This document shows positions 1-64,000 of a stretch of DNA of 64,000 nucleotides, piece by piece. This DNA is from Flavobacteriia bacterium (lineage in GTDB: Bacteria; Bacteroidota; Bacteroidia; Flavobacteriales_D; Crocinitomicaceae). The notes under the pieces are model-generated. The model saw only the letters and a program-made list of their open reading frames with translations. It had not been told where the DNA came from and did no database searches. The stretch lies in NCBI GenBank assembly GCA_009924735.1, contig RFQZ01000002.1, forward strand, positions 1-64,000. Direction: 5' to 3'. Each line of letters opens with the position of its first letter. Position 1 is the first letter of the stretch. The position numbers and the translations under genes were made by a program.

Positions 1-940
1 TTTTTAAAATCCAAACTTCAATATTTTTTGCAGATGCTTCACGGGAGATTGACGTCAAGGCATCCTCAGAGAATCCTGATCCAGCAGATACTTTATACAA
101 ACCTCCATCTTCAAATACACTCGCAGAAAAACCGAGGATTTGCAATTTAGCCTTCAACCTATTGGCGTTTGAGGGATCTGCGAAACAGCCTGCAATGCAA
201 TGGAAGGTGGCCATTGAAAAATCGTTGTTATCCTGAGAAATGGGAGCGTTTGGAATTTCTTCGACCCTATCTTGGAAGTAGGTTTCTTCTGACACTTCAA
301 CCAAAGGTTTTAGAGCGATTTTGTTTCCACTGTAACTCCCCGGATGGGTTTCGTGTAAGGGATTGAAATCTTTATAAGAAATCATACCGGCTTCAAAAAC
401 ATCCGTTTTTGTAGGAATCCAAAAAGAATAAAATGCCAAGGGCAACAAAAGTGTAGCAGCTGCTGCATATCTCCAGAAATGTTGTTTGTTTTTCACTTTA
501 GCCGGCAAAACAATTTCTGGAACGGTGGCTACAAAGTGCAGTGATTCTAATCCATAAGCGCTAAGCAACAAGTTAACATTGCGATCTTGTTGAAATTGAA
601 TGTTTCCCTCTGCATCACACCAAAAATCTCCGATTTGCGCAAGCTGTAACTTTTCGCCGTTTTGTAAAGTTGCTTTCCAATGTTTGACAGAAAGATCAAT
701 TTCAGACATACTTTGCTCATATGCAAGGTGATTTTCCATCGCGAAAAGATTGACAAGTAGCCCATCATTTTGATGCAACTGAACATTAAATGTGAGTTGT
801 TTTGAAGGGGGAAGGAGGGTTTGATTATGTGAATCGAAAAAAGCGCTTTTTTTTTGGGTTATGAATCCACCAAAGTCTGGAACAATTACGCAGTCATTGG
901 TATACAATGCCTTTGTAATAACTTGCGATAAACTTTTCAT
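1..940 (-). CDS. HU-domain/SPOR-domain membrane protein, 3' end cut by the window edge
   Basis: Reading from the ATG at 940, the frame stays open for 313 codons to the window edge, so the C-terminus is missing. The first ~140 residues resemble the double HU (HU-CCDC81-type) module found in Bacteroidota, with the motif VIVPDFGGF at 18-26. A single hydrophobic segment at about 158-174 would cross the inner membrane. The region from ~245 (FHCIAGCFADPSNANRL) looks like a SPOR domain, which binds denuded peptidoglycan. The inferred role is to link DNA or cytoplasmic partners to the cell wall, perhaps at the septum; this is not proven for the family. It follows kdsB on the same strand after 41 bases. 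A TATTTTTG box lies just before the start codon. Confidence 0.8.
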   Translation of the reverse strand, partial: MKSLSQVITKALYTNDCVIVPDFGGFITQKKSAFFDSHNQTLLPPSKQLTFNVQLHQNDGLLVNLFAMENHLAYEQSMSEIDLSVKHWKATLQNGEKLQLAQIGDFWCDAEGNIQFQQDRNVNLLLSAYGLESLHFVATVPEIVLPAKVKNKQHFWRYAAAATLLLPLAFYSFWIPTKTDVFEAGMISYKDFNPLHETHPGSYSGNKIALKPLVEVSEETYFQDRVEEIPNAPISQDNNDFSMATFHCIAGCFADPSNANRLKAKLQILGFSASVFEDGGLYKVSAGSGFSEDALTSISREASAKNIEVWILK

Positions 941-945
941 AACTT

Positions 946-953
946 CAAAAATA
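946..953 (-). promoter_or_regulatory. Candidate -7 box (TATTTTTG) of the HU/SPOR gene
   Basis: On the minus strand this reads TATTTTTG, a full match to the Bacteroidota -7 consensus TAnnTTTG. It ends only 5 bases before the ATG at 940, so a transcript from it would have almost no leader. I see no convincing -33 TTG at the usual ~20-base distance, so it may be chance in AT-rich DNA. Confidence 0.3.
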
Positions 954-981
954 CGAAATTAATGTTGAATTAAAAAAGCAC

Positions 982-1698
982 TCATAAATACATGAGTACC
1001 TTGGCAACATCCTCGGGTGTATCTATGTTTGGGGTTTCAATGTCGGTAATAAAAACCTGGATTTTATGGCCATTGTAAAGCCATCTTAATTGTTCCAGTG
1101 ATTCACTTTTTTCCCAATCACAAGGTGCTAAGGATGAAATCTGAAACAATGTTTTCTTTTGGAAGGCATAGAGTCCAATGTGTTTCAAAGGTATGTGTGC
1201 TGAAGGGTAAATCATGGATGGAAGTGGACTTCGGCTAAAGCACATTGCTTCATTCATTTTGTTGGTTACCAGTTTTATGCGGTTTGCATTTTCTATGTCC
1301 GTTGGGTCACTCACAGGTATTGCCAGCGTACCGATTTCAACATTAGGGTCCTTAAACAGAGAGATCAATTGGCTTAGCTGTAGGGGATCTACCAAAGGCT
1401 CATCCCCTTGAATGTTTAGGTATACATCAAACGCATGATGTTTTTGAGCCACTTCAAAACATCTTTCTGTCCCGGTAGTGTGAAATGTTTCGGTCATCAT
1501 GGCTTGGCCACCAAAACTAAGGACATGGTCAAAAATGCGTTGGTCATCTGTTGCAACAATGATTTGATGAATGTCCGAACATTTAGCGGCGCCTTCATAC
1601 ACCCGCTGAATCATCGATTTCCCTTTCAAATCGACCAAGGGTTTTCCTGGAAACCGGGTTGATTGGTAACGGGCGGGAATGATTCCTAATACCTTCAT
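982..1698 (-). CDS. kdsB: 3-deoxy-manno-octulosonate cytidylyltransferase (CMP-Kdo synthetase)
   Basis: This cytoplasmic enzyme activates Kdo with CTP to give CMP-Kdo for the inner core of lipopolysaccharide. The 238-residue protein matches the usual length (~245-250). It opens with the nucleotide-binding signature IIPARYQSTRFPGKPL (6-21) and carries NIQGDEP at 95-101, which is typical of KdsB. The ATG overlaps the stop of the upstream TonB receptor gene by one base (TGATG), which suggests translational coupling and a shared transcript. Its presence implies a Gram-negative envelope with Kdo-containing lipopolysaccharide. No other Kdo gene (kdsA, kdsD, waaA) is in the window. Confidence 0.95.
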   Translation of the reverse strand: MKVLGIIPARYQSTRFPGKPLVDLKGKSMIQRVYEGAAKCSDIHQIIVATDDQRIFDHVLSFGGQAMMTETFHTTGTERCFEVAQKHHAFDVYLNIQGDEPLVDPLQLSQLISLFKDPNVEIGTLAIPVSDPTDIENANRIKLVTNKMNEAMCFSRSPLPSMIYPSAHIPLKHIGLYAFQKKTLFQISSLAPCDWEKSESLEQLRWLYNGHKIQVFITDIETPNIDTPEDVAKVLMYL

Positions 1699-4079
1699 CA
1701 GAACTTCATTTGAACCTGAACAAGGAAGTTTCTAGGTGCTTGTATGTCGCCGGGACGGCTTGAGTATTCAACGTTGAAAAGGTTATTGGCAATAAAGCTT
1801 AATCGAAGCTTTTCACTGAATTTATAAGCTATACGTGCATCAAAAACCACAACGCCACGATTATATATTTGACGATACGCTTTTAAACCAGGTAAGATGT
1901 AGGTGGTTCCAGCAATTGGTTCTTCAAATACTTTGTCAATGTTTTTCATGAAACTGTTGTAGCGAGAAGAGATTCCCACTCCGATTTTTTTGTAGTTCGC
2001 TTCAATATCTGCCCTGACCAAATGCTTGAATCGATATTTTAACATGTTCGTTGTTGTATCGGAATTAAAAACAGTGTATTTTGGGTCATTATTCAATGAT
2101 ATGGGATTCATGTAAGTGTAACCCATGAGGGATATCACTTCTACGGGTCCGATTTTCCCCATGCTGTTAAAGCTCAATTCAACCCCTGTAATTTGTGCTT
2201 TTTCAACATTCATAGCGCGAAATCCAATCATGTTGTTAATGGTATACCCTTGTGCAATCAATCCCTGATATTCACTTAATCCAGCTGAAGTTGAGGGGTC
2301 TAAATTATTTCCATTGGTTGGGTTGTAAAGTCCGAAGGAAAATTCAATCATGTTTGAATAATTATTGATAAACCCAGCGATGTCAATCATTCCTTTCCAA
2401 TCACCCATTTTCACCCCTTGCTTGATTCCGATTTCCGCTGCCCATCCTTTTTCAGGGGTTAAGTTGGCATTAGGAAAAATGTTAAGCGATCCTACGGAAG
2501 TACTGGTAAATCTTTCACCAACTGCCGGATAGCGAATTCCTTGACCATATGATGCTCGTAAGTGGGTGAATTTTTTAACTTCATAGTGCGCGCCTGCACG
2601 AAAGATGGGATAAACGGGAAGGGTTAGTTTTCCCATTTTAAAGTCCGAATCTCCACTTTTACCATCCATGATAAAATGTTCCACCCGCATTCCAGCTGTG
2701 AAGTCAAATTTTCCTATGTGATGTTCGTATTGAGCGTAGAAAGCTGCATTATTGGATTGATGGTTTCCAAACAAATTGGATAAGACCATATTTGTAGTAT
2801 TTGACAGACCCGAAATTAAGGTTCCTCCGGTTTTGAATTGGCGTTGGAAATTATAATCTGTGAAATATACGACGGCACCATTGCTTTGGGCACTGTTGCT
2901 AATGTTTTCATTTTGTGTCCAATACATCCTCGTTTTCAAGTGGTGTTTGTTGTTGAATTTGTCGATGTAAATAAGATATGGATCGATGAACAAGCGATTT
3001 GCTAAATTCATCGATAACGTAGAGGCAGGATTGCTTGTGTCTGCTCCACCACTTGGGCTAAATCCTAAACTGTCACTTTGCCAAATGAGAAAATTACCGG
3101 TTTTGTGGTATTGATAATTGAATCCAATGCCTGATTTAAACCTTTCAATTTTTTTAGGACGGAAATAAAAGGTACCACTCACCCGACCACGTGTTTCCTT
3201 TTCTCCTTGACGGTATCCTTGGTCATTGTAAAAAACCGTAGACAAGGTATATCCGGTGCTTTTAAACATTTGACTTCGAAACACTTCAATTTGTTGGTTC
3301 ATAGGATTGAACTTTTGTACTGAATCTTTTCCCCACCAAATCAAACTACTGCGTCTTGGATTGTCATAGATTCCTGCCTGTACTTTCACGCGTGTTTCAG
3401 GTGTAGCAGAGGGAAGCTTTTCAGCCATGGCAATGACACCATTAAGGGCGCCACTTCCATACAATACCGATGAAGCTCCTTTAATCACTTCCACTTGCGA
3501 GGCTTGTTCTATGGGAATGGCATTCCATTGGGTGTCTCCAGCATATCCCGAAAGCAGTGGCATCCCGTTCCATAGCACCATGACCCTACTGCCTGCACCA
3601 TATGCGAATCCGGACCCACCACGAATGCTCACTTGACCATCCATGGTAAAAACACCGGGTGTTTGTTCAACCGCTTGCTCTAAGTTTACAATGCCTTTGT
3701 GGTCTATGAGCTGTGGTTTAATGACTTCAATTGAAATCGGAATTTCTTCGATTTTTTGTGCTCTTTTATTCGCTGATACGACAACGGTTTGTTCGTTTTT
3801 TTCATTAACTCCCATGGTAAAATCGAAATTCCCAGCTTTCTCAATTACCAACGTATCGGTTTTGTATTCCAACAAATTGAAGTGAATTTTTACTGGAAAA
3901 TTTGTAGAATTAAGTTGGTATTTACCATCGTAATCTGACAGCGCCTTTTGTCCATCCGATGCATATATTTTAACGCCGAAAAGGGGTTTTTTGGTGTTTT
4001 TATCGGTGACTACGCCTTGGATTTGCGAAAGTGCTAAAAAACCATGTAGAAGGATGATTGCGAGTAGAATGCTTTTCAT
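1698..4079 (-). CDS. TonB-dependent outer-membrane receptor, paralogue 1
   Basis: The protein has 793 residues with a signal peptide ending near LSQIQG. Residues ~20-95 form a carboxypeptidase-D regulatory-like domain (GVVTDKNTKKPLFGVKIYA), as in many Bacteroidota receptors. A plug domain follows (EEIPISIEVIKPQLI, then VSIRGGSGFAYGAGSR and IKGASSVLYGSGALNGVIA). The remainder is a 22-strand-type barrel ending in an aromatic residue (VQVQMKF), the usual barrel-assembly signal. It should import a substrate through the outer membrane with TonB energy. The substrate is unknown, and no SusD-like partner is nearby, which argues against a glycan SusCD system. It shares its architecture and many blocks with the receptor encoded 36 bases upstream. 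Confidence 0.9.
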   Translation of the reverse strand: MKSILLAIILLHGFLALSQIQGVVTDKNTKKPLFGVKIYASDGQKALSDYDGKYQLNSTNFPVKIHFNLLEYKTDTLVIEKAGNFDFTMGVNEKNEQTVVVSANKRAQKIEEIPISIEVIKPQLIDHKGIVNLEQAVEQTPGVFTMDGQVSIRGGSGFAYGAGSRVMVLWNGMPLLSGYAGDTQWNAIPIEQASQVEVIKGASSVLYGSGALNGVIAMAEKLPSATPETRVKVQAGIYDNPRRSSLIWWGKDSVQKFNPMNQQIEVFRSQMFKSTGYTLSTVFYNDQGYRQGEKETRGRVSGTFYFRPKKIERFKSGIGFNYQYHKTGNFLIWQSDSLGFSPSGGADTSNPASTLSMNLANRLFIDPYLIYIDKFNNKHHLKTRMYWTQNENISNSAQSNGAVVYFTDYNFQRQFKTGGTLISGLSNTTNMVLSNLFGNHQSNNAAFYAQYEHHIGKFDFTAGMRVEHFIMDGKSGDSDFKMGKLTLPVYPIFRAGAHYEVKKFTHLRASYGQGIRYPAVGERFTSTSVGSLNIFPNANLTPEKGWAAEIGIKQGVKMGDWKGMIDIAGFINNYSNMIEFSFGLYNPTNGNNLDPSTSAGLSEYQGLIAQGYTINNMIGFRAMNVEKAQITGVELSFNSMGKIGPVEVISLMGYTYMNPISLNNDPKYTVFNSDTTTNMLKYRFKHLVRADIEANYKKIGVGISSRYNSFMKNIDKVFEEPIAGTTYILPGLKAYRQIYNRGVVVFDARIAYKFSEKLRLSFIANNLFNVEYSSRPGDIQAPRNFLVQVQMKF

Positions 4080-4115
4080 TTTCTTTTCATTTGGGTTGTA
4101 AAGAAACGAAAAAAA

Positions 4116-6431
4116 TTACAAGGACCATTGCAATTGGAGAATGAAGTTGCGAGGTGCTTGGACATCGCCAGGACGGGTTACGTATTCTTGATTCAGGAAA
4201 TTATTTGCAATAAAATTCAATTTGAAGTGCTCCGTAATCTGGTATCCCAGACGGGCATCAAACATAACCAATCCTTTGTTATTCTTTGCCCTGTAATCAT
4301 CTAAGCCAACCAATAGATCTTGTCCCAGTACCCCTGTTTCAAAAATCTTGTCTATGTTTTTCATGTAGCTGTTGTACCGTGAAGATATACCCACACTAAA
4401 TCCCTTGTATGTGCATTGGACATCCGCCTTTACCATGTGTTTGAAACGGTATTTTAAAAGATTAGTGGTTGTATCTGAAAAGGTTAAGCGATAGTTTGGG
4501 TCAAAGTTTAAACTCATTGGATTCATGTAGGTGTAGCCAAGGAGCGAGGAAATTTCTACTTTTTTGATTTTTCCGCTGCTGTTGAAAGAAAACTCTATCC
4601 CAGAAATCAGGGCTTTCTCAGCATTTTTCGCTTGAAACCCCACCCATTTATAGAAATAATTTAAAGCATTCGGATCTGTTGTTTGCAAGGCTGCCATGGT
4701 ATCGGGTTTGTATACACCAAAGGTGAATTCTGTCATGTTCGTGTAGTAATTGACAAAACCTGCAACGTCAGCCATGGCAATCCAATCTCCAATTTTGAAA
4801 ACCTGTTTAAGTCCGATTTCTGCAGCGACTGCTTTTTCTGGTCTGAGGTTGGGATTTGCAAAAATGACGATTCCGCCGACATAGGTCGAAACAAAACGCT
4901 CCGCAACCGAGGGAAACCGAATGCCTTGACCAAAAGAGGCTCTAAGGTGCGTACCCTTTGAGGGTTCATAATGTACTGCTGCCCTAAAGATTGGATAAAT
5001 AGGAAGCGTGTTTGAACCCAAAGTAAGTTTTGAATCTACAGGGAGGGTATCCATTTTAAAAAATTCCAGGCGCATACCTAAGGTGACGTCCCATTTTCCT
5101 TTTCGATGATCGAACTGTGTATAGGCCGCGGCATTTTCACCAATGTGATTTCCGAAAATCCTACTTTTAACAATATTCAGTGTCTGAGAAACGCCAGCTG
5201 TAACGTTGCTGTTCTCATTCATTTTTCGTTGGTATTGGTAGTCAAAGTAAAAGGACTGCGCATTGGAAGCATCGTAGACATTGGTTTCATTGCCGGTTGT
5301 AACAAGATAATATCTGGTTTTAAAGAAATGTTTGTTGTTTTTGTCATCCATTATTTTTAGGTAGGGATCCACGTTGATGCGAATGGCTTTTTGCCTTGAA
5401 AGGGAATTGTCCATGGGTTGATAGCAAGCGGAATCGTTTTTCCAAAGGACAAAAACCCCTGCATCTTGAAGTTGAAGGTTGTAGCTTAGTCCTGTTTTAA
5501 TTTTTAATTTCTCATGATCAGGACGGTAAAACAGGGAGCCATTGATTCGAACCCTTTTTTCATCTTCTCCTTGTCGAAAACCTTCGTTTAGAAAGACATT
5601 GGAACCAAAGCTGAAGCCGAATTTTTTTATGGTTTGCCCAAAATAAACATCTCGCATATGAAAAGTTGGATTCCGGGTCCACCATTTCAAGCTGTTGCGT
5701 TTCGGGTTGTCATAAATCCCCGATTGAATTTTGACTTGTAAAACCCCCTCAGGTCCAGGTTCTTTCTCATTCAAAGCAATAATGCCGTTTAAGGCCCCGC
5801 TGCCGTACAATACCGAAGAAGCCCCTTTTAAAATTTCAATTTGAGAAGCTTGTTCAATTGGAATGGCGTTCCATTTGGCATCTCCGATATCTGGCGAAAG
5901 CATGGGGATTCCATTCCAGAGCAATAATACCCGGCTCCCAGCGCCATAGGCAAAACCGCCTCCTCCTCTAATGCTGACTTGTCCGTCCATGGAATAAACT
6001 CCAGGGCTTTGATTCACCGCTTGCGCGAGGTTGGTCATCCCTTTGTTGGTAACCAAATCGGTTTTGATGATCTCCATGGAAATGGGCACTTCCTCAATTT
6101 TTTGATCTCTTCTTCCAGCCGTGACCACTACGGTGTTCAGGTCTTTTTCTTTAAGTTGAAGTAAAATGGGTAGAGGTGAGTCAAGCTTTTCGATTAAAAC
6201 CTTTGTGACCGCATATTCATTGCTGTAAATTGAAAGGGTAAAAGGTACTTTGGAATTGGGTAACTGAAAGACGCCTTTTTCATCGCTTTTTGTTGTTTCT
6301 TTTTGATCGCTAACCACCCGAGCGTTCTTTACCGGTGATTTTGTTTCTGCAGAAAGTATGAGGCCTTTATATTGACTAAACCCTTGAAAAAGAACAAAAA
6401 ATAAAATGTTAAAAAGTAAGACGTGTCGCAT
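4116..6431 (-). CDS. TonB-dependent outer-membrane receptor, paralogue 2
   Basis: The protein has 771 residues and is clearly paralogous to the next gene in the unit. Both share the carboxypeptidase-D-like N-terminal domain, the plug with VSIRGGGGFAYGAGSR and LKGASSVLYGSGALNG, and barrel blocks such as HLRASFGQGIR and APRNF near the C-terminus. It ends in LQLQWSL, so the terminal residue is not aromatic, unlike its paralogue. It is first in a probable four-gene minus unit (receptor 2, receptor 1, kdsB, HU/SPOR). Its 5' end is 47 bases from the divergent dprA start. The substrate cannot be read from sequence; no siderophore, cobalamin or sugar genes flank it. Confidence 0.9.
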   Translation of the reverse strand: MRHVLLFNILFFVLFQGFSQYKGLILSAETKSPVKNARVVSDQKETTKSDEKGVFQLPNSKVPFTLSIYSNEYAVTKVLIEKLDSPLPILLQLKEKDLNTVVVTAGRRDQKIEEVPISMEIIKTDLVTNKGMTNLAQAVNQSPGVYSMDGQVSIRGGGGFAYGAGSRVLLLWNGIPMLSPDIGDAKWNAIPIEQASQIEILKGASSVLYGSGALNGIIALNEKEPGPEGVLQVKIQSGIYDNPKRNSLKWWTRNPTFHMRDVYFGQTIKKFGFSFGSNVFLNEGFRQGEDEKRVRINGSLFYRPDHEKLKIKTGLSYNLQLQDAGVFVLWKNDSACYQPMDNSLSRQKAIRINVDPYLKIMDDKNNKHFFKTRYYLVTTGNETNVYDASNAQSFYFDYQYQRKMNENSNVTAGVSQTLNIVKSRIFGNHIGENAAAYTQFDHRKGKWDVTLGMRLEFFKMDTLPVDSKLTLGSNTLPIYPIFRAAVHYEPSKGTHLRASFGQGIRFPSVAERFVSTYVGGIVIFANPNLRPEKAVAAEIGLKQVFKIGDWIAMADVAGFVNYYTNMTEFTFGVYKPDTMAALQTTDPNALNYFYKWVGFQAKNAEKALISGIEFSFNSSGKIKKVEISSLLGYTYMNPMSLNFDPNYRLTFSDTTTNLLKYRFKHMVKADVQCTYKGFSVGISSRYNSYMKNIDKIFETGVLGQDLLVGLDDYRAKNNKGLVMFDARLGYQITEHFKLNFIANNFLNQEYVTRPGDVQAPRNFILQLQWSL

Positions 6432-6478
6432 TTTTGGGTAATAAATTTTTAACTTTAAGATAACGAAGATATAAAAAA

Positions 6479-7573
6479 ATGGATTTAGAGGAGAAGACGC
6501 AAAAGGCGGCTTTAGGTTTTTTATTTGGGATGGGGGCGATAAGAATTTCAGCGTTGTTATCTAAGTTGGATGACGTGTCTGAAGTTTTCACCTTAAGCTT
6601 GAAAGCGCTCAAATCAAAAACTGGAATTGCAGAAAAGCAGTTGGCAAGCATGGAAAGAGAAAAGGCATTGAGGTTGGCAATACATGAAATGCAGGCTTGT
6701 GAAAAACTGGGGATTGAGCCCCTTTTTTTTCTGGATGAAAAGTATCCTCGAAGGTTGTTGCAATGTGCGGATGCGCCAGTGGTAATTTATGTACAAGGCC
6801 CATTGGATTTAAATGAGCGCAGGGTTGTTTCCATCGTAGGAACAAGAAAAAACACAGATTATGCCAATGAAATCATACAATCTTTCACAGAGGAAATCAA
6901 ACAGCCAGGGCTCATCATCGTTTCAGGGCTTGCCTTGGGCGTAGACACACTTGTTCACAAGAGTGCCTTAAAAAACAACATCCCAACCCTTGGTGTTCTT
7001 GGAAATGGATTGAATAAAATCTATCCTTTCCGAAACACCTCACTTGCGAGGGAGATGATAGACCAAGGCGGAGCCCTATTAAGTGAATATCCTGTCGATT
7101 CATTACCCAATCGAGAACATTTCCCCATGCGTAACCGCATCGTAGCAGGCATGGCCGATGCGGTCGTGGTGGTTGAGAGTCAAGAAAAAGGAGGGTCAAT
7201 TATCACCGCTGAATTGGCCAATGATTACAACCGAGATGTTTTTGCATTTCCAGGATCTGTGCGTCAAATGTATTCCAGTGGCTGCAACATGTTGATTCGC
7301 CGACAAAAAGCGCATTTAATTACAAATGCCTCTGAATTTCTAACCCTGATGAATTGGGCAGACGCACCGAAACCCCTTCAAAAATCATTGGCCATAGAAT
7401 ATTCTCCTGAAGAAAAGGAAATTGTGGACTGCTTGTCAAAATATGAATGCTTACATTTAGATCAAATGGTGCAAAAAATAGGATTTAGTCCCTCAAAAAT
7501 TCAAGCATTAACCTTTTCCTTGCTTTTAAAAAATGGCATTGTCTCACTTCCTGGAAATCGCTATTCAATTTAA
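6479..7573 (+). CDS. dprA: DNA-processing protein DprA
   Basis: DprA loads RecA onto incoming single-stranded DNA during natural transformation and is also widely conserved in non-competent bacteria. The 364-residue protein has an N-terminal helical region, the Rossmann-like core with SGLALGVDTLVHKSA, VLGNGLNKIYPFRN and EKGGSIITAELA, and the conserved FPMRNRIVAG. A C-terminal winged-helix segment (~300-364) follows. The 3' end overlaps the convergent DgkA-type gene by 9 bases. A near-consensus TAACTTTA box at 6450-6457 could serve as its promoter. No com genes are visible nearby, so competence cannot be inferred from this window. Confidence 0.93.
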   Translation: MDLEEKTQKAALGFLFGMGAIRISALLSKLDDVSEVFTLSLKALKSKTGIAEKQLASMEREKALRLAIHEMQACEKLGIEPLFFLDEKYPRRLLQCADAPVVIYVQGPLDLNERRVVSIVGTRKNTDYANEIIQSFTEEIKQPGLIIVSGLALGVDTLVHKSALKNNIPTLGVLGNGLNKIYPFRNTSLAREMIDQGGALLSEYPVDSLPNREHFPMRNRIVAGMADAVVVVESQEKGGSIITAELANDYNRDVFAFPGSVRQMYSSGCNMLIRRQKAHLITNASEFLTLMNWADAPKPLQKSLAIEYSPEEKEIVDCLSKYECLHLDQMVQKIGFSPSKIQALTFSLLLKNGIVSLPGNRYSI

Positions 7574-7918
7574 AAGTAAGCTTATGATTTTGGGTATAAA
7601 GACAATCATCCCCATTGTGGCAGCAAACAACGAAGCCAATAAAACAGCCCCTGCTGCAAGGTCTTTGATTCTTCCGATCTTTGGGTCTGTTTCTGCTTTG
7701 ACAAAATTGCAAAGTTCTTCGATTGAGGTATTTAAAATTTCAAGACATAGTACCAAGGCTGAAATGAAAAGCAAAAGAAGAAATTCCAACGTGCTTATTT
7801 CAAGTGCCCAAGACATTCCTAACATCAGCAGGAAACAAAGAAATTGAATTTTGACATTACGTCCTAAATCCCATGCATTTCTAAGGCCCTTTAGTGCAAA
7901 TCCAAAACTCTTTAGCAT
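7565..7918 (-). CDS. DgkA-family lipid kinase (diacylglycerol or undecaprenol kinase)
   Basis: This 117-residue membrane protein has three hydrophobic stretches and the DgkA-family signature: CLEILNTSIEELCNFV followed by DPKIGRIKDLAAGAVL, which holds the catalytic and Mg-binding glutamates and the conserved KD-AAGAV block. It phosphorylates diacylglycerol or, as in many Gram-positive relatives, undecaprenol; sequence alone does not say which here. It starts at the ATG at 7918 and terminates inside the last codons of dprA on the opposite strand. It stands alone on its strand. Confidence 0.88.
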   Translation of the reverse strand: MLKSFGFALKGLRNAWDLGRNVKIQFLCFLLMLGMSWALEISTLEFLLLLFISALVLCLEILNTSIEELCNFVKAETDPKIGRIKDLAAGAVLLASLFAATMGMIVFIPKIISLLLN

Positions 7919-8073
7919 ATCTTCTTTTTGTACAAAATTCCCATTATTTAGTTTACCTAGCTAAGCGCAATGGACATTATTTTTTTTTGCACCGTTGGAA
8001 AAGGATTTCATCTAAATTTAATAATCACTTCAAGCAACTTTTTCCATAACTTTGAGGTCACTTCGGGGTGCCT
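7919..8073. other. Divergent intergenic region between the DgkA-type gene and the PKD gene
   Basis: These 155 bases separate two divergent starts. The stretch contains T-rich runs and a perfect TAACTTTG box at 8047-8054 for the rightward gene. I see no RNA gene, repeat or ORF in it. Confidence 0.6.
8047..8054 (+). promoter_or_regulatory. -7 promoter box TAACTTTG upstream of the PKD/T9SS gene
   Basis: TAACTTTG matches the Bacteroidota -7 consensus TAnnTTTG exactly and ends 19 bases before the ATG at 8074. That predicts a short leader. No clear -33 TTG is seen at the usual distance. Confidence 0.5.
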
Positions 8074-11000
8074 ATGAAAAAAATTATTACTGTTCTTATA
8101 TTCGCGTGTGTTCACTTGATGGCATTCGCACAATTACCAACCGCAAATTTTACTGCAAATCCATTAAGTATCTGTGCAGGTAGCGTCGTAACTTTCACCT
8201 CTACGTCGACCGCCAATGGGGGTGCTGCCATTAATAGTTATTCTTGGAATTTTGGGGATGGTGTTACCGTTACAACTCAAAATCCTGCTCACGTTTTTGC
8301 TTTGCCGGGTACATACACTGTCACATTGGTTGTCACAAACACCACAGGAGGTGTAGATTCTGAAGTAAAGTCAAACTATATTACCGTTTTGCCAGCACCT
8401 ACCGTAGGATTTACGTTGTCAGGCATAGGATGTACAGTTCCATTGACGGTTGGATTTACCAATACGTCCTCCGCAGGGGCTAATTTCACCTACAGTTGGA
8501 ACTTTGGCAATGGTCAGAATTCGTCGCTTCAAAGCCCAGCGAATGTAACCTACAATACAGCGGGTACTTTTGGCATTCAATTGTCAGTTACGAATACCAC
8601 AACAGGTTGTTCTGCAAGTTTTACCGATTCCATCGAAGTGAGTAATTTCCAAGCAGGTATTACCGCGCCGCTCACGGGATGCGTGGGTTCTCCGATTAAT
8701 TTTCAAGACAACTCAACGGTAGGTGCTAACGGTTGGAATTGGAATTTTGGAGGTCAAGGAAACAGCAGTGTTCAAAACCCCTCTTTTACCTTTAATACGG
8801 CAGGTACCTATACTGTTTCTTTAAGTTCTCAAAACACCAATTCTGGGTGTGTTGGAAATACCACTCAACAGGTTACAATTCAAAATAGCATTGCCCCTTC
8901 TTTCACAGGAAATCCCTTAACCAATTGTGCCCCATCTGCGGTCACTTTCGTAAATACAACAGGAGTCGCCGGTACCTACACATGGAATTTTGGAAATGGT
9001 CAAACCTTCACGGGAACCACACCACCGCCTCAGGTGTATACCAACAGTGGTCAATACAATGTTACGTTGTCGGTTAGTACAGCTTCGGGTTGTACAGGGT
9101 CTACGACACAGAACAATTATATAAACATTGTAAACATTGTTGCAGGATTTACGGCAGACCAAACAGGGGGATGTACGCCTTTAACGGTTGACTTTTCAGA
9201 TACTTCCTCTTCTCCAAATCCAGCAAATCCAATTGTCAACTGGCAATGGAATTTTGGAAATGGTCAAACTTTCACAGGAGCGAATCCGCCCAACCAAACC
9301 TATGCGCTAGGTTTGTACGACGTTACCTTGGTGGTTACATCACAATCCGGTTGTATTGATACGCTTTTCATGAATGACTACATTACGGTAGGAGACATTG
9401 ATTTGGTTAATTTCACTGTAAGTCCTTTGGTTACTTGTGCCAAGCAAAATGTAAACTTTACCAATACCTCTGTCATCAGTGTGCCGCATCAACCCAATGA
9501 AGTCACCTACTTGTGGGATTTTGGGGATGGAACCTCAACACAACAAAACCCTGTGCATCAGTTCACGGCAGATACGGGTTATATCTCGGTTGAATTGGTA
9601 GTTGATTTTAGGGGGTGTAAAGATTCAATCACCATCGATTCAGCGGTGTATGTGTTGGCGCCTATCGCAAAGTTTACGCCTTCCTCTCAGTTGTTTTGTA
9701 ATCCGGCCTCTTTACCCGTAAACGTATCCTTCACAGACATCTCCATTCATGGTGAACAACCTGACAACGTGAATATGACCTGGGAATGGGGCGATGGCAC
9801 ACCCAATACAAACATTGGGAATGCGGTATTGGACGGGCCCAATAATGGAAATGCCGTGCATAATTTCGCGAACTATGGTTCGTATACCGTCGAGCAAGTG
9901 ATTCGAAATTTTACCACTGGCTGTAACGACAGTATTACCAAAACCATACACATATCACAAATTGCCTCACAATTTACCTTGTCAAATGACTCGGTGTGTA
10001 AAAACGATACCTTGTTATTATTCAATTCAAGTACTTCATGGAATAATCCTCCAAGTCCACATCCGATTACCAATTGGGTTTACGCGATGGGCAATGGACA
10101 AACGGTTTCCACGGGACCTAATCCAAGTTATGTGTATACAGCGCAAGGATTGTTTAACATCAACCTTACGGTCACAAATAGCGTCGGATGTACTGCGCAA
10201 ATCTCGCATCCAGTTAGGGTTTTGAATACTCCCTTTGGCATATTAAGTACGCAAGATGCTGTGGGTTGTTCGCCTTTCTTGGTCACCTTCGCTAACAACT
10301 CAATGAATGTAGGAAACGGAATGCCTTTGTCATACTTTGTCACCACCTTCTCTGACAACAACACATCCGTGACCACCAACAGCGTGAATCAACCCATTAC
10401 CCACACTTTTACAGGTTCTGGTACTTACACAGCAACCATGGTAGCTCATGATGTTTTTGGCTGTTCTTCATCCCCAGCAACGGTGCCGATTACCATAACA
10501 AAACCGATTGCTAATTTCACTTTCCCAAGTGTAGTTTGTAATTCAGACACCACACTGACTGTAAATTCCTCCTCAGGTGTTGGCACATTAACTTACGAAT
10601 GGTACATGAATAACCAGCAAGTTTCGACAAGTGCTGATACAGGATTGATCTATAACGCACCTGGAAATCTACCCGTTTCTCAATTAACAGATAATTTCAC
10701 CGTTTCCTTGATTGCCATTGACTCCAATGGATGCCAAGATACCTTAACACAGTTGGTAACTGTTTCTCTTCCTCACGCCATTCCTACCTATACTTTTTCT
10801 GGGGCAGCACAAAATGGCAATGGAGAATATACCTGCCCACCATTGTTTGGCGCTTACGTTGATTCATCACAATCCTATGGGAACCTTACTGCGTGGAACT
10901 GGCAGTTTGGAAATGGAAATTCCTCAACCTTGGAGGACCCTAGCAACACTTTTGTTACGAATGGTGTCTTTGATTTGTATTTTCAAGTTACGGATCAATA

Positions 11001-11847
11001 TGGTTGTATAGACGACACTACGGTTAATGATTACGTCGCCATCGGCGGACCAACCGGCAGTCCTGCTTCTGTACAGAATGCAGCAACTTGTGTACAAGGC
11101 GCAGGTTTCTTAGTGCAAAATGCACAGAATGTGGACAGCTTGGTTTGGAACATGGGGGATGGAAACTATGTATACAACCAAACCAATTTTTTCTATAACT
11201 ATGACACGCCTGGATCCTATGTGGCGAGCGTTACTTTGATAAGCATTGATGGGTGTGAAATCACTACGATTTTGGATACTGTAAGCGTACAAGACGATGG
11301 ATTGAATGCTAATTTTACAGCAACGCCAATGCTGGTTGATCAAAATGATCCTATTGTTTTTGATGACTTGTCGACTTTTGTATCAAGTCCCATCGTTTCA
11401 TGGACGTGGTCTTATGGTGGGGATACCACTTTCACCGTAAACAACGGATCCAATCAAACGACTGGCTTTTCAGTGAGTGGACCGTATACAATCGTTCTCA
11501 CTGTTAACGATGCGCAGGGTTGTGTTGACACCTTCTTTTTGGTGGTAAATGTCAAGGATCCTGATTTAATCATTCCAAACGTTATTACACCAAATGGAGA
11601 CAATGTGAATGACGTAATGGTGTTTTCAGAGGTTTTCTTTAAATCTTACGACATTTTGATTGTCAACCGTTGGGGGGATGTTGTGTATACCCTAACCAAC
11701 CAAACAGGTACTGCGATTTGGAATGCAAAAACGACCCAAGGCGATCCGTGTACCGACGGCGTTTATTTCTATAAGTTGAAAGGTCAAATGTTGGGTGGAA
11801 CCGACGTAGAGGAAGCTGGGTTTATGACCGTTATAGGTTCAAAATAG
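8074..11847 (+). CDS. Large PKD-repeat surface protein with a T9SS type B sorting domain
   Basis: I chose the ATG at 8074, which gives a clean signal peptide (MKKIITVLIFACVHLMAFAQ); an in-frame GTG lies two codons earlier. Residues ~25-1160 are a string of about 13 PKD or PKD-like Ig-fold domains, recognised by WNFGDG, WNFGNGQTFTG and WDFGDGTSTQQNP cores spaced 80-95 residues apart. The last ~95 residues (from IPNVITPNGDNVNDV to the end) are a type B C-terminal domain (TIGR04131-like), which directs export by the type IX secretion system and surface attachment. The likely role is adhesion or a filamentous surface layer. The gene is monocistronic and overlaps rnhA tail to tail by 9 bases. Some PKD units are nearly identical in DNA, suggesting recent internal duplication. 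Confidence 0.9.
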   Translation: MKKIITVLIFACVHLMAFAQLPTANFTANPLSICAGSVVTFTSTSTANGGAAINSYSWNFGDGVTVTTQNPAHVFALPGTYTVTLVVTNTTGGVDSEVKSNYITVLPAPTVGFTLSGIGCTVPLTVGFTNTSSAGANFTYSWNFGNGQNSSLQSPANVTYNTAGTFGIQLSVTNTTTGCSASFTDSIEVSNFQAGITAPLTGCVGSPINFQDNSTVGANGWNWNFGGQGNSSVQNPSFTFNTAGTYTVSLSSQNTNSGCVGNTTQQVTIQNSIAPSFTGNPLTNCAPSAVTFVNTTGVAGTYTWNFGNGQTFTGTTPPPQVYTNSGQYNVTLSVSTASGCTGSTTQNNYINIVNIVAGFTADQTGGCTPLTVDFSDTSSSPNPANPIVNWQWNFGNGQTFTGANPPNQTYALGLYDVTLVVTSQSGCIDTLFMNDYITVGDIDLVNFTVSPLVTCAKQNVNFTNTSVISVPHQPNEVTYLWDFGDGTSTQQNPVHQFTADTGYISVELVVDFRGCKDSITIDSAVYVLAPIAKFTPSSQLFCNPASLPVNVSFTDISIHGEQPDNVNMTWEWGDGTPNTNIGNAVLDGPNNGNAVHNFANYGSYTVEQVIRNFTTGCNDSITKTIHISQIASQFTLSNDSVCKNDTLLLFNSSTSWNNPPSPHPITNWVYAMGNGQTVSTGPNPSYVYTAQGLFNINLTVTNSVGCTAQISHPVRVLNTPFGILSTQDAVGCSPFLVTFANNSMNVGNGMPLSYFVTTFSDNNTSVTTNSVNQPITHTFTGSGTYTATMVAHDVFGCSSSPATVPITITKPIANFTFPSVVCNSDTTLTVNSSSGVGTLTYEWYMNNQQVSTSADTGLIYNAPGNLPVSQLTDNFTVSLIAIDSNGCQDTLTQLVTVSLPHAIPTYTFSGAAQNGNGEYTCPPLFGAYVDSSQSYGNLTAWNWQFGNGNSSTLEDPSNTFVTNGVFDLYFQVTDQYGCIDDTTVNDYVAIGGPTGSPASVQNAATCVQGAGFLVQNAQNVDSLVWNMGDGNYVYNQTNFFYNYDTPGSYVASVTLISIDGCEITTILDTVSVQDDGLNANFTATPMLVDQNDPIVFDDLSTFVSSPIVSWTWSYGGDTTFTVNNGSNQTTGFSVSGPYTIVLTVNDAQGCVDTFFLVVNVKDPDLIIPNVITPNGDNVNDVMVFSEVFFKSYDILIVNRWGDVVYTLTNQTGTAIWNAKTTQGDPCTDGVYFYKLKGQMLGGTDVEEAGFMTVIGSK

Positions 11848-12315
11848 GCCTTCTTCTTTTGAGTTTTCGTATTCAATGTCAATTTCCAATTGGGCAGATG
11901 TTGACGCAGCAACGGCTAACACATCACATCGTTCATTTTGTGGATGGCCAGCATGGCCTTTTACCCAATGAAAAGTCATTTGAAATTTCGCATGCAAAAT
12001 AAGGTAGCGTTTCCATAAGTCTGCATTCTTCTTTCCTTTAAAACCTTTCTTTTCCCAGCCAAAAACCCATGATTTCACAATAGAATCAATGACATATTTG
12101 GAGTCGGAGTAAACATGAATGGGGTAGGTGCTTGTGTTCACTTGTTCCAACGCGAAAATCACTGCCCAAAGCTCCATCCGGTTGTTCGTAGTCAATCGAA
12201 ATCCCTTAGAAAATTCTTTACGTACATTGCCAAACTCCATAATGACCCCAAATCCTCCAGGTCCAGGGTTTCCTTTCGCAGCGCCGTCCGTATAAATTCG
12301 AATTTTTTTTTCCAT
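11839..12315 (-). CDS. rnhA: Ribonuclease HI
   Basis: This enzyme cleaves the RNA strand of RNA-DNA hybrids. The 158-residue length matches the bacterial RNase HI family. The start IYTDGAAKGNPGPGG is typical. The four acidic catalytic residues are visible as D10, E48 (NNRMEL), D71 (VYSDSKYV) and D131 (NERCD), with the flexible-loop histidine near HAGHP (121-124). It lies 5 bases downstream of ruvC on the same strand, so the two probably share a transcript. Its last codons overlap the convergent PKD gene. Confidence 0.95.
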   Translation of the reverse strand: MEKKIRIYTDGAAKGNPGPGGFGVIMEFGNVRKEFSKGFRLTTNNRMELWAVIFALEQVNTSTYPIHVYSDSKYVIDSIVKSWVFGWEKKGFKGKKNADLWKRYLILHAKFQMTFHWVKGHAGHPQNERCDVLAVAASTSAQLEIDIEYENSKEEGLF

Positions 12316-12320
12316 ACTTC

Positions 12321-12971
12321 TTAGGGTTTTGGATTCCGCGATTGGGTCTTTTTCATTGGAGTCGTTATTTTATCCTTGGTTGTCAACCTTTTCTTGACAA
12401 TTCCAGTGGGATTGCCACCTTTTACCCGGTCGGAATTTTGTGACAAAAACGCGGTCCAAGAATTCCCATTGTTTTTGTTGTTTTCTCCGACGCCTTTGGA
12501 AAAAACATGACAGACTGCGACCGCCAACCCATCCGTTGCATCTAGGTATTTTGGCATCTCTTGAAATCCGAGCAAGTGTTGTAACATGGCAGCCACCTGT
12601 TCTTTGGACGCATTTCCATTTCCAGTTATACTTTGTTTGATTCTCCTTGGCGCGTATTCCTCATAAGGAACATTATGGTTTAAGCTGGCCGCAATGGCTA
12701 CACCTTGTGCACGACCTAATTTTAGCATCGATTGTACATTCTTTCCAAAGAAGGGAGCTTCAATGGCCATTTCGTCTGGTTTGTATTCCATAATAAGGCC
12801 ATTTAATCGGTCGAGGATACGCTTGAGTTTATCTGGATGGGATTCTAACTTATGCAACTGAACGATGCCGAAGTTTAGAAGAGATAATTTCCCATTGATT
12901 ACCTGAATAATCCCATATCCCAGAACGGTGGTTCCAGGGTCAATTCCGAGAATTATTCTATCTTCAGCCAT
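12321..12971 (-). CDS. ruvC: Crossover junction endodeoxyribonuclease RuvC
   Basis: RuvC resolves Holliday junctions together with RuvAB. Catalytic acidic residues are visible as D11 (GIDPGT), E71 (AIEAPFFGKN) and D144/D147 (DATDGLA). The conserved core ends by about residue 190. The protein has 216 residues, with a basic tail of ~28 residues rich in Lys, Arg and Thr, longer than the usual ~185. The ATG at 12971 lies against the start of a divergent gene, so there is almost no intergenic space for a promoter. The partner gene ruvA is found 43 kb away at 55596; ruvB is not in the window. Confidence 0.93.
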   Translation of the reverse strand: MAEDRIILGIDPGTTVLGYGIIQVINGKLSLLNFGIVQLHKLESHPDKLKRILDRLNGLIMEYKPDEMAIEAPFFGKNVQSMLKLGRAQGVAIAASLNHNVPYEEYAPRRIKQSITGNGNASKEQVAAMLQHLLGFQEMPKYLDATDGLAVAVCHVFSKGVGENNKNNGNSWTAFLSQNSDRVKGGNPTGIVKKRLTTKDKITTPMKKTQSRNPKP

Positions 12972-12975
12972 GGAA

Positions 12976-13878
12976 ATGAATCGAGAGGATAAAACTACTT
13001 ATTTAAACCTGAACAAGAAGTTATTCTTTCGAATTCTTTTACTCATCCTTTTAGGCTTTGTATGTTATCAACTTCAAAGGAGACTGGTTCATTTCGATGC
13101 CATTGTGCTAAAAAATCCTTTGTTATTGGTGGTTGCGATGTTACTCATTCCAATCAACTTTTTACTTGAGTTTTTGAAATTTAAAACCACCATGAACGAA
13201 CGGGGAATGAACCATGCTCAATTGCTTAGGTCCTTGTTTTGCCAAGGGATCATTGTATCGTTTTTTACACCAAGTTTGTTGGCAAACAGCTTTGGAAGAA
13301 TCAATTTCAGTGATTGGACAAAAAACAGTGAAATTCTGGCGGGCAGCTTGGTTCAAAACATGGCGCAGTTTGGCGTATCCATAGGTTTCGCTGCCGTCTC
13401 GTTGTTTTTTTTGGACACGGGTTCTTTTGCATTTTTGCGCTACCTCTTTATTCCGCTGGGTATCGGATGTTACCTGTTTTATTTTTTCGGTCAACATCTT
13501 TTTCGCACAGCATATTCAAAGTACTTTCAGAAATTTAAGTCCTCATTTAACTTGACTAAGGATCGTATTCCAGTGTTGTTTTATTCATTTGTAAGATACC
13601 TCGTTTTTTCTGCGCAATTTCATTTATTACTGGCTGCTTTTGGGATGGAATTCAAGTTTATCCAAATCTTCGTTTTGATGTTGAGTTATGGCATCATAAC
13701 CCTTTCTCCATCGATTTTGTTTGGTAAAATCGTCATCAGGGAAAGCGTGTCAGTGGCCGTATTTTGTACATTTGGTTTTCCTGCGGAATGCGTACTGGTT
13801 ACTGCGTTTGCAACTTGGGTTTTTAACGTCGTGGTGCCAATGCTATTTTCACTTATTTATTTAGCCATTCGTAAATGA
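12976..13878 (+). CDS. Polytopic membrane protein, flippase-like/LPG synthase transmembrane type
   Basis: The protein has about 300 residues with six or more hydrophobic helices and resembles the UPF0104 / lysylphosphatidylglycerol-synthase transmembrane family, sometimes called flippase-like. Matching blocks include FLLEFLKFKTTM near residue 55 and SFFTPSLLANSFGR near 95. Members lacking the synthase domain, as here, often sit beside glycosyltransferases, and this gene overlaps a GT2 gene by 4 bases (ATGA). A lipid- or glycolipid-handling role is inference. The start is either the ATG at 12976 (chosen) or the one at 12970; upstream codons are antisense to ruvC and have no protein-like character. 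Confidence 0.65.
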   Translation: MNREDKTTYLNLNKKLFFRILLLILLGFVCYQLQRRLVHFDAIVLKNPLLLVVAMLLIPINFLLEFLKFKTTMNERGMNHAQLLRSLFCQGIIVSFFTPSLLANSFGRINFSDWTKNSEILAGSLVQNMAQFGVSIGFAAVSLFFLDTGSFAFLRYLFIPLGIGCYLFYFFGQHLFRTAYSKYFQKFKSSFNLTKDRIPVLFYSFVRYLVFSAQFHLLLAAFGMEFKFIQIFVLMLSYGIITLSPSILFGKIVIRESVSVAVFCTFGFPAECVLVTAFATWVFNVVVPMLFSLIYLAIRK

Positions 13879-14969
13879 TTTTAATGTATTTCCTTTTTTA
13901 TGGTGCATTAACTTTTGGAGTGGTTGTTCTTGGGAGTTTCCGCTATCAAAAAAAACGCAACGCGAAAACCTTTGGGCGTATTCAGCTTAACGATCTTACT
14001 TTGATTGTTCCTTTTCGAAATGAGGAAGAAAACCTACCCGCATTCTTACAATGTTTGAGGCAATCTGGTTTGCTGCCGAAAGAAATTATTTTTGTAAATG
14101 ACCATTCTGAGGACCATAGCGTGGCAGTTGTTTTAGGCCAACAAGATCGCATTCCATTTACCATTCTGCACTTGCCTCCATCACGTTTCGGTAAAAAGCT
14201 AGCCATCCGTGAGGCTTTGGAAAGGGTAGGAACTGCCTATGTGCTTACCATGGATGCGGATGTCACTTTTAATCCAAGTTATTTTTCGAATTTGAACCAA
14301 TTGCCACAAGCGGATTTGTGGATTTTACCTGTCATTCTTACTACCAAAAACAATTGGAGGGCATTGCTCGAAGTGGACTTACATGTGATCAATACAATCA
14401 ACGTAGGTTTATATGGATGGTATCGTCCCATTATCGCCAGTGGTGCAAACCTGCTTTTTTCATTGGATGCCTTTCATTCAGCAGATGATTTCTCATCGCA
14501 TGCGCACATTCCAAGTGGGGATGATATTTTTTTGTTGCGAGATTTTAGGAAAGCGAAAAAAAAGGTTCGCATGATGGTTGAGCCAGCGTATGCGGTATAT
14601 TCTGATGTCCCAAAGAAATTAAGTGATTTTCTTCATCAGCGTCTGCGGTGGATCGCAAAGACCGGTCGTGTGAAGGACCATTTTAGCAGTTTCCTTGGTG
14701 TTGTACAATCCCTGTTCTCCATAGCTTTTGTCGCACTGTGCATAAATGCCTTATATCAAAAAGATGTGGGGGGTTTTATGATTTTACTCTTTGGGAAATC
14801 GTTGCTTGAAATGGTTTGTTATGCCCCATATTTCTTCAAGTTTAAAAGGTTTAGTGCTTGGTTGTTCTTTCCGGTTTTCCAATTCACTTTTCCCCTTTAC
14901 AACCTCTTGCTTTTGATACTCATTCCATTTTTTACTCCCATTTGGAAAGGCAGGAACGCCAAGGCTTAA
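13875..14969 (+). CDS. Membrane glycosyltransferase, family GT2
   Basis: The 364-residue protein has an N-terminal helix, a GT-A domain and about three C-terminal helices. Visible motifs are VPFRNEEENLPAFL near the start of the domain, the metal-binding MDADVTF, the acceptor-side SGDDIFLL and QRLRWIAKTG, which fits the Q-x-x-R-W motif of processive or cellulose-synthase-like GT2 enzymes. It should transfer sugars from nucleotide-sugars to a lipid or growing glycan at the cytoplasmic face. Overlap with the flippase-like gene suggests a joint role in a glycolipid or polysaccharide. The product is unknown. Confidence 0.85.
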   Translation: MILMYFLFYGALTFGVVVLGSFRYQKKRNAKTFGRIQLNDLTLIVPFRNEEENLPAFLQCLRQSGLLPKEIIFVNDHSEDHSVAVVLGQQDRIPFTILHLPPSRFGKKLAIREALERVGTAYVLTMDADVTFNPSYFSNLNQLPQADLWILPVILTTKNNWRALLEVDLHVINTINVGLYGWYRPIIASGANLLFSLDAFHSADDFSSHAHIPSGDDIFLLRDFRKAKKKVRMMVEPAYAVYSDVPKKLSDFLHQRLRWIAKTGRVKDHFSSFLGVVQSLFSIAFVALCINALYQKDVGGFMILLFGKSLLEMVCYAPYFFKFKRFSAWLFFPVFQFTFPLYNLLLLILIPFFTPIWKGRNAKA

Positions 14970-14992
14970 GCACACGAATCGCAAATTAAGCG

Positions 14993-15000
14993 TAACTTTG
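14993..15000 (+). promoter_or_regulatory. -7 box TAACTTTG directly before the phosphatase gene
   Basis: This is an exact TAnnTTTG match. Only 3 bases separate it from the ATG at 15004, so the transcript would be essentially leaderless. No clear -33 element is visible. Confidence 0.4.
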
Positions 15001-15003
15001 AAT

Positions 15004-15465
15004 ATGAAAATCCTAATGGTATGCCTTGGAAACATTTGCAGATCGCCTATGGCGGAAGGCTTGCTTAGGAAAAAAATACAGGAGCAAGGCCTTTTGGTTT
15101 CGGTTGATTCGGCTGGAACGAGCGCCCATCATATTGGACAAGCACCTGATGCAAGAATGATTGAAACGGCAAAACGAAACGGAACGGTCATCGAGGATTT
15201 AAGAGCTAGGCAATTTACTGCAAAAGATTTTTTAGATTTTGACCGAATTTTTGTCATGGACGAGCACAACCTTAAAGATGTTCTTCAATTGACCGACCAA
15301 GAGGCTTATAAAAATAAAGTTCGCCTCCTTTTATCAATTTTACCCAGCCACGGAATCAGTGCAGTGCCAGACCCTTATTACGGGAATGCTTCGGGATTTC
15401 AAAATGTATACGATTTATTGGACATGGCTACAGATGCCGTTTTAAAAGAAATAACAAATGACTAA
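15004..15465 (+). CDS. Low-molecular-weight protein-tyrosine phosphatase
   Basis: I start at the ATG at 15004, giving MKILMVCLGNICRSPMAEG; a TTG two codons earlier is less likely because it lies inside a promoter-like box. The P-loop C-x5-R-S is CLGNICRS (C7-S14) and the general-acid aspartate lies in VPDPYYG near the C-terminus. The 153-residue length is typical. These enzymes remove phosphate from tyrosines or from phospho-arginine; near glycan genes they often act on tyrosine kinases of polysaccharide export, but no such kinase is in the window. Its 3' end overlaps the next gene by 8 bases. Confidence 0.92.
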   Translation: MKILMVCLGNICRSPMAEGLLRKKIQEQGLLVSVDSAGTSAHHIGQAPDARMIETAKRNGTVIEDLRARQFTAKDFLDFDRIFVMDEHNLKDVLQLTDQEAYKNKVRLLLSILPSHGISAVPDPYYGNASGFQNVYDLLDMATDAVLKEITND

Positions 15466-16174
15466 AAAAGGAGCGATTTGGTTGATTCCAAACACCTTGG
15501 GAGGAGAGTCTACCCATGACATCTTACCTTCCGAAGTAGGTGCAAAATTACTTTCACTTCGCCATTTTGCCGTTGAAGAAATAAAATCTGCACGTAGGCT
15601 ATTGCGTAAGTTAGACCGTACTTTTCCAATTGACGACTGCGTGTTCTATCCCTTGAACAAAAGAAGTTCTGAAGCGGATGTAATGAAATGTATTTTATCG
15701 CTCTTGGAAGGCAATGACTTCGGCGTAATATCGGAAGCCGGATGCCCAGGCATAGCGGACCCCGGTGCTGAATTGGTAAGCATCGCGCATACCCAGAAAA
15801 TAAGAATTCATCCTTTGGTTGGACCTTCGGCCTTTGTATTGGCACTCATGTCAAGTGGTTTTTCAGGTCAAGCTTTTTCTTTTCATGGATATTTACCTAA
15901 GGAGCGTAAAGACCGAATTAAAAAAATCAAGGATTTTGAAATGGATGCAAGGCGCACCGGTCATACGCATATTTTTATGGACACCCCTTTTCGAAACATG
16001 AATGTTTTGGAAGATTTGCTGAATGAATTGGGAGATAATTGTGAAATTTGCATTGCAGCAAACCTAACACTGCACAACGAAAACATTCAAACCATGATGG
16101 TCAAGGATTGGCGCGAAAACGCCTATGATTTGTCAAAATGTCCCGTTGTTTTTTTAATTGGTAAATCTCAATAG
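15458..16174 (+). CDS. RsmI-like SAM-dependent methyltransferase (tetrapyrrole methylase superfamily)
   Basis: The 238-residue protein has the superfamily block ISEAGCPGIADPGAELV (~92-108) and PLVGPSAFVLALMSSGFSG, as in RsmI, which 2'-O-methylates C1402 of 16S rRNA. It lacks the C-terminal extension of canonical RsmI and has a divergent N-terminus (IWLIPNTLGG), so it belongs to the shorter RsmI-like group common in Bacteroidota. The substrate is unproven. It overlaps the phosphatase gene by 8 bases and lies 8 bases before hutU, within a closely packed plus-strand run. Confidence 0.8.
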   Translation: MTKKGAIWLIPNTLGGESTHDILPSEVGAKLLSLRHFAVEEIKSARRLLRKLDRTFPIDDCVFYPLNKRSSEADVMKCILSLLEGNDFGVISEAGCPGIADPGAELVSIAHTQKIRIHPLVGPSAFVLALMSSGFSGQAFSFHGYLPKERKDRIKKIKDFEMDARRTGHTHIFMDTPFRNMNVLEDLLNELGDNCEICIAANLTLHNENIQTMMVKDWRENAYDLSKCPVVFLIGKSQ

Positions 16175-16182
16175 TTTTAAAA

Positions 16183-18186
16183 ATGAATTTTCAGGAACAA
16201 ATTTTAGCCGGGATACCTGCAATTTTACCCGATTCCAAAACCTACGACGTACGAATAAATCACGCGCCCAAGCGAAAGGACATCTTGACCCTGGCGGAAA
16301 AAAAGTTGGCCTTACGCAATGCGTTAAGGTATTTTCCTGCCCATCTTCACGAAGAACTTGGCAGAGAATTTTGCGATGAATTGGAAACTTTCGGAAGGAT
16401 TTATATGTACCGCTTCCGTCCAGATTATGACATGTTTGCACGCCCCATTTCAGAGTATCCTGGTCTTTCCTTGGAAGCCAAAAGCATTATGTTAATGATC
16501 CAAAATAACTTGGACCCAAGGGTGGCACAACATCCCCACGAATTGATTACCTATGGTGGAAATGGGGCTGTTTTTCAAAATTGGGCACAATACCTCTTGA
16601 CAATGCAATATTTGGCGAAAATGACAAATGAGCAAACGTTGGTGATGTATTCGGGACATCCGATGGGTTTGTTTCCTTCTCATCCGAATGCGCCAAGGGT
16701 GGTGGTGTCCAATGGGATGATGATTCCCAACCACAGTACCCCCGATGATTTAGAAAGGTTTAATGCCTTAGGGGTAACACAATATGGTCAAATGACTGCA
16801 GGCTCCTACATGTACATTGGCCCCCAAGGAATCGTGCATGGCACAACCATTACCATTTTAAATGCGTTGCGAAGGTTTGTTAAAGGCAATGCAAACAAGG
16901 GCACTAAATTGTTTGTGACTGCAGGATTGGGGGGGATGAGTGGCGCACAACCCAAGGCGGGGAACATCGCAGGGGTCGTTAGTGTAACCGCAGAAATGAA
17001 CCCCAAAGCCATTCACACACGCCACACCCAAGGTTGGGTAGATGAGGTAAGTACAGACATTTCATCGCTTTGCGAACGTGTAAAAAATGCACTTTCTACC
17101 AACGAGGTGGTTTCCATCGCCTATTTGGGAAATGTGGTGGAAGTATGGGAAGCCTTTGATGCAGCGGGTATTTACATCGACTTAGGGTCAGACCAAACTT
17201 CGCTTCACAATCCTTATGCGGGAGGATATTACCCCGTAGGCCTTTCCTTTGAAGAGGCTAATGAAATGATGGCTTCAAATCCCGATGCATTCAAAAAACA
17301 AGTGCAAGATTCTTTGCGACGACATGTAGATACCATTGGCAAGCATACCGCAAGAGGGACGTACTTTTTTGATTACGGCAATGCTTTCCTGTTGGAAGCT
17401 TCCAGGGCAGGCGCCCATATTATGAAAGAAAATGGATTGGACTTTAAATACCCTTCTTATGTTCAAGATATTTTGGGTCCCTTTTGCTTTGATTATGGGT
17501 TTGGACCCTTTCGTTGGGTTTGTGCTTCGGGAGAGGATGATGACCTTCGGAAAACAGACCAGATTGCTTGTGAAGTTTTAGAAAACATGTTGGCAAACGC
17601 GCCCGAAGAAATTCAACAACAATTGATGGATAACATTCAGTGGATCAAAGCGGCGCAAGAAAACAAAATGGTGGTAGGCTCGCAGGCGAGGATTTTATAT
17701 GCCGACGCAGAAGGAAGAATGAAAATTGCAGAGGCTTTTAATTCAGCGATAGCGAACGGAGCGATTGGACCGGTTGTCATTGGAAGAGACCATCACGATG
17801 TTTCGGGGACAGATTCACCTTTTAGGGAAACCAGTAATATCTATGACGGTTCAAGTTTTACAGCAGACATGGCCATTCAGAATGTAATTGGAGACAGCTT
17901 TAGGGGCGCTACTTGGGTTTCCATCCACAACGGTGGTGGTGTCGGTTGGGGAGAAGTAATCAATGGCGGTTTTGGAATGTTACTGGATGGTTCTGACCGC
18001 GCGCGTAAAAACTTGGCGATGATGCTTCATTGGGATGTGAACAATGGAATCGCTCGGAGAAACTGGGCGCGGAACCCAAATGCCACCTTCGCAATAGAAC
18101 GCGCCATGGAAATGGAACCATTACTTCAGGTTACGATTCCAAACCTTGTAGAGGATGCCATACTGCAATCGCTTTATACAAACTAA
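16183..18186 (+). CDS. hutU: Urocanate hydratase (urocanase)
   Basis: Urocanase converts urocanate to imidazolone propionate in histidine breakdown, using tightly bound NAD+. The 667-residue length fits the longer Bacteroidota form rather than the ~555-residue enterobacterial form. Family blocks include NGMMIPNHS, VTAGLGGMSGAQPKAG (NAD-binding region), DLGSDQTSLHNPYAGGYYP and the C-terminal VSIHNGGGVGWGEVINGG. No hutH, hutI, hutG or ftcD neighbour is present, so the rest of the pathway must be elsewhere or absent. It follows the RsmI-like gene closely, which may only reflect packing. Confidence 0.93.
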   Translation: MNFQEQILAGIPAILPDSKTYDVRINHAPKRKDILTLAEKKLALRNALRYFPAHLHEELGREFCDELETFGRIYMYRFRPDYDMFARPISEYPGLSLEAKSIMLMIQNNLDPRVAQHPHELITYGGNGAVFQNWAQYLLTMQYLAKMTNEQTLVMYSGHPMGLFPSHPNAPRVVVSNGMMIPNHSTPDDLERFNALGVTQYGQMTAGSYMYIGPQGIVHGTTITILNALRRFVKGNANKGTKLFVTAGLGGMSGAQPKAGNIAGVVSVTAEMNPKAIHTRHTQGWVDEVSTDISSLCERVKNALSTNEVVSIAYLGNVVEVWEAFDAAGIYIDLGSDQTSLHNPYAGGYYPVGLSFEEANEMMASNPDAFKKQVQDSLRRHVDTIGKHTARGTYFFDYGNAFLLEASRAGAHIMKENGLDFKYPSYVQDILGPFCFDYGFGPFRWVCASGEDDDLRKTDQIACEVLENMLANAPEEIQQQLMDNIQWIKAAQENKMVVGSQARILYADAEGRMKIAEAFNSAIANGAIGPVVIGRDHHDVSGTDSPFRETSNIYDGSSFTADMAIQNVIGDSFRGATWVSIHNGGGVGWGEVINGGFGMLLDGSDRARKNLAMMLHWDVNNGIARRNWARNPNATFAIERAMEMEPLLQVTIPNLVEDAILQSLYTN

Positions 18187-18231
18187 CCCCAACGGATCCA
18201 TATTCTGTTGCGAAAATCGTATTTTTACCCT

Positions 18232-19005
18232 GTGAAAAAAGTGTATAAGTTCTTGTTGAATACATTGCCTCGACCCTTGTTGATACGATTAAGCTATGTT
18301 TTTAAGTTCTTCGCGCCTTGGTTGTACCGTGGAAATAATGTCGAATGCCCTGTATGTGAAAAATCCTTTTCGAAATTTCTTTCTTATGGTTCCGACGTTG
18401 CGCATCGAGAAAATGTATTGTGCCCCTACGACTTAACCCTGGAAAGGCATCGGTTGATGTGGCTGTATTTAAAAAACCATAGTAATTTCTTTACCGCCCA
18501 GCATTTGGATGTGCTGCACATCGCTCCTGAACAGTGTTTTATTCATAAGTTCCGAAAACAATCCAACCTAACGTACTTAACCGGTGATTTAGAATCCCCC
18601 TTGGCGGATATTCATTTTGACCTGCATCACATTCCTTTGGATGACCAAAAGTTTGACATCGTTATTTGTAACCACGTCATGGAACATGTAGAAGACCCGA
18701 TTCAATGCATGAAGGAAATTTTTCGCGTGATGAAAAGTGGGGGTTGGGCGATTCTTCAGGTTCCTCAGGATATGAACAGGGAGTTTACGTATGAGGACCC
18801 CAATATTGTCACCCCGGAAGACCGCGAATTGCATTATTGGCAAAAGGATCACGTAAGGTTATTCGGAAGAGATTATCCTCAGTATTTAGAAAAAGCAGGT
18901 TTTCGGGTTGAAGCGTTCCTTCTCAAGGATCACATGCCAATTTCGAAGTTTCAACGCTACCAAATTGCCGCAGAGGAAGTTCTTTACATTGCTTTTAAAG
19001 ATTAA
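18232..19005 (+). CDS. Class I SAM-dependent methyltransferase with an N-terminal cysteine pair
   Basis: The start is taken at the GTG at 18232 (MKKVYKF); a TTG at 18208 is an alternative. The N-terminal part has CPVC (near residue 38) and a later CPYD, perhaps a small metal-binding knuckle. The methyltransferase core has VLHIAPEQCF in place of the usual glycine-rich motif I, then DIVICNHVMEHV (motif after the SAM pocket) and MKSGGWAILQVP, both typical of Methyltransf_11 proteins. This family is common beside glycan or surface genes in Bacteroidota; its acceptor is unknown. It ends 3 bases before the MbnP-like gene, so they probably share a transcript. Confidence 0.8.
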   Translation: MKKVYKFLLNTLPRPLLIRLSYVFKFFAPWLYRGNNVECPVCEKSFSKFLSYGSDVAHRENVLCPYDLTLERHRLMWLYLKNHSNFFTAQHLDVLHIAPEQCFIHKFRKQSNLTYLTGDLESPLADIHFDLHHIPLDDQKFDIVICNHVMEHVEDPIQCMKEIFRVMKSGGWAILQVPQDMNREFTYEDPNIVTPEDRELHYWQKDHVRLFGRDYPQYLEKAGFRVEAFLLKDHMPISKFQRYQIAAEEVLYIAFKD

Positions 19006-19008
19006 TCC

Positions 19009-19980
19009 ATGAGAAACAGTTGGTTGGTATTGCTCCTTTTTTTGTCCTCCAGTTCATGGGCACAAAAACATACATTCTTGAACATCGCACCAAAATTTTT
19101 CAACCAGGATTTTCAACTGAACACCAATTATGTGGGATTGGATGGGGTGACCGTTACATTTGACCATTTCATGTATTACATTTCCGATGTTAAAATTATC
19201 CACGATGGCGGACAAATTCACAACGTTATTCCCTCCGTCTTCATAGCGAAACCTGACACGTTTTCATTTTATTTGGGAGAACTATCTCTTACAACCATTG
19301 AACAAATTCAATTCATGGTAGGGGTTCCACAACGCCTTAACATACAAAGTGGTGCCGAGGCACAAGACATTTCAGTGTACCCTGCTTCTCATCCATTAAG
19401 TTTTCAAAGTCCTTCCATGTATTGGGGATGGCAAGCGGGTTACATGCACATGATTGTGGGTGGATACGCCGATGGCAATAACGACCAAAATCCCGAAACC
19501 TATTTTGAAATGCACAATTTGGGAAACAACAACCAAAAGGTAGTTAACCAAAACATAGTGGCTACCCAAACCACGCCCAATCAAATTGATTTGTATATGG
19601 AATGTCACCTGGAACAATGGCTTTACGGCATGCCGCTATCCACGGTAGGCATACTTCATGACCAAACGGGATTGAATGGGGAAGTTATGAAGAACATTGA
19701 CAATCACCCTGTTTTTGTACAACCGTTAAACGCCGCTACAGCCGAAAACCAGCATTCCTATGCCATGTTTACGTTTGATAAAGTTTTTCATTGGAAACAT
19801 TTGCCAATGGGCACTACCGAAGTGTATGATTTGACAGGGGCACTTGTTTTTACACACCAACGTACCCATTCAGAAGGAAATGTAACGTTGACATTAAACC
19901 CCGGAAATTATGTCTTCTCAGTGAAAGATTTGGAAGGAAATATGGTAAAACATGAGGTACTCCGAATAACTGAAGAATGA
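19009..19980 (+). CDS. MbnP-like periplasmic or surface copper-protein homologue with a T9SS-like C-terminal tail
   Basis: The 323-residue protein has a signal peptide (to ~19, SSSSWAQ). The body resembles the MbnP family (PF20243-type): an early VTVTFDHFMYYISDVKI block and the hallmark MYWGWQAGY at 137-145, with W139 and W141. In studied MbnP proteins a tryptophan is oxidised to kynurenine by the partner di-haem enzyme MbnH and the product binds copper. Here the partner gene overlaps the 3' end by 4 bases. Residues ~268-321 (EVYDLTGALV, NPGNYVFSVKD) look like a short type A T9SS sorting tail, unusual for the family. Copper binding is inferred, not shown. Confidence 0.72.
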   Translation: MRNSWLVLLLFLSSSSWAQKHTFLNIAPKFFNQDFQLNTNYVGLDGVTVTFDHFMYYISDVKIIHDGGQIHNVIPSVFIAKPDTFSFYLGELSLTTIEQIQFMVGVPQRLNIQSGAEAQDISVYPASHPLSFQSPSMYWGWQAGYMHMIVGGYADGNNDQNPETYFEMHNLGNNNQKVVNQNIVATQTTPNQIDLYMECHLEQWLYGMPLSTVGILHDQTGLNGEVMKNIDNHPVFVQPLNAATAENQHSYAMFTFDKVFHWKHLPMGTTEVYDLTGALVFTHQRTHSEGNVTLTLNPGNYVFSVKDLEGNMVKHEVLRITEE

Positions 19981-20954
19981 AAAACCACCTTTTCTTTGGC
20001 CTTTTGTTGGGTTTAGGTTGCTTTGTTTTGTCCTGTGAAACCCAGGAAATGGCAAACCATGATTACCCCTACCCAATGGACAATCCCCCCGAAACATCCA
20101 AAATAAGCCTAGGGAAAAGTCTGTTTTTTGACAAACGATTGTCCGCGGACGGTTCCATTGCCTGTGCAGATTGTCACCTTCCTCAATATGCATTTACAGA
20201 CCGTAAAAAAGTAAGCTCAGGAATTTTTGGACAAAAAACGGAAAGAAATGCACCTTCGATTTTAAACAGTGCTTTTTTACAAACCGTGATGTTCGATGCC
20301 CATTTGAAATCCTTAGAAATGCAAGTCATCGTCCCCATTCAAGAGCCAACCGAAATGGGGCATAACATGAAGACACTCATTCCATTGCTCAGAGAAATCC
20401 CAGAATACCAAGCTGCTGCACAAAAGATTTTTAACAGGGATTTTGATGCGTGGGTTCTTACACGTAGCATTGCAGCATTTGAGCGTTCCTTGCTTTCGCT
20501 AAACAGTCCATATGACTTGTATATGAAAGGACAAAAAAACGCCATGGGTAAAGATGCCCTTGCGGGAAAGGCGTTGTTTGATAATACACTGAATTGTAAA
20601 TCATGTCATCCGGCACCGTATTTCACCACCTTTAAGGCTGAAAACAATGGTTTGTACGCAGTGTATGGAAAGGATAAAGGAAGGTTTCGAATTGACCTAG
20701 ACTCCTCTGAAATCGGGTTTTTTAAAATTCCTTCCTTGCGAAACATTGCCCTGACGTATCCATACATGCACGACGGATCCTTGAATTCTTTAACGGATGT
20801 CTTAAAACATTACATGGAAGGAGGAAAGCATCCAAAAGGACAAAGTACACACGTTAAATCCTTCTCGCTGAGTATTACAGAGCAAAAACAAATCATTGCT
20901 TTTTTGAATGCATTAACCGATACATCTTATCTGAAAAATTTTAAATCAAAATGA
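19977..20954 (+). CDS. Di-haem cytochrome c peroxidase / MauG-MbnH family lipoprotein
   Basis: The 325-residue protein starts with a lipoprotein-type signal ending in LSC at C20. Two haem-binding motifs are present, CADCH (63-67) and CKSCH (207-211). Conserved blocks include FDKRLSADGSIACADCH, a KGRFRIDL stretch and KIPSLRNIALTYPYMHDGS, where the methionine is the likely axial ligand of the second haem. Members either reduce peroxide (CcpA) or carry out protein oxidation (MauG, MbnH). Coupling by an ATGA overlap with an MbnP-like gene favours the MbnH role, oxidising a tryptophan of that partner. It probably sits in the periplasm or outer-membrane inner leaflet. Confidence 0.9.
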   Translation: MKNHLFFGLLLGLGCFVLSCETQEMANHDYPYPMDNPPETSKISLGKSLFFDKRLSADGSIACADCHLPQYAFTDRKKVSSGIFGQKTERNAPSILNSAFLQTVMFDAHLKSLEMQVIVPIQEPTEMGHNMKTLIPLLREIPEYQAAAQKIFNRDFDAWVLTRSIAAFERSLLSLNSPYDLYMKGQKNAMGKDALAGKALFDNTLNCKSCHPAPYFTTFKAENNGLYAVYGKDKGRFRIDLDSSEIGFFKIPSLRNIALTYPYMHDGSLNSLTDVLKHYMEGGKHPKGQSTHVKSFSLSITEQKQIIAFLNALTDTSYLKNFKSK

Positions 20955-21454
20955 GGATACAAGAAGCGTTACTTGAGCGATTGAAGGAGGAGGAAAACCT
21001 GATTTTTGAAACCATTGAATTTCAGTCACATTCGTTTTTAAAAATTCATTTTTCTGGATTGGATGGCACCCTTTACGTGACGTTGGGGCTTTCAGACCAT
21101 ACAATGAAAATCCCTGAAAAATATAAGGGTGAAAGCAATGTTGAGCTGTACTTTTTCACCCCCATTCATTGGGAGGCTGCTGAAAAAAACGGGGCGTTGA
21201 TTACGTGGGCACTCCAAACATTGGTGAAGGCAAAAACGTATGTCATGGCAGGGAATTGGGTACTTACGGGACAAACTTTTGACCTTACGGAAGTTCCCGA
21301 GGGAAAATTTAAAGAATTGAATTTTGTCGCAATGATGCTGGTTCCTCCGCATGAGGCTAAGTTTTTATCAGAACCGATCGTTCTGGAAAATAGTGAAAAG
21401 CTCGATGAATTCAGGTTGCCGGTGGTAAAAAACAGGATTTTGTTTTGGAGGTAA
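20951..21454 (+). CDS. Suppressor-of-fused (SUFU)-like domain protein
   Basis: The 167-residue protein has no signal peptide or membrane segment and should be cytoplasmic. GLSDHTMKIPEKYKG followed by VELYFFTPIHW is close to the SUFU-domain pattern (GMSD-x-PM-x-VPE, then AELM-x-x-LP-x-xW), and AGNWVLTGQTF and MMLVPPHEAKF fit the later part of the domain. Bacterial SUFU-like proteins are often immunity proteins or of unknown role. It overlaps the di-haem gene by 4 bases and the next gene by up to 10, so it is transcribed with the MbnP/MbnH-like pair. A functional link is inferred only from this overlap. Confidence 0.6.
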   Translation: MRIQEALLERLKEEENLIFETIEFQSHSFLKIHFSGLDGTLYVTLGLSDHTMKIPEKYKGESNVELYFFTPIHWEAAEKNGALITWALQTLVKAKTYVMAGNWVLTGQTFDLTEVPEGKFKELNFVAMMLVPPHEAKFLSEPIVLENSEKLDEFRLPVVKNRILFWR

Positions 21455-22371
21455 CAAAAAACCGCCAACACTTGGCCACTTTGTCGCTTTTATTGGTCAA
21501 CTTGATCTATGGCGCTAGCCATGTTTTGGCAAAGGGCGTAATGCCAACTTACCTAAGTCCAACCGTATTTATTGTATTGAGAATTTTGGGCGCAACCTTT
21601 CTGTTTTGGTTGTTGGCATTTGTGAGCAGGCCACAAAAAATAAAAACCAAAGACCTATTTACGTTTTTGGCCTGCGGTTTTTTTGGGATTGCGGTGAATC
21701 AGTTGCTTTTTTTTCATGGATTAAATTTATCCTCCCCGATGAATGCTGGGATCATCATGGCATTGAATCCAATTATGGTGGCAATTTTGTCGTTTTTCTT
21801 AATCCGTGAAGCACTTTCCTTAAGACAATGGGTAGGAATAGGGATTGGTGCTTTTGGCGCAATTGCCTTAACAGCCTTTGGATCTTCGTATCAATTTTCG
21901 GTCGAAAAAGGAGACCTATTCCTATTGGGAAATTCCCTGAGTTATGCATTTTACTTGATTTTGGTTAAACCCCTGATGAAAAAATATGACCCAATAACCG
22001 TAATCACCTGGGTGTTCACCTTTGGAAGTGTTTTTATTTTGTTGTTCCCACCTGTTTGGGAGGTTTTACCTGCGACGTCATTTCAAGGTATTCCACCCTC
22101 CGTTTGGTATAAAATCATTTTTGTAATTGTTGGGGTCACCTTTCTGACCTATCTTCTTACCGTTGTTGGGCTGAAGTATGTAAGCGCGACGATAGCCAGT
22201 GTATTCATTTATTTTCAACCCATTTTTGTGATGGTTTTTACATTCGTATTTTTTACCTTGGGTTGGAGTGAAGACTATTCTGCTTCCATTCATGTTCGTA
22301 AGATTCTGCTTATGGCAATTGTTATGGTGGGCGTATTCTTAACTTCAAAGCCGATGTCAAAACGGAAATGA
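21445..22371 (+). CDS. DMT-superfamily transporter, two EamA domains
   Basis: The 308-residue protein has about ten transmembrane helices in two EamA halves. Diagnostic blocks are NLIYGASHVLAKG in helix 1, MNAGIIMALNPIMVAILSFF in the first half and YVSATIASVFIYFQPIFVMV in the second. EamA exporters carry amino acids, metabolites or other small solutes; the substrate is not predictable. There is no ATG at the N-terminus, so translation may begin at the TTG at 21445 (next to a GGAGGT-like purine stretch) or the TTG at about 21472. It is the last gene of the tight five-gene run starting at 18232. Confidence 0.85.
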   Translation: MEVTKNRQHLATLSLLLVNLIYGASHVLAKGVMPTYLSPTVFIVLRILGATFLFWLLAFVSRPQKIKTKDLFTFLACGFFGIAVNQLLFFHGLNLSSPMNAGIIMALNPIMVAILSFFLIREALSLRQWVGIGIGAFGAIALTAFGSSYQFSVEKGDLFLLGNSLSYAFYLILVKPLMKKYDPITVITWVFTFGSVFILLFPPVWEVLPATSFQGIPPSVWYKIIFVIVGVTFLTYLLTVVGLKYVSATIASVFIYFQPIFVMVFTFVFFTLGWSEDYSASIHVRKILLMAIVMVGVFLTSKPMSKRK

Positions 22372-22445
22372 GCATAAGCATGGTTAGGTTTCTCCCCTAA
22401 TTATTTCTAATTTTATGACAACAAATTTTCCTTAAACAATCAAAG

Positions 22446-23084
22446 ATGGGCTTGCTTAAATACCTTGTTTCGTTGCTACTTCTTACTGGGTGTTTTAGCC
22501 TATTTGCACAACATCAAGAAGGAATGGTCGAATATGCAATTACCGTTAAGCCTGGCGATACAACACAATACCAGAAACAACGTGCGGCTTTAATGTTTGA
22601 CAGTAAAATGGCATTGCATTTCAATGACACGATGTCTCGAATGGATTTCAAAATGGGTAAGGGCATGCTGACCAGTATCATTGTAAATTTGAACCGTAAG
22701 AAAGGCCTGAGTTTAACATCTTCCTCCAAAGGTAAGTTTGCCTATTTTCTAACGGAAGATTATTTTGAACCGAAAAAAGAAGGCGAAGTCAAGGTCGAGT
22801 TGATCGACGAGAAGGCCACAATCTTGGGGTATTCTTGTAAAAAAGCCCTCATGTATGTCGATGGCATTATGACGACTTATTGGTACACCAATGATTTTAC
22901 CTTAGAAATAAAAAACCAAGAAATCGTAAACAAACACATTCCTGGTTTTCCTCTAAAATACAGTACGGTAAAGGATGGCTTGTTCATGGAGTTTGAAGTT
23001 TCAAACATCCTTTTTTCTCTGAAAAATCCAGAACTTGTTTTTTCAATGGCGGTGCCAGAAGGATTCAAAATGTTGAAAAAGTAA
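22446..23084 (+). CDS. GLPGLI/DUF4412-type secreted protein
   Basis: The 212-residue protein has a signal peptide ending near LFAQHQEG. The pattern fits small GLPGLI or DUF4412 proteins of Bacteroidota: an early GMVEYAITV strand, then ILGYSCKKALMYVDG followed by TTYWYTNDF. Their function is unknown. It lies 74 bases after the EamA gene, so it may have its own promoter; a weak TAATTTTA box is at 22408-22415. Its stop codon abuts the stop of the convergent OmpA gene with no base in between. Confidence 0.72.
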   Translation: MGLLKYLVSLLLLTGCFSLFAQHQEGMVEYAITVKPGDTTQYQKQRAALMFDSKMALHFNDTMSRMDFKMGKGMLTSIIVNLNRKKGLSLTSSSKGKFAYFLTEDYFEPKKEGEVKVELIDEKATILGYSCKKALMYVDGIMTTYWYTNDFTLEIKNQEIVNKHIPGFPLKYSTVKDGLFMEFEVSNILFSLKNPELVFSMAVPEGFKMLKK

Positions 23085-24707
23085 CTACGGTAGGATAATA
23101 TCCAAATTTACAACCCTGTTTTTCGCATCGCTCTCCTCAAGACAAGGATTACATCTTACGATGGGATCAAATTCTCCCATGGAAACGATCTTAATGCGAT
23201 CCGGTTTCACACCCGCTTGTTGAATGATTTTAGCAACGGTTTTGGCACGTTGCTCTCCTAAATAATCATTGTATACCCAGGATCCTTTGTTATCGGTTCT
23301 TCCCACAATGACAATCTTTAAGGAATCGTTCGATTGTAAAAAGGTTATGAAAGAATCCAGTTCTTTAGGTAGTTGTTTGACCGCGGATTGGTTGAAATCA
23401 AAATAAAAGGTTAAGTTTTTCAAACTGGTAAAAGTCTTTGGTTTTTCCGGAACGAGGGTGTCGACTTTAACGATTTCAGGTTTTTTTGGAAAAGCGTAAC
23501 AATATAAATCATCATCACCCTTACCGCCAAATCGATTGGAACAGAACAACATGGAATCTGACGTGATGTAATTCAATCCGAAATCATCGCTAAATCCATT
23601 TACAGGAAAAGGCAAGTGTTTGATGCTACCAAATCTTTGGTCTGAAACAATGCGGGCTTGGTAGACATCCAATCCTCCGTACCCAATTCTCCCGTCGCTT
23701 GCAAAGGTTAGGATGCTGTCTCCTTGAAACAAAGGGAAAAGTTCATTCCCGGGGGTATTCAAAGATGAAACAAGTTTCGGTTCACTCCATACGTTTTCGT
23801 TGCAAAAAGATTGATACAAATTAGCTTCGATGCTGCCTTTTTTGATTCCTGTCAATACCATCCATGTCCCCTCTTTGTGCAAGGTAATTGAGGAAAATGT
23901 TAAGGTGTCATTCTGGCGGAAAATGGGACTAAGTGGTCCAAAGGTACTGTCGTTTTCAAACTTAGTTTGGTATAGGTTAGATGGGTGGTAGCTTCCGTTT
24001 TTGTTGAAACCTTCAATGGAAACGATGGCTAATTTTGTGTCGGAAATGGAAATAGATCGAACCGTTGGATAATCAAATAAGGGTTTTTCAAATTTTATTC
24101 TTTGCAAAACTTGGCGGTCATTGATCTTGTACACTTCGGTAAAAAAATACTCTGCCTTTGTCAAATCTTTCGCACCCACCACTTTTTCATTCGAAGCGAT
24201 GCCTTTTTCAACCAACAAAATTTGTGTGTTGTTATAGGTTCCAGATGTTATCTCCGCACGTGCACCATTGGTAGGATGGTTGTGAAGGTTTTCCTCAGGC
24301 CATTTTTCCCACGCCTGAATTTCATTGATTGCTTTCAAAAGTGAATCTGTGTCTCTATTTCCAGCCTTTTCTTTGTGTTTTGTAAGATAGTCTTTGGCAA
24401 TTTCTGGTCGGCCCGTTGCCAGTGCTGCATATCCGTGGGCATAAAGAAAGAACATTTCGATTTTCGGGTCTTTTACAAGGGAATCGGTTAATGCAAAAGA
24501 TTGAACAAAGTCTCCAACAGAAAAACTTGCATACGCCCATTTTTTCCGATCTTCTTGGGATAATTTTTGGGTTTTGGAATTGTTTTGAAAACCTTTCGCG
24601 GCAAGGGTATATTCATATCGATCGAAAAGCGCATACGTTTCGGTCAAGTTTTGCGCGTAATGCAAAAAGCCACAAAACAAAAAGGATAGAGAAAGTAAAA
24701 ATCTCAT
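23085..24707 (-). CDS. OmpA-family outer-membrane-associated protein with WD40-like repeats
   Basis: The 540-residue protein has a signal peptide, then a helical tetratricopeptide-like region (~20-135), a central region with PD40/WD40-like propeller motifs (LTFASDGRIGYGGLDVYQA, MLFCSNRFGGKGDDDLYC) and a C-terminal OmpA/MotB peptidoglycan-binding domain (from ~432; FYFDFNQSAVK, GRTDNKGS and NRVVNLDI). This architecture matches the OmpA-type proteins encoded with PorP/SprF in Bacteroidota, which anchor T9SS or adhesin complexes to the cell wall. Its ATG overlaps the stop of the SprF gene by one base (TAATG), so the two are probably translated together. Confidence 0.88.
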   Translation of the reverse strand: MRFLLSLSFLFCGFLHYAQNLTETYALFDRYEYTLAAKGFQNNSKTQKLSQEDRKKWAYASFSVGDFVQSFALTDSLVKDPKIEMFFLYAHGYAALATGRPEIAKDYLTKHKEKAGNRDTDSLLKAINEIQAWEKWPEENLHNHPTNGARAEITSGTYNNTQILLVEKGIASNEKVVGAKDLTKAEYFFTEVYKINDRQVLQRIKFEKPLFDYPTVRSISISDTKLAIVSIEGFNKNGSYHPSNLYQTKFENDSTFGPLSPIFRQNDTLTFSSITLHKEGTWMVLTGIKKGSIEANLYQSFCNENVWSEPKLVSSLNTPGNELFPLFQGDSILTFASDGRIGYGGLDVYQARIVSDQRFGSIKHLPFPVNGFSDDFGLNYITSDSMLFCSNRFGGKGDDDLYCYAFPKKPEIVKVDTLVPEKPKTFTSLKNLTFYFDFNQSAVKQLPKELDSFITFLQSNDSLKIVIVGRTDNKGSWVYNDYLGEQRAKTVAKIIQQAGVKPDRIKIVSMGEFDPIVRCNPCLEESDAKNRVVNLDIILP

Positions 24708-25666
24708 TAATTTCCAGTGCTATAGATTCTATTTCGTTTTAACCAAGGGATGCTGTTTCCATTTGTAGATCCTTTGGTTGGAATCTGTAATTCTAGGAAT
24801 ACTTCATGTGATCCATTCGAATAGTTGGCAATTTTTGAAAGGGTATAATCGTAGGCATAACCAAATTTTAAAGGACCAACTTGACCACCAATCAGGCCAA
24901 CAACTTCCGAATTGTTTCGGTAAGAACCGCCAATCCAAAAATGTTTATTGAAAGTGAACAACAAGGAAGCGTCAAATTGGTAAACCCCTGATTCTATAAC
25001 CTGTCCCATAAAAACAGGTTTAATTCCAAAGTTCTTCTTAATTTGAAAGTGATACCCAGCTAGAAAGTAATAATGACGTACCAATGGATTGTGAATGGTT
25101 GAATCAAAATTGTAAAGGTCGCGACTTAATTGAACCATGTTGTGACAAGATATTCCTACAAAAGCACGGTCTTTAAAATGATAAAACACCCCTGCATTTG
25201 CATCAGGAACGAATTGGTTGTTATAACCTCTTATCACCGCTGGATCATTGTCTAAGTAAGTGTCAAGCTTGTTGATGTCAATGAAATGTTGCGTTAACGA
25301 AACCCCTAAACCAAGTCCCAACCGGTGGTCATTTTTTTTGTCCAACTGTAAATGGTATGCTCCACTGATGGTCAATCCGGTACGTCTGCTTGGCCCCGCC
25401 AAATCGTTGATTAACGTGCCCCCAATGCCCATTTTTTCAGCTATTTTCCCATGTGCTGTAATGAATTGTGTTGTAGGTGCTCCCGGAAAATTCGTCCACT
25501 GTTTCCTAAAATTGATTTGAATCGGAACGTATTCCTTCGACCCAGCGGCACCCGGGTTAAGCAGGTACTCATTAAACAAGTACTGTGAATTTAAAGAAAT
25601 TTGTTGCCCATTTGCTGCGCTGATGGTACAAGCAAGAATTCCAAGGGTTATGATAAATTGTTTCAT
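24707..25666 (-). CDS. PorP/SprF-family type IX secretion membrane protein
   Basis: The 319-residue protein has a signal peptide (AANGQQISLNSQYLFNEYLL at its junction) and the early block LNPGAAGSKEYVPIQINFRKQ, which is typical of PorP/SprF. The rest is an outer-membrane barrel. SprF-like proteins are needed for secretion and surface attachment of partner proteins with type B C-terminal domains, usually encoded next to them. Here the two upstream genes encode such cargo, so this protein is probably their dedicated partner. It overlaps the upstream SprB-like gene by 4 bases and the OmpA gene by 1. Confidence 0.9.
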   Translation of the reverse strand: MKQFIITLGILACTISAANGQQISLNSQYLFNEYLLNPGAAGSKEYVPIQINFRKQWTNFPGAPTTQFITAHGKIAEKMGIGGTLINDLAGPSRRTGLTISGAYHLQLDKKNDHRLGLGLGVSLTQHFIDINKLDTYLDNDPAVIRGYNNQFVPDANAGVFYHFKDRAFVGISCHNMVQLSRDLYNFDSTIHNPLVRHYYFLAGYHFQIKKNFGIKPVFMGQVIESGVYQFDASLLFTFNKHFWIGGSYRNNSEVVGLIGGQVGPLKFGYAYDYTLSKIANYSNGSHEVFLELQIPTKGSTNGNSIPWLKRNRIYSTGN

Positions 25667-28600
25667 TTTAAAATGGTAATAAATCCTGTAACCGCTTGTC
25701 GGTCTAGGTAATTTAAGTTAATGATGTAATAATACGTTCCGTTGGGAAGTGGATTGCTGCGATAGGTTCCGTCCCAAGGGGTGAACACATTTTCTTGGGA
25801 ATGAATTAGATTTCCCCAAATATTGAAGATCTTCATTTCAAATCCGGGATACAAATACATGTTATCGATCATCCACGCATCGTTAAAATTGTCTCCGTTC
25901 GGGGTGAAGCAGTTAACAGGCCGGATACAAGAAATTGGATTGATTGGAATCAATACAGAGTCAACGCCTGTACAGCCCAATGCATCGCTAACCGTGACCG
26001 TATAAATTTGATTGTAAAGGCTATCGTTGTTTGCGGTTGTAACGCCATTTCCCCAAGCGTAGGTGTAAGCGCCCACGCCTCCATTCCCATACGCAATTGC
26101 ACTTCCATCATGTTGGTCAAGGCAAGAGATTGTTACAACGTCGAAAGTTACGGTGACAGGTTCGGGTTGGATGATGGTTATGCTGATAGAATCTTGACAA
26201 TTTTTCTGGTCCGAAACCACCAAAGCGTATACGCCTGCCTCTAAATTATTTAAGTCTTCCGTTGTTTGAGCATTCGACCACAAGTACGAATAACTTGGAT
26301 TTCCTCCAGTGACCGTTACATCAATCGAAGCATCGGATCCCCCATTACAAGTAACCACCGAATTTACATAAGAAATGTTTAAAGAATCAGGTTGCGAAAC
26401 AGTGAAAAAATACTCGTAAAAACACCCATTGGAATCGGTAATTTCAACTTGATAGGTGTCGTATGGAAAGCCATTTAAGTCTTCTGTTTGTGCCGACAAT
26501 GCAAAGGTTGAATTAAACCATGTAAAGTCATAGGGAGGTGTACCGCCGGAAGTAGTCATGTCCACTATCCCATCCGATAAACCATAACAAGTTACAGGGG
26601 TTATCGTGTCATTCGTGGTTAGGGCAAGGGGTTGGATTACAAAAGCAGAATCCGCATTCGTACAACCGTTGGCATCGGTAATTACAAACGAATAACTGCC
26701 TGCCGTTAATCCTGTATTGTTTATGGTTGTATCTCCGTTCGACCACAAAATGTCAAACGGACTGCTTCCGCCTGAAACCGTCAATAAAATCTGACCGTCA
26801 CTTCCATCGCGGCATTTGACGTCTTGTACGAAATAGGAGTGCGTTAATGGCGCGTTGGGTTGGGTTAGCGTGAGCGAGTCGTTGGCAACGCATCCGTGTG
26901 CATCGGAAACCGTTACCGAATACATTCCTGAAGGGATTAACATCAAATCCTCTGAAGTCATTCCGTTGCTCCAAATCTGGCTGTAAGGCTGCGTTCCTCC
27001 TGAAATGGTAAGGTTTATGGATCCCGTGCTGTCCCCAAAACAAAGAATGTTCACTCCGGATAAAGAAGTAGCCAACAAGGTTGGTTGACTGACCGTAAAG
27101 GTGTCACTTATCAAACACCCTTGGGCGTCTAAAACGTTAAATCCATATTGATCCGCCGGGATTGAATCCAAATCTTGCGTGTAAGCACTCAATGAATAAA
27201 GGCTGTTGTTCCAACTGTATGTATAAGGTTGTGTTCCCCCTAATACCGTTGTGTTAATTGACCCATCATTAAAACCAAAACAGCTCGCATCCACAATGAT
27301 TTGGGTAATGGTCAAAGGTGCATTCGGTTGAAGCACAATGGCCGTCCCATTTAAATTACAATTGTTGGCATCGGTAAGGGTGAAACTGTAGGTTCCTGCA
27401 ATCAAGTTCTGAATGGAAGCGGTATTCTGTCCACTTAACCAGTTGTATTGGTATGGCTGCGTTCCTCCTGATGCTGAAAGGGTGACCTGCCCCGTACTGT
27501 TCCCAAAACATGCGACATGTATAACAGCGGTTGAAGCACTTAAAGGAAGCAGGGGTTGAGAAATCACTTGGGACAATTGGTCTACGCATCCATTGGCATC
27601 TGTAATGACGACTGTAAAAGTATCTGCAGAGATGCCATTTAAATCTTGTTGATTAGAAATCACTTGACCTGAGGCATTGCTCCAACTGTATACATAAGGA
27701 AAACTTCCACCCCCAACACTTAGGTTGATGGATCCATCGTTGCCACCAAAACAATTTACATTGGTGTAAGTAAGGGATGATACTAAATCACTGGGTTGTG
27801 TAACTGTAGCATTGGCGGTGAAAACACATCCATTGGCATCTTGTATCTGTACCGAATAGTTATCAGAGACCACATTGGGTAGCGTAGCGGCGTTGATCCC
27901 AAAGACCGATTGTGAATTGTTCCAAACGTAGGAATAAGGAGCCGTTCCTCCACTCACACTTACGTTTGCAATGCCATTTGAAAAACCATAACAGCTCACA
28001 TTGGTAACATTCGTTGTTGCTGAGATTGCAGCGGGTTGTGAAATGGAATAATTTGAACTTTTTGTACACCCTTTACTGTCTGTAATGGTTAATGCATAAG
28101 CCCCTGATGGCAATCCAGTAATGTCCTCATTGTTGTTTCCATTTGACCAAACAAAAGCATAGGGAGGCGTACCGCCCCAGGTCAAAACGTCTATGGTTCC
28201 GTTGGATCCTCCATAACATGATGAATTTGTAATCAATCCTTGGTTGTCCAGCGCTTGAATGGGTTGAGTGAGTGTGAAGGGCGTATTTAACGTGCATCCA
28301 TGATTATCCGTTAAATGTACCACATAGGTTCCCGCAAAAAGACCGTTTACGTCTTCAGTTAACGCAACCACGTTGCCAATGGCGTTGGTCCAAGAATATG
28401 TGTACGGAGCAGTACCCCCTGTGGAAGTAATGTTGATGGCCCCTGTGTTGCCATTGTAGCAGTTAACATTTGTCAAAGCGCCTGTGGTTGCCAATGGATT
28501 TGGAGCGGATACAACGAAGGCGCCATTTACAGAACAACCTGAAACATTGTCGATAACGTTTACCGTATAGGTTCCGACCGCCAAGGCGGGATTGTATGCA

Positions 28601-28797
28601 TTGTTCACGCCATTCGACCACGACAATGAATAGTTACCACTTCCTCCAGCGATTGAAACTTGAGCCGTACCGTTGTTGAAGCCATAGCAACTCACGTTGG
28701 TTCCAGTCATGGTTAGCGAAGGACAAGGCGGTGGAGTGATTCCTGCCTGTAAGGACTGGAATAAAAACAAGGCCGTAAATAAAAGAATTTGCTTCAT
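25663..28797 (-). CDS. SprB-like surface adhesin 1 (12 SprB repeats, T9SS type B sorting domain)
   Basis: The 1044-residue protein has a signal peptide (to about residue 18), then about 12 SprB repeats of 75-90 residues. Each follows a plan of N-V-x-C-Y/F-G-x-x-x-G, then GG-x-x-PY-x-Y-x-W, then AG-x-Y-x-V-x-V-x-D-x-x-GC and QP. The last ~88 residues (CFTPNGDNFNDAW, NIWGNLIHS, NGTYYYIINL) are a type B C-terminal domain for T9SS export. SprB in Flavobacterium johnsoniae is the mobile adhesin of gliding, but this protein is far shorter, so a role in gliding is only possible. It lies 3 bases after its paralogue and overlaps the sprF-like gene. Confidence 0.9.
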   Translation of the reverse strand: MKQILLFTALFLFQSLQAGITPPPCPSLTMTGTNVSCYGFNNGTAQVSIAGGSGNYSLSWSNGVNNAYNPALAVGTYTVNVIDNVSGCSVNGAFVVSAPNPLATTGALTNVNCYNGNTGAINITSTGGTAPYTYSWTNAIGNVVALTEDVNGLFAGTYVVHLTDNHGCTLNTPFTLTQPIQALDNQGLITNSSCYGGSNGTIDVLTWGGTPPYAFVWSNGNNNEDITGLPSGAYALTITDSKGCTKSSNYSISQPAAISATTNVTNVSCYGFSNGIANVSVSGGTAPYSYVWNNSQSVFGINAATLPNVVSDNYSVQIQDANGCVFTANATVTQPSDLVSSLTYTNVNCFGGNDGSINLSVGGGSFPYVYSWSNASGQVISNQQDLNGISADTFTVVITDANGCVDQLSQVISQPLLPLSASTAVIHVACFGNSTGQVTLSASGGTQPYQYNWLSGQNTASIQNLIAGTYSFTLTDANNCNLNGTAIVLQPNAPLTITQIIVDASCFGFNDGSINTTVLGGTQPYTYSWNNSLYSLSAYTQDLDSIPADQYGFNVLDAQGCLISDTFTVSQPTLLATSLSGVNILCFGDSTGSINLTISGGTQPYSQIWSNGMTSEDLMLIPSGMYSVTVSDAHGCVANDSLTLTQPNAPLTHSYFVQDVKCRDGSDGQILLTVSGGSSPFDILWSNGDTTINNTGLTAGSYSFVITDANGCTNADSAFVIQPLALTTNDTITPVTCYGLSDGIVDMTTSGGTPPYDFTWFNSTFALSAQTEDLNGFPYDTYQVEITDSNGCFYEYFFTVSQPDSLNISYVNSVVTCNGGSDASIDVTVTGGNPSYSYLWSNAQTTEDLNNLEAGVYALVVSDQKNCQDSISITIIQPEPVTVTFDVVTISCLDQHDGSAIAYGNGGVGAYTYAWGNGVTTANNDSLYNQIYTVTVSDALGCTGVDSVLIPINPISCIRPVNCFTPNGDNFNDAWMIDNMYLYPGFEMKIFNIWGNLIHSQENVFTPWDGTYRSNPLPNGTYYYIINLNYLDRQAVTGFITILK

Positions 28798-28800
28798 GTA

Positions 28801-31800
28801 TTATCGAATGAGGGTCAAAGTACCCGTAAGTTTGGTTTGTGAGATATCGTATAAATCAATGATATAATAATATACTTCAGAAGGCAATGGATTTCCACGA
28901 TAACTTCCATCCCAAGGTGTGTATGTTCCTTTTGAAGAGAATAAAAGATTTCCCCACCTGTTGTAAACTTGAATCAATGCCTCTGGGTAAAGATGCATGT
29001 TATCCAATACCCATGTATCATTGTATAAATCCCCATTCGGTGTTATCGTATTCGGAGGCGTGATACAAGGCATTTCACTTTCTGCAATAACCACCGTCAA
29101 TGACATGGTACACATTTGGTTGTCTGTGATGGTAATTGAATATGCACCACTCGTTAAATCCGTTAAGTCTTCATTCGTATTTCCATTGCTCCATTGGTAA
29201 GCATATGGCTGAGAACCTCCGATAACGGTTAGGGCAATGGATCCATCTGATTGGTCTACACAACTTACATTGATGGAATTAAATGAAGTTTGTATGGCCG
29301 TAGGCTGTGTCACCTCCGTAACCATTGAATCAATACAACCATTGGAGTCCATTACGATGGCAGTATAAATACCTGCAACAACATTGTTGAGGTCTTGGGT
29401 ACTTTGACCATTGCTCCAATTGTAGGTGTAAGGTTGGGTTGCACCGCTTACCGTTAGATCAACGGCTCCAGTTGAATCAGCAAAACAAAGGTTCGCTGTT
29501 GTTACGTTTGTCAAGGTAAAGTCTGTCGGTTGGGTCATGGTAACAATCGTATCAACCACACATTGATTTGCATCGGTTATTTTGAAGTAATAATCCCCAA
29601 TCGCAATTGAATCCAACGTTTCACTTGGATTGTTTAACAAGATGTTGTTTTGATTACCCCAATTGAAATAATAGGGTTGTGTACCACCGGAAATTGAATA
29701 TTGAATGGTTCCATCTGTGTACCCATAACATAGGGGTTGGGTGATGGAAATGCTCAATCCTAAGCCTTGGTTGGGTTGGGAAACCACAGCGCCTGAAAAC
29801 GCAGTACATCCGTTCGCATCGGTAACCGTTACAGAATAGACTCCAGCTCCTAATTGATCGATGTTCGGAGTGTTGTCTCCTGTACTCCAGGCATATGTGT
29901 AAGGAGAAACACCTCCATTTACCATCGTATTTACATAGCCGGTGCTGTCATTGAAACACTTAACTTCATTTGCATAGGTACTAACAGAAACCAAAGAGGC
30001 AGGTTCCAAAATAGATGTAGAATACGTCAGTGGACAACCGTTAGCATCTGTTATATTTACAGAATATCCTCCCGCAGCCAATGCGTTTACATCTTGACCT
30101 ATTGAACCTGTAGACCATGTATATTGATAAGGATTCACACCACCAGTAACACTTAAATCAATTTGACCGGTTGAATTGCCCTGACACAATACATTCGTAT
30201 TGTTGCTATTGGCAACCAAAGCCATTGGTTGGGTAAGGGTTGTGTTGGCAGTGGTGCTGCAACCTTTCGCATCCGTGATTTGTGTCGTGTAGGTTCCAAT
30301 GGGTAAATTCGAAAGGTCTTCATTTTGTGTAGCGAAGATGAATAAATTTTGGTTGTTCCATTGTGATGCATACGGTGCTGTACCTCCGGAAATGGTTGCA
30401 TTAATGGAACCTGTTTGATTGCCAAAGCAATCTACCATTAGAGGTGCCAATGCCACCGATAAAGGTCCGATAGGTTGGGTTATGGTTGCATTGTTGTTTG
30501 CCGTACAACCTTTGTTATCTGTTACGGTTAATGTATAATTTCCAGCAATTCCATTTGAGAGGTTGGGGTTGACGGTGCCGTTTGACCATGCGTATGAATA
30601 AGGTGCTGAACCGCCTGAAACAGAACTTGCAATAGACCCTGTAGCGTTTCCAAAACAGGCCACCGGACTTGGAGTTAATGCGATGCTTAATGCTGAATTC
30701 GGTTGTGTAAGCGTGTAGTTGTAAGTTGCAGTACAATTGGCAATGTCCGTTACAACCAATGAATAAGCACCCGCCGCCAAGTTATTCGCTTGGTTTACAT
30801 TGGTACCATTGGACCAAGCATAGAGGTAAGGAGACGTTCCCCCTGTAATTTGTGGGTTGATGACACCTGTGGTTGCTCCAAAACAATTGATGTTTGTTAA
30901 AATGGGTTGCGATGAAATCGGCGCCAAGGGTTGTGTAAGGGTATTGCTCATCGTGGCAACACAACCATTGTTGTCAACCACGGTAATGGAATAGCTTCCG
31001 GCAGGAATGTTTGTGTAGTCTTGTGTGGTTACTGGAATAAGAACATTATTTGCATTGGTCCATTGATAGCTATAGTTTGCGGTACCACCTGTCACCGAGA
31101 TGTCTATGGCTCCTGTAGAAGCATTGTAACAAGGAATGTTTGTCAACGCGGCGCTGAGTTGAAGGGGTGCGTTGGGTTGGGTAACGGTATAGGTTTGAAT
31201 GTCTGTGCAATTGTTCGCATCGGTAATGGTTAAGGTGTAATTTCCTGCGATTACATTTACTAAATCTTCGGTAACTGCTCCATTGCTCCATTGAAACTGG
31301 TAGGGCAAAGATCCACCTTGGGTGTTCACAAAAATATCGGCGTCGCTTCCATTGAAACATGCGATGGTACCTACGGATGCGGTTTGCACGATGTCACTTG
31401 GCGCATTGATGGTTGCACTCGAGGAAGTCGTACATCCGTTGTCATCTGTGACGGTAACATTGTAGGAACCGACGGCTAAATTCGCCAAATCCTCACTGGT
31501 ACTTCCATTGTTCCAATTGTAGCTATAGGGTAGGGTTCCGCCAGCAAGGGTAGCGTCAATGCTTCCATTGCTTCCAATGGCAGGAATGGTGAAAGAGGGG
31601 GTACATTGTGTAGAGGAACACCAATCAATTCCAAACCAATAGGCACCGCAAGGGTACCAGAAATCGATGCAAATGGAAGGGACATAAATGGCAGGGGTAA
31701 TTTGTACGGCAGGAATCTCAAAGCCAAAAGCCAGGGCACTCATTAAAAAATCAAAACTTACGACATCATAGGTGTGGTTCGTTATTTGACCGTTTATGGT

Positions 31801-32925
31801 GTAGGTAGGCGTGATGTTAAGCGTTTCGAAATAACATGGAAATTGGAACTCAAGGTTATTCCCGACCGGAAAATTTATAATGCTTGAAGTGGCCCATGCG
31901 GACGCAGCATTTGTACTGGGATCAACGATGCGGTAATACACCGGGACCGGAAATTGAAAGGAAACGTAAACGGTTGGGTCAAAATTGAAACATTGGTTGT
32001 TGGTGATGTTTGCGTCAAAACTACAGTCGAAAAAATTCCATGAAACGGTTGCGATTCCAAATAAGTCCTGTTCTCCCGCGAGGTTTTCAAAAAAGACACT
32101 CACATAGGGAATATCCATCGCCCCAATTAAATCAAACACGTTAAGGTTTAAATTAAAATAGGTGGAGTCACCACAAGCGTCCAATTCCAATCCATTGATT
32201 TCGCTGGTTGTGCTTACATAAGGAATGGTTAACGCTCCAGAAAGTCCGTAATCACCCAAGGCATCCGGAAGGTAATAAGGAAAGAATGCTTGAGAAAACA
32301 AAGGAGGGGAACCAAAAGCGGACAACATGGATACGCCATTTGCATTGATGGTAACAAGGTTGATGGTTAACAAACCTGTATTGAAAGCCGGGATGATTGG
32401 AAAGGTCCCGCAACTGAATACACAAACCGTTGCGCTCGCTGAGGCACCCAATTGGAAATACAAATCCCAAGTGGCTTCTCCCATGGAGGGATAAAAGGAC
32501 TGAATATTCGCGCTTGGATCTAAAGTATAAGAAGTGTTCACTACAACGGTATCTCCTTGGTCGTAGGTGTTGTCTGATGGGGTTACAACCGTTGCATCAA
32601 TCGGATAATCTACATTCACCGTTCCGGTGGTAAAACCGTGCAGTCCGATCTCACTTCCAATCACTCCGGAAATGGCTCCTGACAAGGCTGCGCCAAACGA
32701 AAATCCTGCGACACTTCCAATCATGGCATTGCCTGTATTGAAAGACGTGTTCCAAGGAACGTCAAAAAGCGTAATGTCTTGGTCTATGGAAAAAGGCGCG
32801 AAAGAAGGACCCCACATGTTTTGGTTGGAGGTGCTAAAAGGAACGTAGTGATTTATGGTTTGTTGGGCGAACAAACTCAATGGTGACAACAATAAAAGCA
32901 CCAAAAGCAGTCTAACTCTATTCAT
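28801..32925 (-). CDS. SprB-like surface adhesin 2 (unique N-terminal region, ~10 SprB repeats, type B sorting domain)
   Basis: The 1374-residue protein has a signal peptide ending at LSLFAQ. Residues ~22-440 are a unique, aromatic-rich region that I do not recognise. Residues ~445-1280 hold about ten SprB repeats (for instance NIPCYNASTGAIDISVTGG) after one degenerate unit lacking the cysteine. The C-terminal ~90 residues (ITPNGDLYNDTWVLDNMHL, YNRWGNLLFSS, TPWDGSYRGNPLP) are a type B sorting domain closely similar to that of the next gene. The two adhesins are clearly paralogues. It overlaps the small secreted-protein gene upstream by 8 bases. Confidence 0.9.
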   Translation of the reverse strand: MNRVRLLLVLLLLSPLSLFAQQTINHYVPFSTSNQNMWGPSFAPFSIDQDITLFDVPWNTSFNTGNAMIGSVAGFSFGAALSGAISGVIGSEIGLHGFTTGTVNVDYPIDATVVTPSDNTYDQGDTVVVNTSYTLDPSANIQSFYPSMGEATWDLYFQLGASASATVCVFSCGTFPIIPAFNTGLLTINLVTINANGVSMLSAFGSPPLFSQAFFPYYLPDALGDYGLSGALTIPYVSTTSEINGLELDACGDSTYFNLNLNVFDLIGAMDIPYVSVFFENLAGEQDLFGIATVSWNFFDCSFDANITNNQCFNFDPTVYVSFQFPVPVYYRIVDPSTNAASAWATSSIINFPVGNNLEFQFPCYFETLNITPTYTINGQITNHTYDVVSFDFLMSALAFGFEIPAVQITPAIYVPSICIDFWYPCGAYWFGIDWCSSTQCTPSFTIPAIGSNGSIDATLAGGTLPYSYNWNNGSTSEDLANLAVGSYNVTVTDDNGCTTSSSATINAPSDIVQTASVGTIACFNGSDADIFVNTQGGSLPYQFQWSNGAVTEDLVNVIAGNYTLTITDANNCTDIQTYTVTQPNAPLQLSAALTNIPCYNASTGAIDISVTGGTANYSYQWTNANNVLIPVTTQDYTNIPAGSYSITVVDNNGCVATMSNTLTQPLAPISSQPILTNINCFGATTGVINPQITGGTSPYLYAWSNGTNVNQANNLAAGAYSLVVTDIANCTATYNYTLTQPNSALSIALTPSPVACFGNATGSIASSVSGGSAPYSYAWSNGTVNPNLSNGIAGNYTLTVTDNKGCTANNNATITQPIGPLSVALAPLMVDCFGNQTGSINATISGGTAPYASQWNNQNLFIFATQNEDLSNLPIGTYTTQITDAKGCSTTANTTLTQPMALVANSNNTNVLCQGNSTGQIDLSVTGGVNPYQYTWSTGSIGQDVNALAAGGYSVNITDANGCPLTYSTSILEPASLVSVSTYANEVKCFNDSTGYVNTMVNGGVSPYTYAWSTGDNTPNIDQLGAGVYSVTVTDANGCTAFSGAVVSQPNQGLGLSISITQPLCYGYTDGTIQYSISGGTQPYYFNWGNQNNILLNNPSETLDSIAIGDYYFKITDANQCVVDTIVTMTQPTDFTLTNVTTANLCFADSTGAVDLTVSGATQPYTYNWSNGQSTQDLNNVVAGIYTAIVMDSNGCIDSMVTEVTQPTAIQTSFNSINVSCVDQSDGSIALTVIGGSQPYAYQWSNGNTNEDLTDLTSGAYSITITDNQMCTMSLTVVIAESEMPCITPPNTITPNGDLYNDTWVLDNMHLYPEALIQVYNRWGNLLFSSKGTYTPWDGSYRGNPLPSEVYYYIIDLYDISQTKLTGTLTLIR

Positions 32926-33448
32926 CGACTTTCATTTTGATGGATTTTACGATGGCCAGAATTTCAGGCTCTACGACCGCTTCGAACATTTGTGGAAAGG
33001 TGATACTTAACCATAAAGTATGATTCATGTCTCCGCAAAACACCATATACCTTACGTGAAGAACCTCGCTGGTGGTAAAGGTTGATTTAAAGAATTTTCC
33101 GGGAATGGCATGGTCAGAGGTGAAGTCTTTTTCTAAAACAGGAGTTAAGTTGTTTGCGGCATAAAACGCATCGGTCATCCCTGCGCACAGTCTTATGTAA
33201 TTTACATTTTCTACCATGGTCATAACCACGGAAGTTCCTGTGCTGAAATGCAAGTATCCATTAAAAGCTTCAGATTTTACAAAGCCTTCAGGTACGGTGA
33301 TTAATTTCAAATTCGCCGGGCATTGAGTCGGTTTCAGGTATTGGGAATTGTCAGCAGCCGAGTGTTGAATTGGCTCTTGGCCAAAAACCGCTCCGTTTGA
33401 TAAGGAAAGAAAAGACAGCAATGAAAATAAAAGTAAACGAAAGAACAT
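32918..33448 (-). CDS. Unrecognised small secreted protein heading the SprB-like operon
   Basis: I do not recognise this 176-residue protein with certainty. It has a signal peptide (to about residue 23) and three cysteines (C43, C88, C138). The predicted pattern, LKLITVPEGFVKSEAFNGY followed by alternating strands and a C-terminal helix ending in AIVKSIK, resembles the Mog1/PsbP-like fold seen in several secreted bacterial proteins, but this is a pattern guess. It has no T9SS tail and should stay periplasmic. Its position as first gene of a five-gene unit with two SprB-like adhesins, SprF and an OmpA protein suggests an accessory role in adhesin export or maturation. Confidence 0.75.
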   Translation of the reverse strand: MFFRLLLFSLLSFLSLSNGAVFGQEPIQHSAADNSQYLKPTQCPANLKLITVPEGFVKSEAFNGYLHFSTGTSVVMTMVENVNYIRLCAGMTDAFYAANNLTPVLEKDFTSDHAIPGKFFKSTFTTSEVLHVRYMVFCGDMNHTLWLSITFPQMFEAVVEPEILAIVKSIKMKVDE

Positions 33449-33620
33449 GGTAGTAGAAAGAAATTTTTGGTAAAGATAGAACTTAACTTCGTAAGAATGA
33501 GGTTATGCTTTTGTAAATCCGATTTAACCTAAACATAATTGATTTCATTCAAGAGTCCTAAAGGAGTTCCAACAATTTCAGCGATATTTGTAAACTTTAC
33601 CTAAGTTTCAAAAATTCCCT
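33449..33620. other. Divergent promoter region of the SprB-like operon and the giant adhesin
   Basis: These 172 bases separate two divergent surface-protein units. Leftward, TATCTTTA (33471-33478, minus strand) is one base off TAnnTTTG. Rightward, GATATTTG (about 33582-33589) is one base off. Neither has a clear -33 partner. No ORF or RNA gene is seen. Confidence 0.4.
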
Positions 33621-36600
33621 ATGCGCCTTTTTTTCCTTATTCTTTCCCTGATTTGTCTAAGTTCTTCTTTTGCTACAAAATTGTATTGGATTGGTGGGAC
33701 GGGGAATTGGAATGCAACAAGCCATTGGTCATTGATCTCAGGAGGGCCAGCCAATGTGGTCACTCCTTCCGTGGGAGACAGTGTTTATTTTGACGGGGCT
33801 TCCGGTTTGACTGTAAGCGATACGGTTCACATAAATACAAGTGTGAATGTAAGTTTATTTGATTTTTCTTTGGCTCCCGCCGCATTCAAATTTGAATCCA
33901 CACAACCCTTTATTGGCATATCTAAATCTTTGTTTGCGAACGGATTGGCTGTCTTTGTGTGGGCTGGGTATTGGGATTTTAACGTAACAACCACTGGGAT
34001 AATCAGCTCCAACGGTCAGGTTTGGAGCAATGACATAAAAAAAGCAGGAGCGGGTTCTTTGACCGCAGCCAATAACATTTCTTCCACATCTGATTTGTAC
34101 CTTAATGCTGGGGCCTTAGTCATATCCTCAAGAACCGTTACCATTCAGAATTTTTATTCTTTAGGGGCATCGCCAAGAAGCCTTGCTGCGAATGCGAGTG
34201 TGCTGAATATAGGTGGTACTACATGGAATGTTTCCACCACAAATTTTTCCATCTCACATACGGGCGGTATCATCAACCTAAATGCTTTTGCTGCCACCAA
34301 TTTCATTGGGGGTGATGTAAATTACAACGTTTTGAATGTGGTGAATGGTCCGGTCACCATCACCAATAACAATCATTTCGCCTTGTTAAAATCCTTCCCT
34401 TTAGGAAACAGCATTCAAATAGCCAATGGCGCTGTATTGTCGCTCGATTCATTGAAGGTTAACGGAAATTGTAGCAACCAGACCTTATTGCAAGCCGTTT
34501 CACCCGTTGGGTTGATTGCCGAAATCGTTAAAACTGGGCATCCCATTTTACACGCAGAAAACCTATCGATCAACCACGTTATGGCGGTTGGTGCACCTGC
34601 AATTACCTACCAAGTCGCATTGTCTGACACTACCAATTTGGCAACAAACTGGGTGTTTATAGGGAAAAAATACCACTGGATAGGAAATGGTGGGAATTAC
34701 TCAAGTAATTTGCATTGGTCCTTCAGCTCAGGTGGGGCTCCGACGACCTGTTTTCCAAACAAAGCGGATTCCATTTTCTTTGATGTGTTGTCCTTTTCCC
34801 TTCCAAATCAAATGGTGACAGTTGATACCGCGGCTCATTTTGGTTACATGAACTGGGCAGGATTGAATACCCCTGCTGTTTTAAAGCTTCAAGAAGACAT
34901 GTATAGCTACGGAAATGTGGTGTTAGACAACCAGGTAAGCATCACAACGGATAGCGTGTCGGTGGGATTCCTTTTTAGAAAAAATGCAACCTTGCTTTCC
35001 AATTCAGCGATTTTTAATGTGAATGTTAGTGTTGTAACCCTTTCTCCAACCGATTCATTGACACTATTGGATGCGATGTACCTAACGGATTCTTGCAGCT
35101 TTTCAGTTTTTAATGGCGGGTTTAACTCCATGGGATACAATGCCAACTTTGGGTATTTCTCAGTAATCAATGCTTTGGCAGCAAGTGCGCAAAAAGTACG
35201 TTTTGGCGCTTCCAATATTTACATCGCCAGAAATTTTACAACTACCGGAACCTCTGCCAATTTTCAGTTTTATGCCCAGACCTCCAAAATCTACATCGGA
35301 TCTCAGAGTTCAGAAAACAACTTGCTCACAAACAATCTGACTTTCAACGAAGTTATCCTACATTTTCCCCAGTATTCCATTTCAGTAGGCCCACTGATTT
35401 TATATCAACCTCAAAAAGTTCAAGGAAATAACATCTACAATAAACTGAGGATTTTACCTGGGAGCTACATAGAATTTGAAAGCAATAAAACCCAAACAAT
35501 CATTGACAGTTTGATTATGAACGGTACCTGTACCGATTCAATATATTTAACTTGTAGCAACAATGCCATTCCCGCAAAATTTGTAAAAAACACCCCAGGC
35601 AACGTAACCGCAAGTTGTGTAAACTTTAATTCTGTCGGTACCCAAGGAACGGCCACCTTTACCGCATATTTCTCGACAGTTACGGGACCGATTGCCAACA
35701 CCAACAATTGGGTTTTCTCAAATACCCCAGCCATTACTGCAGGTTTTAACGTGCTGGGTCCCAATTGCTATAATGACACCACTTTTTTTGCCAACACTTC
35801 AACGTGTTTCACCGGCAATCCAAATGACGTTTCAACCTTATGGTATTTCGGGGATGGGACCAATACTTTTTACGCAAATCTTGGTTACGTTGGCGTACCT
35901 GTTCCTTGTACACCATGCGCAGGAGACAGTGTTATGGTGGTCAATGGCGTACCCGACACAAACGCGCACATCTTTGCCAGCTACGGTAATTTTAATGTGA
36001 TGTTGATTTCAACGTTTTCAAACAATTGTGTGGATACCGTTATAAATTCCGTTCAAATTAGCAATCCGGATATTTATGTCATGGTTTCAGATGCAGACAC
36101 AACCATTTGTCAGGGTTCGTTGGTAACTTTTGACATTGGCAGTTCAAGTCCAAATAACACCTATGGTTGGTATTTAAATGGTAATTTATTAAATGGTCCT
36201 CCCACGGTGAATGATACCCTTTACCAAACCTCATCCATTGTTGACCAAGACACCCTTCAATTTGTGAGTTACGAAAATGGATGCCCAAGTTTCTTATCCC
36301 CTCAATATGTTTTTACAGTGAATCCGCTTCCTACAGCGACCATAATTTCCAATGATTTAGACAACACCATTTGTGCCCAATCCCCAATCACTTTTACAGC
36401 CTCAGGTGCGCAACAATACAAGTTTTTGAAAAACAATGTGCCTGTTTCTGGTTTTACCGCTTCCAATACCTACACCACTTCTGGATTGGTGAATGGCGAT
36501 GTCATCAAGGTCGTTGCAAAATATACCGCTACGGGATGTGTTGACACTTCCGCAGCCATCACAATGGTTGTAAATCCTTTGCCTACCGTTACTTTAACTG

Positions 36601-39600
36601 AATCTTCTGGCGGAAATGTGATTTGCAGTGGTCAAAGTGTAACGTTTACAGGAAGTGGTGCAACCACTTATCAGTTCTTTAAAAACAACCTACCTGTCAG
36701 TGGCATTGGTGCCAACGTTTGGACAACCTCTAATTTAATTTCCTCGGATACCGTCGAAGTGGTTGGCTATGCCTCCACAGGGTGTTCCTCAAGTTCTATT
36801 CAGCAACTTGGCTACATTGTAAATGCACTTCCAACTGTTTCGATGACGTTTAATGATGTAGACACTTCAATTTGTCAAGGAACCGCAGTGAATTTTTCTG
36901 CTACAGGGGGAGTTTTATATGAATTTTTTATAAATGGGGCCTCTCAAGGAAGTCCGAGTTTCGTAAATAATTTCAACACAAACGCTCTCCAAGACCAAGA
37001 TTCGGTGTATGTAACCGGTGTTTTTAACGGTTGTTTGAATACAAGTAGCGTTGCCATTTTCGATGTGTTTGCAACACCAAGCACTGCATTGATATCTGAT
37101 GATGTTGACGCAAGCATTTGTCAGCAAACTTTGGTGAATTTTACAGCATCAGGTGCTGCACAATACCAATTTTATGTAAACGGAATTTCCCAAGGTCCGG
37201 CAAGTCCTTCCAATTTGTTTAGCACTTCAACCCTAGCAAATGGACAAAGTGTTGTTGTGGTGGGTGCATTGAATGGCTGCCAAGTTTCCGCCTCCATCCA
37301 ATTTACTGTCTTGAGCATTCCCAATGTTCCTTTGTTCTCAAACAATCCCTTAAATACCATATGTGCTGGACAATCCATTACTTTTAGCAGTGCGGGTTGC
37401 GCCAATTATCAGCTCTATGTCGACAACCTACCCCAAGGGGTGCCGCAAGCGGGAAGCGCTTTTATTCCAGTCTTGTCTGTTGGCACCCATCAAATTAACA
37501 TCATGGGGACCTCAGTGAATGGCTGTACCGCCATGAGTTTACCCATTACGGCACAAGTGAATCCAATTCCTGTGGTTACCTTGCAAAGCTCCGACTTGGA
37601 CAATATTTTTTGCAGTGGAGACAACGTTACGATTACAGCATCGGGTGCAACTCAATACCAATTCTACATCAATGGTTTGTCACAAGGGGGATTGGGTAAC
37701 CTGAATACCTTTACGTCCAATAACTTTTCAAATGGACAATCATTTACTGTACTTGGGAATTCTCTTGGGTGCACCAGTACAAGTGCTCCGATGGTCTTCA
37801 CGGTTAACCCCATTCCGAACATTACCTTAACGAGCAATGATCCAAACAATGTTTTCTGCCAAGGAGATGCCATTACTTATGTTGCCAATGGCGCTGCCTC
37901 GTATGCCTTTTTTGTAAATGGAATTTCTCAAGGAATCGCTTCTGCAGTCAATACATTGCCCACCGTTGGTTTCGCGTCAGGGTCCTACCAAATACAAGTA
38001 ATAGGAACAAGCAACGGGTGTTCTAATAGCAATTCCGTGGTTGCAACCATCAATCCAAATCCAACGGTCAATTTAACCAGCAATCCACTTTCCAATGTGG
38101 TGTGTAGTGGCCTGCCCATCGCGTTTACTGCAGGTGGCGCTAATTTCTACCAATTCCAAGTGAATGGATTGAATGTGGGGAATTTCAGCGCGGTGAATCA
38201 TTTTACGTCAAATAACTTGAGCAATGGCGATGTCGTAAGTGTCATAGGGACCACCAACCTTGGTTGTTCAGTGCCTGCAGTGCTTCCTGCTACCGTGGTG
38301 AATCAAACGCCAAACACGACCTTGACTTCTTCGGAGTTGGACCAAGCACTATGTCAAGGGACCAATGTGCTTTTTACCGCGGGTGGTGCGGCAACTTATC
38401 AGTTTTTTATCAATGGAGTTTCTCAAGGAGCGCCCTCACCATTGAATACCTTCAATACGAGTACTTTGCAAGACAACGATTTGGTGCAAGTGGTCGGAAG
38501 CAATGGTCAGTGTCAAGACAATTCACAAGCCTACATGTTTAATGTTTACAGCTATCCAAATGTAAGTTTAACCAACGCAGGGGGAAATCAAATTTGTATT
38601 GGAGATTCCATTCTTGTTACAGCACTTGGGGCAAACAACTACCAGTTTTTTGTAAATTCAGTACCAATGGGGCCACCGTCAATTGCCAATACCTTTGCAG
38701 GAATGGTAAGCAATGGCGACGTTGTTTCTGTAAGTGGTGAAACCTTTGGCTGTACCATACTTTCAAACGCTATCTTAACATTTACCGTTAACACCTATCC
38801 AAACATCAACAGTATTTCAAGTGACTTGGATTTGGTCATTTGCCTTAATGACTCGGTTACCTTTACTTCAACCGGAGCACAAACGTATGCATTCCTTCAA
38901 AATGATGTGAATGTGCAGAATGGCATTCAAAACAACTTTACCACACCAAACATTTTACACAACGACAGCATTTTTGTGCAAGGATTTAACGGAACATGTG
39001 CTTCTCAAATAGACACTTTTGTGTTTGTCGTAAACAGTATGAATCTGGGATTGTCAGTAACGCCGTCACCCCTGATTTGTCAAGGAACCAACGTGAGTTT
39101 TCAGGCCTCAGGTGCAGACCAATACCTGTTTAACCTAAATGGAATTAACCAAGGTAGTTTCAATGTGAACAATGCATTCGTTTCGAGCAGTTTGAATGAC
39201 GGTGACTTGATTTCCTTTAATGCCTATAACCAAACAACCAATTGCTACCAAACGTATCAAGATAGCATTCAGATGGATGTCCGAATGGTCCCTGTGATTT
39301 CAGCACTAACGCCCACGACGTTTTGTGAGGGTGATTCTGTAATACTATACGCCAATCAAGCTTTTGGAAACCAATGGGCTGTCAATGGGACAAGTGTCAA
39401 TGGCAGCACCGACAGCTCTCTAGTGGTTAACACTTCAGCGACCGTAGACTTATCTTTTCAATCAGGTGTGTTGAATCAATTGCTATCCTTTGGGTACAAT
39501 GCCAACGGGATGTTTGCCAATGGAAACAACCAAAGTGATTCCATACCTACGCCTTGGAACGCAAACCTTAACCTTAAGCAGATTTCTTCGGGTTGGAAGT

Positions 39601-41015
39601 TCTCCTTGGGATTAACCAATTTGAATCAAGTGTACAGTTGGGGAAACAATGCAGAAGGTCAATTGGGTAATGGCACTTTTACCTCCACCAATACAACCGT
39701 TCAACTCCCGGCGATCGCAAATGCCAAGTCAATTTCAACCAGTGAATCCAGTAGCATGGTTGTAACCACCACAGGTGGAGTTTATGTTTGGGGAAACAAT
39801 ACCTATGGTCAGTTAGGAACGGGAAATTATTCTGTATATAACTTCCCATACTTGAACCCCACTTTGAATAACATTGACACAATCGTAGGGGGCCGACGTC
39901 ACTTCTTATTGCTGCGAAACGATGGAAAGGTATTGACAGTTGGAAACAACGGTTTTGGCCAGCTTGGAAACGGATCCTTAACAACTTCTAATGTTCCAAC
40001 CCTTTTGCCGGGATTGGTTGGAATAGAAAAAATTGGTGCAGGAGAATTTCATTCTTTTGCCATTGATTCCAGTGGTCGCACCTTTGTTTGGGGAAACAAT
40101 GCGAGCGGTCAACTGGGTTTAGATGACCTTAACAATCGACTGGTGCCAACGGAAATGAACCTGTTAAACATTGTTCAAGTAACTGGAGGTGCAGACTTTT
40201 CGGTCTTTTTAAATGCAAATGGTCAAATGTATGCAACGGGTAAAAACAACTTTGCACAACTTGGAGTGGGAGATTTTAACGATCGCCAAATTCCTACCCT
40301 GTTGAACATCTATGGCGTAAAAAACATTTCATGTGGACAATACCACACCTTGGCGTTGAGAAACGATGGTTCTGTTTTTGGCTTTGGAAGTCATGTGGAA
40401 GGACAATTGTCAACGTTGCCTTTCAGCCTAATTCCAGCGCAAATTGACGATTTACATGGGTCCGGTTTTATTGAATGCGGTAAATCTACCAGCCATGTCA
40501 TAACCACCCAAATCGCAAGTTGCCAAGCGAATTCAATAAATGTAGTCGTCAACCCCGCAGCCTTGCCCCCCCTTGTTTTTTCAAATGGGACATTGTCCAC
40601 GCCAAATGTTGGGGTTTCCTACCAATGGTATTTTGGTGGACAAGAAATTTTAAACAACAATGCAGCAACCTATGCCCCAATCAACCCGGGTTATTACTCC
40701 GTAATGGTGACCTATGCCAATGGATGTTCGGTGCTGTCCTCTGAATTTGCGTATAACATTCAAGGCATTCCAAATGTAGAAATCAACACAATGGAATTAT
40801 CCCCAAATCCCACCCGAGACCAACTGCACATTTCTTTCAAAGACCCAATGATCTTGGGAGATTTACAGGTTTTTGATGCCTTTGGAAAAATCATTACTTC
40901 GCTTGAAATCAATGCGTTAAAATCATTGGATTTGGATGTGTCTGCCTATTTGCCGGGCGTTTACATCTTAAGATTATCAAACCAAATGAGCGCGCGTTTT
41001 GTGGTAATGCATTAA
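33621..41015 (+). CDS. Giant adhesin with Ig-like repeat array, RCC1 propeller and T9SS type A sorting tail
   Basis: The 2464-residue protein has a signal peptide (to about 18). Two W-rich modules follow, with LYWIGGTGNWNATSHWS at ~20 and YHWIGNGGNYSSNLHWS at ~350, then a PKD-like domain (LWYFGDGTN, ~713-810). Residues ~820-1930 hold about 14 Ig-like repeats of 80-90 residues with a core of C-x-G-x-x-VTFTASGA-x-x-YQFF-x-NG-x-SQG. An RCC1-type propeller fills ~1945-2300, with repeated WGNN-x-x-GQLG. The last ~75 residues (LSPNPTRDQLHIS to the end) are a type A C-terminal domain for T9SS export. The role is probably adhesion. Nothing in it suggests an enzyme. It is apparently monocistronic. Confidence 0.9.
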   Translation: MRLFFLILSLICLSSSFATKLYWIGGTGNWNATSHWSLISGGPANVVTPSVGDSVYFDGASGLTVSDTVHINTSVNVSLFDFSLAPAAFKFESTQPFIGISKSLFANGLAVFVWAGYWDFNVTTTGIISSNGQVWSNDIKKAGAGSLTAANNISSTSDLYLNAGALVISSRTVTIQNFYSLGASPRSLAANASVLNIGGTTWNVSTTNFSISHTGGIINLNAFAATNFIGGDVNYNVLNVVNGPVTITNNNHFALLKSFPLGNSIQIANGAVLSLDSLKVNGNCSNQTLLQAVSPVGLIAEIVKTGHPILHAENLSINHVMAVGAPAITYQVALSDTTNLATNWVFIGKKYHWIGNGGNYSSNLHWSFSSGGAPTTCFPNKADSIFFDVLSFSLPNQMVTVDTAAHFGYMNWAGLNTPAVLKLQEDMYSYGNVVLDNQVSITTDSVSVGFLFRKNATLLSNSAIFNVNVSVVTLSPTDSLTLLDAMYLTDSCSFSVFNGGFNSMGYNANFGYFSVINALAASAQKVRFGASNIYIARNFTTTGTSANFQFYAQTSKIYIGSQSSENNLLTNNLTFNEVILHFPQYSISVGPLILYQPQKVQGNNIYNKLRILPGSYIEFESNKTQTIIDSLIMNGTCTDSIYLTCSNNAIPAKFVKNTPGNVTASCVNFNSVGTQGTATFTAYFSTVTGPIANTNNWVFSNTPAITAGFNVLGPNCYNDTTFFANTSTCFTGNPNDVSTLWYFGDGTNTFYANLGYVGVPVPCTPCAGDSVMVVNGVPDTNAHIFASYGNFNVMLISTFSNNCVDTVINSVQISNPDIYVMVSDADTTICQGSLVTFDIGSSSPNNTYGWYLNGNLLNGPPTVNDTLYQTSSIVDQDTLQFVSYENGCPSFLSPQYVFTVNPLPTATIISNDLDNTICAQSPITFTASGAQQYKFLKNNVPVSGFTASNTYTTSGLVNGDVIKVVAKYTATGCVDTSAAITMVVNPLPTVTLTESSGGNVICSGQSVTFTGSGATTYQFFKNNLPVSGIGANVWTTSNLISSDTVEVVGYASTGCSSSSIQQLGYIVNALPTVSMTFNDVDTSICQGTAVNFSATGGVLYEFFINGASQGSPSFVNNFNTNALQDQDSVYVTGVFNGCLNTSSVAIFDVFATPSTALISDDVDASICQQTLVNFTASGAAQYQFYVNGISQGPASPSNLFSTSTLANGQSVVVVGALNGCQVSASIQFTVLSIPNVPLFSNNPLNTICAGQSITFSSAGCANYQLYVDNLPQGVPQAGSAFIPVLSVGTHQINIMGTSVNGCTAMSLPITAQVNPIPVVTLQSSDLDNIFCSGDNVTITASGATQYQFYINGLSQGGLGNLNTFTSNNFSNGQSFTVLGNSLGCTSTSAPMVFTVNPIPNITLTSNDPNNVFCQGDAITYVANGAASYAFFVNGISQGIASAVNTLPTVGFASGSYQIQVIGTSNGCSNSNSVVATINPNPTVNLTSNPLSNVVCSGLPIAFTAGGANFYQFQVNGLNVGNFSAVNHFTSNNLSNGDVVSVIGTTNLGCSVPAVLPATVVNQTPNTTLTSSELDQALCQGTNVLFTAGGAATYQFFINGVSQGAPSPLNTFNTSTLQDNDLVQVVGSNGQCQDNSQAYMFNVYSYPNVSLTNAGGNQICIGDSILVTALGANNYQFFVNSVPMGPPSIANTFAGMVSNGDVVSVSGETFGCTILSNAILTFTVNTYPNINSISSDLDLVICLNDSVTFTSTGAQTYAFLQNDVNVQNGIQNNFTTPNILHNDSIFVQGFNGTCASQIDTFVFVVNSMNLGLSVTPSPLICQGTNVSFQASGADQYLFNLNGINQGSFNVNNAFVSSSLNDGDLISFNAYNQTTNCYQTYQDSIQMDVRMVPVISALTPTTFCEGDSVILYANQAFGNQWAVNGTSVNGSTDSSLVVNTSATVDLSFQSGVLNQLLSFGYNANGMFANGNNQSDSIPTPWNANLNLKQISSGWKFSLGLTNLNQVYSWGNNAEGQLGNGTFTSTNTTVQLPAIANAKSISTSESSSMVVTTTGGVYVWGNNTYGQLGTGNYSVYNFPYLNPTLNNIDTIVGGRRHFLLLRNDGKVLTVGNNGFGQLGNGSLTTSNVPTLLPGLVGIEKIGAGEFHSFAIDSSGRTFVWGNNASGQLGLDDLNNRLVPTEMNLLNIVQVTGGADFSVFLNANGQMYATGKNNFAQLGVGDFNDRQIPTLLNIYGVKNISCGQYHTLALRNDGSVFGFGSHVEGQLSTLPFSLIPAQIDDLHGSGFIECGKSTSHVITTQIASCQANSINVVVNPAALPPLVFSNGTLSTPNVGVSYQWYFGGQEILNNNAATYAPINPGYYSVMVTYANGCSVLSSEFAYNIQGIPNVEINTMELSPNPTRDQLHISFKDPMILGDLQVFDAFGKIITSLEINALKSLDLDVSAYLPGVYILRLSNQMSARFVVMH

Positions 41016-41080
41016 TTACCCGAAAAGTATTTCCCGTAAATTAAGTTAGCTTACTTATTTTTATCGAGAATTTACATTCT

Positions 41081-43897
41081 ATGAACATCCATTTTCTCCC
41101 TTCAATATGCCAAGCGGTCTGCCTATTCCGGACCCATGGTATGTTAACTTTTTTGGTTTTCTTGGGAGGATTTTCCTTCGCACAAAAAAAGACCATCGAC
41201 CATCACGCCTATTCCGATTGGAAGAAACTTGAAAAGACAAAAATTTCTTCAAATGGAAAATGGGTTACCTATGAAATCAATCCTTTAAAAGGCGATGGTT
41301 TTGTCTATTGGTATGACGTTGAAAACCAGAAATTAGATTCGATGTTTCAGGCCAAAGACCTTCAAATGTCCAGTCTCGGGTCGCTGATGGCATGGAGACG
41401 CACCGCGGGTTTTGATACCTTGAGAACCTGTGAGTTGAATAAAATAGATAAAAAGAAGTGGCCAAAAGATACCCTCGTGGTCTATAATTCCCTCAAAGAT
41501 ACCCTTCGAAAAGAAGCACAAATTAAAAGATTTCAAGTGGCCGAATCTGCAGATTATTTGGCGTTTTTGAAAGAGCAAAACGATAAACCACAACCCTCAA
41601 CCATTGAATCCCCAAAGAAGTGTTGGTTTCGTGGGAAGAAGAAACCGATTACCCCGACCAAGGAAATAAAATCAGACGGAACTACCTTGGTTTTGGAAAA
41701 CTGGGATTATACCTTGTTTCGAGTAAACAATGCCACGGATTTCTTACTGTCTAAACAGGGTAATTTGGCCTACATCACCCAAGAAAAAGGAAAGCAAGAT
41801 ACCTTTAGATTATGGGTGATTTCCCCAGATGCTTTAATGCCAATCATGGTGGGCACAACCCAACGGAGCATTAAATCCCTTCAATGGAATAAAGAAGGAA
41901 ATTATTTGGCTTTTTTGTATTCTTCTGATACCAATAAAGTTAAGCAATTTGAGCTGGGAATCTATAACATGGCGTTAGATTCCTTAACTACTTTTGGCGA
42001 TTCAACGACCACAAAACCCTTCGGATTTAAGGGAGTGAATGATAAGGTACAGCCCACATTTTTTGATTATTTACCCTATGTAAAATTTACGCTGAGCGAT
42101 CGGATTGTTTATCAAAAAGACACCCTGTTGGAGTCTGAAAAAGTGCGACTAGATCTATGGTCACCTTCAGACCTCACCTTACAGCCACAACAACTATTGG
42201 AGATTAAAGACGGTGATAAATCCGGTGACATTGTCGCGTTGCATTTGGCCGATTTTAAACCCATTTTGTGGTGTCCAGATTCATTGCAAGGGTCCTTTAA
42301 CATTCACCGACAAAGTAATTATTCGTTGGTGTATGACAATCAACCTTATGCGATCCAAGCGCAATGGAAAAATCCTGTATTGAACGATGTTTATCTTATA
42401 GATCTTCGAACAGGAGAGCGCATTCTGCTTAAAAAGGCAGTGGCTTACGAAGGCCATTTATCCGATAACGGGCGTTCTTTTACCTATTTTGAGCCGAAAC
42501 GTAAAAATCACTACCTACTTCAAATCGACCAAAACATGAATGAAATCTGCATGACTTGTGCAGTGAAAGAACCATGGGAAGAAGACCTAAATGGCCAACC
42601 AATGGATCCAGGTCCTGCGGCTACCTATGGTTTCAATGCCAATGGTGATGCCTATTACTACGCTTCCCGAGATAATGTCTATGAGTTTGATTTAAGCACG
42701 AAAAAAAATCGCTGTTTGACATTTGATGATGCTAAAAAAACAGATTGGGAATGGGTGAAATGGCATCAAGATTCTACTAATGTGTCTTGGAATAGTGGGT
42801 ATTTACAAGCAAGAAATCGCGAGACAAAAAATGTCTCTATTTGGAATGCAACTCCTATGTTTATTTTTAAGTTGTTTGATCGGGGTGATTACAAAGTTTT
42901 GTCTTTAACTAAAGCAAAAGATACTTCTGTGTATGTGATTCGTCGCATGCGGGTAGATCAGTTTCCTGATGTTGAGGTCGGTGGCACCTTTGGTATTTTT
43001 AAAAGAGCCTCATGGGCAAATCCTCAACAGACTGAATACAATTGGGCGACTTCAGAACTCATTCGGTGGAAGGGTTATAATGGATTCGAGTTAGAAGGAA
43101 TCGTATACAAACCGGAGAATTATGACGCCACTAAAAAATATCCGCTCTTGGTATATTATTATGAACTGAACGGAGATAACTTACACAGTTATCGTGGCCC
43201 GGCCCCTACAGCCAGTACAATCAATCCAACCGAATATGCATCGGCAGGATATGTCGTATTGATTCCAGATATTCGGTATAAACCAGGTTATCCTGCCAAA
43301 GGAGCCTATGATTGCATTATGAGTGGAACCGATTACATGCTTAAAAATTATTCGATCGATTCTATGCGAATGGGCTTGCAAGGTCAAAGCTGGGGAGGGT
43401 ATCAAACCGCCCAACTCATTACGATGACCAATCGCTATAAGGCCGCAATGGCCGGAGCGCCTGTTAGCAACATGTTCTCCGCCTATGGAGGGATTCGTTG
43501 GGGGAGTGGATTGAATCGTCAGTTTCAATATGAATCTACCCAAAGTAGAATTGGAGCAACCATGTGGGAACGCCCAGATTTGTACATAGAGAATTCGCCA
43601 ATCTTTCACTTACCAAAGGTCAATACGCCCTTACTCGTAATGGCGAATGATAAAGATGGTGCTGTTCCTTGGTATCAAAGCATTGAACTTTATACGGGGT
43701 TGCGAAGGTTGGGAAAACCCTGTTGGATGTTAAACTACAATGACGATGACCACAATTTGACCAAATTGCCGAATAAAATAGACCTAAGCATAAGAATGAG
43801 ACAGTTTTTTGACCACTATCTTAAAGATGAACCCATGCCAATGTGGATGAAGGAAGGAATTGATGCACGAGAAAAAGGAAAATTGAACAAATACTAA
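41081..43897 (+). CDS. S9-family (prolyl oligopeptidase-type) serine peptidase, exported
   Basis: The 938-residue protein has a large N-terminal beta-propeller-like region and a C-terminal alpha/beta-hydrolase domain (~from 690). The nucleophile motif is GQSWGGYQ near residue 768, the acid lies in MANDKDGAVPW and the histidine in DDDHNL, completing the catalytic triad. It should cleave peptides in the periplasm. The start is uncertain: the ATG at 41081 gives an extended signal region, while the ATG at 41141 gives MLTFLVFLGGFSFAQ directly. It precedes the aldehyde dehydrogenase gene by 12 bases, which suggests co-transcription, but the two functions have no obvious link. Confidence 0.9.
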   Translation: MNIHFLPSICQAVCLFRTHGMLTFLVFLGGFSFAQKKTIDHHAYSDWKKLEKTKISSNGKWVTYEINPLKGDGFVYWYDVENQKLDSMFQAKDLQMSSLGSLMAWRRTAGFDTLRTCELNKIDKKKWPKDTLVVYNSLKDTLRKEAQIKRFQVAESADYLAFLKEQNDKPQPSTIESPKKCWFRGKKKPITPTKEIKSDGTTLVLENWDYTLFRVNNATDFLLSKQGNLAYITQEKGKQDTFRLWVISPDALMPIMVGTTQRSIKSLQWNKEGNYLAFLYSSDTNKVKQFELGIYNMALDSLTTFGDSTTTKPFGFKGVNDKVQPTFFDYLPYVKFTLSDRIVYQKDTLLESEKVRLDLWSPSDLTLQPQQLLEIKDGDKSGDIVALHLADFKPILWCPDSLQGSFNIHRQSNYSLVYDNQPYAIQAQWKNPVLNDVYLIDLRTGERILLKKAVAYEGHLSDNGRSFTYFEPKRKNHYLLQIDQNMNEICMTCAVKEPWEEDLNGQPMDPGPAATYGFNANGDAYYYASRDNVYEFDLSTKKNRCLTFDDAKKTDWEWVKWHQDSTNVSWNSGYLQARNRETKNVSIWNATPMFIFKLFDRGDYKVLSLTKAKDTSVYVIRRMRVDQFPDVEVGGTFGIFKRASWANPQQTEYNWATSELIRWKGYNGFELEGIVYKPENYDATKKYPLLVYYYELNGDNLHSYRGPAPTASTINPTEYASAGYVVLIPDIRYKPGYPAKGAYDCIMSGTDYMLKNYSIDSMRMGLQGQSWGGYQTAQLITMTNRYKAAMAGAPVSNMFSAYGGIRWGSGLNRQFQYESTQSRIGATMWERPDLYIENSPIFHLPKVNTPLLVMANDKDGAVPWYQSIELYTGLRRLGKPCWMLNYNDDDHNLTKLPNKIDLSIRMRQFFDHYLKDEPMPMWMKEGIDAREKGKLNKY

Positions 43898-43909
43898 GTT
43901 GTAGAATAA

Positions 43910-45355
43910 ATGGAAATACTTAAAAATTACATCGACGGAGGCTTTCATGCACCCCTTCAAGGAAAGTACCTTGATAATTTTGAACCCGCAACGGGAAAGG
44001 TGTATGCACAAATTCCTGATTCAGATGAAAAGGACCTCGAGACTGCTGTCCTTGCAGCCGAAAAAGCATTCCCACTGTGGTCAAACCTACCCCTAAATGA
44101 GAGAAGTGCCATCTTGCTTAAGCTTGCGAAAGGCATCGAAGACAGAATGGATGCATTTGTAAAGGCAGAATCCAGGGACAATGGCAAACCCGAAAAACTC
44201 GCCGCACATGTAGACATTCCGCGTGCCATCTCGAATTTTCATTTTTTTGCTACGGCCATCGAACATTTCGCTTCGGAATCTCACTATATGGAACAAGTAG
44301 GAATCAATTTTACCACCCGACGTCCCATTGGCATCGTAGGATGTATTTCGCCTTGGAACCTTCCACTGTATCTTTTTTCATGGAAAATCGCCCCCGCTTT
44401 GGCCGCAGGGAATTGCGTAATTGCCAAACCCAGTGAAATCACACCTTACACAGCGTTTTTACTTGGAGAAGTGGCGACAGAAGCCGGATTACCTCCTGGG
44501 GTTTTGAACATTGTTCACGGCCTCGGAGCCAACATTGGGAGCGCCATGGTTGCCCATCCAAAAATTAAAGCCATTTCCTTCACCGGAGGGACAACAACAG
44601 GGGAGAACATTGCGCGAATTGCCGCACCCATGTTTAAAAAATTAAGCTTGGAACTCGGAGGAAAAAACCCAACGGTTGTTTTTCCAGATTGTGATGTCCA
44701 ACAAACTGTCAATGAAGTATTTAAATCTTCTTTCTCCAACCAAGGTCAAATTTGCCTTTGTGGCTCTCGGATTTTTATCCATGCAAGCATTTATGACGCG
44801 TTTAAAGAGGCGTTTGTAAAACGTGTTAAGTCTGCAAAAACCAGTTACCCGAGTGATCCTTCCGCACAATTAGGTGCCGTAGTGTCTCATTCACACATGG
44901 AAAAAATACTTGGCTACATTGCTTTGGCTAAATCCGAAGGTGGCATTTTGTTGGCAGGCGGAAATAGAATCCACCTTGACGCCCCCCATGAAAACGGTTA
45001 TTACATAGAACCTACTGTTTTCGAAAACCTGCCCAACCAATGCCGCATTAACCAAGAAGAAGTTTTTGGACCCTTGGTTACCTTGATGCCTTTCGATACC
45101 GAAGCGGAAGTAATTGGGTTGGCAAATGATACGAAATATGGCTTGGCAGCATCGGTTTGGACAAAGGACCTTAACACCGCGCATCGCGTTGCGGATCGCT
45201 TGGAAATGGGGATTGTTTGGGTGAATGCATGGCTCGTAAGAGACCTTAGAACGCCTTTCGGTGGCGTGAAAGCCTCAGGGGTTGGACGAGAAGGCGGGTG
45301 GGAAGCGCTGCGGTTTTTTACAGAACCTAAAAATATAATGATAAAATACCTGTAG
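43910..45355 (+). CDS. NAD(P)-dependent aldehyde dehydrogenase (2-aminomuconate/hydroxymuconic semialdehyde type)
   Basis: The 481-residue protein is a full-length ALDH. It has the oxyanion asparagine in CISPWN (N150), the cofactor loop SFTGGTTTG, the general base E248 in LELGGKNP and the catalytic cysteine C282 in NQGQIC. The sequence leans toward the ALDH8/AMSDH group that oxidises aminomuconic or hydroxymuconic semialdehydes, as in tryptophan-kynurenine breakdown, but no other pathway gene is present, so the substrate remains open. It lies 12 bases after the S9 peptidase gene and ends 3 bases before the convergent nifU-type gene. Confidence 0.9.
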   Translation: MEILKNYIDGGFHAPLQGKYLDNFEPATGKVYAQIPDSDEKDLETAVLAAEKAFPLWSNLPLNERSAILLKLAKGIEDRMDAFVKAESRDNGKPEKLAAHVDIPRAISNFHFFATAIEHFASESHYMEQVGINFTTRRPIGIVGCISPWNLPLYLFSWKIAPALAAGNCVIAKPSEITPYTAFLLGEVATEAGLPPGVLNIVHGLGANIGSAMVAHPKIKAISFTGGTTTGENIARIAAPMFKKLSLELGGKNPTVVFPDCDVQQTVNEVFKSSFSNQGQICLCGSRIFIHASIYDAFKEAFVKRVKSAKTSYPSDPSAQLGAVVSHSHMEKILGYIALAKSEGGILLAGGNRIHLDAPHENGYYIEPTVFENLPNQCRINQEEVFGPLVTLMPFDTEAEVIGLANDTKYGLAASVWTKDLNTAHRVADRLEMGIVWVNAWLVRDLRTPFGGVKASGVGREGGWEALRFFTEPKNIMIKYL

Positions 45356-45358
45356 AAA

Positions 45359-45598
45359 TTAAATAGATTCTACTGCAGAGATTTCTGGAACCGCTCTTTT
45401 GACGGTTTCTTCGATGCCACCTTTCAAGGTTGAGTTGCGCATAGAACAATCTTGGCAAGAACCTGTTAGCCTTACCTTCACAACAAAGTCAGCAGTTATT
45501 TCCACCAATTCAACGTCTCCGCCATCGTCGTTCAAAAAGGGACGAATTTGAGAAATTGCGTCCTTTACCTTTCCCTCGATGGATTTCATGTCAATCAT
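45359..45598 (-). CDS. NifU C-terminal-domain Fe-S carrier protein
   Basis: The 79-residue protein is just the NifU C-terminal (Nfu) domain. It has the start region VKDAISQIRPFLNDDGGDVE and the cluster-binding C-x-x-C pair C48/C51 in GSCQDCSMRNSTLKGG. Such proteins bind a 4Fe-4S cluster between two subunits and pass it to target enzymes. Its ATG lies inside the 3' end of mrp (8-base overlap), so the two Fe-S proteins are made together. Confidence 0.92.
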   Translation of the reverse strand: MIDMKSIEGKVKDAISQIRPFLNDDGGDVELVEITADFVVKVRLTGSCQDCSMRNSTLKGGIEETVKRAVPEISAVESI

Positions 45599-46661
45599 TT
45601 TTGTTGCTTACGTCGAAAATACGCGCTACGAAGTTATGAACTAAATCTTCAAATGCCAAGGCGACCAAAGTGCCTTCTTGCAAGACTGCAGGCCTGCCCA
45701 CATCGCCAGACTCTCGGATGCTTTGGATCAAAGGAATGGCTCCCATAAAATGCATGTCCATGCCTTCGGCTAAATTTTTAGCACCATCTCTACCGAAAAT
45801 ATAATATTTGTGGTCGGGTAGTTCCTCAGGGGTAAACCAAGCCATGTTTTCTACAATCCCTAAAATGGGAACATTCATGCCATCAACCTTAAACATGTTA
45901 ATGCCTCTTTTAGCATCTGCCAACGCTACTGCTTGCGGCGTACTTATGATAACAACCCCATCCAAAGGTAAGGTTTGAACCAACGAGAGGTGTATGTCTC
46001 CAGTTCCCGGAGGTAAATCAATCAGCAAAAAATCAAGTGCGCCCCAATTTCCTTCGGTAATCATTTGTGTGAGCGCTTTTGATGCCATGGGCCCACGCCA
46101 AACCACTGCATTGTTCGGGTCGGTAAAAAATCCAATGGAAAGCAACTTCACACCATGGCTTAGGATAGGTTCAATTAAGGATTTTCCATCCACTGAAACC
46201 ATGTTGGGACGCTGTCCTTCAACATCAAACATGGTTGGCATCGAAGGACCGTAAATGTCTGCGTCGATTAACCCTACCGTGTATCCTTGTTTTGCCAAAC
46301 CTGCAGCTAAGTTTGCCGTTAAGGTCGACTTTCCAACCCCTCCCTTTCCAGAGGCAATGGCGACAATGTGCTTCACCTCGGGCAAGATGGTTCTACGCGT
46401 TTTTCTTTGTTCTCCACTTAAAGCTTGGACCCGACACGATACCTTAACTTCGTTGCCAAACGCATTTCTCAAGGCTGAAACAATGGTCTCTTCTAATTTT
46501 TTCCTTGCATGTAAGGCAGGATTCGTGCTGTAAACTTGAAGGGAAAGTGCGCCCTCCTGTATATCAATCTCTTGCACCAAGTTGGCACTTACAATGTCTT
46601 GCTTAGATTCTGATTCATACACATTCGATAATGCCTCAATGACTTCTGATCGGTTCATCAT
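45591..46661 (-). CDS. mrp: Mrp/NBP35-family P-loop ATPase, Fe-S cluster carrier
   Basis: The 356-residue protein has an N-terminal MIP18/FeS-assembly domain (~1-85) and a deviant Walker A loop, ASGKGGVGKST (~107-117), of the MinD/Mrp class. Further family blocks are LIDADIYGPSMPTMF, DFLLIDLPPGTGDIHLS and IVENMAWFTPEELP. Homologues such as ApbC carry a bridging Fe-S cluster on a C-terminal C-x-x-C pair; I do not see such a pair here, where the position reads AWFTPEELPDHKYY. It overlaps the lipoprotein gene upstream by 4 bases and the nifU-type gene downstream by 8. Confidence 0.92.
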   Translation of the reverse strand: MMNRSEVIEALSNVYESESKQDIVSANLVQEIDIQEGALSLQVYSTNPALHARKKLEETIVSALRNAFGNEVKVSCRVQALSGEQRKTRRTILPEVKHIVAIASGKGGVGKSTLTANLAAGLAKQGYTVGLIDADIYGPSMPTMFDVEGQRPNMVSVDGKSLIEPILSHGVKLLSIGFFTDPNNAVVWRGPMASKALTQMITEGNWGALDFLLIDLPPGTGDIHLSLVQTLPLDGVVIISTPQAVALADAKRGINMFKVDGMNVPILGIVENMAWFTPEELPDHKYYIFGRDGAKNLAEGMDMHFMGAIPLIQSIRESGDVGRPAVLQEGTLVALAFEDLVHNFVARIFDVSNKND

Positions 46662-47212
46662 TTTGTTTTCAGTTTAAAAGATCGTATGGATTTAGCCATG
46701 AGTTCAACCACCTCTTTTCCATCGCCTGATTCTTTGTTTTTAAGTTCGTAATAATAATCGCCCAATTTTTTAAGTCCATACACATGATACGATATATGCT
46801 TGTATTTTGGCGTGTTGATGTTTTTTAGCAATTCCCTTTTGTAAACAATGCAATCTCCTTCATCCTTGAGGATGGTCACCTCAAAGATGTCGTTCTTTTT
46901 CAATGTCGCTTTGAATTCCTTCATTCGTTCAGAATTATCGCCCCAATCTTCTATGAACAATTCAAAGTTCGGTCCGGCAGATATTTTCCATGTAAAATCC
47001 TCGTCGTGAACAATTTTTGTCTTGAAAGACGCGCCAATGCCAGCCGTTTCATCAGGAATAAAAAGGGATGCACCTAAATCATAGTGGCTCAGATCCACTT
47101 CCATGAATTGATAATAGGAATCATCATCGCTTTGAATTTCACCAGACTTGTTGCCAGAACAACCAAGCAACAACCCGAAAGTAAGAAGGAGTCCGAGGAA
47201 TTTTTTTTGCAT
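46658..47212 (-). CDS. Hypothetical lipoprotein
   Basis: The start is placed at the ATG at 47212, giving MQKKFLGLLLTFGLLLGCSG, a classical lipoprotein signal with the acylated cysteine at residue 18. The longer frame upstream has no signal-like character. The mature ~167 residues are charged, with no domain I recognise; they are acidic near the start (GEIQSDDDSYY) and end in VELMAKSIRSFKLKTK. It overlaps mrp by 4 bases, so it heads the mrp-nifU unit. A role in Fe-S assembly cannot be inferred from that alone. Confidence 0.7.
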   Translation of the reverse strand: MQKKFLGLLLTFGLLLGCSGNKSGEIQSDDDSYYQFMEVDLSHYDLGASLFIPDETAGIGASFKTKIVHDEDFTWKISAGPNFELFIEDWGDNSERMKEFKATLKKNDIFEVTILKDEGDCIVYKRELLKNINTPKYKHISYHVYGLKKLGDYYYELKNKESGDGKEVVELMAKSIRSFKLKTK

Positions 47213-47241
47213 TGTGGCTAAGAATTGTGAACGAAGATATA

Positions 47242-47249
47242 TACTTTTG
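47242..47249 (+). promoter_or_regulatory. Orphaned -7 box TACTTTTG before the DUF423 remnant
   Basis: TACTTTTG matches TAnnTTTG and ends 14 bases before the position where the DUF423 remnant has lost its ATG (47264). It is therefore a good candidate for the ancestral promoter of that gene, now driving a dead fragment and whatever follows it. No clear -33 TTG is seen at the normal distance. Confidence 0.4.
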
Positions 47250-47260
47250 GACAAATCCAA

Positions 47261-47359
47261 GTTAAGAATAGCAAGGCGGCCTCATTCTCCATTTTTATTT
47301 TTGCGTTTTCTATCGTTTTGGGGGCTTTTGGTGCGCATAGCCTGAGTAAGGTGGCATCC
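47261..47359 (+). pseudogene. 5' fragment of the DUF423 gene, start codon lost
   Basis: These 99 bases match 48848-48946 at 96 positions (mismatches at 47265, 47338 and 47356). The alignment covers the three bases before and ~32 codons of the intact DUF423 gene. The first mismatch turns the start codon ATG into AAG. After 47359 the similarity stops abruptly at a 10-base palindrome, CATCCGGATG (47355-47364). The fragment is best read as a remnant left when the desaturase segment entered the gene. Confidence 0.9.
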
Positions 47360-47678
47360 GGATGAAAAAATCGGATCCTATTTCTTTGAAATAAATTGTT
47401 TCTCGCTAACTTTAGATTGTAAGTCATTTTCTATGCTCCCAAATTTTCAAGTATTTTATTTTTTTTTAGCCAAGCTGCTTGATGTTCTATACCTAGAGGT
47501 AAGAATTTGCGAAAAACGCAACGAGTAGTTTCATAGTTGCTCAATTCAGTAAGACTACTAAGTACAAATCATTCATCTTTGTAGTATTAAAAAAAGGTAC
47601 TAATTATCCTAACAAGTATTAATTATAAACAACTACCGCAGACCTATTTATCAATCATTGTTAATTTAAAAATTCAAA
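47360..47678 (+). promoter_or_regulatory. Leader of the desaturase gene with operator-like repeats
   Basis: This stretch of just over 300 bases has no gene. It contains TACCTAGAGGTA, a 12-base palindrome at 47490-47501; TTGCG-AAAAA-CGCAA, an inverted repeat at 47507-47521; and the direct repeat GTACTAATTAT/GTATTAATTAT at 47597-47607 and 47616-47626 (19-base period). CATCTTTG (47574-47581) is one base from a -7 box. These could be sites for a regulator of lipid desaturation, for example in response to cold, but no regulator gene is present. Confidence 0.4.
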
Positions 47679-48683
47679 ATGAGCGAGAAAAAAGAAAAAA
47701 ATCAAAGAGAACAAAGACCCTGGCTTAAGATTATAAAGGGCTACAATAAACCTAATCTAATTAAAAGTTGGGGTCAAGTGGCTAATTCTTTCCTACCCTA
47801 TTTTGGGCTTTGGGTCGCCATGTATTATTCATTGGCTATTTCATATTGGCTTACCATAGGACTCTCCATCATTGCAGCAGGTTTTCTAATGCGCATATTT
47901 ATTATATTTCACGATTGTAGCCATGGTTCTTTCTTCGTATCAGAAAGAGCAAATCGTGTAATGGGAATTATCGCGGCAGGCTTTTTATTCACTCCATACC
48001 ATAAATGGCAAGAAGATCACCGAATTCATCACGCAACAGTGGGGAATTTAGACAGAAAAGGCGTTGGGGATGTACGAACATTTACCGTAGAAGAATACAA
48101 GAATTTTAAGCCTTGGCAAAAGCAACTATACAAACTATATCGTAATCCATTAATTCTCTTCTTTATTGGCCCACTAATTTTGTTTCTAATTATATTCCGC
48201 TTTCCACCGAAAGATAGATCTGTTAAAGAAAAAGTCTATACACATCTAACTACTTTAGGATTAATTTTAGCCGTGGTAATTATGTCGCATTGGATTGGTC
48301 TTGTGCCTTTTATTAAAATTCAATTACCAATTCTATTTGTAGCTGCTGGGCACGGAGCATGGTTATTCTACGTACAACATACTTTTGAAGACACAGTTTG
48401 GGAAAGACAAAAAGAGTGGGATTTTGAAACTATGTCATTGAAGGGAAGTTCTTACCTAAAACTCCCTAAAATATTACAGTGGTTTACAGGTAATGTTTGC
48501 ATCCATCACATTCATCATTTATGCCCCGCCATCCCCAATTATAAACTGAAAAAATGCTATGATGAAAACCCTTTGATGCAAATAGAAAAGCCACTGACGT
48601 TTTGGTCATCGCTCAAATGCCTAAGATACAAACTTTGGGACGAAAAAAACAGGAGATTAATCAGTTTTAAGGAGCTTAAATAA
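47679..48683 (+). CDS. Acyl-lipid fatty acid desaturase (omega-6/delta-12-like)
   Basis: The 334-residue integral membrane enzyme has all three histidine boxes that hold the di-iron centre: HDCSH (78-82), HRIHH (114-118) and HHIHH (276-280). It also has the YVQHTFEDTVW and GSSYLKLPKILQWFTGNV blocks typical of bacterial omega-6/delta-12-type desaturases. Several hydrophobic segments (35-75, 93-105, 155-175, 190-228) span the membrane. It would insert a double bond in membrane acyl chains using oxygen and reduced ferredoxin or similar, raising fluidity. It is the only gene in the segment between the DUF423 repeats and likely arrived by transfer. Confidence 0.92.
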   Translation: MSEKKEKNQREQRPWLKIIKGYNKPNLIKSWGQVANSFLPYFGLWVAMYYSLAISYWLTIGLSIIAAGFLMRIFIIFHDCSHGSFFVSERANRVMGIIAAGFLFTPYHKWQEDHRIHHATVGNLDRKGVGDVRTFTVEEYKNFKPWQKQLYKLYRNPLILFFIGPLILFLIIFRFPPKDRSVKEKVYTHLTTLGLILAVVIMSHWIGLVPFIKIQLPILFVAAGHGAWLFYVQHTFEDTVWERQKEWDFETMSLKGSSYLKLPKILQWFTGNVCIHHIHHLCPAIPNYKLKKCYDENPLMQIEKPLTFWSSLKCLRYKLWDEKNRRLISFKELK

Positions 48684-48850
48684 AGTGTGTTGAATAAAAT
48701 GGAGGAATTTAGAAAACTGGGTTTTAAAATTGGATTATATTTGAACAGAGCGTAATGTTGCTCTCGCTTAATTTTTTAATATTTGCAATTGCATCTTTCA
48801 TTGTAGAGTTTTCCTCAAAAGCAGCAAAATAATTTTAATTAGACTATGTT
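48684..48850 (+). promoter_or_regulatory. Spacer between the desaturase and DUF423 genes: candidate promoter and hairpin
   Basis: TATATTTG at 48736-48743 is a full TAnnTTTG match and could start transcription toward the DUF423 gene, ~107 bases ahead of its ATG. Just after it, AGAGC (48747-48751) and GCTCT (48760-48764) form a small hairpin followed by a T-rich run, which might instead end the desaturase transcript. Both readings are weak. Confidence 0.3.
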
Positions 48851-48946
48851 ATGAATAGCAAGGCGGCCTCATTCTCCATTTTTATTTTTGCGTTTTCTAT
48901 CGTTTTGGGGGCTTTTGGTGCGCACAGCCTGAGTAAGGTGGCTTCC
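48848..48946 (+). repeat. Right copy of the 99-bp direct repeat (5' end of intact DUF423 gene)
   Basis: This is the functional copy of the sequence duplicated at 47261-47359, offset by 1587 bases, with 96 of 99 bases identical. It carries the intact ATG at 48851. Confidence 0.9.
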
Positions 48947-49240
48947 TTAAAAATGTACAATGCTTTCGAAACGGCAGTACGTTATCAAATCTACATTGCC
49001 CTTTTTACCCTTGTCATTTCTGTTGGAGCTCAATACTTCACTTTTCGTCTCAAACCTTACCTCCTCGGGCTTTGGGGAGGATTGTTGTTATTTTCGGGAT
49101 CCATCTATGGCCTGGTAATTTTTCACCTTTTGGGGCTTAAGGCCAGTTTCTTAGGTCCAATCACACCCATTGGCGGACTCGTGATGATTGTTTCAGCGGT
49201 ATTTTTCGGAATCAAGGTTTTGAAGAGTCGGACAAGTTAA
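48851..49240 (+). CDS. DUF423-family small membrane protein
   Basis: The 129-residue protein has four hydrophobic helices and the DUF423 (YwdK/YgdD-type) pattern: an early GAFGAHSLSK and MYNAFETAVRYQIYIALF, then LLLFSGSIYGLVI and TPIGGLVMIVSAVFFG. The function is unknown. The gene is intact but its upstream sequence is that of the inserted desaturase segment, so its native promoter appears to have been left behind at about 47242. It may now depend on read-through or on a box within the segment. Confidence 0.88.
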   Translation: MNSKAASFSIFIFAFSIVLGAFGAHSLSKVASLKMYNAFETAVRYQIYIALFTLVISVGAQYFTFRLKPYLLGLWGGLLLFSGSIYGLVIFHLLGLKASFLGPITPIGGLVMIVSAVFFGIKVLKSRTS

Positions 49241-49273
49241 ACGCATTTGAACGATTGCATTTATTGGTTTTTC

Positions 49274-49305
49274 TTGTGCTTTTTCCCTACAAATTGATAA
49301 CTTTG
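49274..49305 (+). promoter_or_regulatory. Promoter of the sucA-sprA run (TTG-N21-TAACTTTG)
   Basis: TTG at 49274-49276 and TAACTTTG at 49298-49305 are separated by 21 bases, a good fit to the Flavobacterium-type promoter. The ATG of sucA is 25 bases downstream. It is the best promoter in the window and the only evident one for the seven tightly packed genes that follow. Confidence 0.6.
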
Positions 49306-49330
49306 CGAACCTTTAATTCCAGAATACAAC

Positions 49331-52057
49331 ATGGACAAAGTTACTTATGTAGGCAACGCGGATGTAAACGCAATCGAGTTTTTATATACTCAATACAAAC
49401 AAAATCCTGACAACGTAGATGTAGGATGGAAGAAATTTTTCGAAGGATTTGAGTTCGCACAAACCTCTTATTCCCAAGGAGATGCTGTTCCAGAGAATTT
49501 TCAAAAAGAATTCAAAGTACTCAACTTAATCAATGGATATCGTACCAGGGGACACCTTTTCACGAAAACAAATCCAGTTAGGGAGCGAAGGAAGTATTCC
49601 CCAACCTTAGACATCGAGAACTTTGGATTGACTGCTTCGGATTTGTTAAATGTTTTTCAAGCAGGCAGTGAGGTTGGCATCGGCCAAAGTACCCTACAAG
49701 ACATCATCGCGCATCTTCAAGAAACCTATTGTGAATCCATCGGGATAGAATTCGTTTACATGCGTGATCCAGAGAGAATCTCATGGATTAAAAGCAAAAT
49801 AGAAATTAAGAACCGCCCCACCTTTGATAAAAACCGCAAAAAGAAAATCTTCGCTAAACTTATCCAAGCCACAGGTTTTGAAGCTTTTTTAGGGAAAAAA
49901 TTTGTAGGTCAAAAACGCTTCTCCATCGAAGGAGGCGAGGCTTTAATACCCGCTTTGGACGCCTTGGTTGAAAAAGGTTCCGAACTTGGAATTGAGTATT
50001 TTGTAATGGGAATGGCCCACAGAGGTCGTCTAAATACGTTGGCCAATATATTTCAAAAACAACCCAGAGACATCTTCTCCGAGTTTGAAGGAAAAGAATT
50101 TGAATTTGATGCGCATTTCGATGGCGATGTTAAATACCACCAAGGTTTTACCTCGCACATTACCTTGGATAACGGGAAGCAAATGGGACTCACCCTTTCC
50201 CCAAACCCGTCACATTTAGAAGCTGTAAACACCGTCGTTGAAGGAATTTCAAGGGCAAAGATAGACCACGTCTTACATTCAGAAGATAAAATTTGTCCCG
50301 TCCTGATCCATGGAGATGCCGCCATTGCCGCCCAAGGAATCGTATACGAAACGATTCAAATGGCACAGTTAGATGGGTATAAAACCGGAGGAACCATTCA
50401 CATTGTGGTAAACAACCAAGTTGGTTTTACAACCAATTACTTGGACGCAAGGTCTTCCACCTATTGTACCGACATCGCTAAAACCACCCTTTGTCCTGTA
50501 TTCCATGTAAATGGGGATGACATAGAAGCGGTTTTGCAAGCCATGGAAATTGCAATTGAATACCGCCAAACTTTTAAAAGAGATGTTTTTATTGACCTCC
50601 TTTGCTATCGTAAATATGGTCACAATGAGGGCGATGAACCTAAATTTACCCAGCCGAAATTGTACGACATTATTCTCAAACACCCGAATCCCAAAGTTAT
50701 TTACCAAAAACAACTGATTGAAGAAGGAAGCCTAACCGATGCAGAAGCCAAAGGAATGGAAGCAGAATACAACGCCTTCCTCGAATCAGAATTTGATGCC
50801 TCACGTAAATCTGAAAAAGCCATAGTATTTGATTTCTTAAGCCTTACTTGGGAAGGTTACCGTCATGCAAATGCTACAGATTTTGAAGTGTCACCACCTA
50901 CAGGCGTAACACGCGAAAAACTTTTGGCACTCGGCGAAAAATTATCCGTGCTTCCAGAGAATAAAAAATATTTCCGAAAAATCTCAAAGATCTTCGAAGA
51001 CCGTTGGAACGCCATTAAAAATGACAAATTAGATTGGGGAACGGCAGAGATGTTGGCTTATGCAACCTTATTGTCAGAAGGCCACAGCGTGCGGATTTCC
51101 GGACAAGATGTGGAACGAGGAACTTTCTCTCATCGACATGCCGTAGTCATTACTGAGGATTCTGAAGAAGAAATCGAAACACTGAACCTGCTTTCAGATG
51201 ACCAAGCAAAATTCTACATCTACAATTCTTTACTCTCTGAATACGGGGTACTCGGTTTTGAATATGGTTACTCCCTGGCAAATCCAAGTGGTTTGACCAT
51301 TTGGGAAGCACAATTTGGAGATTTCTTTAATGGTGCGCAAATCATGATCGATCAGTTTATCTCCGCAGGAGAGGATAAATGGGCAACGCAAAGCGGACTT
51401 GTTCTTTTACTTCCACATGGCTATGAAGGCCAAGGGGCAGAACACTCCAGTGGCAGAATGGAAAGGTTCCTGCAACAATGCGCCGACCTTAACATGCAAG
51501 TGGTCAACACCTCCACACCAGGAAATCACTTCCATTTGCTGAGAAGACAACTCAAAAGAGATTTTAGAAAACCCTTGATCGTTTTCTCTCCTAAAATGTT
51601 ACTCCGTTACCCTGACGCAACGTCTACATTGGCAGAGCTCGAAACAGGCGGGTTTAAAGAAGTGTTGGATGACCCTACCGCTGCGGTTGCCCAAACGGAT
51701 ACCGTTGTTTTCTGTTCAGGTAAATTCTACTATGAAATGAAATTGAAAGCCAAGGAATTAGGCGTTCAAAACATGGCCTTTGTACGTGTCGAACAATTGT
51801 ATCCTTTGCCCATTAAACAAATGGAAAGCATCCTTGAAAAGTACAATCCCGTGAATGTGCTGTGGGCACAAGAAGAACCCGCGAATATGGGGGCTTGGAG
51901 CTTTATGGCACTTCACCTGAAAACCATGAACCTCATCGGCATTTGTAGGGAAGCTACCGCCGCCTCTGCTGAAGGTTCCAAAAAATTACACGAAAAAAGA
52001 TTGAATAAATTATTTGATTCCCTTTTTGTTTACGCCAATATTAACATTGAAAAATAA
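49331..52057 (+). CDS. sucA: 2-oxoglutarate dehydrogenase E1 component
   Basis: SucA is the thiamine-diphosphate-dependent decarboxylase of the 2-oxoglutarate dehydrogenase complex in the TCA cycle. The 908-residue length is normal. It begins with the E1 N-terminal helix ([16 protein letters not shown]), then has [15 protein letters not shown], the ThDP region [15 protein letters not shown] and [13 protein letters not shown], and the transketolase-like C-terminal part ([20 protein letters not shown]). sucB follows 5 bases later. Confidence 0.96.
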
Positions 52058-52062
52058 CACCT

Positions 52063-53301
52063 ATGTCAATACTTGAAATGAAGGTCCCAAGTCCGGGAGA
52101 ATCCATATCTGAAGTTGAAATCGCACAATGGCTTGTCGCTGAAGGCGATTATGTAATGAAAGACCAAGCCATTGCAGAAGTGGATTCAGACAAAGCAACC
52201 CTGGAATTGCCCGCAGAAGAAAGCGGAATCATTTCCCTTAAAGCCGCTGAAGGAGATGTAGTTAAAGTTGGACAAGTGGTTTGCCTTATTGATACTTCTG
52301 CGCCCGCGCCCGCACAGGTCGAAAAAACCGTAGAAGCAGCCCCAAAAGTAGAAACTGTGGTTGCAGAAGCTGCAAAACCGAATCCTGACCCTGTTAAAAG
52401 TTATGCTTCCGGTACGCCGTCTCCCGCTGCAGCCAAAATTATTTCGGAAAACAACATTCCTGCACAACAAATTCAAGCCACCGGAAAAGAGGGGAGAATT
52501 ACCAAGTCGGATGCTATGAACGCAATGTCCGCTGGATTTAGTACCACCCAAATGCAAGGATGGGGAGGTACTCGAAATCAATCCAAGGAAAAAATGTCCA
52601 TGCTTCGCAGAAAAATCGCCGAAAGATTGGTCGCTGTAAAAAATGAAACAGCAATGCTTACGACCTTTAATGAAGTGGACATGAAGCCGATTATGGATTT
52701 AAGAACCAAATACAAAGATGCGTTTTCAAAACACCACGCAGTCAATCTTGGTTTTATGTCCTTTTTTACAAAAGCGGTGACCGAAGCACTACATCTTTTT
52801 CCTGCTGTGAATGGTCAAATTAGTGGGAATGAAGTAATCTATCATGATTATGCTGACATCGGAATCGCTGTATCTTCCCCCAAAGGGCTTATGGTTCCTG
52901 TACTTCGAAATGCCGAAAGACTTTCACTCGCCGAAATTGAAATGGAAATTAAAAGATTGGCAGTTAAAGCCAGGGATGGAAAAATTACCCCAGAGGACAT
53001 GACAGGCGGGACATTTACCATCACCAATGGTGGTGTTTTCGGTTCCATGCTCTCAACGCCAATCATTAACCCACCACAGTCTGCCATTCTTGGCATGCAT
53101 AACATCGTTGAAAGACCCGTGGCCATAAATGGGAAAGTTGAAATCAGACCGATTATGTACGTAGCGCTTTCCTATGATCACAGAATAATCGATGGTAAAG
53201 AATCAGTTGGGTTCTTGGTAAAGGTCAAAGAAATGCTCGAACAACCAGAAAAAATGCTTTTCGGGTCTAAAGACCCCATTCAAGTTCTGTTAGGATTGTA
53301 A
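52063..53301 (+). CDS. sucB: 2-oxoglutarate dehydrogenase E2 component (dihydrolipoyl succinyltransferase)
   Basis: The 412-residue protein has one N-terminal lipoyl domain (lipoyl lysine K44 in [11 protein letters not shown]), an Ala/Pro/Glu-rich linker, a peripheral subunit-binding domain (~125-165, [12 protein letters not shown]) and a catalytic domain ending in [16 protein letters not shown], with H373 and D377 as the active-site pair. It moves the succinyl group to CoA. It is 5 bases after sucA; the E3 subunit is not in the window. Confidence 0.95.
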
Positions 53302-53328
53302 TCATAGACTTAGGTTTAAAACAAAATC

Positions 53329-55593
53329 ATGGCAAAAATTAGAAAACAAGATGCGCTCGATTATCATTCGATGGGTAGACCAGGGAAAATTGAAGTAGTT
53401 CCTACCAAACCCTATTCTTCGCAACGAGACCTATCCTTGGCATATTCTCCAGGGGTAGCCGAACCTTGTCTAAAAATTGCAGAGAATAAAGACGACGTTT
53501 ATAAGTATACAAGCAAATCAAATTTGGTCGCCGTAATCTCAAATGGCACAGCTGTTTTAGGCCTTGGCGACATCGGACCATTGGCGTCAAAGCCAGTAAT
53601 GGAAGGAAAAGGACTCCTTTTCAAAATCTTTGCAGACATCGATGTTTTTGACATTGAAGTAGACGCCAAAGATCCAGAGCTTTTCATTCAAACAGTAAAA
53701 GCCATTGCGCCTACTTTTGGAGGAATCAACTTGGAGGACATCAAAGCACCTGAAGCGTTTGAAATTGAACGCAGATTGAAAGAAGAATTGGATATTCCAA
53801 TTATGCACGATGACCAACATGGTACCGCAATCATATCCGCTGCAGCATTACTTAATGCCTTGGAATTGGCAAGAAAAAGAATCGACAGGGTAAAAATCGT
53901 TGTCTCAGGCGCGGGAGCAGCTGCCCTTTCCTGTGCTAAATTGTATGTATCACTCGGCGCGAAAGTTTCCAATATTTTCATGTACGACTCTAAAGGCCTT
54001 ATGCATGCTGAACGTACAGATTTGGATGAAATGAAAACGTACTACGCGACCCATAAAAAAGACATTCCATTTGACACGGTTTTTAAAGGTGCGGACGTCT
54101 TTTTGGGCTTGTCAAAAGGAGGGTTGGTGACCAAAGAAATGATAAAAAAAATGGCGAAGGATCCCATCGTATTTGCGTTGGCCAATCCAGATCCAGAAAT
54201 TTCTTACAAAGAAGCGACCTCGGTTCGAAAAGACATCATTATGGCAACGGGGCGTTCAGACCATCCGAATCAGGTCAATAACGTTTTGGGTTTTCCTTAC
54301 ATTTTTAGAGGTGCCCTTGATGTTCGGGCAACTACCATCAATGAGGAGATGAAGTTGGCTGCCGTAAAAGCAATTGCCTCTCTTGCCAAAGAAACCATCC
54401 CGGAAGAAGTGATCGAAGCCTATGGTGAAAAAAACATTTCCTTTGGAAGAGATCAAATTATCCCAAAACCCCTCGACCCAAGACTTATTTACTACGTAGC
54501 ACCCGCCGTAGCCAAAGCCGCCATTGATTCGGGTGTGGCAAAGAATCCAATCAAAGATTGGCAGAAATATGAAGAAGAACTCAAAGCGAGGTTAGGATTG
54601 GATAACAAACTGGTAAGAAACATTACCACCAAAGCACAAAGCAATCCCAAAACCGTTGTGTTTGCCGAAGCAGACAATGTCAAAATCCTTAAGGCGGCGC
54701 AAGTGGCGTATGAAGATGGTGTAGCCTTCCCAATTTTATTAGGGGATGTGGATACAATCAACCATCTGATGGAAGAATATGGCGTTGAAATGCCCGATGT
54801 AACCATTATTGACCCCAAAGCAGAAACAGAAGAAGAAAGAAGACTGGCCTTTGGAAAAGAATTCTTCGAACGCAGAAAAAGAAAAGGTCTAACCGAATTT
54901 GAAGCCGTTAAATTAATGCGCGAAAGAAACCACTTCGGTGCAATGATGGTCGATTTAGGAATGGCCGACGCAATGATTACAGGTTTAACCCGCAGCTATA
55001 GGTCCTCAGTACGGCCCCTTCTTCAAATCATTGGATTGGAAAAAGATGTAAAAACCGTTTCTGGTATGTACATCCTGAATACCAAAAGAGGCCCAATGTT
55101 CCTTGCAGATACCACGGTTAACTTAAACCCTAGCGCACAACAAATCGCGGAAATCACAACCAACGTAGCTAAAACCATTCGCAAGCTAAGAATGCAACCA
55201 AAAATTGCACTTTTGAGTTACTCGAATTTCGGTTCCTCCCCAGGTCCTGATGCCGATAAAATGGCAGAAGCGGTAAAAATTCTTCACGAAGAACAACCCA
55301 ACCTGATCGTGGATGGTGAAGTACAAGCAAATTTTGCATTGAATTCAGAATTGTTAAACGAGAAATTTCCGTTTTCCTCCCTCGTTAACAAAGAAGTCAA
55401 TACCCTTATCTTTCCAAATTTGTCTGCGGGAAATATTTCCTATAAATTGCTGCAGCAAATGACAGACAGTGATGCCATCGGACCGATTTTAATCGGTTTG
55501 AGGAAATCAATCCATGTGGTACAACTTGGTGCCTCTGTTCGTGAAATAATAAACATGGTAAAGGTTGCTGTCGTCGATGCCCAAAACAAATAA
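53329..55593 (+). CDS. maeB: NADP-dependent malic enzyme with phosphotransacetylase-like C-terminal domain
   Basis: The 754-residue protein matches the MaeB architecture: a malic domain (~1-430, with SNGTAVLGLGDIGPLA and HDDQHGTAIISAAALLNALE) fused to a phosphotransacetylase-like domain (~430-754) that is usually regulatory and inactive. It converts malate to pyruvate and CO2, making NADPH. It sits 27 bases after sucB, linking it to TCA flux, and 2 bases before ruvA. Confidence 0.95.
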   Translation: MAKIRKQDALDYHSMGRPGKIEVVPTKPYSSQRDLSLAYSPGVAEPCLKIAENKDDVYKYTSKSNLVAVISNGTAVLGLGDIGPLASKPVMEGKGLLFKIFADIDVFDIEVDAKDPELFIQTVKAIAPTFGGINLEDIKAPEAFEIERRLKEELDIPIMHDDQHGTAIISAAALLNALELARKRIDRVKIVVSGAGAAALSCAKLYVSLGAKVSNIFMYDSKGLMHAERTDLDEMKTYYATHKKDIPFDTVFKGADVFLGLSKGGLVTKEMIKKMAKDPIVFALANPDPEISYKEATSVRKDIIMATGRSDHPNQVNNVLGFPYIFRGALDVRATTINEEMKLAAVKAIASLAKETIPEEVIEAYGEKNISFGRDQIIPKPLDPRLIYYVAPAVAKAAIDSGVAKNPIKDWQKYEEELKARLGLDNKLVRNITTKAQSNPKTVVFAEADNVKILKAAQVAYEDGVAFPILLGDVDTINHLMEEYGVEMPDVTIIDPKAETEEERRLAFGKEFFERRKRKGLTEFEAVKLMRERNHFGAMMVDLGMADAMITGLTRSYRSSVRPLLQIIGLEKDVKTVSGMYILNTKRGPMFLADTTVNLNPSAQQIAEITTNVAKTIRKLRMQPKIALLSYSNFGSSPGPDADKMAEAVKILHEEQPNLIVDGEVQANFALNSELLNEKFPFSSLVNKEVNTLIFPNLSAGNISYKLLQQMTDSDAIGPILIGLRKSIHVVQLGASVREIINMVKVAVVDAQNK

Positions 55594-55595
55594 AC

Positions 55596-56171
55596 ATGAT
55601 CGCACAGTTACAAGGTAAATTGATAGAGAAAAATCCAACAGAAGTGGTGCTCGATTGCGGTGGGATTGGTTATGAAGTGAAAATTTCTTTGAACACCTTT
55701 TCTTCGATTGGAAGTGATGAGCATTTAAAACTGTTTACCCGATTGATTGTTCGCGAAGATGCCCACATACTCTATGGATTTTCTTCCAAAGAAGAAAGAG
55801 AAATGTTCAATCATTTAATTTCTGTTTCCGGAATTGGACCCAACATCGCCATGATTATGCTGTCCTCTCTCGTGCCTGCCGAAATTGCTCATGCCATTCA
55901 ATCTGAAGATGTTGTGACCATACAACGCGTTAAAGGAATTGGTGCGAAAACAGCACAACGCGTTATCATTGACCTAAAAGGAAAAGTCCTTAAATACACC
56001 GAAGTTTCTCAAAATATTTCCGCTGTAAACAATACGAATCGTTTTGATGCGTTAACGGCCCTGGTTTCTTTAGGATTCGATCGAAAAACCACAGAAAAAG
56101 CCTTGGAGAAAATAGATTCAGGGGAAGAATCTGTGGAAGTTTTAATTAAAGAAGCACTAAAAGTTTTATAG
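55596..56171 (+). CDS. ruvA: Holliday junction branch migration protein RuvA
   Basis: The 191-residue protein has the OB-fold start (MIAQLQGKLIEKNPTEVVLD), two helix-hairpin-helix motifs (SGIGPNIAMIML and VKGIGAKTAQRVIIDLKGK) and the C-terminal three-helix domain that contacts RuvB. RuvA binds four-way DNA junctions and loads RuvB. Its start is 2 bases after maeB, and its TAG stop overlaps the GTG start of sprA by one base. ruvB is not in the window. Confidence 0.95.
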   Translation: MIAQLQGKLIEKNPTEVVLDCGGIGYEVKISLNTFSSIGSDEHLKLFTRLIVREDAHILYGFSSKEEREMFNHLISVSGIGPNIAMIMLSSLVPAEIAHAIQSEDVVTIQRVKGIGAKTAQRVIIDLKGKVLKYTEVSQNISAVNNTNRFDALTALVSLGFDRKTTEKALEKIDSGEESVEVLIKEALKVL

Positions 56172-59100
56172 TGAACATTGAGATAAGAAATATTCTTTCT
56201 AAGAAATGGGTGTTGGGTTTTCTTGGAACCCTCATGCCTGTTTTTGTGATGATTTCTTTTGCGCAAAATGGTCCAAAACTCCCCTTTCCATTTGGGAATT
56301 CATACAACACTTTCCAAAACGAACAATATCCATTCGACCTTGGAGACCCTTCCTCTTTAAATCAAACCATTGAATACGATCCGACCACAGGACATTATGT
56401 ATTTAAACAAACCTTGGGTGAAGGATTGCTTTTTCGAAATCCGACCTCAATGTCGATGCAAGATTACCTGAATTATAAAAACACACAGTTTCAAGACCAA
56501 AATTGGGAACAGCAAATTGAAGAAGAATCCGTAGTTGGACGCTCCTTTGAATTACCCATTAAAATTGGAAGTAAGGTTTTTGAAAGTATTTTTGGTTCTG
56601 GTGAAATCGTCATTCGCCCGCAAGGAAATGTAGAAGTACAATTGGGAGTAAACCATTCGAGGTATGACAACCCAATCCTTCCCATGAAACAACGGAACAT
56701 TACCCGTTTTGATTTTCAACAGAACATTAACATGGACATCGTGGGGCAAATTGGTACCCGATTAAAAATAGGCGCTAAATACAATACCCAAGCAGCCTTC
56801 GATTTTGAAAACATTTCTAAGTTGGAGCACACAGGAGACGAGGACCAAATCATCCAAAAAATCGCACTCGGAATGGTGAGCCTAAGCCTTCCTACCTCGC
56901 TTATTCAAGGTTCACAAACGCTGTTCGGAGCGAAAACCCAATTGAAATTTGGCAGGTCTACCTTCGATTTGATTTTGGCTCAGTCTAAAGGAAAAAGGCA
57001 AGAAATCAACATCGCTGGAAAATCACAAGTACAAAAGTTTGAATTGACAGCAGATAATTATGAAGCAAATAGGCACTATTTCCTAAACCTTTTTCACCAA
57101 CAAAATTATGACTCGGCCATGGCAAATCTACCAATGGTCAATGCCACCCGTTACATCACACGAATTGAAGTTTGGGTTACCAACAGAACAAACAATACCG
57201 AAAACACCCGAAACATCGTGGCTTTTTCCGACTTAGGAGAAGGTAAAGCACAAAATTGTCAAGGAAATCCCGGTGGATTCGTTTCCGCAGTAGATCCCGA
57301 TAACTCCGCAAATGGCCTCTACAATTGGGCTGCCAATCAACCCCTTATTCGCGGATTCGCCAATGCCGTCAGTGTCCTGAATACCCAAGTATCCACTCCA
57401 GGGCCTTTCCAACAAGCCAAAGACTATGAAAAGGTTGAGAATGCCAGAAAGTTAACAGACCAAGAATACACCTACAACGCATTATTGGGATACATTTCAC
57501 TCAATAACCCACTCAACAACGATGAGGTTTTAGCCGTTTCCTACGAATATACCTATCGAGGTCAAACCTATCAAGTAGGCGAGTTCTCGACCGATGGGGC
57601 AAGTGGGCAACAAGCGCTGATCCTAAAACTTATCAAACCAACCATTACGAGTCCACAGAATAAGATCTGGGACCTCATGATGAAAAATGTCTATTCCATT
57701 GGGGCCTATCAGGTAGACCAAACTGGATTTAAAGTGGACATTTATTATAACAATCCTTCCACAAGTGTTCCCCTTCCCGTGTTTCCAATGGCAGGATTGG
57801 ATGATAAACAAATTGTCACCCTCCTCGATATGGATAAAATCAACCAAAACAACCAACCTTTCTCGGATGGTGTATTTGATTATGTCCCCTTAATTGTCAA
57901 TGGCGCCAAGGTTGAAAATGGAGGAACCATCAACAGGAAAAATGGCCGGATTTATTTTACCACCGTGGAACCTTTTGGGAAAACACTCGCAAAAAGAATG
58001 CTTGAAATAGGCGTTCCACAGCAAACCATCAATGGCATCGCGTTTTATGAATTGTATGATTCAACCAAAACAGCAGCGCAGCAAATCCCAAGTAAAAACA
58101 GATTTATTTTTAAAGGAGAATTCCAATCTTCTGTAAGTTCAGACATCCCCCTAAACGCATTGAATGTTCCACAAGGTGCTGTTTCTGTTACCGCAGGCGG
58201 GATAAAACTTACCGAAAATGTTGACTATACCGTAGACTATAATTTAGGTCGCGTGAAAATCCTGAATACCGGAATTCTTGAATCAAATACGCCGATTAAA
58301 ATTTCAATTGAAAGCAATTCCGTTTTTGGATTTCAGGCCCGCTCCATGATGGGTGGACATTACCAATACCGTTTGAATGACAAAATGAAATTCGGAGCGA
58401 CATGGGTAAGAATGTCTGAAAGACCTGTCACCCAAAAAGTAGATTTTGGCAGTGAACCTTTTAAAAATAATATCCTTGGTGCTGATTTTAGCATTCGTAC
58501 GGATGTTCCCTTCCTGACAAAATTAGTGGACCTTCTGCCTGTCATCTCAACCAACCAAATGTCAACATTCTCGCTTAATGGGGAAGTAGCATATTTGATT
58601 CCGGGCCAACCCAAAGTCATCAATAAGTCTGGAACCTCTTATGTTGATGATTTTGAAGCCAGTCAAAGCTCCATCGACTTGAAATCTGCAACCGCTTGGC
58701 GCTTGGCCTCCATCCCTCAAGGGCAACCCGACTTGTTTCCCGAAGCGTCATCTTCCACACTCAGCGCTGGATTCAAAAGGTCAAAAATGGCCTGGTATTG
58801 CATCGACCCCTTGTTTTATCAAAGCAATAACCTTACCCCTCAACACATAAAGCAAGACGCAACCATGCTCGCTGACAGTCGAATGAGGTTGGTCAATCAA
58901 GTGGATATCTTTCCAAACCAGCAATTGCAATATGGATCCATTCCCAACATTACCGTTTTTGACCTCTTTTATTACCCCAAAGAACGGGGAATGTACAATT
59001 ATGACACCACCAATACCGTAGACACCTCAGGATACTTTACCAATCCAGAAAACCGATGGGGAGGAGTGATGCGTTCATTGGCTACCAATGATTTTGAAAC

Positions 59101-62100
59101 TGCCAATGTCGAGTTTATTCAGTTTTGGGTGTTGGATCCTTTCAATCAAGATGCTGAAAATTCGGATTCTTCAAGCCTTATGAACGGTGGAGATTTGTAT
59201 TTTAACCTTGGGAACGTCTCCGAAGATGTGATTCCGGATTCTAGAAAAGAATATGAAAATGGAATTCCTCCACTCGGACCAAGCATCACCGACAACGTGG
59301 ATACAACTGCATGGGCGCGCGTTTCAAATGAACAAGTAGTCGTCAATGCCTTTGATACAGATCCAGCGGCTCGTTTAAACCAAGACATCGGTTTGGATGG
59401 TTGGAATGACACCGACGAACAATCTGCGTATGCTAATTTTGTGAGTTGGGTTCAAAACAATCCAAATTTATCGTCAGGAGCAAAAGCAAGAATGATTCAA
59501 GATCCATCCAATGATGATTATAATTATTATTTAGATGACAATTTTGATGCTTCAAATGCAGATATTCTTGAACGATACAAACGCTACAATGGGATGGAAG
59601 GAAACTCTCCAACCACCAATATGTCCGACACAGCCAATTCAGCTGGTTACCCCACTCAAGCCACCAACATGCCGGATCTTGAGGACATCAACCAAGACAA
59701 TAACCTTTCAGAATCTGAAGCTTATTTCCAGTATAAAATGAGCATCCGACCTGGAGACATGGTTGTAGGCAAAAATTTTATTACCAATGTTCAAGTGTAT
59801 AACAGTGGGAATAAAACTGAAAAATGGTACCAAGTAAAAATTCCATTGAAAGAATTCCAAAAAAAGGTCAACGGAATCCAAGATTTTAGGTCCATTCGCT
59901 TCATGCGAATTTTTATGAAGGACTTTGACGAACAAATTCAAATGCGTTTTGCGCGTTTAGAGTTGATTCGTGGCGAATGGAGAAGATACTATGATGACCT
60001 TACCCAACCGGGCATTAGCGTTCAACCCGATCCAAATCTTACCACCTTTAACATCGCGGCCGTGAATGTTGAGGAAAACGACCAGCGTACACCCATAAAA
60101 TATGAAGTTCCTCCAGGAATTACGCGTGAAATCGACCCTTCCCAAACCTACCAACGACAAATGAACGAACAGTCATTGGTTTTGGACATTTGTAACCTTC
60201 AGGAGGGAGATGCCCGCGCAGCCTATAAAAATGTAGTCTTCGATGTGAGAACCTACAAAAAACTGAAAATGTTTGTCCATGCCGAAGAGGTTAATCCAAT
60301 GATACCTCTCAATGACAAAGAAGTGACAATGTTTGTTCGTCTTGGAACCGATTTCGTAGACAACTACTACGAATACGAACTTCCATTGTATAAAACGCAA
60401 TGGGGTGCAACTTCTCCAGATGACATTTGGCCTTCAATGAATGACATCGAAATTGTTTTCGACCACTTGCTTGATTTAAAAAAGGAACGAAACAAAAAGT
60501 TGGAAGATGGAACCGCTGGGGTATCAAACCTTTTTGAATATGCAAAAAATGACCCCGCAAATGCTGACCGTAAAATTAAAGTGAAAGGATCCCCAAATCT
60601 ACAATCCATTAAAACCATTATGATTGGTGTTAGAAATCCACTCCAATCAGATCCCAACAACAGTTGGCCAGATGACGGGCAAGCAGAATGCGTAAATGTT
60701 TGGGTAAATGAATTAAGACTCACCGATTTTGTGAGCAATGGGGGAGGCGCCGCAGTCGGGCAAGCCCAATTGCAAGTAGCTGATTTCGCAACCGTCTCCG
60801 CTTCAGGAAATTACTCAGGGATTAATTGGGGCTCCGTTGAAAGCCGTGTGCAGGAACGTCAGCGTAATGCCAAAATGGGCATTGATATGAATTCAAACGT
60901 CCAATTAGGTCAGTTTTTTGGCAAACAAGCCAAGGTATCCCTTCCTTTCTTCTATGGCTATTCCTTGAGCATCATCAATCCTGAATATGACCCATTCAAT
61001 CCAGATATAAAATTGGCAGATTATGACATTGCGACACGCAAGGAAAGAGCAAAACTCGGTCAAGATTTCAATGAAAGAAAATCATATAATTTCACCAATG
61101 TAAGAAAAGAAGCCAAAGCCGGAGCTAAACCTGCCTTTTGGAGGGTGTCAAATTGGTCGGCTAGTTATGCTTATTCAGAAAATTTGAAACGAGATTTTAA
61201 TACAAACTACGACCGAACTAAAAACTACACGGGAGCGCTAAACTATAACTATACCTTCGCTGGAAAACCGATAGAGCCTTTCAAGAAATGGAAACCTGTA
61301 CAAAAATCAAAATGGCTTGCCTTGGTCAAGGACATGAATTTCTACCTGATGCCAAAAAACATAACCTTCACGAATGAACTCTTACGTCTTTACAATGAAC
61401 GCCAAGTAAGGAACAACTTGGTTCCAAATTATGAATTCACTCCAGTATTTTTGAAAAAATTCGATTGGGTTAGGAATTACAGCATTGGCTACGACCTCAC
61501 CAAAAACCTTAAAACTTCCTTTACCGCAACGAATAAATCCATTTTTGTTGAAGGAAACCACCGCGTAGATCGTAAACAGGATGTCATGGCCTTTCAAGAG
61601 TTTAAGGACAGCATTCGATCACAAATGAGTTCTTTTGGTCGAACAATGGATTACAGCCAAAATGTAAATGTTAGCTATACCGTTCCATTTGACAAATTCC
61701 CGCTCACGGATTGGATCACATTGAACGCAAAATATACAGGTACCTACAATTGGCAACGCGCTCCGTTGGCGCAAACAGATTTTGGAAATACCATCCAAAA
61801 CAACCGTAGCATCAACTTGACTTCACAGGCGAATTTTGTAACCTTATACAATAAAATACCCCTCTTTAAGAAAATCCTCTCCGATGGCAGAAATTCCAGA
61901 GGCGCCTTGAATGGAAAAGACAACCAAGGAGGTAAACCAAACCCAGGAGGGAATAAAAAAGTGGAGGAAAAGGCACCTGAGCCTCCTAAACCCGTTGAAG
62001 AAATGACCAAGAAGGAACGTAGAAAATGGGAGAAAGTCCTTCGGAAATTTGAACGTAAGAAAAAGAAAGAGTTGCGAAGACAAAAGAAAGTGAATCCAGC

Positions 62101-63487
62101 AGTAGGTTTCTTGGCAAGGTTAACGATGACCGTAAGGAATGTATCTGGGACCTATACTGTAAATGACGGGACCATTTTACCAGGTTTTAATCAAGAATCC
62201 AGTGTCTTAGGGATGAACGCGAACAACCTCTCTATGGCAGGTTTCGTTTTTGGAAAACAAGGTACCGATGTTTGGGGAAGAGGAAATGGCTATAACATTG
62301 CTCAACAATCTGTAGACAATGGTTGGCTTATCCAAAATGAAAACTTAAACAAGCAGTTTGCAACCACCCACTCCTCAACGTTAAATCTTAGGGGAACCTT
62401 AGAACCGTTGAAGGACCTCAACATTGAAATGAAGTTAAACCGTAATTATGGCTTGAACAGTGGATCGTTCTTCAGGTGGAATGAGACCTCCCAACAGTTT
62501 GAAGGACAAAGTAAATTTGAAACGGCGAACTTAACCTATTCCACCATTACGTGGGGTACTGCATTCATTCGTGACAACAAAGACAAATCTTCGGCTGTGT
62601 TTAACCAAATGTTGGCCAATAGACAAAGTGTATCCCAATTGGTAGGTGCTTCCAATCCCAATTCGTCTATGCTGCCCTCAGGTTTTTATGACGGATATTC
62701 AGGAAGTCAACAAGAAGTTGTCATTGGATCTTTCCTCACAGCCTATGGAAACAGTAAAGTCAATGAAAAAAACATCAACCCAATCAAAAACATGCCTCTG
62801 CCAAATTGGAGCATAACTTACAACGGATTGTCTAAAATGAACTTCGCTAAAAAATTCGTTAAATCCTTTGTCCTTCGACATGGGTACAATTCTACCATTA
62901 CCATGAATGGCATGCAATCCAACATGAGCGCCACCGTAGATGCCAACGGCAACCCAACAGCACTTGACATCAATAACAATATCATTTCTGAACGTCAAGT
63001 TCAAAACATTACCATCAGTGAACAGTTTTCACCGCTCATCGGAATGGATGCTACATGGACCATCCTAGGGCAGGCACTGACAACGAAATTTGAATATAAA
63101 AAGGATCGTCAAGCGACCCTTTCCTTAAACAACAATCAAATTACAGAAGTTAAATCGGATGAAATAGTGATTGGGATGCAAACCAAAATTGTTAAAGTTA
63201 AATTGATTAAAAAATTACCTGCGAACGATTTGAATGCGGGAATCAATTTCTCTTTCCGAGACAATTCTACACTCATTCGCAAAGTTGTGGAGAACACCAA
63301 CCAAGGTACGGCAGGTCAACAAATCATTTCCTTCAAATTGAACATTGACTACAACCTTACACAGAACCTAACGATGTCCTATTTCTACGACCAAAATTTG
63401 AATACACCCAAAGTGGCTACCAGTTATCCAACCGGAAACATTAACACAGGGATCAAGCTTAGGTTTAATTTGGCAGGCGTTCAATAA
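56171..63487 (+). CDS. sprA: Cell-surface protein SprA (Sov family), T9SS outer-membrane translocon
   Basis: SprA forms the 36-strand outer-membrane barrel through which T9SS cargo leaves the cell; in Flavobacterium it is required for gliding. The 2438-residue length is normal for the family. The N-terminal region has a signal segment (FVMISFAQNGP) and typical SprA blocks such as YDPTTGHYVFKQTLGEG, IGTRLKIGAKYNTQ and YVDDFEASQSSIDLKSATAW. A Lys/Pro/Glu-rich charged segment lies at ~1915-1975. The start is a GTG that overlaps the ruvA stop (TAGTG), so expression is probably coupled. It ends with a TAATG overlap to the GNAT gene. Confidence 0.95.
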   Translation: MNIEIRNILSKKWVLGFLGTLMPVFVMISFAQNGPKLPFPFGNSYNTFQNEQYPFDLGDPSSLNQTIEYDPTTGHYVFKQTLGEGLLFRNPTSMSMQDYLNYKNTQFQDQNWEQQIEEESVVGRSFELPIKIGSKVFESIFGSGEIVIRPQGNVEVQLGVNHSRYDNPILPMKQRNITRFDFQQNINMDIVGQIGTRLKIGAKYNTQAAFDFENISKLEHTGDEDQIIQKIALGMVSLSLPTSLIQGSQTLFGAKTQLKFGRSTFDLILAQSKGKRQEINIAGKSQVQKFELTADNYEANRHYFLNLFHQQNYDSAMANLPMVNATRYITRIEVWVTNRTNNTENTRNIVAFSDLGEGKAQNCQGNPGGFVSAVDPDNSANGLYNWAANQPLIRGFANAVSVLNTQVSTPGPFQQAKDYEKVENARKLTDQEYTYNALLGYISLNNPLNNDEVLAVSYEYTYRGQTYQVGEFSTDGASGQQALILKLIKPTITSPQNKIWDLMMKNVYSIGAYQVDQTGFKVDIYYNNPSTSVPLPVFPMAGLDDKQIVTLLDMDKINQNNQPFSDGVFDYVPLIVNGAKVENGGTINRKNGRIYFTTVEPFGKTLAKRMLEIGVPQQTINGIAFYELYDSTKTAAQQIPSKNRFIFKGEFQSSVSSDIPLNALNVPQGAVSVTAGGIKLTENVDYTVDYNLGRVKILNTGILESNTPIKISIESNSVFGFQARSMMGGHYQYRLNDKMKFGATWVRMSERPVTQKVDFGSEPFKNNILGADFSIRTDVPFLTKLVDLLPVISTNQMSTFSLNGEVAYLIPGQPKVINKSGTSYVDDFEASQSSIDLKSATAWRLASIPQGQPDLFPEASSSTLSAGFKRSKMAWYCIDPLFYQSNNLTPQHIKQDATMLADSRMRLVNQVDIFPNQQLQYGSIPNITVFDLFYYPKERGMYNYDTTNTVDTSGYFTNPENRWGGVMRSLATNDFETANVEFIQFWVLDPFNQDAENSDSSSLMNGGDLYFNLGNVSEDVIPDSRKEYENGIPPLGPSITDNVDTTAWARVSNEQVVVNAFDTDPAARLNQDIGLDGWNDTDEQSAYANFVSWVQNNPNLSSGAKARMIQDPSNDDYNYYLDDNFDASNADILERYKRYNGMEGNSPTTNMSDTANSAGYPTQATNMPDLEDINQDNNLSESEAYFQYKMSIRPGDMVVGKNFITNVQVYNSGNKTEKWYQVKIPLKEFQKKVNGIQDFRSIRFMRIFMKDFDEQIQMRFARLELIRGEWRRYYDDLTQPGISVQPDPNLTTFNIAAVNVEENDQRTPIKYEVPPGITREIDPSQTYQRQMNEQSLVLDICNLQEGDARAAYKNVVFDVRTYKKLKMFVHAEEVNPMIPLNDKEVTMFVRLGTDFVDNYYEYELPLYKTQWGATSPDDIWPSMNDIEIVFDHLLDLKKERNKKLEDGTAGVSNLFEYAKNDPANADRKIKVKGSPNLQSIKTIMIGVRNPLQSDPNNSWPDDGQAECVNVWVNELRLTDFVSNGGGAAVGQAQLQVADFATVSASGNYSGINWGSVESRVQERQRNAKMGIDMNSNVQLGQFFGKQAKVSLPFFYGYSLSIINPEYDPFNPDIKLADYDIATRKERAKLGQDFNERKSYNFTNVRKEAKAGAKPAFWRVSNWSASYAYSENLKRDFNTNYDRTKNYTGALNYNYTFAGKPIEPFKKWKPVQKSKWLALVKDMNFYLMPKNITFTNELLRLYNERQVRNNLVPNYEFTPVFLKKFDWVRNYSIGYDLTKNLKTSFTATNKSIFVEGNHRVDRKQDVMAFQEFKDSIRSQMSSFGRTMDYSQNVNVSYTVPFDKFPLTDWITLNAKYTGTYNWQRAPLAQTDFGNTIQNNRSINLTSQANFVTLYNKIPLFKKILSDGRNSRGALNGKDNQGGKPNPGGNKKVEEKAPEPPKPVEEMTKKERRKWEKVLRKFERKKKKELRRQKKVNPAVGFLARLTMTVRNVSGTYTVNDGTILPGFNQESSVLGMNANNLSMAGFVFGKQGTDVWGRGNGYNIAQQSVDNGWLIQNENLNKQFATTHSSTLNLRGTLEPLKDLNIEMKLNRNYGLNSGSFFRWNETSQQFEGQSKFETANLTYSTITWGTAFIRDNKDKSSAVFNQMLANRQSVSQLVGASNPNSSMLPSGFYDGYSGSQQEVVIGSFLTAYGNSKVNEKNINPIKNMPLPNWSITYNGLSKMNFAKKFVKSFVLRHGYNSTITMNGMQSNMSATVDANGNPTALDINNNIISERQVQNITISEQFSPLIGMDATWTILGQALTTKFEYKKDRQATLSLNNNQITEVKSDEIVIGMQTKIVKVKLIKKLPANDLNAGINFSFRDNSTLIRKVVENTNQGTAGQQIISFKLNIDYNLTQNLTMSYFYDQNLNTPKVATSYPTGNINTGIKLRFNLAGVQ

Positions 63488-63930
63488 TGACAGTTCGTGT
63501 TGCCACGCCAAGCGATGTACTTGCCATTCATGAAATGATTGTTGAATTGGCCATCTTTGAGCGAGAAGAAGATGCGGTGATCAATACACCAGAATCCTTA
63601 CATGAAGATCTTTTTGAACGCCAGATTTGTCACGCATGGATAGCTGAAGTGGATCAAAATCCAGTTGCCTTTGCATTGTATTACTTTGCTTATTCTACCT
63701 GGAAGGGCCCCATTCTTTACCTTGAGGATTTGTATGTAAAAGAAACGCATCGCAAGAGTGGAATAGGGCAGGTTCTCTTCAACAAGATAGTTGAAATCGC
63801 GAAAGAGGCTGGGGTGAAAAGAATGGATTGGCAGGTTCTTGCGTGGAATGCATCCGCCATAGCCTTCTACCAAAAAAACAAATCAATTTTAGACGATGAA
63901 TGGATCAATGGCAGGTTGTTTTTTGAGTAA
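63487..63930 (+). CDS. GNAT-family N-acetyltransferase
   Basis: The 147-residue protein is a single GNAT domain. The acetyl-CoA-binding loop is KETHRKSGIGQVLFNK (with R-x-x-G-x-G), preceded by LYLEDLYV and followed by WNASAIAFYQK. It resembles diamine or thialysine acetyltransferases. The substrate is not known. Its ATG overlaps the sprA stop codon by one base, making it the last clear gene of the sucA run. Confidence 0.9.
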   Translation: MTVRVATPSDVLAIHEMIVELAIFEREEDAVINTPESLHEDLFERQICHAWIAEVDQNPVAFALYYFAYSTWKGPILYLEDLYVKETHRKSGIGQVLFNKIVEIAKEAGVKRMDWQVLAWNASAIAFYQKNKSILDDEWINGRLFFE

Positions 63931-64000
63931 GCTGATTCTTTTTTTAGTTTTATTTCCTCAAACTGACCTCGCTCAAACGCTCGAAGATTCCATTCCAATG
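63908..64000 (+). CDS. 5' end of a secreted protein, cut by the window edge
   Basis: A frame from the ATG at 63908 (or a TTG at 63923) is open to the edge. Its 31 residues read as a signal peptide: a hydrophobic stretch LILFLVLFPQT followed by DLAQTLEDS. It overlaps the 3' end of the GNAT gene by 23 bases if the ATG is used, and by 8 if the TTG is. The product cannot be identified. Confidence 0.5.
   Translation, partial: MAGCFLSKLILFLVLFPQTDLAQTLEDSIPM

Follow-up and report, generated by a model that had tools for sequence, protein, structure and literature searches.

A probable insertion with long target duplication places a desaturase gene at the 5′ end of DUF423 in a Flavobacteriales genome

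What kind of event leaves a desaturase gene, with no recombinase gene beside it, between two copies of the start of a host gene? In the window (the whole stretch of DNA that was analysed, 64,000 nt), a direct-repeat search returned a single family, 47261–47359 and 48848–48946, with a length of 99 nt, an identity of 97% (96/99) and a spacing of 1587; the original prediction had stated, with the same match and spacing, that the first ~32 codons of the DUF423 gene occur twice. The repeat begins 3 bp upstream of the DUF423 ATG and contains an exact run of 72 bp. It is the window's only direct repeat of at least 50 bp and at least 85% identity with copies more than 200 bp apart, and is therefore not due to chance. 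The right copy is the 5′ end of an intact DUF423 ORF of 129 aa (48851–49240), while the left copy lacks a start codon and is cut off by a stop one codon beyond its end (GGA TGA, 47360–47365), which bears out the view of the right copy as complete and the left as a dead stub. The three mismatches between the copies are the start codon of the left copy (ATG to AAG) and two synonymous third positions (CAT/CAC and GCA/GCT); only the start-codon mismatch can be polarised, the relatives compared being other species, not strains. The features of the locus are as follows.

46658–47212, minus strand: lipoprotein-like gene, native left neighbour of DUF423 (ORF; ATG at 47212 by eye; no Pfam match)
47261–47359, plus strand: left repeat copy (99 bp), a dead stub of the DUF423 5′ end (repeat search, sequence, stop count)
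47360–47384, no strand: left end of the insert, with uncertain similarity to G039 (BLAST homology starts at 47385; a gapped local alignment extends further left)
47385–48773, plus strand: desaturase segment shared with G039:C42, comprising leader, gene and ~90 bp of 3′ flank (BLAST)
47679–48683, plus strand: fatty acid desaturase CDS, 334 aa, PF00487, DesA-like (ORF and profile searches)
48770–48842, minus strand: HTH_3 (XRE-type) regulator gene fragment, promoter region and first ~11 codons, from a second source
48843–48847: ACTAT, between the HTH fragment and the right repeat copy (sequence)
48848–48946, plus strand: right repeat copy (99 bp), opening the intact gene in frame (repeat search)
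48851–49240, plus strand: DUF423 CDS, intact, 129 aa, PF04241 (ORF and Pfam)
49331–52057, plus strand: sucA (2-oxoglutarate dehydrogenase E1), native right neighbour (ORF and profiles; adjoins DUF423 in 15/29 relatives' loci)

The desaturase with its own leader that had been placed between the copies corresponds to the ORF at 47679–48683 and a leader of ~300 bp. Its product scores 397.6 bits with the DesA Delta(5) desaturase model NF052548, below the cut-off of 500, and is classed no further than as a DesA-like PF00487 desaturase; any benefit to the cell would presumably lie in membrane-lipid desaturation. The insert has a G+C content of 33.7%, versus 41.6% for the window, and its desaturase segment is similar to that of the relative G039 over the leader (82% over 47385–47680), the CDS (90% nt) and the 3′ flank (96% over 48700–48773). 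Further, the insert holds a piece of a third gene beyond what the original prediction had seen. The 73-bp HTH fragment at 48770–48842 matches G117:C30 (L204; 82%, E 8.8e-13) and G005:C18 (L205; 80%, E 5.5e-12), where the homologous sequences open ORFs of 115 aa and 114 aa, respectively; the HTH_3 profile scan, run on the L204 ORF only, gave a match. The remaining matches in that search were weak (E above 7e-4), and G000, the genome of the window, has no other match to the fragment at E ≤ 0.01. The desaturase segment and the HTH fragment have AATT (48770–48773) in common, a 4-bp overlap at their joint. Judged from these similarities, the insert is a patchwork of at least two foreign origins, with a ~1.4 kb desaturase piece and 73 bp from the 5′ end of an HTH gene.

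The desaturase is the only ORF of at least 50 aa wholly inside the insert, which holds no transposase, integrase or recombinase gene; the original prediction had likewise seen no recombinase inside. A transposon was considered and rejected, since the two insert ends have no inverted repeats of at least 20 nt. Rfam gave no match across 45000–50000 at E ≤ 1, and G000 has no second copy of the 1686-bp region. A small inverted repeat in the desaturase leader (47518–47540, GCAAC...GTTGC) is kept, by eye, in all three genomes with a close desaturase, and is possibly a regulatory hairpin.

The state of the site before insertion can be read from relatives. A DUF423 protein search of 100 genomes (own included) found matches in 86, with two matches in G000 only; such a search would probably miss a diverged 32-codon stub. 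The gene context was compared at the 29 best relatives' loci of this search, not at all matching relatives, with the lipoprotein query cut to 46658–47203. The lipoprotein gene directly adjoins DUF423, without a desaturase, in 29/29 of these fetched loci; Mrp also lies beside DUF423 in all 29, and an adjoining sucA is visible in 15. The original prediction had proposed to look for relatives with the order lipoprotein-DUF423-sucA and no desaturase, which agrees with these loci as far as sucA is visible, and had named as evidence against itself an arrangement and repeat shared by all relatives, the reverse of what the 29 desaturase-free loci display. It had also suggested a search of other Bacteroidota DUF423 5′ ends for partial duplicates around different cargo; in the relatives compared here, an internal direct repeat at E ≤ 1e-3 occurs in 0/29 loci, and no relative gave a second DUF423 match. 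The empty site, with lipoprotein and DUF423 genes and nothing between them, is ancestral.

The desaturase has a different distribution. Matches at E ≤ 1e-30 occur in 13/86 genus genomes (own included), and close desaturases (~89% aa to the query) in G000, G039 and G049 only, all other matches being at 38% or less. Pairs of desaturases among these three genomes share 90–91% nt and 71–80% of four-fold sites; for the same genome pairs, sucA shares 70–81% nt and 19–38% of four-fold sites, and mrp shares 65–75% nt and 38–41% of four-fold sites. Because the desaturase identity lies so far above that of sucA and mrp, the gene is a recent horizontal transfer, imported from relatives. Together, the relatives without the insert (29/29 loci) and the foreign desaturase make the locus an insertion and, the right copy being intact, support the original view of an integration that rebuilds its target gene.

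The other two desaturases are found in different settings, flanked in G039 (C42) by a NeuB gene and another desaturase and in G049 (C34) by a carbonic anhydrase and a FISUMP gene, and the block common to the desaturase loci is ~1.2–1.4 kb with ends that differ between pairs. These loci are unrelated and have other flanks, so DUF423 is not the desaturase's attachment site, contrary to what had been suggested; the absence of a direct repeat from all 29 relatives' DUF423 loci argues in the same direction. No repeat was seen around the G039 desaturase (11 kb; the whole 39.7-kb contig as two stretches). Viral contigs held neither an exact 24-base piece of the DUF423 5′ end nor a close desaturase relative (8 stretches matched a pattern, 0 confirmed), and plasmid records with a desaturase match, 208 in number, were all below 60% identity. 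An intergenic repeat of ~90 bp in G049 (L222:8500-8589 and 10000-10090) also lies, by eye, upstream of the G039 desaturase (L033, about 2985-3075).

The G049 locus is itself disturbed. On contig C7 of G039, the genes for TetR, bestrophin, carbonic anhydrase and the 655-aa protein follow one another without interruption; in G049, ~1.7 kb, mostly of the 655-aa gene, is replaced by the desaturase and FISUMP genes together with 273 bp copied from the TetR 3′ end. The TetR stub is 99.3% identical to its own genome's TetR, versus 90.5% and 85.7% to the other copies compared. Because it lies 4.7 kb from its source, the G049 case is a patchwork, not a simple target duplication. In G050, the uvrB end of the region comes straight after the carbonic anhydrase, with neither the 655-aa gene nor its right-hand neighbours, so that the G049 'deletion' is judged against G039 alone. 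The same desaturase has thus entered G000 and G049 at unrelated sites, each time with a stray partial copy of a neighbouring host gene.

A direct repeat of 31 bp and 84% identity tightly flanks the G049 desaturase (L185:5776-5806 and 7158-7188 in G049:C34; L068:4760-4790 and 6142-6172). Among 86 genus genomes, its 14-bp core occurs in G049 only, twice and both times beside the desaturase; an integron was considered here, but by eye the 14-bp motif is unlike attC boxes. FISUMP genes (Fib_succ_major, PF09603) are repeatedly the cargo of such scars or lie next to them (L185:7391-7984, L219:8155-8850 and L275:4330-6132).

Two surveys covered scar-like loci elsewhere in the genus. The strict one (repeats of at least 50 bp and at least 85%, copies more than 200 bp apart) took in 61 stretches and 1.244 Mb, including the window and L182-L186, loci already under study, and gave nine rows; its non-scar rows were dispersed-looking and intergenic pairs in L222, a promoter repeat and a third partial copy in L219 and two paralogous genes in L254. 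A survey at looser thresholds covered 67 stretches and 1.31 Mb, among which the window, the last six stretches and L182-L186 are known loci, and yielded 23 repeat pairs. By eye, five pairs are scar-like (window; L185; L219 lipoprotein/Fic; L219 tRNA/FISUMP; L201), eight fall inside ORFs that are paralogous or repetitive (L216, L223, L237 twice, L254 three times, L265 7906), and ten are intergenic, dispersed-looking or ambiguous (L182, L219 13808, L222 three times, L229, L246, L248, L263, L265 3126); L275, the G045 case, stands outside this count of 23. No clear scar was seen in 100 kb each of G002, G005, G015, G017 and G024, where two G005 pairs (L246 and L248) are ambiguous.

Two of the scar-like pairs are on one contig of G049 (C4). 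In the first, a Fic gene stands between two copies of a lipoprotein gene's promoter and 5′ end (149 bp, 90%), the complete gene being on the right; in G045 and G050, this lipoprotein gene has no Fic gene next to it. In the second, a FISUMP gene lies between 163-bp copies (92%) that start within the final 10 nt of tRNA-Met, and here the tRNA tail and terminator are duplicated, not a gene start. In G045, a whole glycosyltransferase gene has, 3 kb upstream, a 55-bp stretch of its own 5′ end (96%), and the interval holds FISUMP cargo and a RhuM 3′ fragment, the latter shared with G039. Matches to this glycosyltransferase in G049, G050 and G006 begin within 16 bp of the gene start, and the G049 gene abuts its upstream neighbour; the G045 stub is 96.4% identical to its own gene versus 89%, among the copies compared. 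G039 (L201), with the same glycosyltransferase, a 79% stub and a RhuM gene, is a weaker case, whose stub may be a paralogue's remnant. Duplication lengths at the other loci range from 55 to 273 bp. Since the duplications across the genus differ in length and in the gene copied, and enclose different cargo, they point to a process, not an attachment site.

The stretch after tRNA-Met is variable, with different genes in G049, G045 and G039 (L219:7786-17600 of G049:C4, compared with L263 and L226). Within it, a multi-gene block (L219:12791-15571) is ~85–86% identical to G039:C38 (L265) and stops precisely at the start of the duplicated lipoprotein 5′ end.

The best reading of the locus, which we favour with moderate confidence, is that illegitimate (non-site-specific) recombination made an insertion with long target duplication. 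At a break or stalled fork near the start of DUF423, repair would have copied or joined taken-up fragments, with template switching and a 4-bp microhomology at one joint; synthesis would then have re-entered DUF423 99 bp upstream of its exit point, so that the stub left upstream is dead and the gene downstream whole. Where an insertion broke a useful gene instead, it would mostly be lost, and the survivors would come to resemble precise, target-rebuilding integration with no enzyme choosing the site; the duplication would have been kept probably because the target was rebuilt. Repair or template switching, selection and natural transformation are steps that we infer, and microhomology is clear at 1/3 joints, which we count against this explanation. 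A ComEC gene is present in G000, and the same search matches 10/14 control genomes; as ComEC is the sole support for transformation and is widespread, natural transformation as the entry route is a guess.

A less likely, though serious, alternative is homology-driven entry, where the donor already had the order desaturase-HTH stub-DUF423 and came in as a circle through one crossover (Campbell-type) or as a linear molecule with one illegitimate end (homology-facilitated illegitimate recombination, HFIR). Such entry duplicates the shared 5′ end and would give the same picture if the donor had the desaturase beside DUF423, and single-crossover lacZ duplications are described from E. coli conjugation (PMC3240628). 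The repeat copies, differing at 3/99 sites of which two are synonymous, resemble two functional alleles, and a DUF423 copy brought in by a donor would account for the synonymous differences as well. However, this route requires a near-conspecific donor rearranged at DUF423, and none occurs among the relatives searched, which are other species; 99 bp is short for a crossover; and the stubs of G049 C34 and G045 are nearest to their own genome's gene among the copies compared, as local copying predicts.

It is improbable that the HTH fragment and the desaturase arrived in separate events, only one of which made the 99-bp duplication: the insert does have two foreign sources, and several foreign blocks are stacked at one site in G049 C4 and in G045, but a single event is simpler, and the AATT joint lies between the two foreign pieces. 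An assembly chimera is very improbable; the genome is fragmented (74 contigs) and the repeat has its 72-bp exact run, but the left joint (47359/47360) is not in the repeat, both copies have private bases, and similar layouts are found in other assemblies. The small cassette of the original prediction, which a site-specific recombinase would mobilise in trans and for which the start of DUF423 would serve as attachment site, would account for the rebuilt target, as with islands, but is hardly credible given near-identical desaturases at unrelated loci with different ends and flanks in G039 and G049, the repeat-free DUF423 loci of all 29 relatives, an HTH gene 5′ end within a patchwork insert, duplications that vary elsewhere in length, gene and cargo, and viral contigs that match neither the DUF423 5′ end nor the desaturase.

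If illegitimate recombination is the right reading, transfers of one gene can get into tightly packed genomes with no mobile-element machinery, and afterwards mimic precise integration. Moreover, scars that are readable from sequence (stub, cargo, rebuilt gene and patch pieces) could serve to tally illegitimate captures in environmental genomes and to test their causes. A bolder proposal, to which we give little credence, is that single genes travel in this Flavobacteriales genus as repeat-tagged units without a recombinase. Illegitimate capture would duplicate part of the target, RecA would loop the gene out between the resulting repeats, and the circle could go back into that target in another cell; stub, cargo and rebuilt gene would then be the recurring form of gene gain, and each scar would record a capture that can be counted.

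Our literature searches, at the level of listings and abstracts, showed no report of this layout in Bacteroidota, and the locus can be compared with four known systems. Genomic islands moved by tyrosine recombinases rebuild their target gene and leave a stub at the other end. The locus is like them in both respects; in contrast, its insert is a 1.5 kb patchwork, with no integrase gene and no shared attachment site, and neither an encoded recombinase nor a conserved attachment site, the mark of a site-specific island or cassette, is found here. In E. coli conjugation, 56/60 Lac- clones gave a duplication PCR product and 14 sequenced clones had lacZ duplications of 109–950 bp, read as single crossovers of a circle (PMC3240628). 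Like these HFIR and single-crossover products, the locus joins foreign DNA to a partial duplication of the target gene; there the incoming DNA was of known homology, and none is shown here. Transposed Arabidopsis genes are non-transposon genes that lie between direct repeats copied from host sequence, and excision of a circle is proposed for them (PMC2869330). The arrangement of a non-transposon gene between such repeats is shared, but the Arabidopsis case is eukaryotic and concerns movement within one genome.

The closest kind is insertion with long target duplication, which Nobusato, Uchiyama, Ohashi and Kobayashi reportedly described in 2000 (Gene 259:99-108) for restriction-modification genes of Helicobacter pylori. 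According to later papers, it was found by comparing H. pylori strains and is tied to R-M genes (PMC1643837, PMC3031569, PMC2749054, PMC3154945). In both, a foreign gene is joined to a long direct target duplication of variable length that is recognised by genome comparison. Further, the locus has an empty allele (between species), a 99-bp duplication at both ends, and no transposase, integrase or terminal inverted repeats; R-M linkage, which is frequent in this kind but does not define it, is absent, the cargo being a PF00487 desaturase. It also differs in its Flavobacteriales host, in the piece of a third gene within the insert, and in that the relatives compared are other species, not strains. 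Overall, the locus belongs to this known kind, insertion with long target duplication, with another cargo, another host group and a patch structure of its own.
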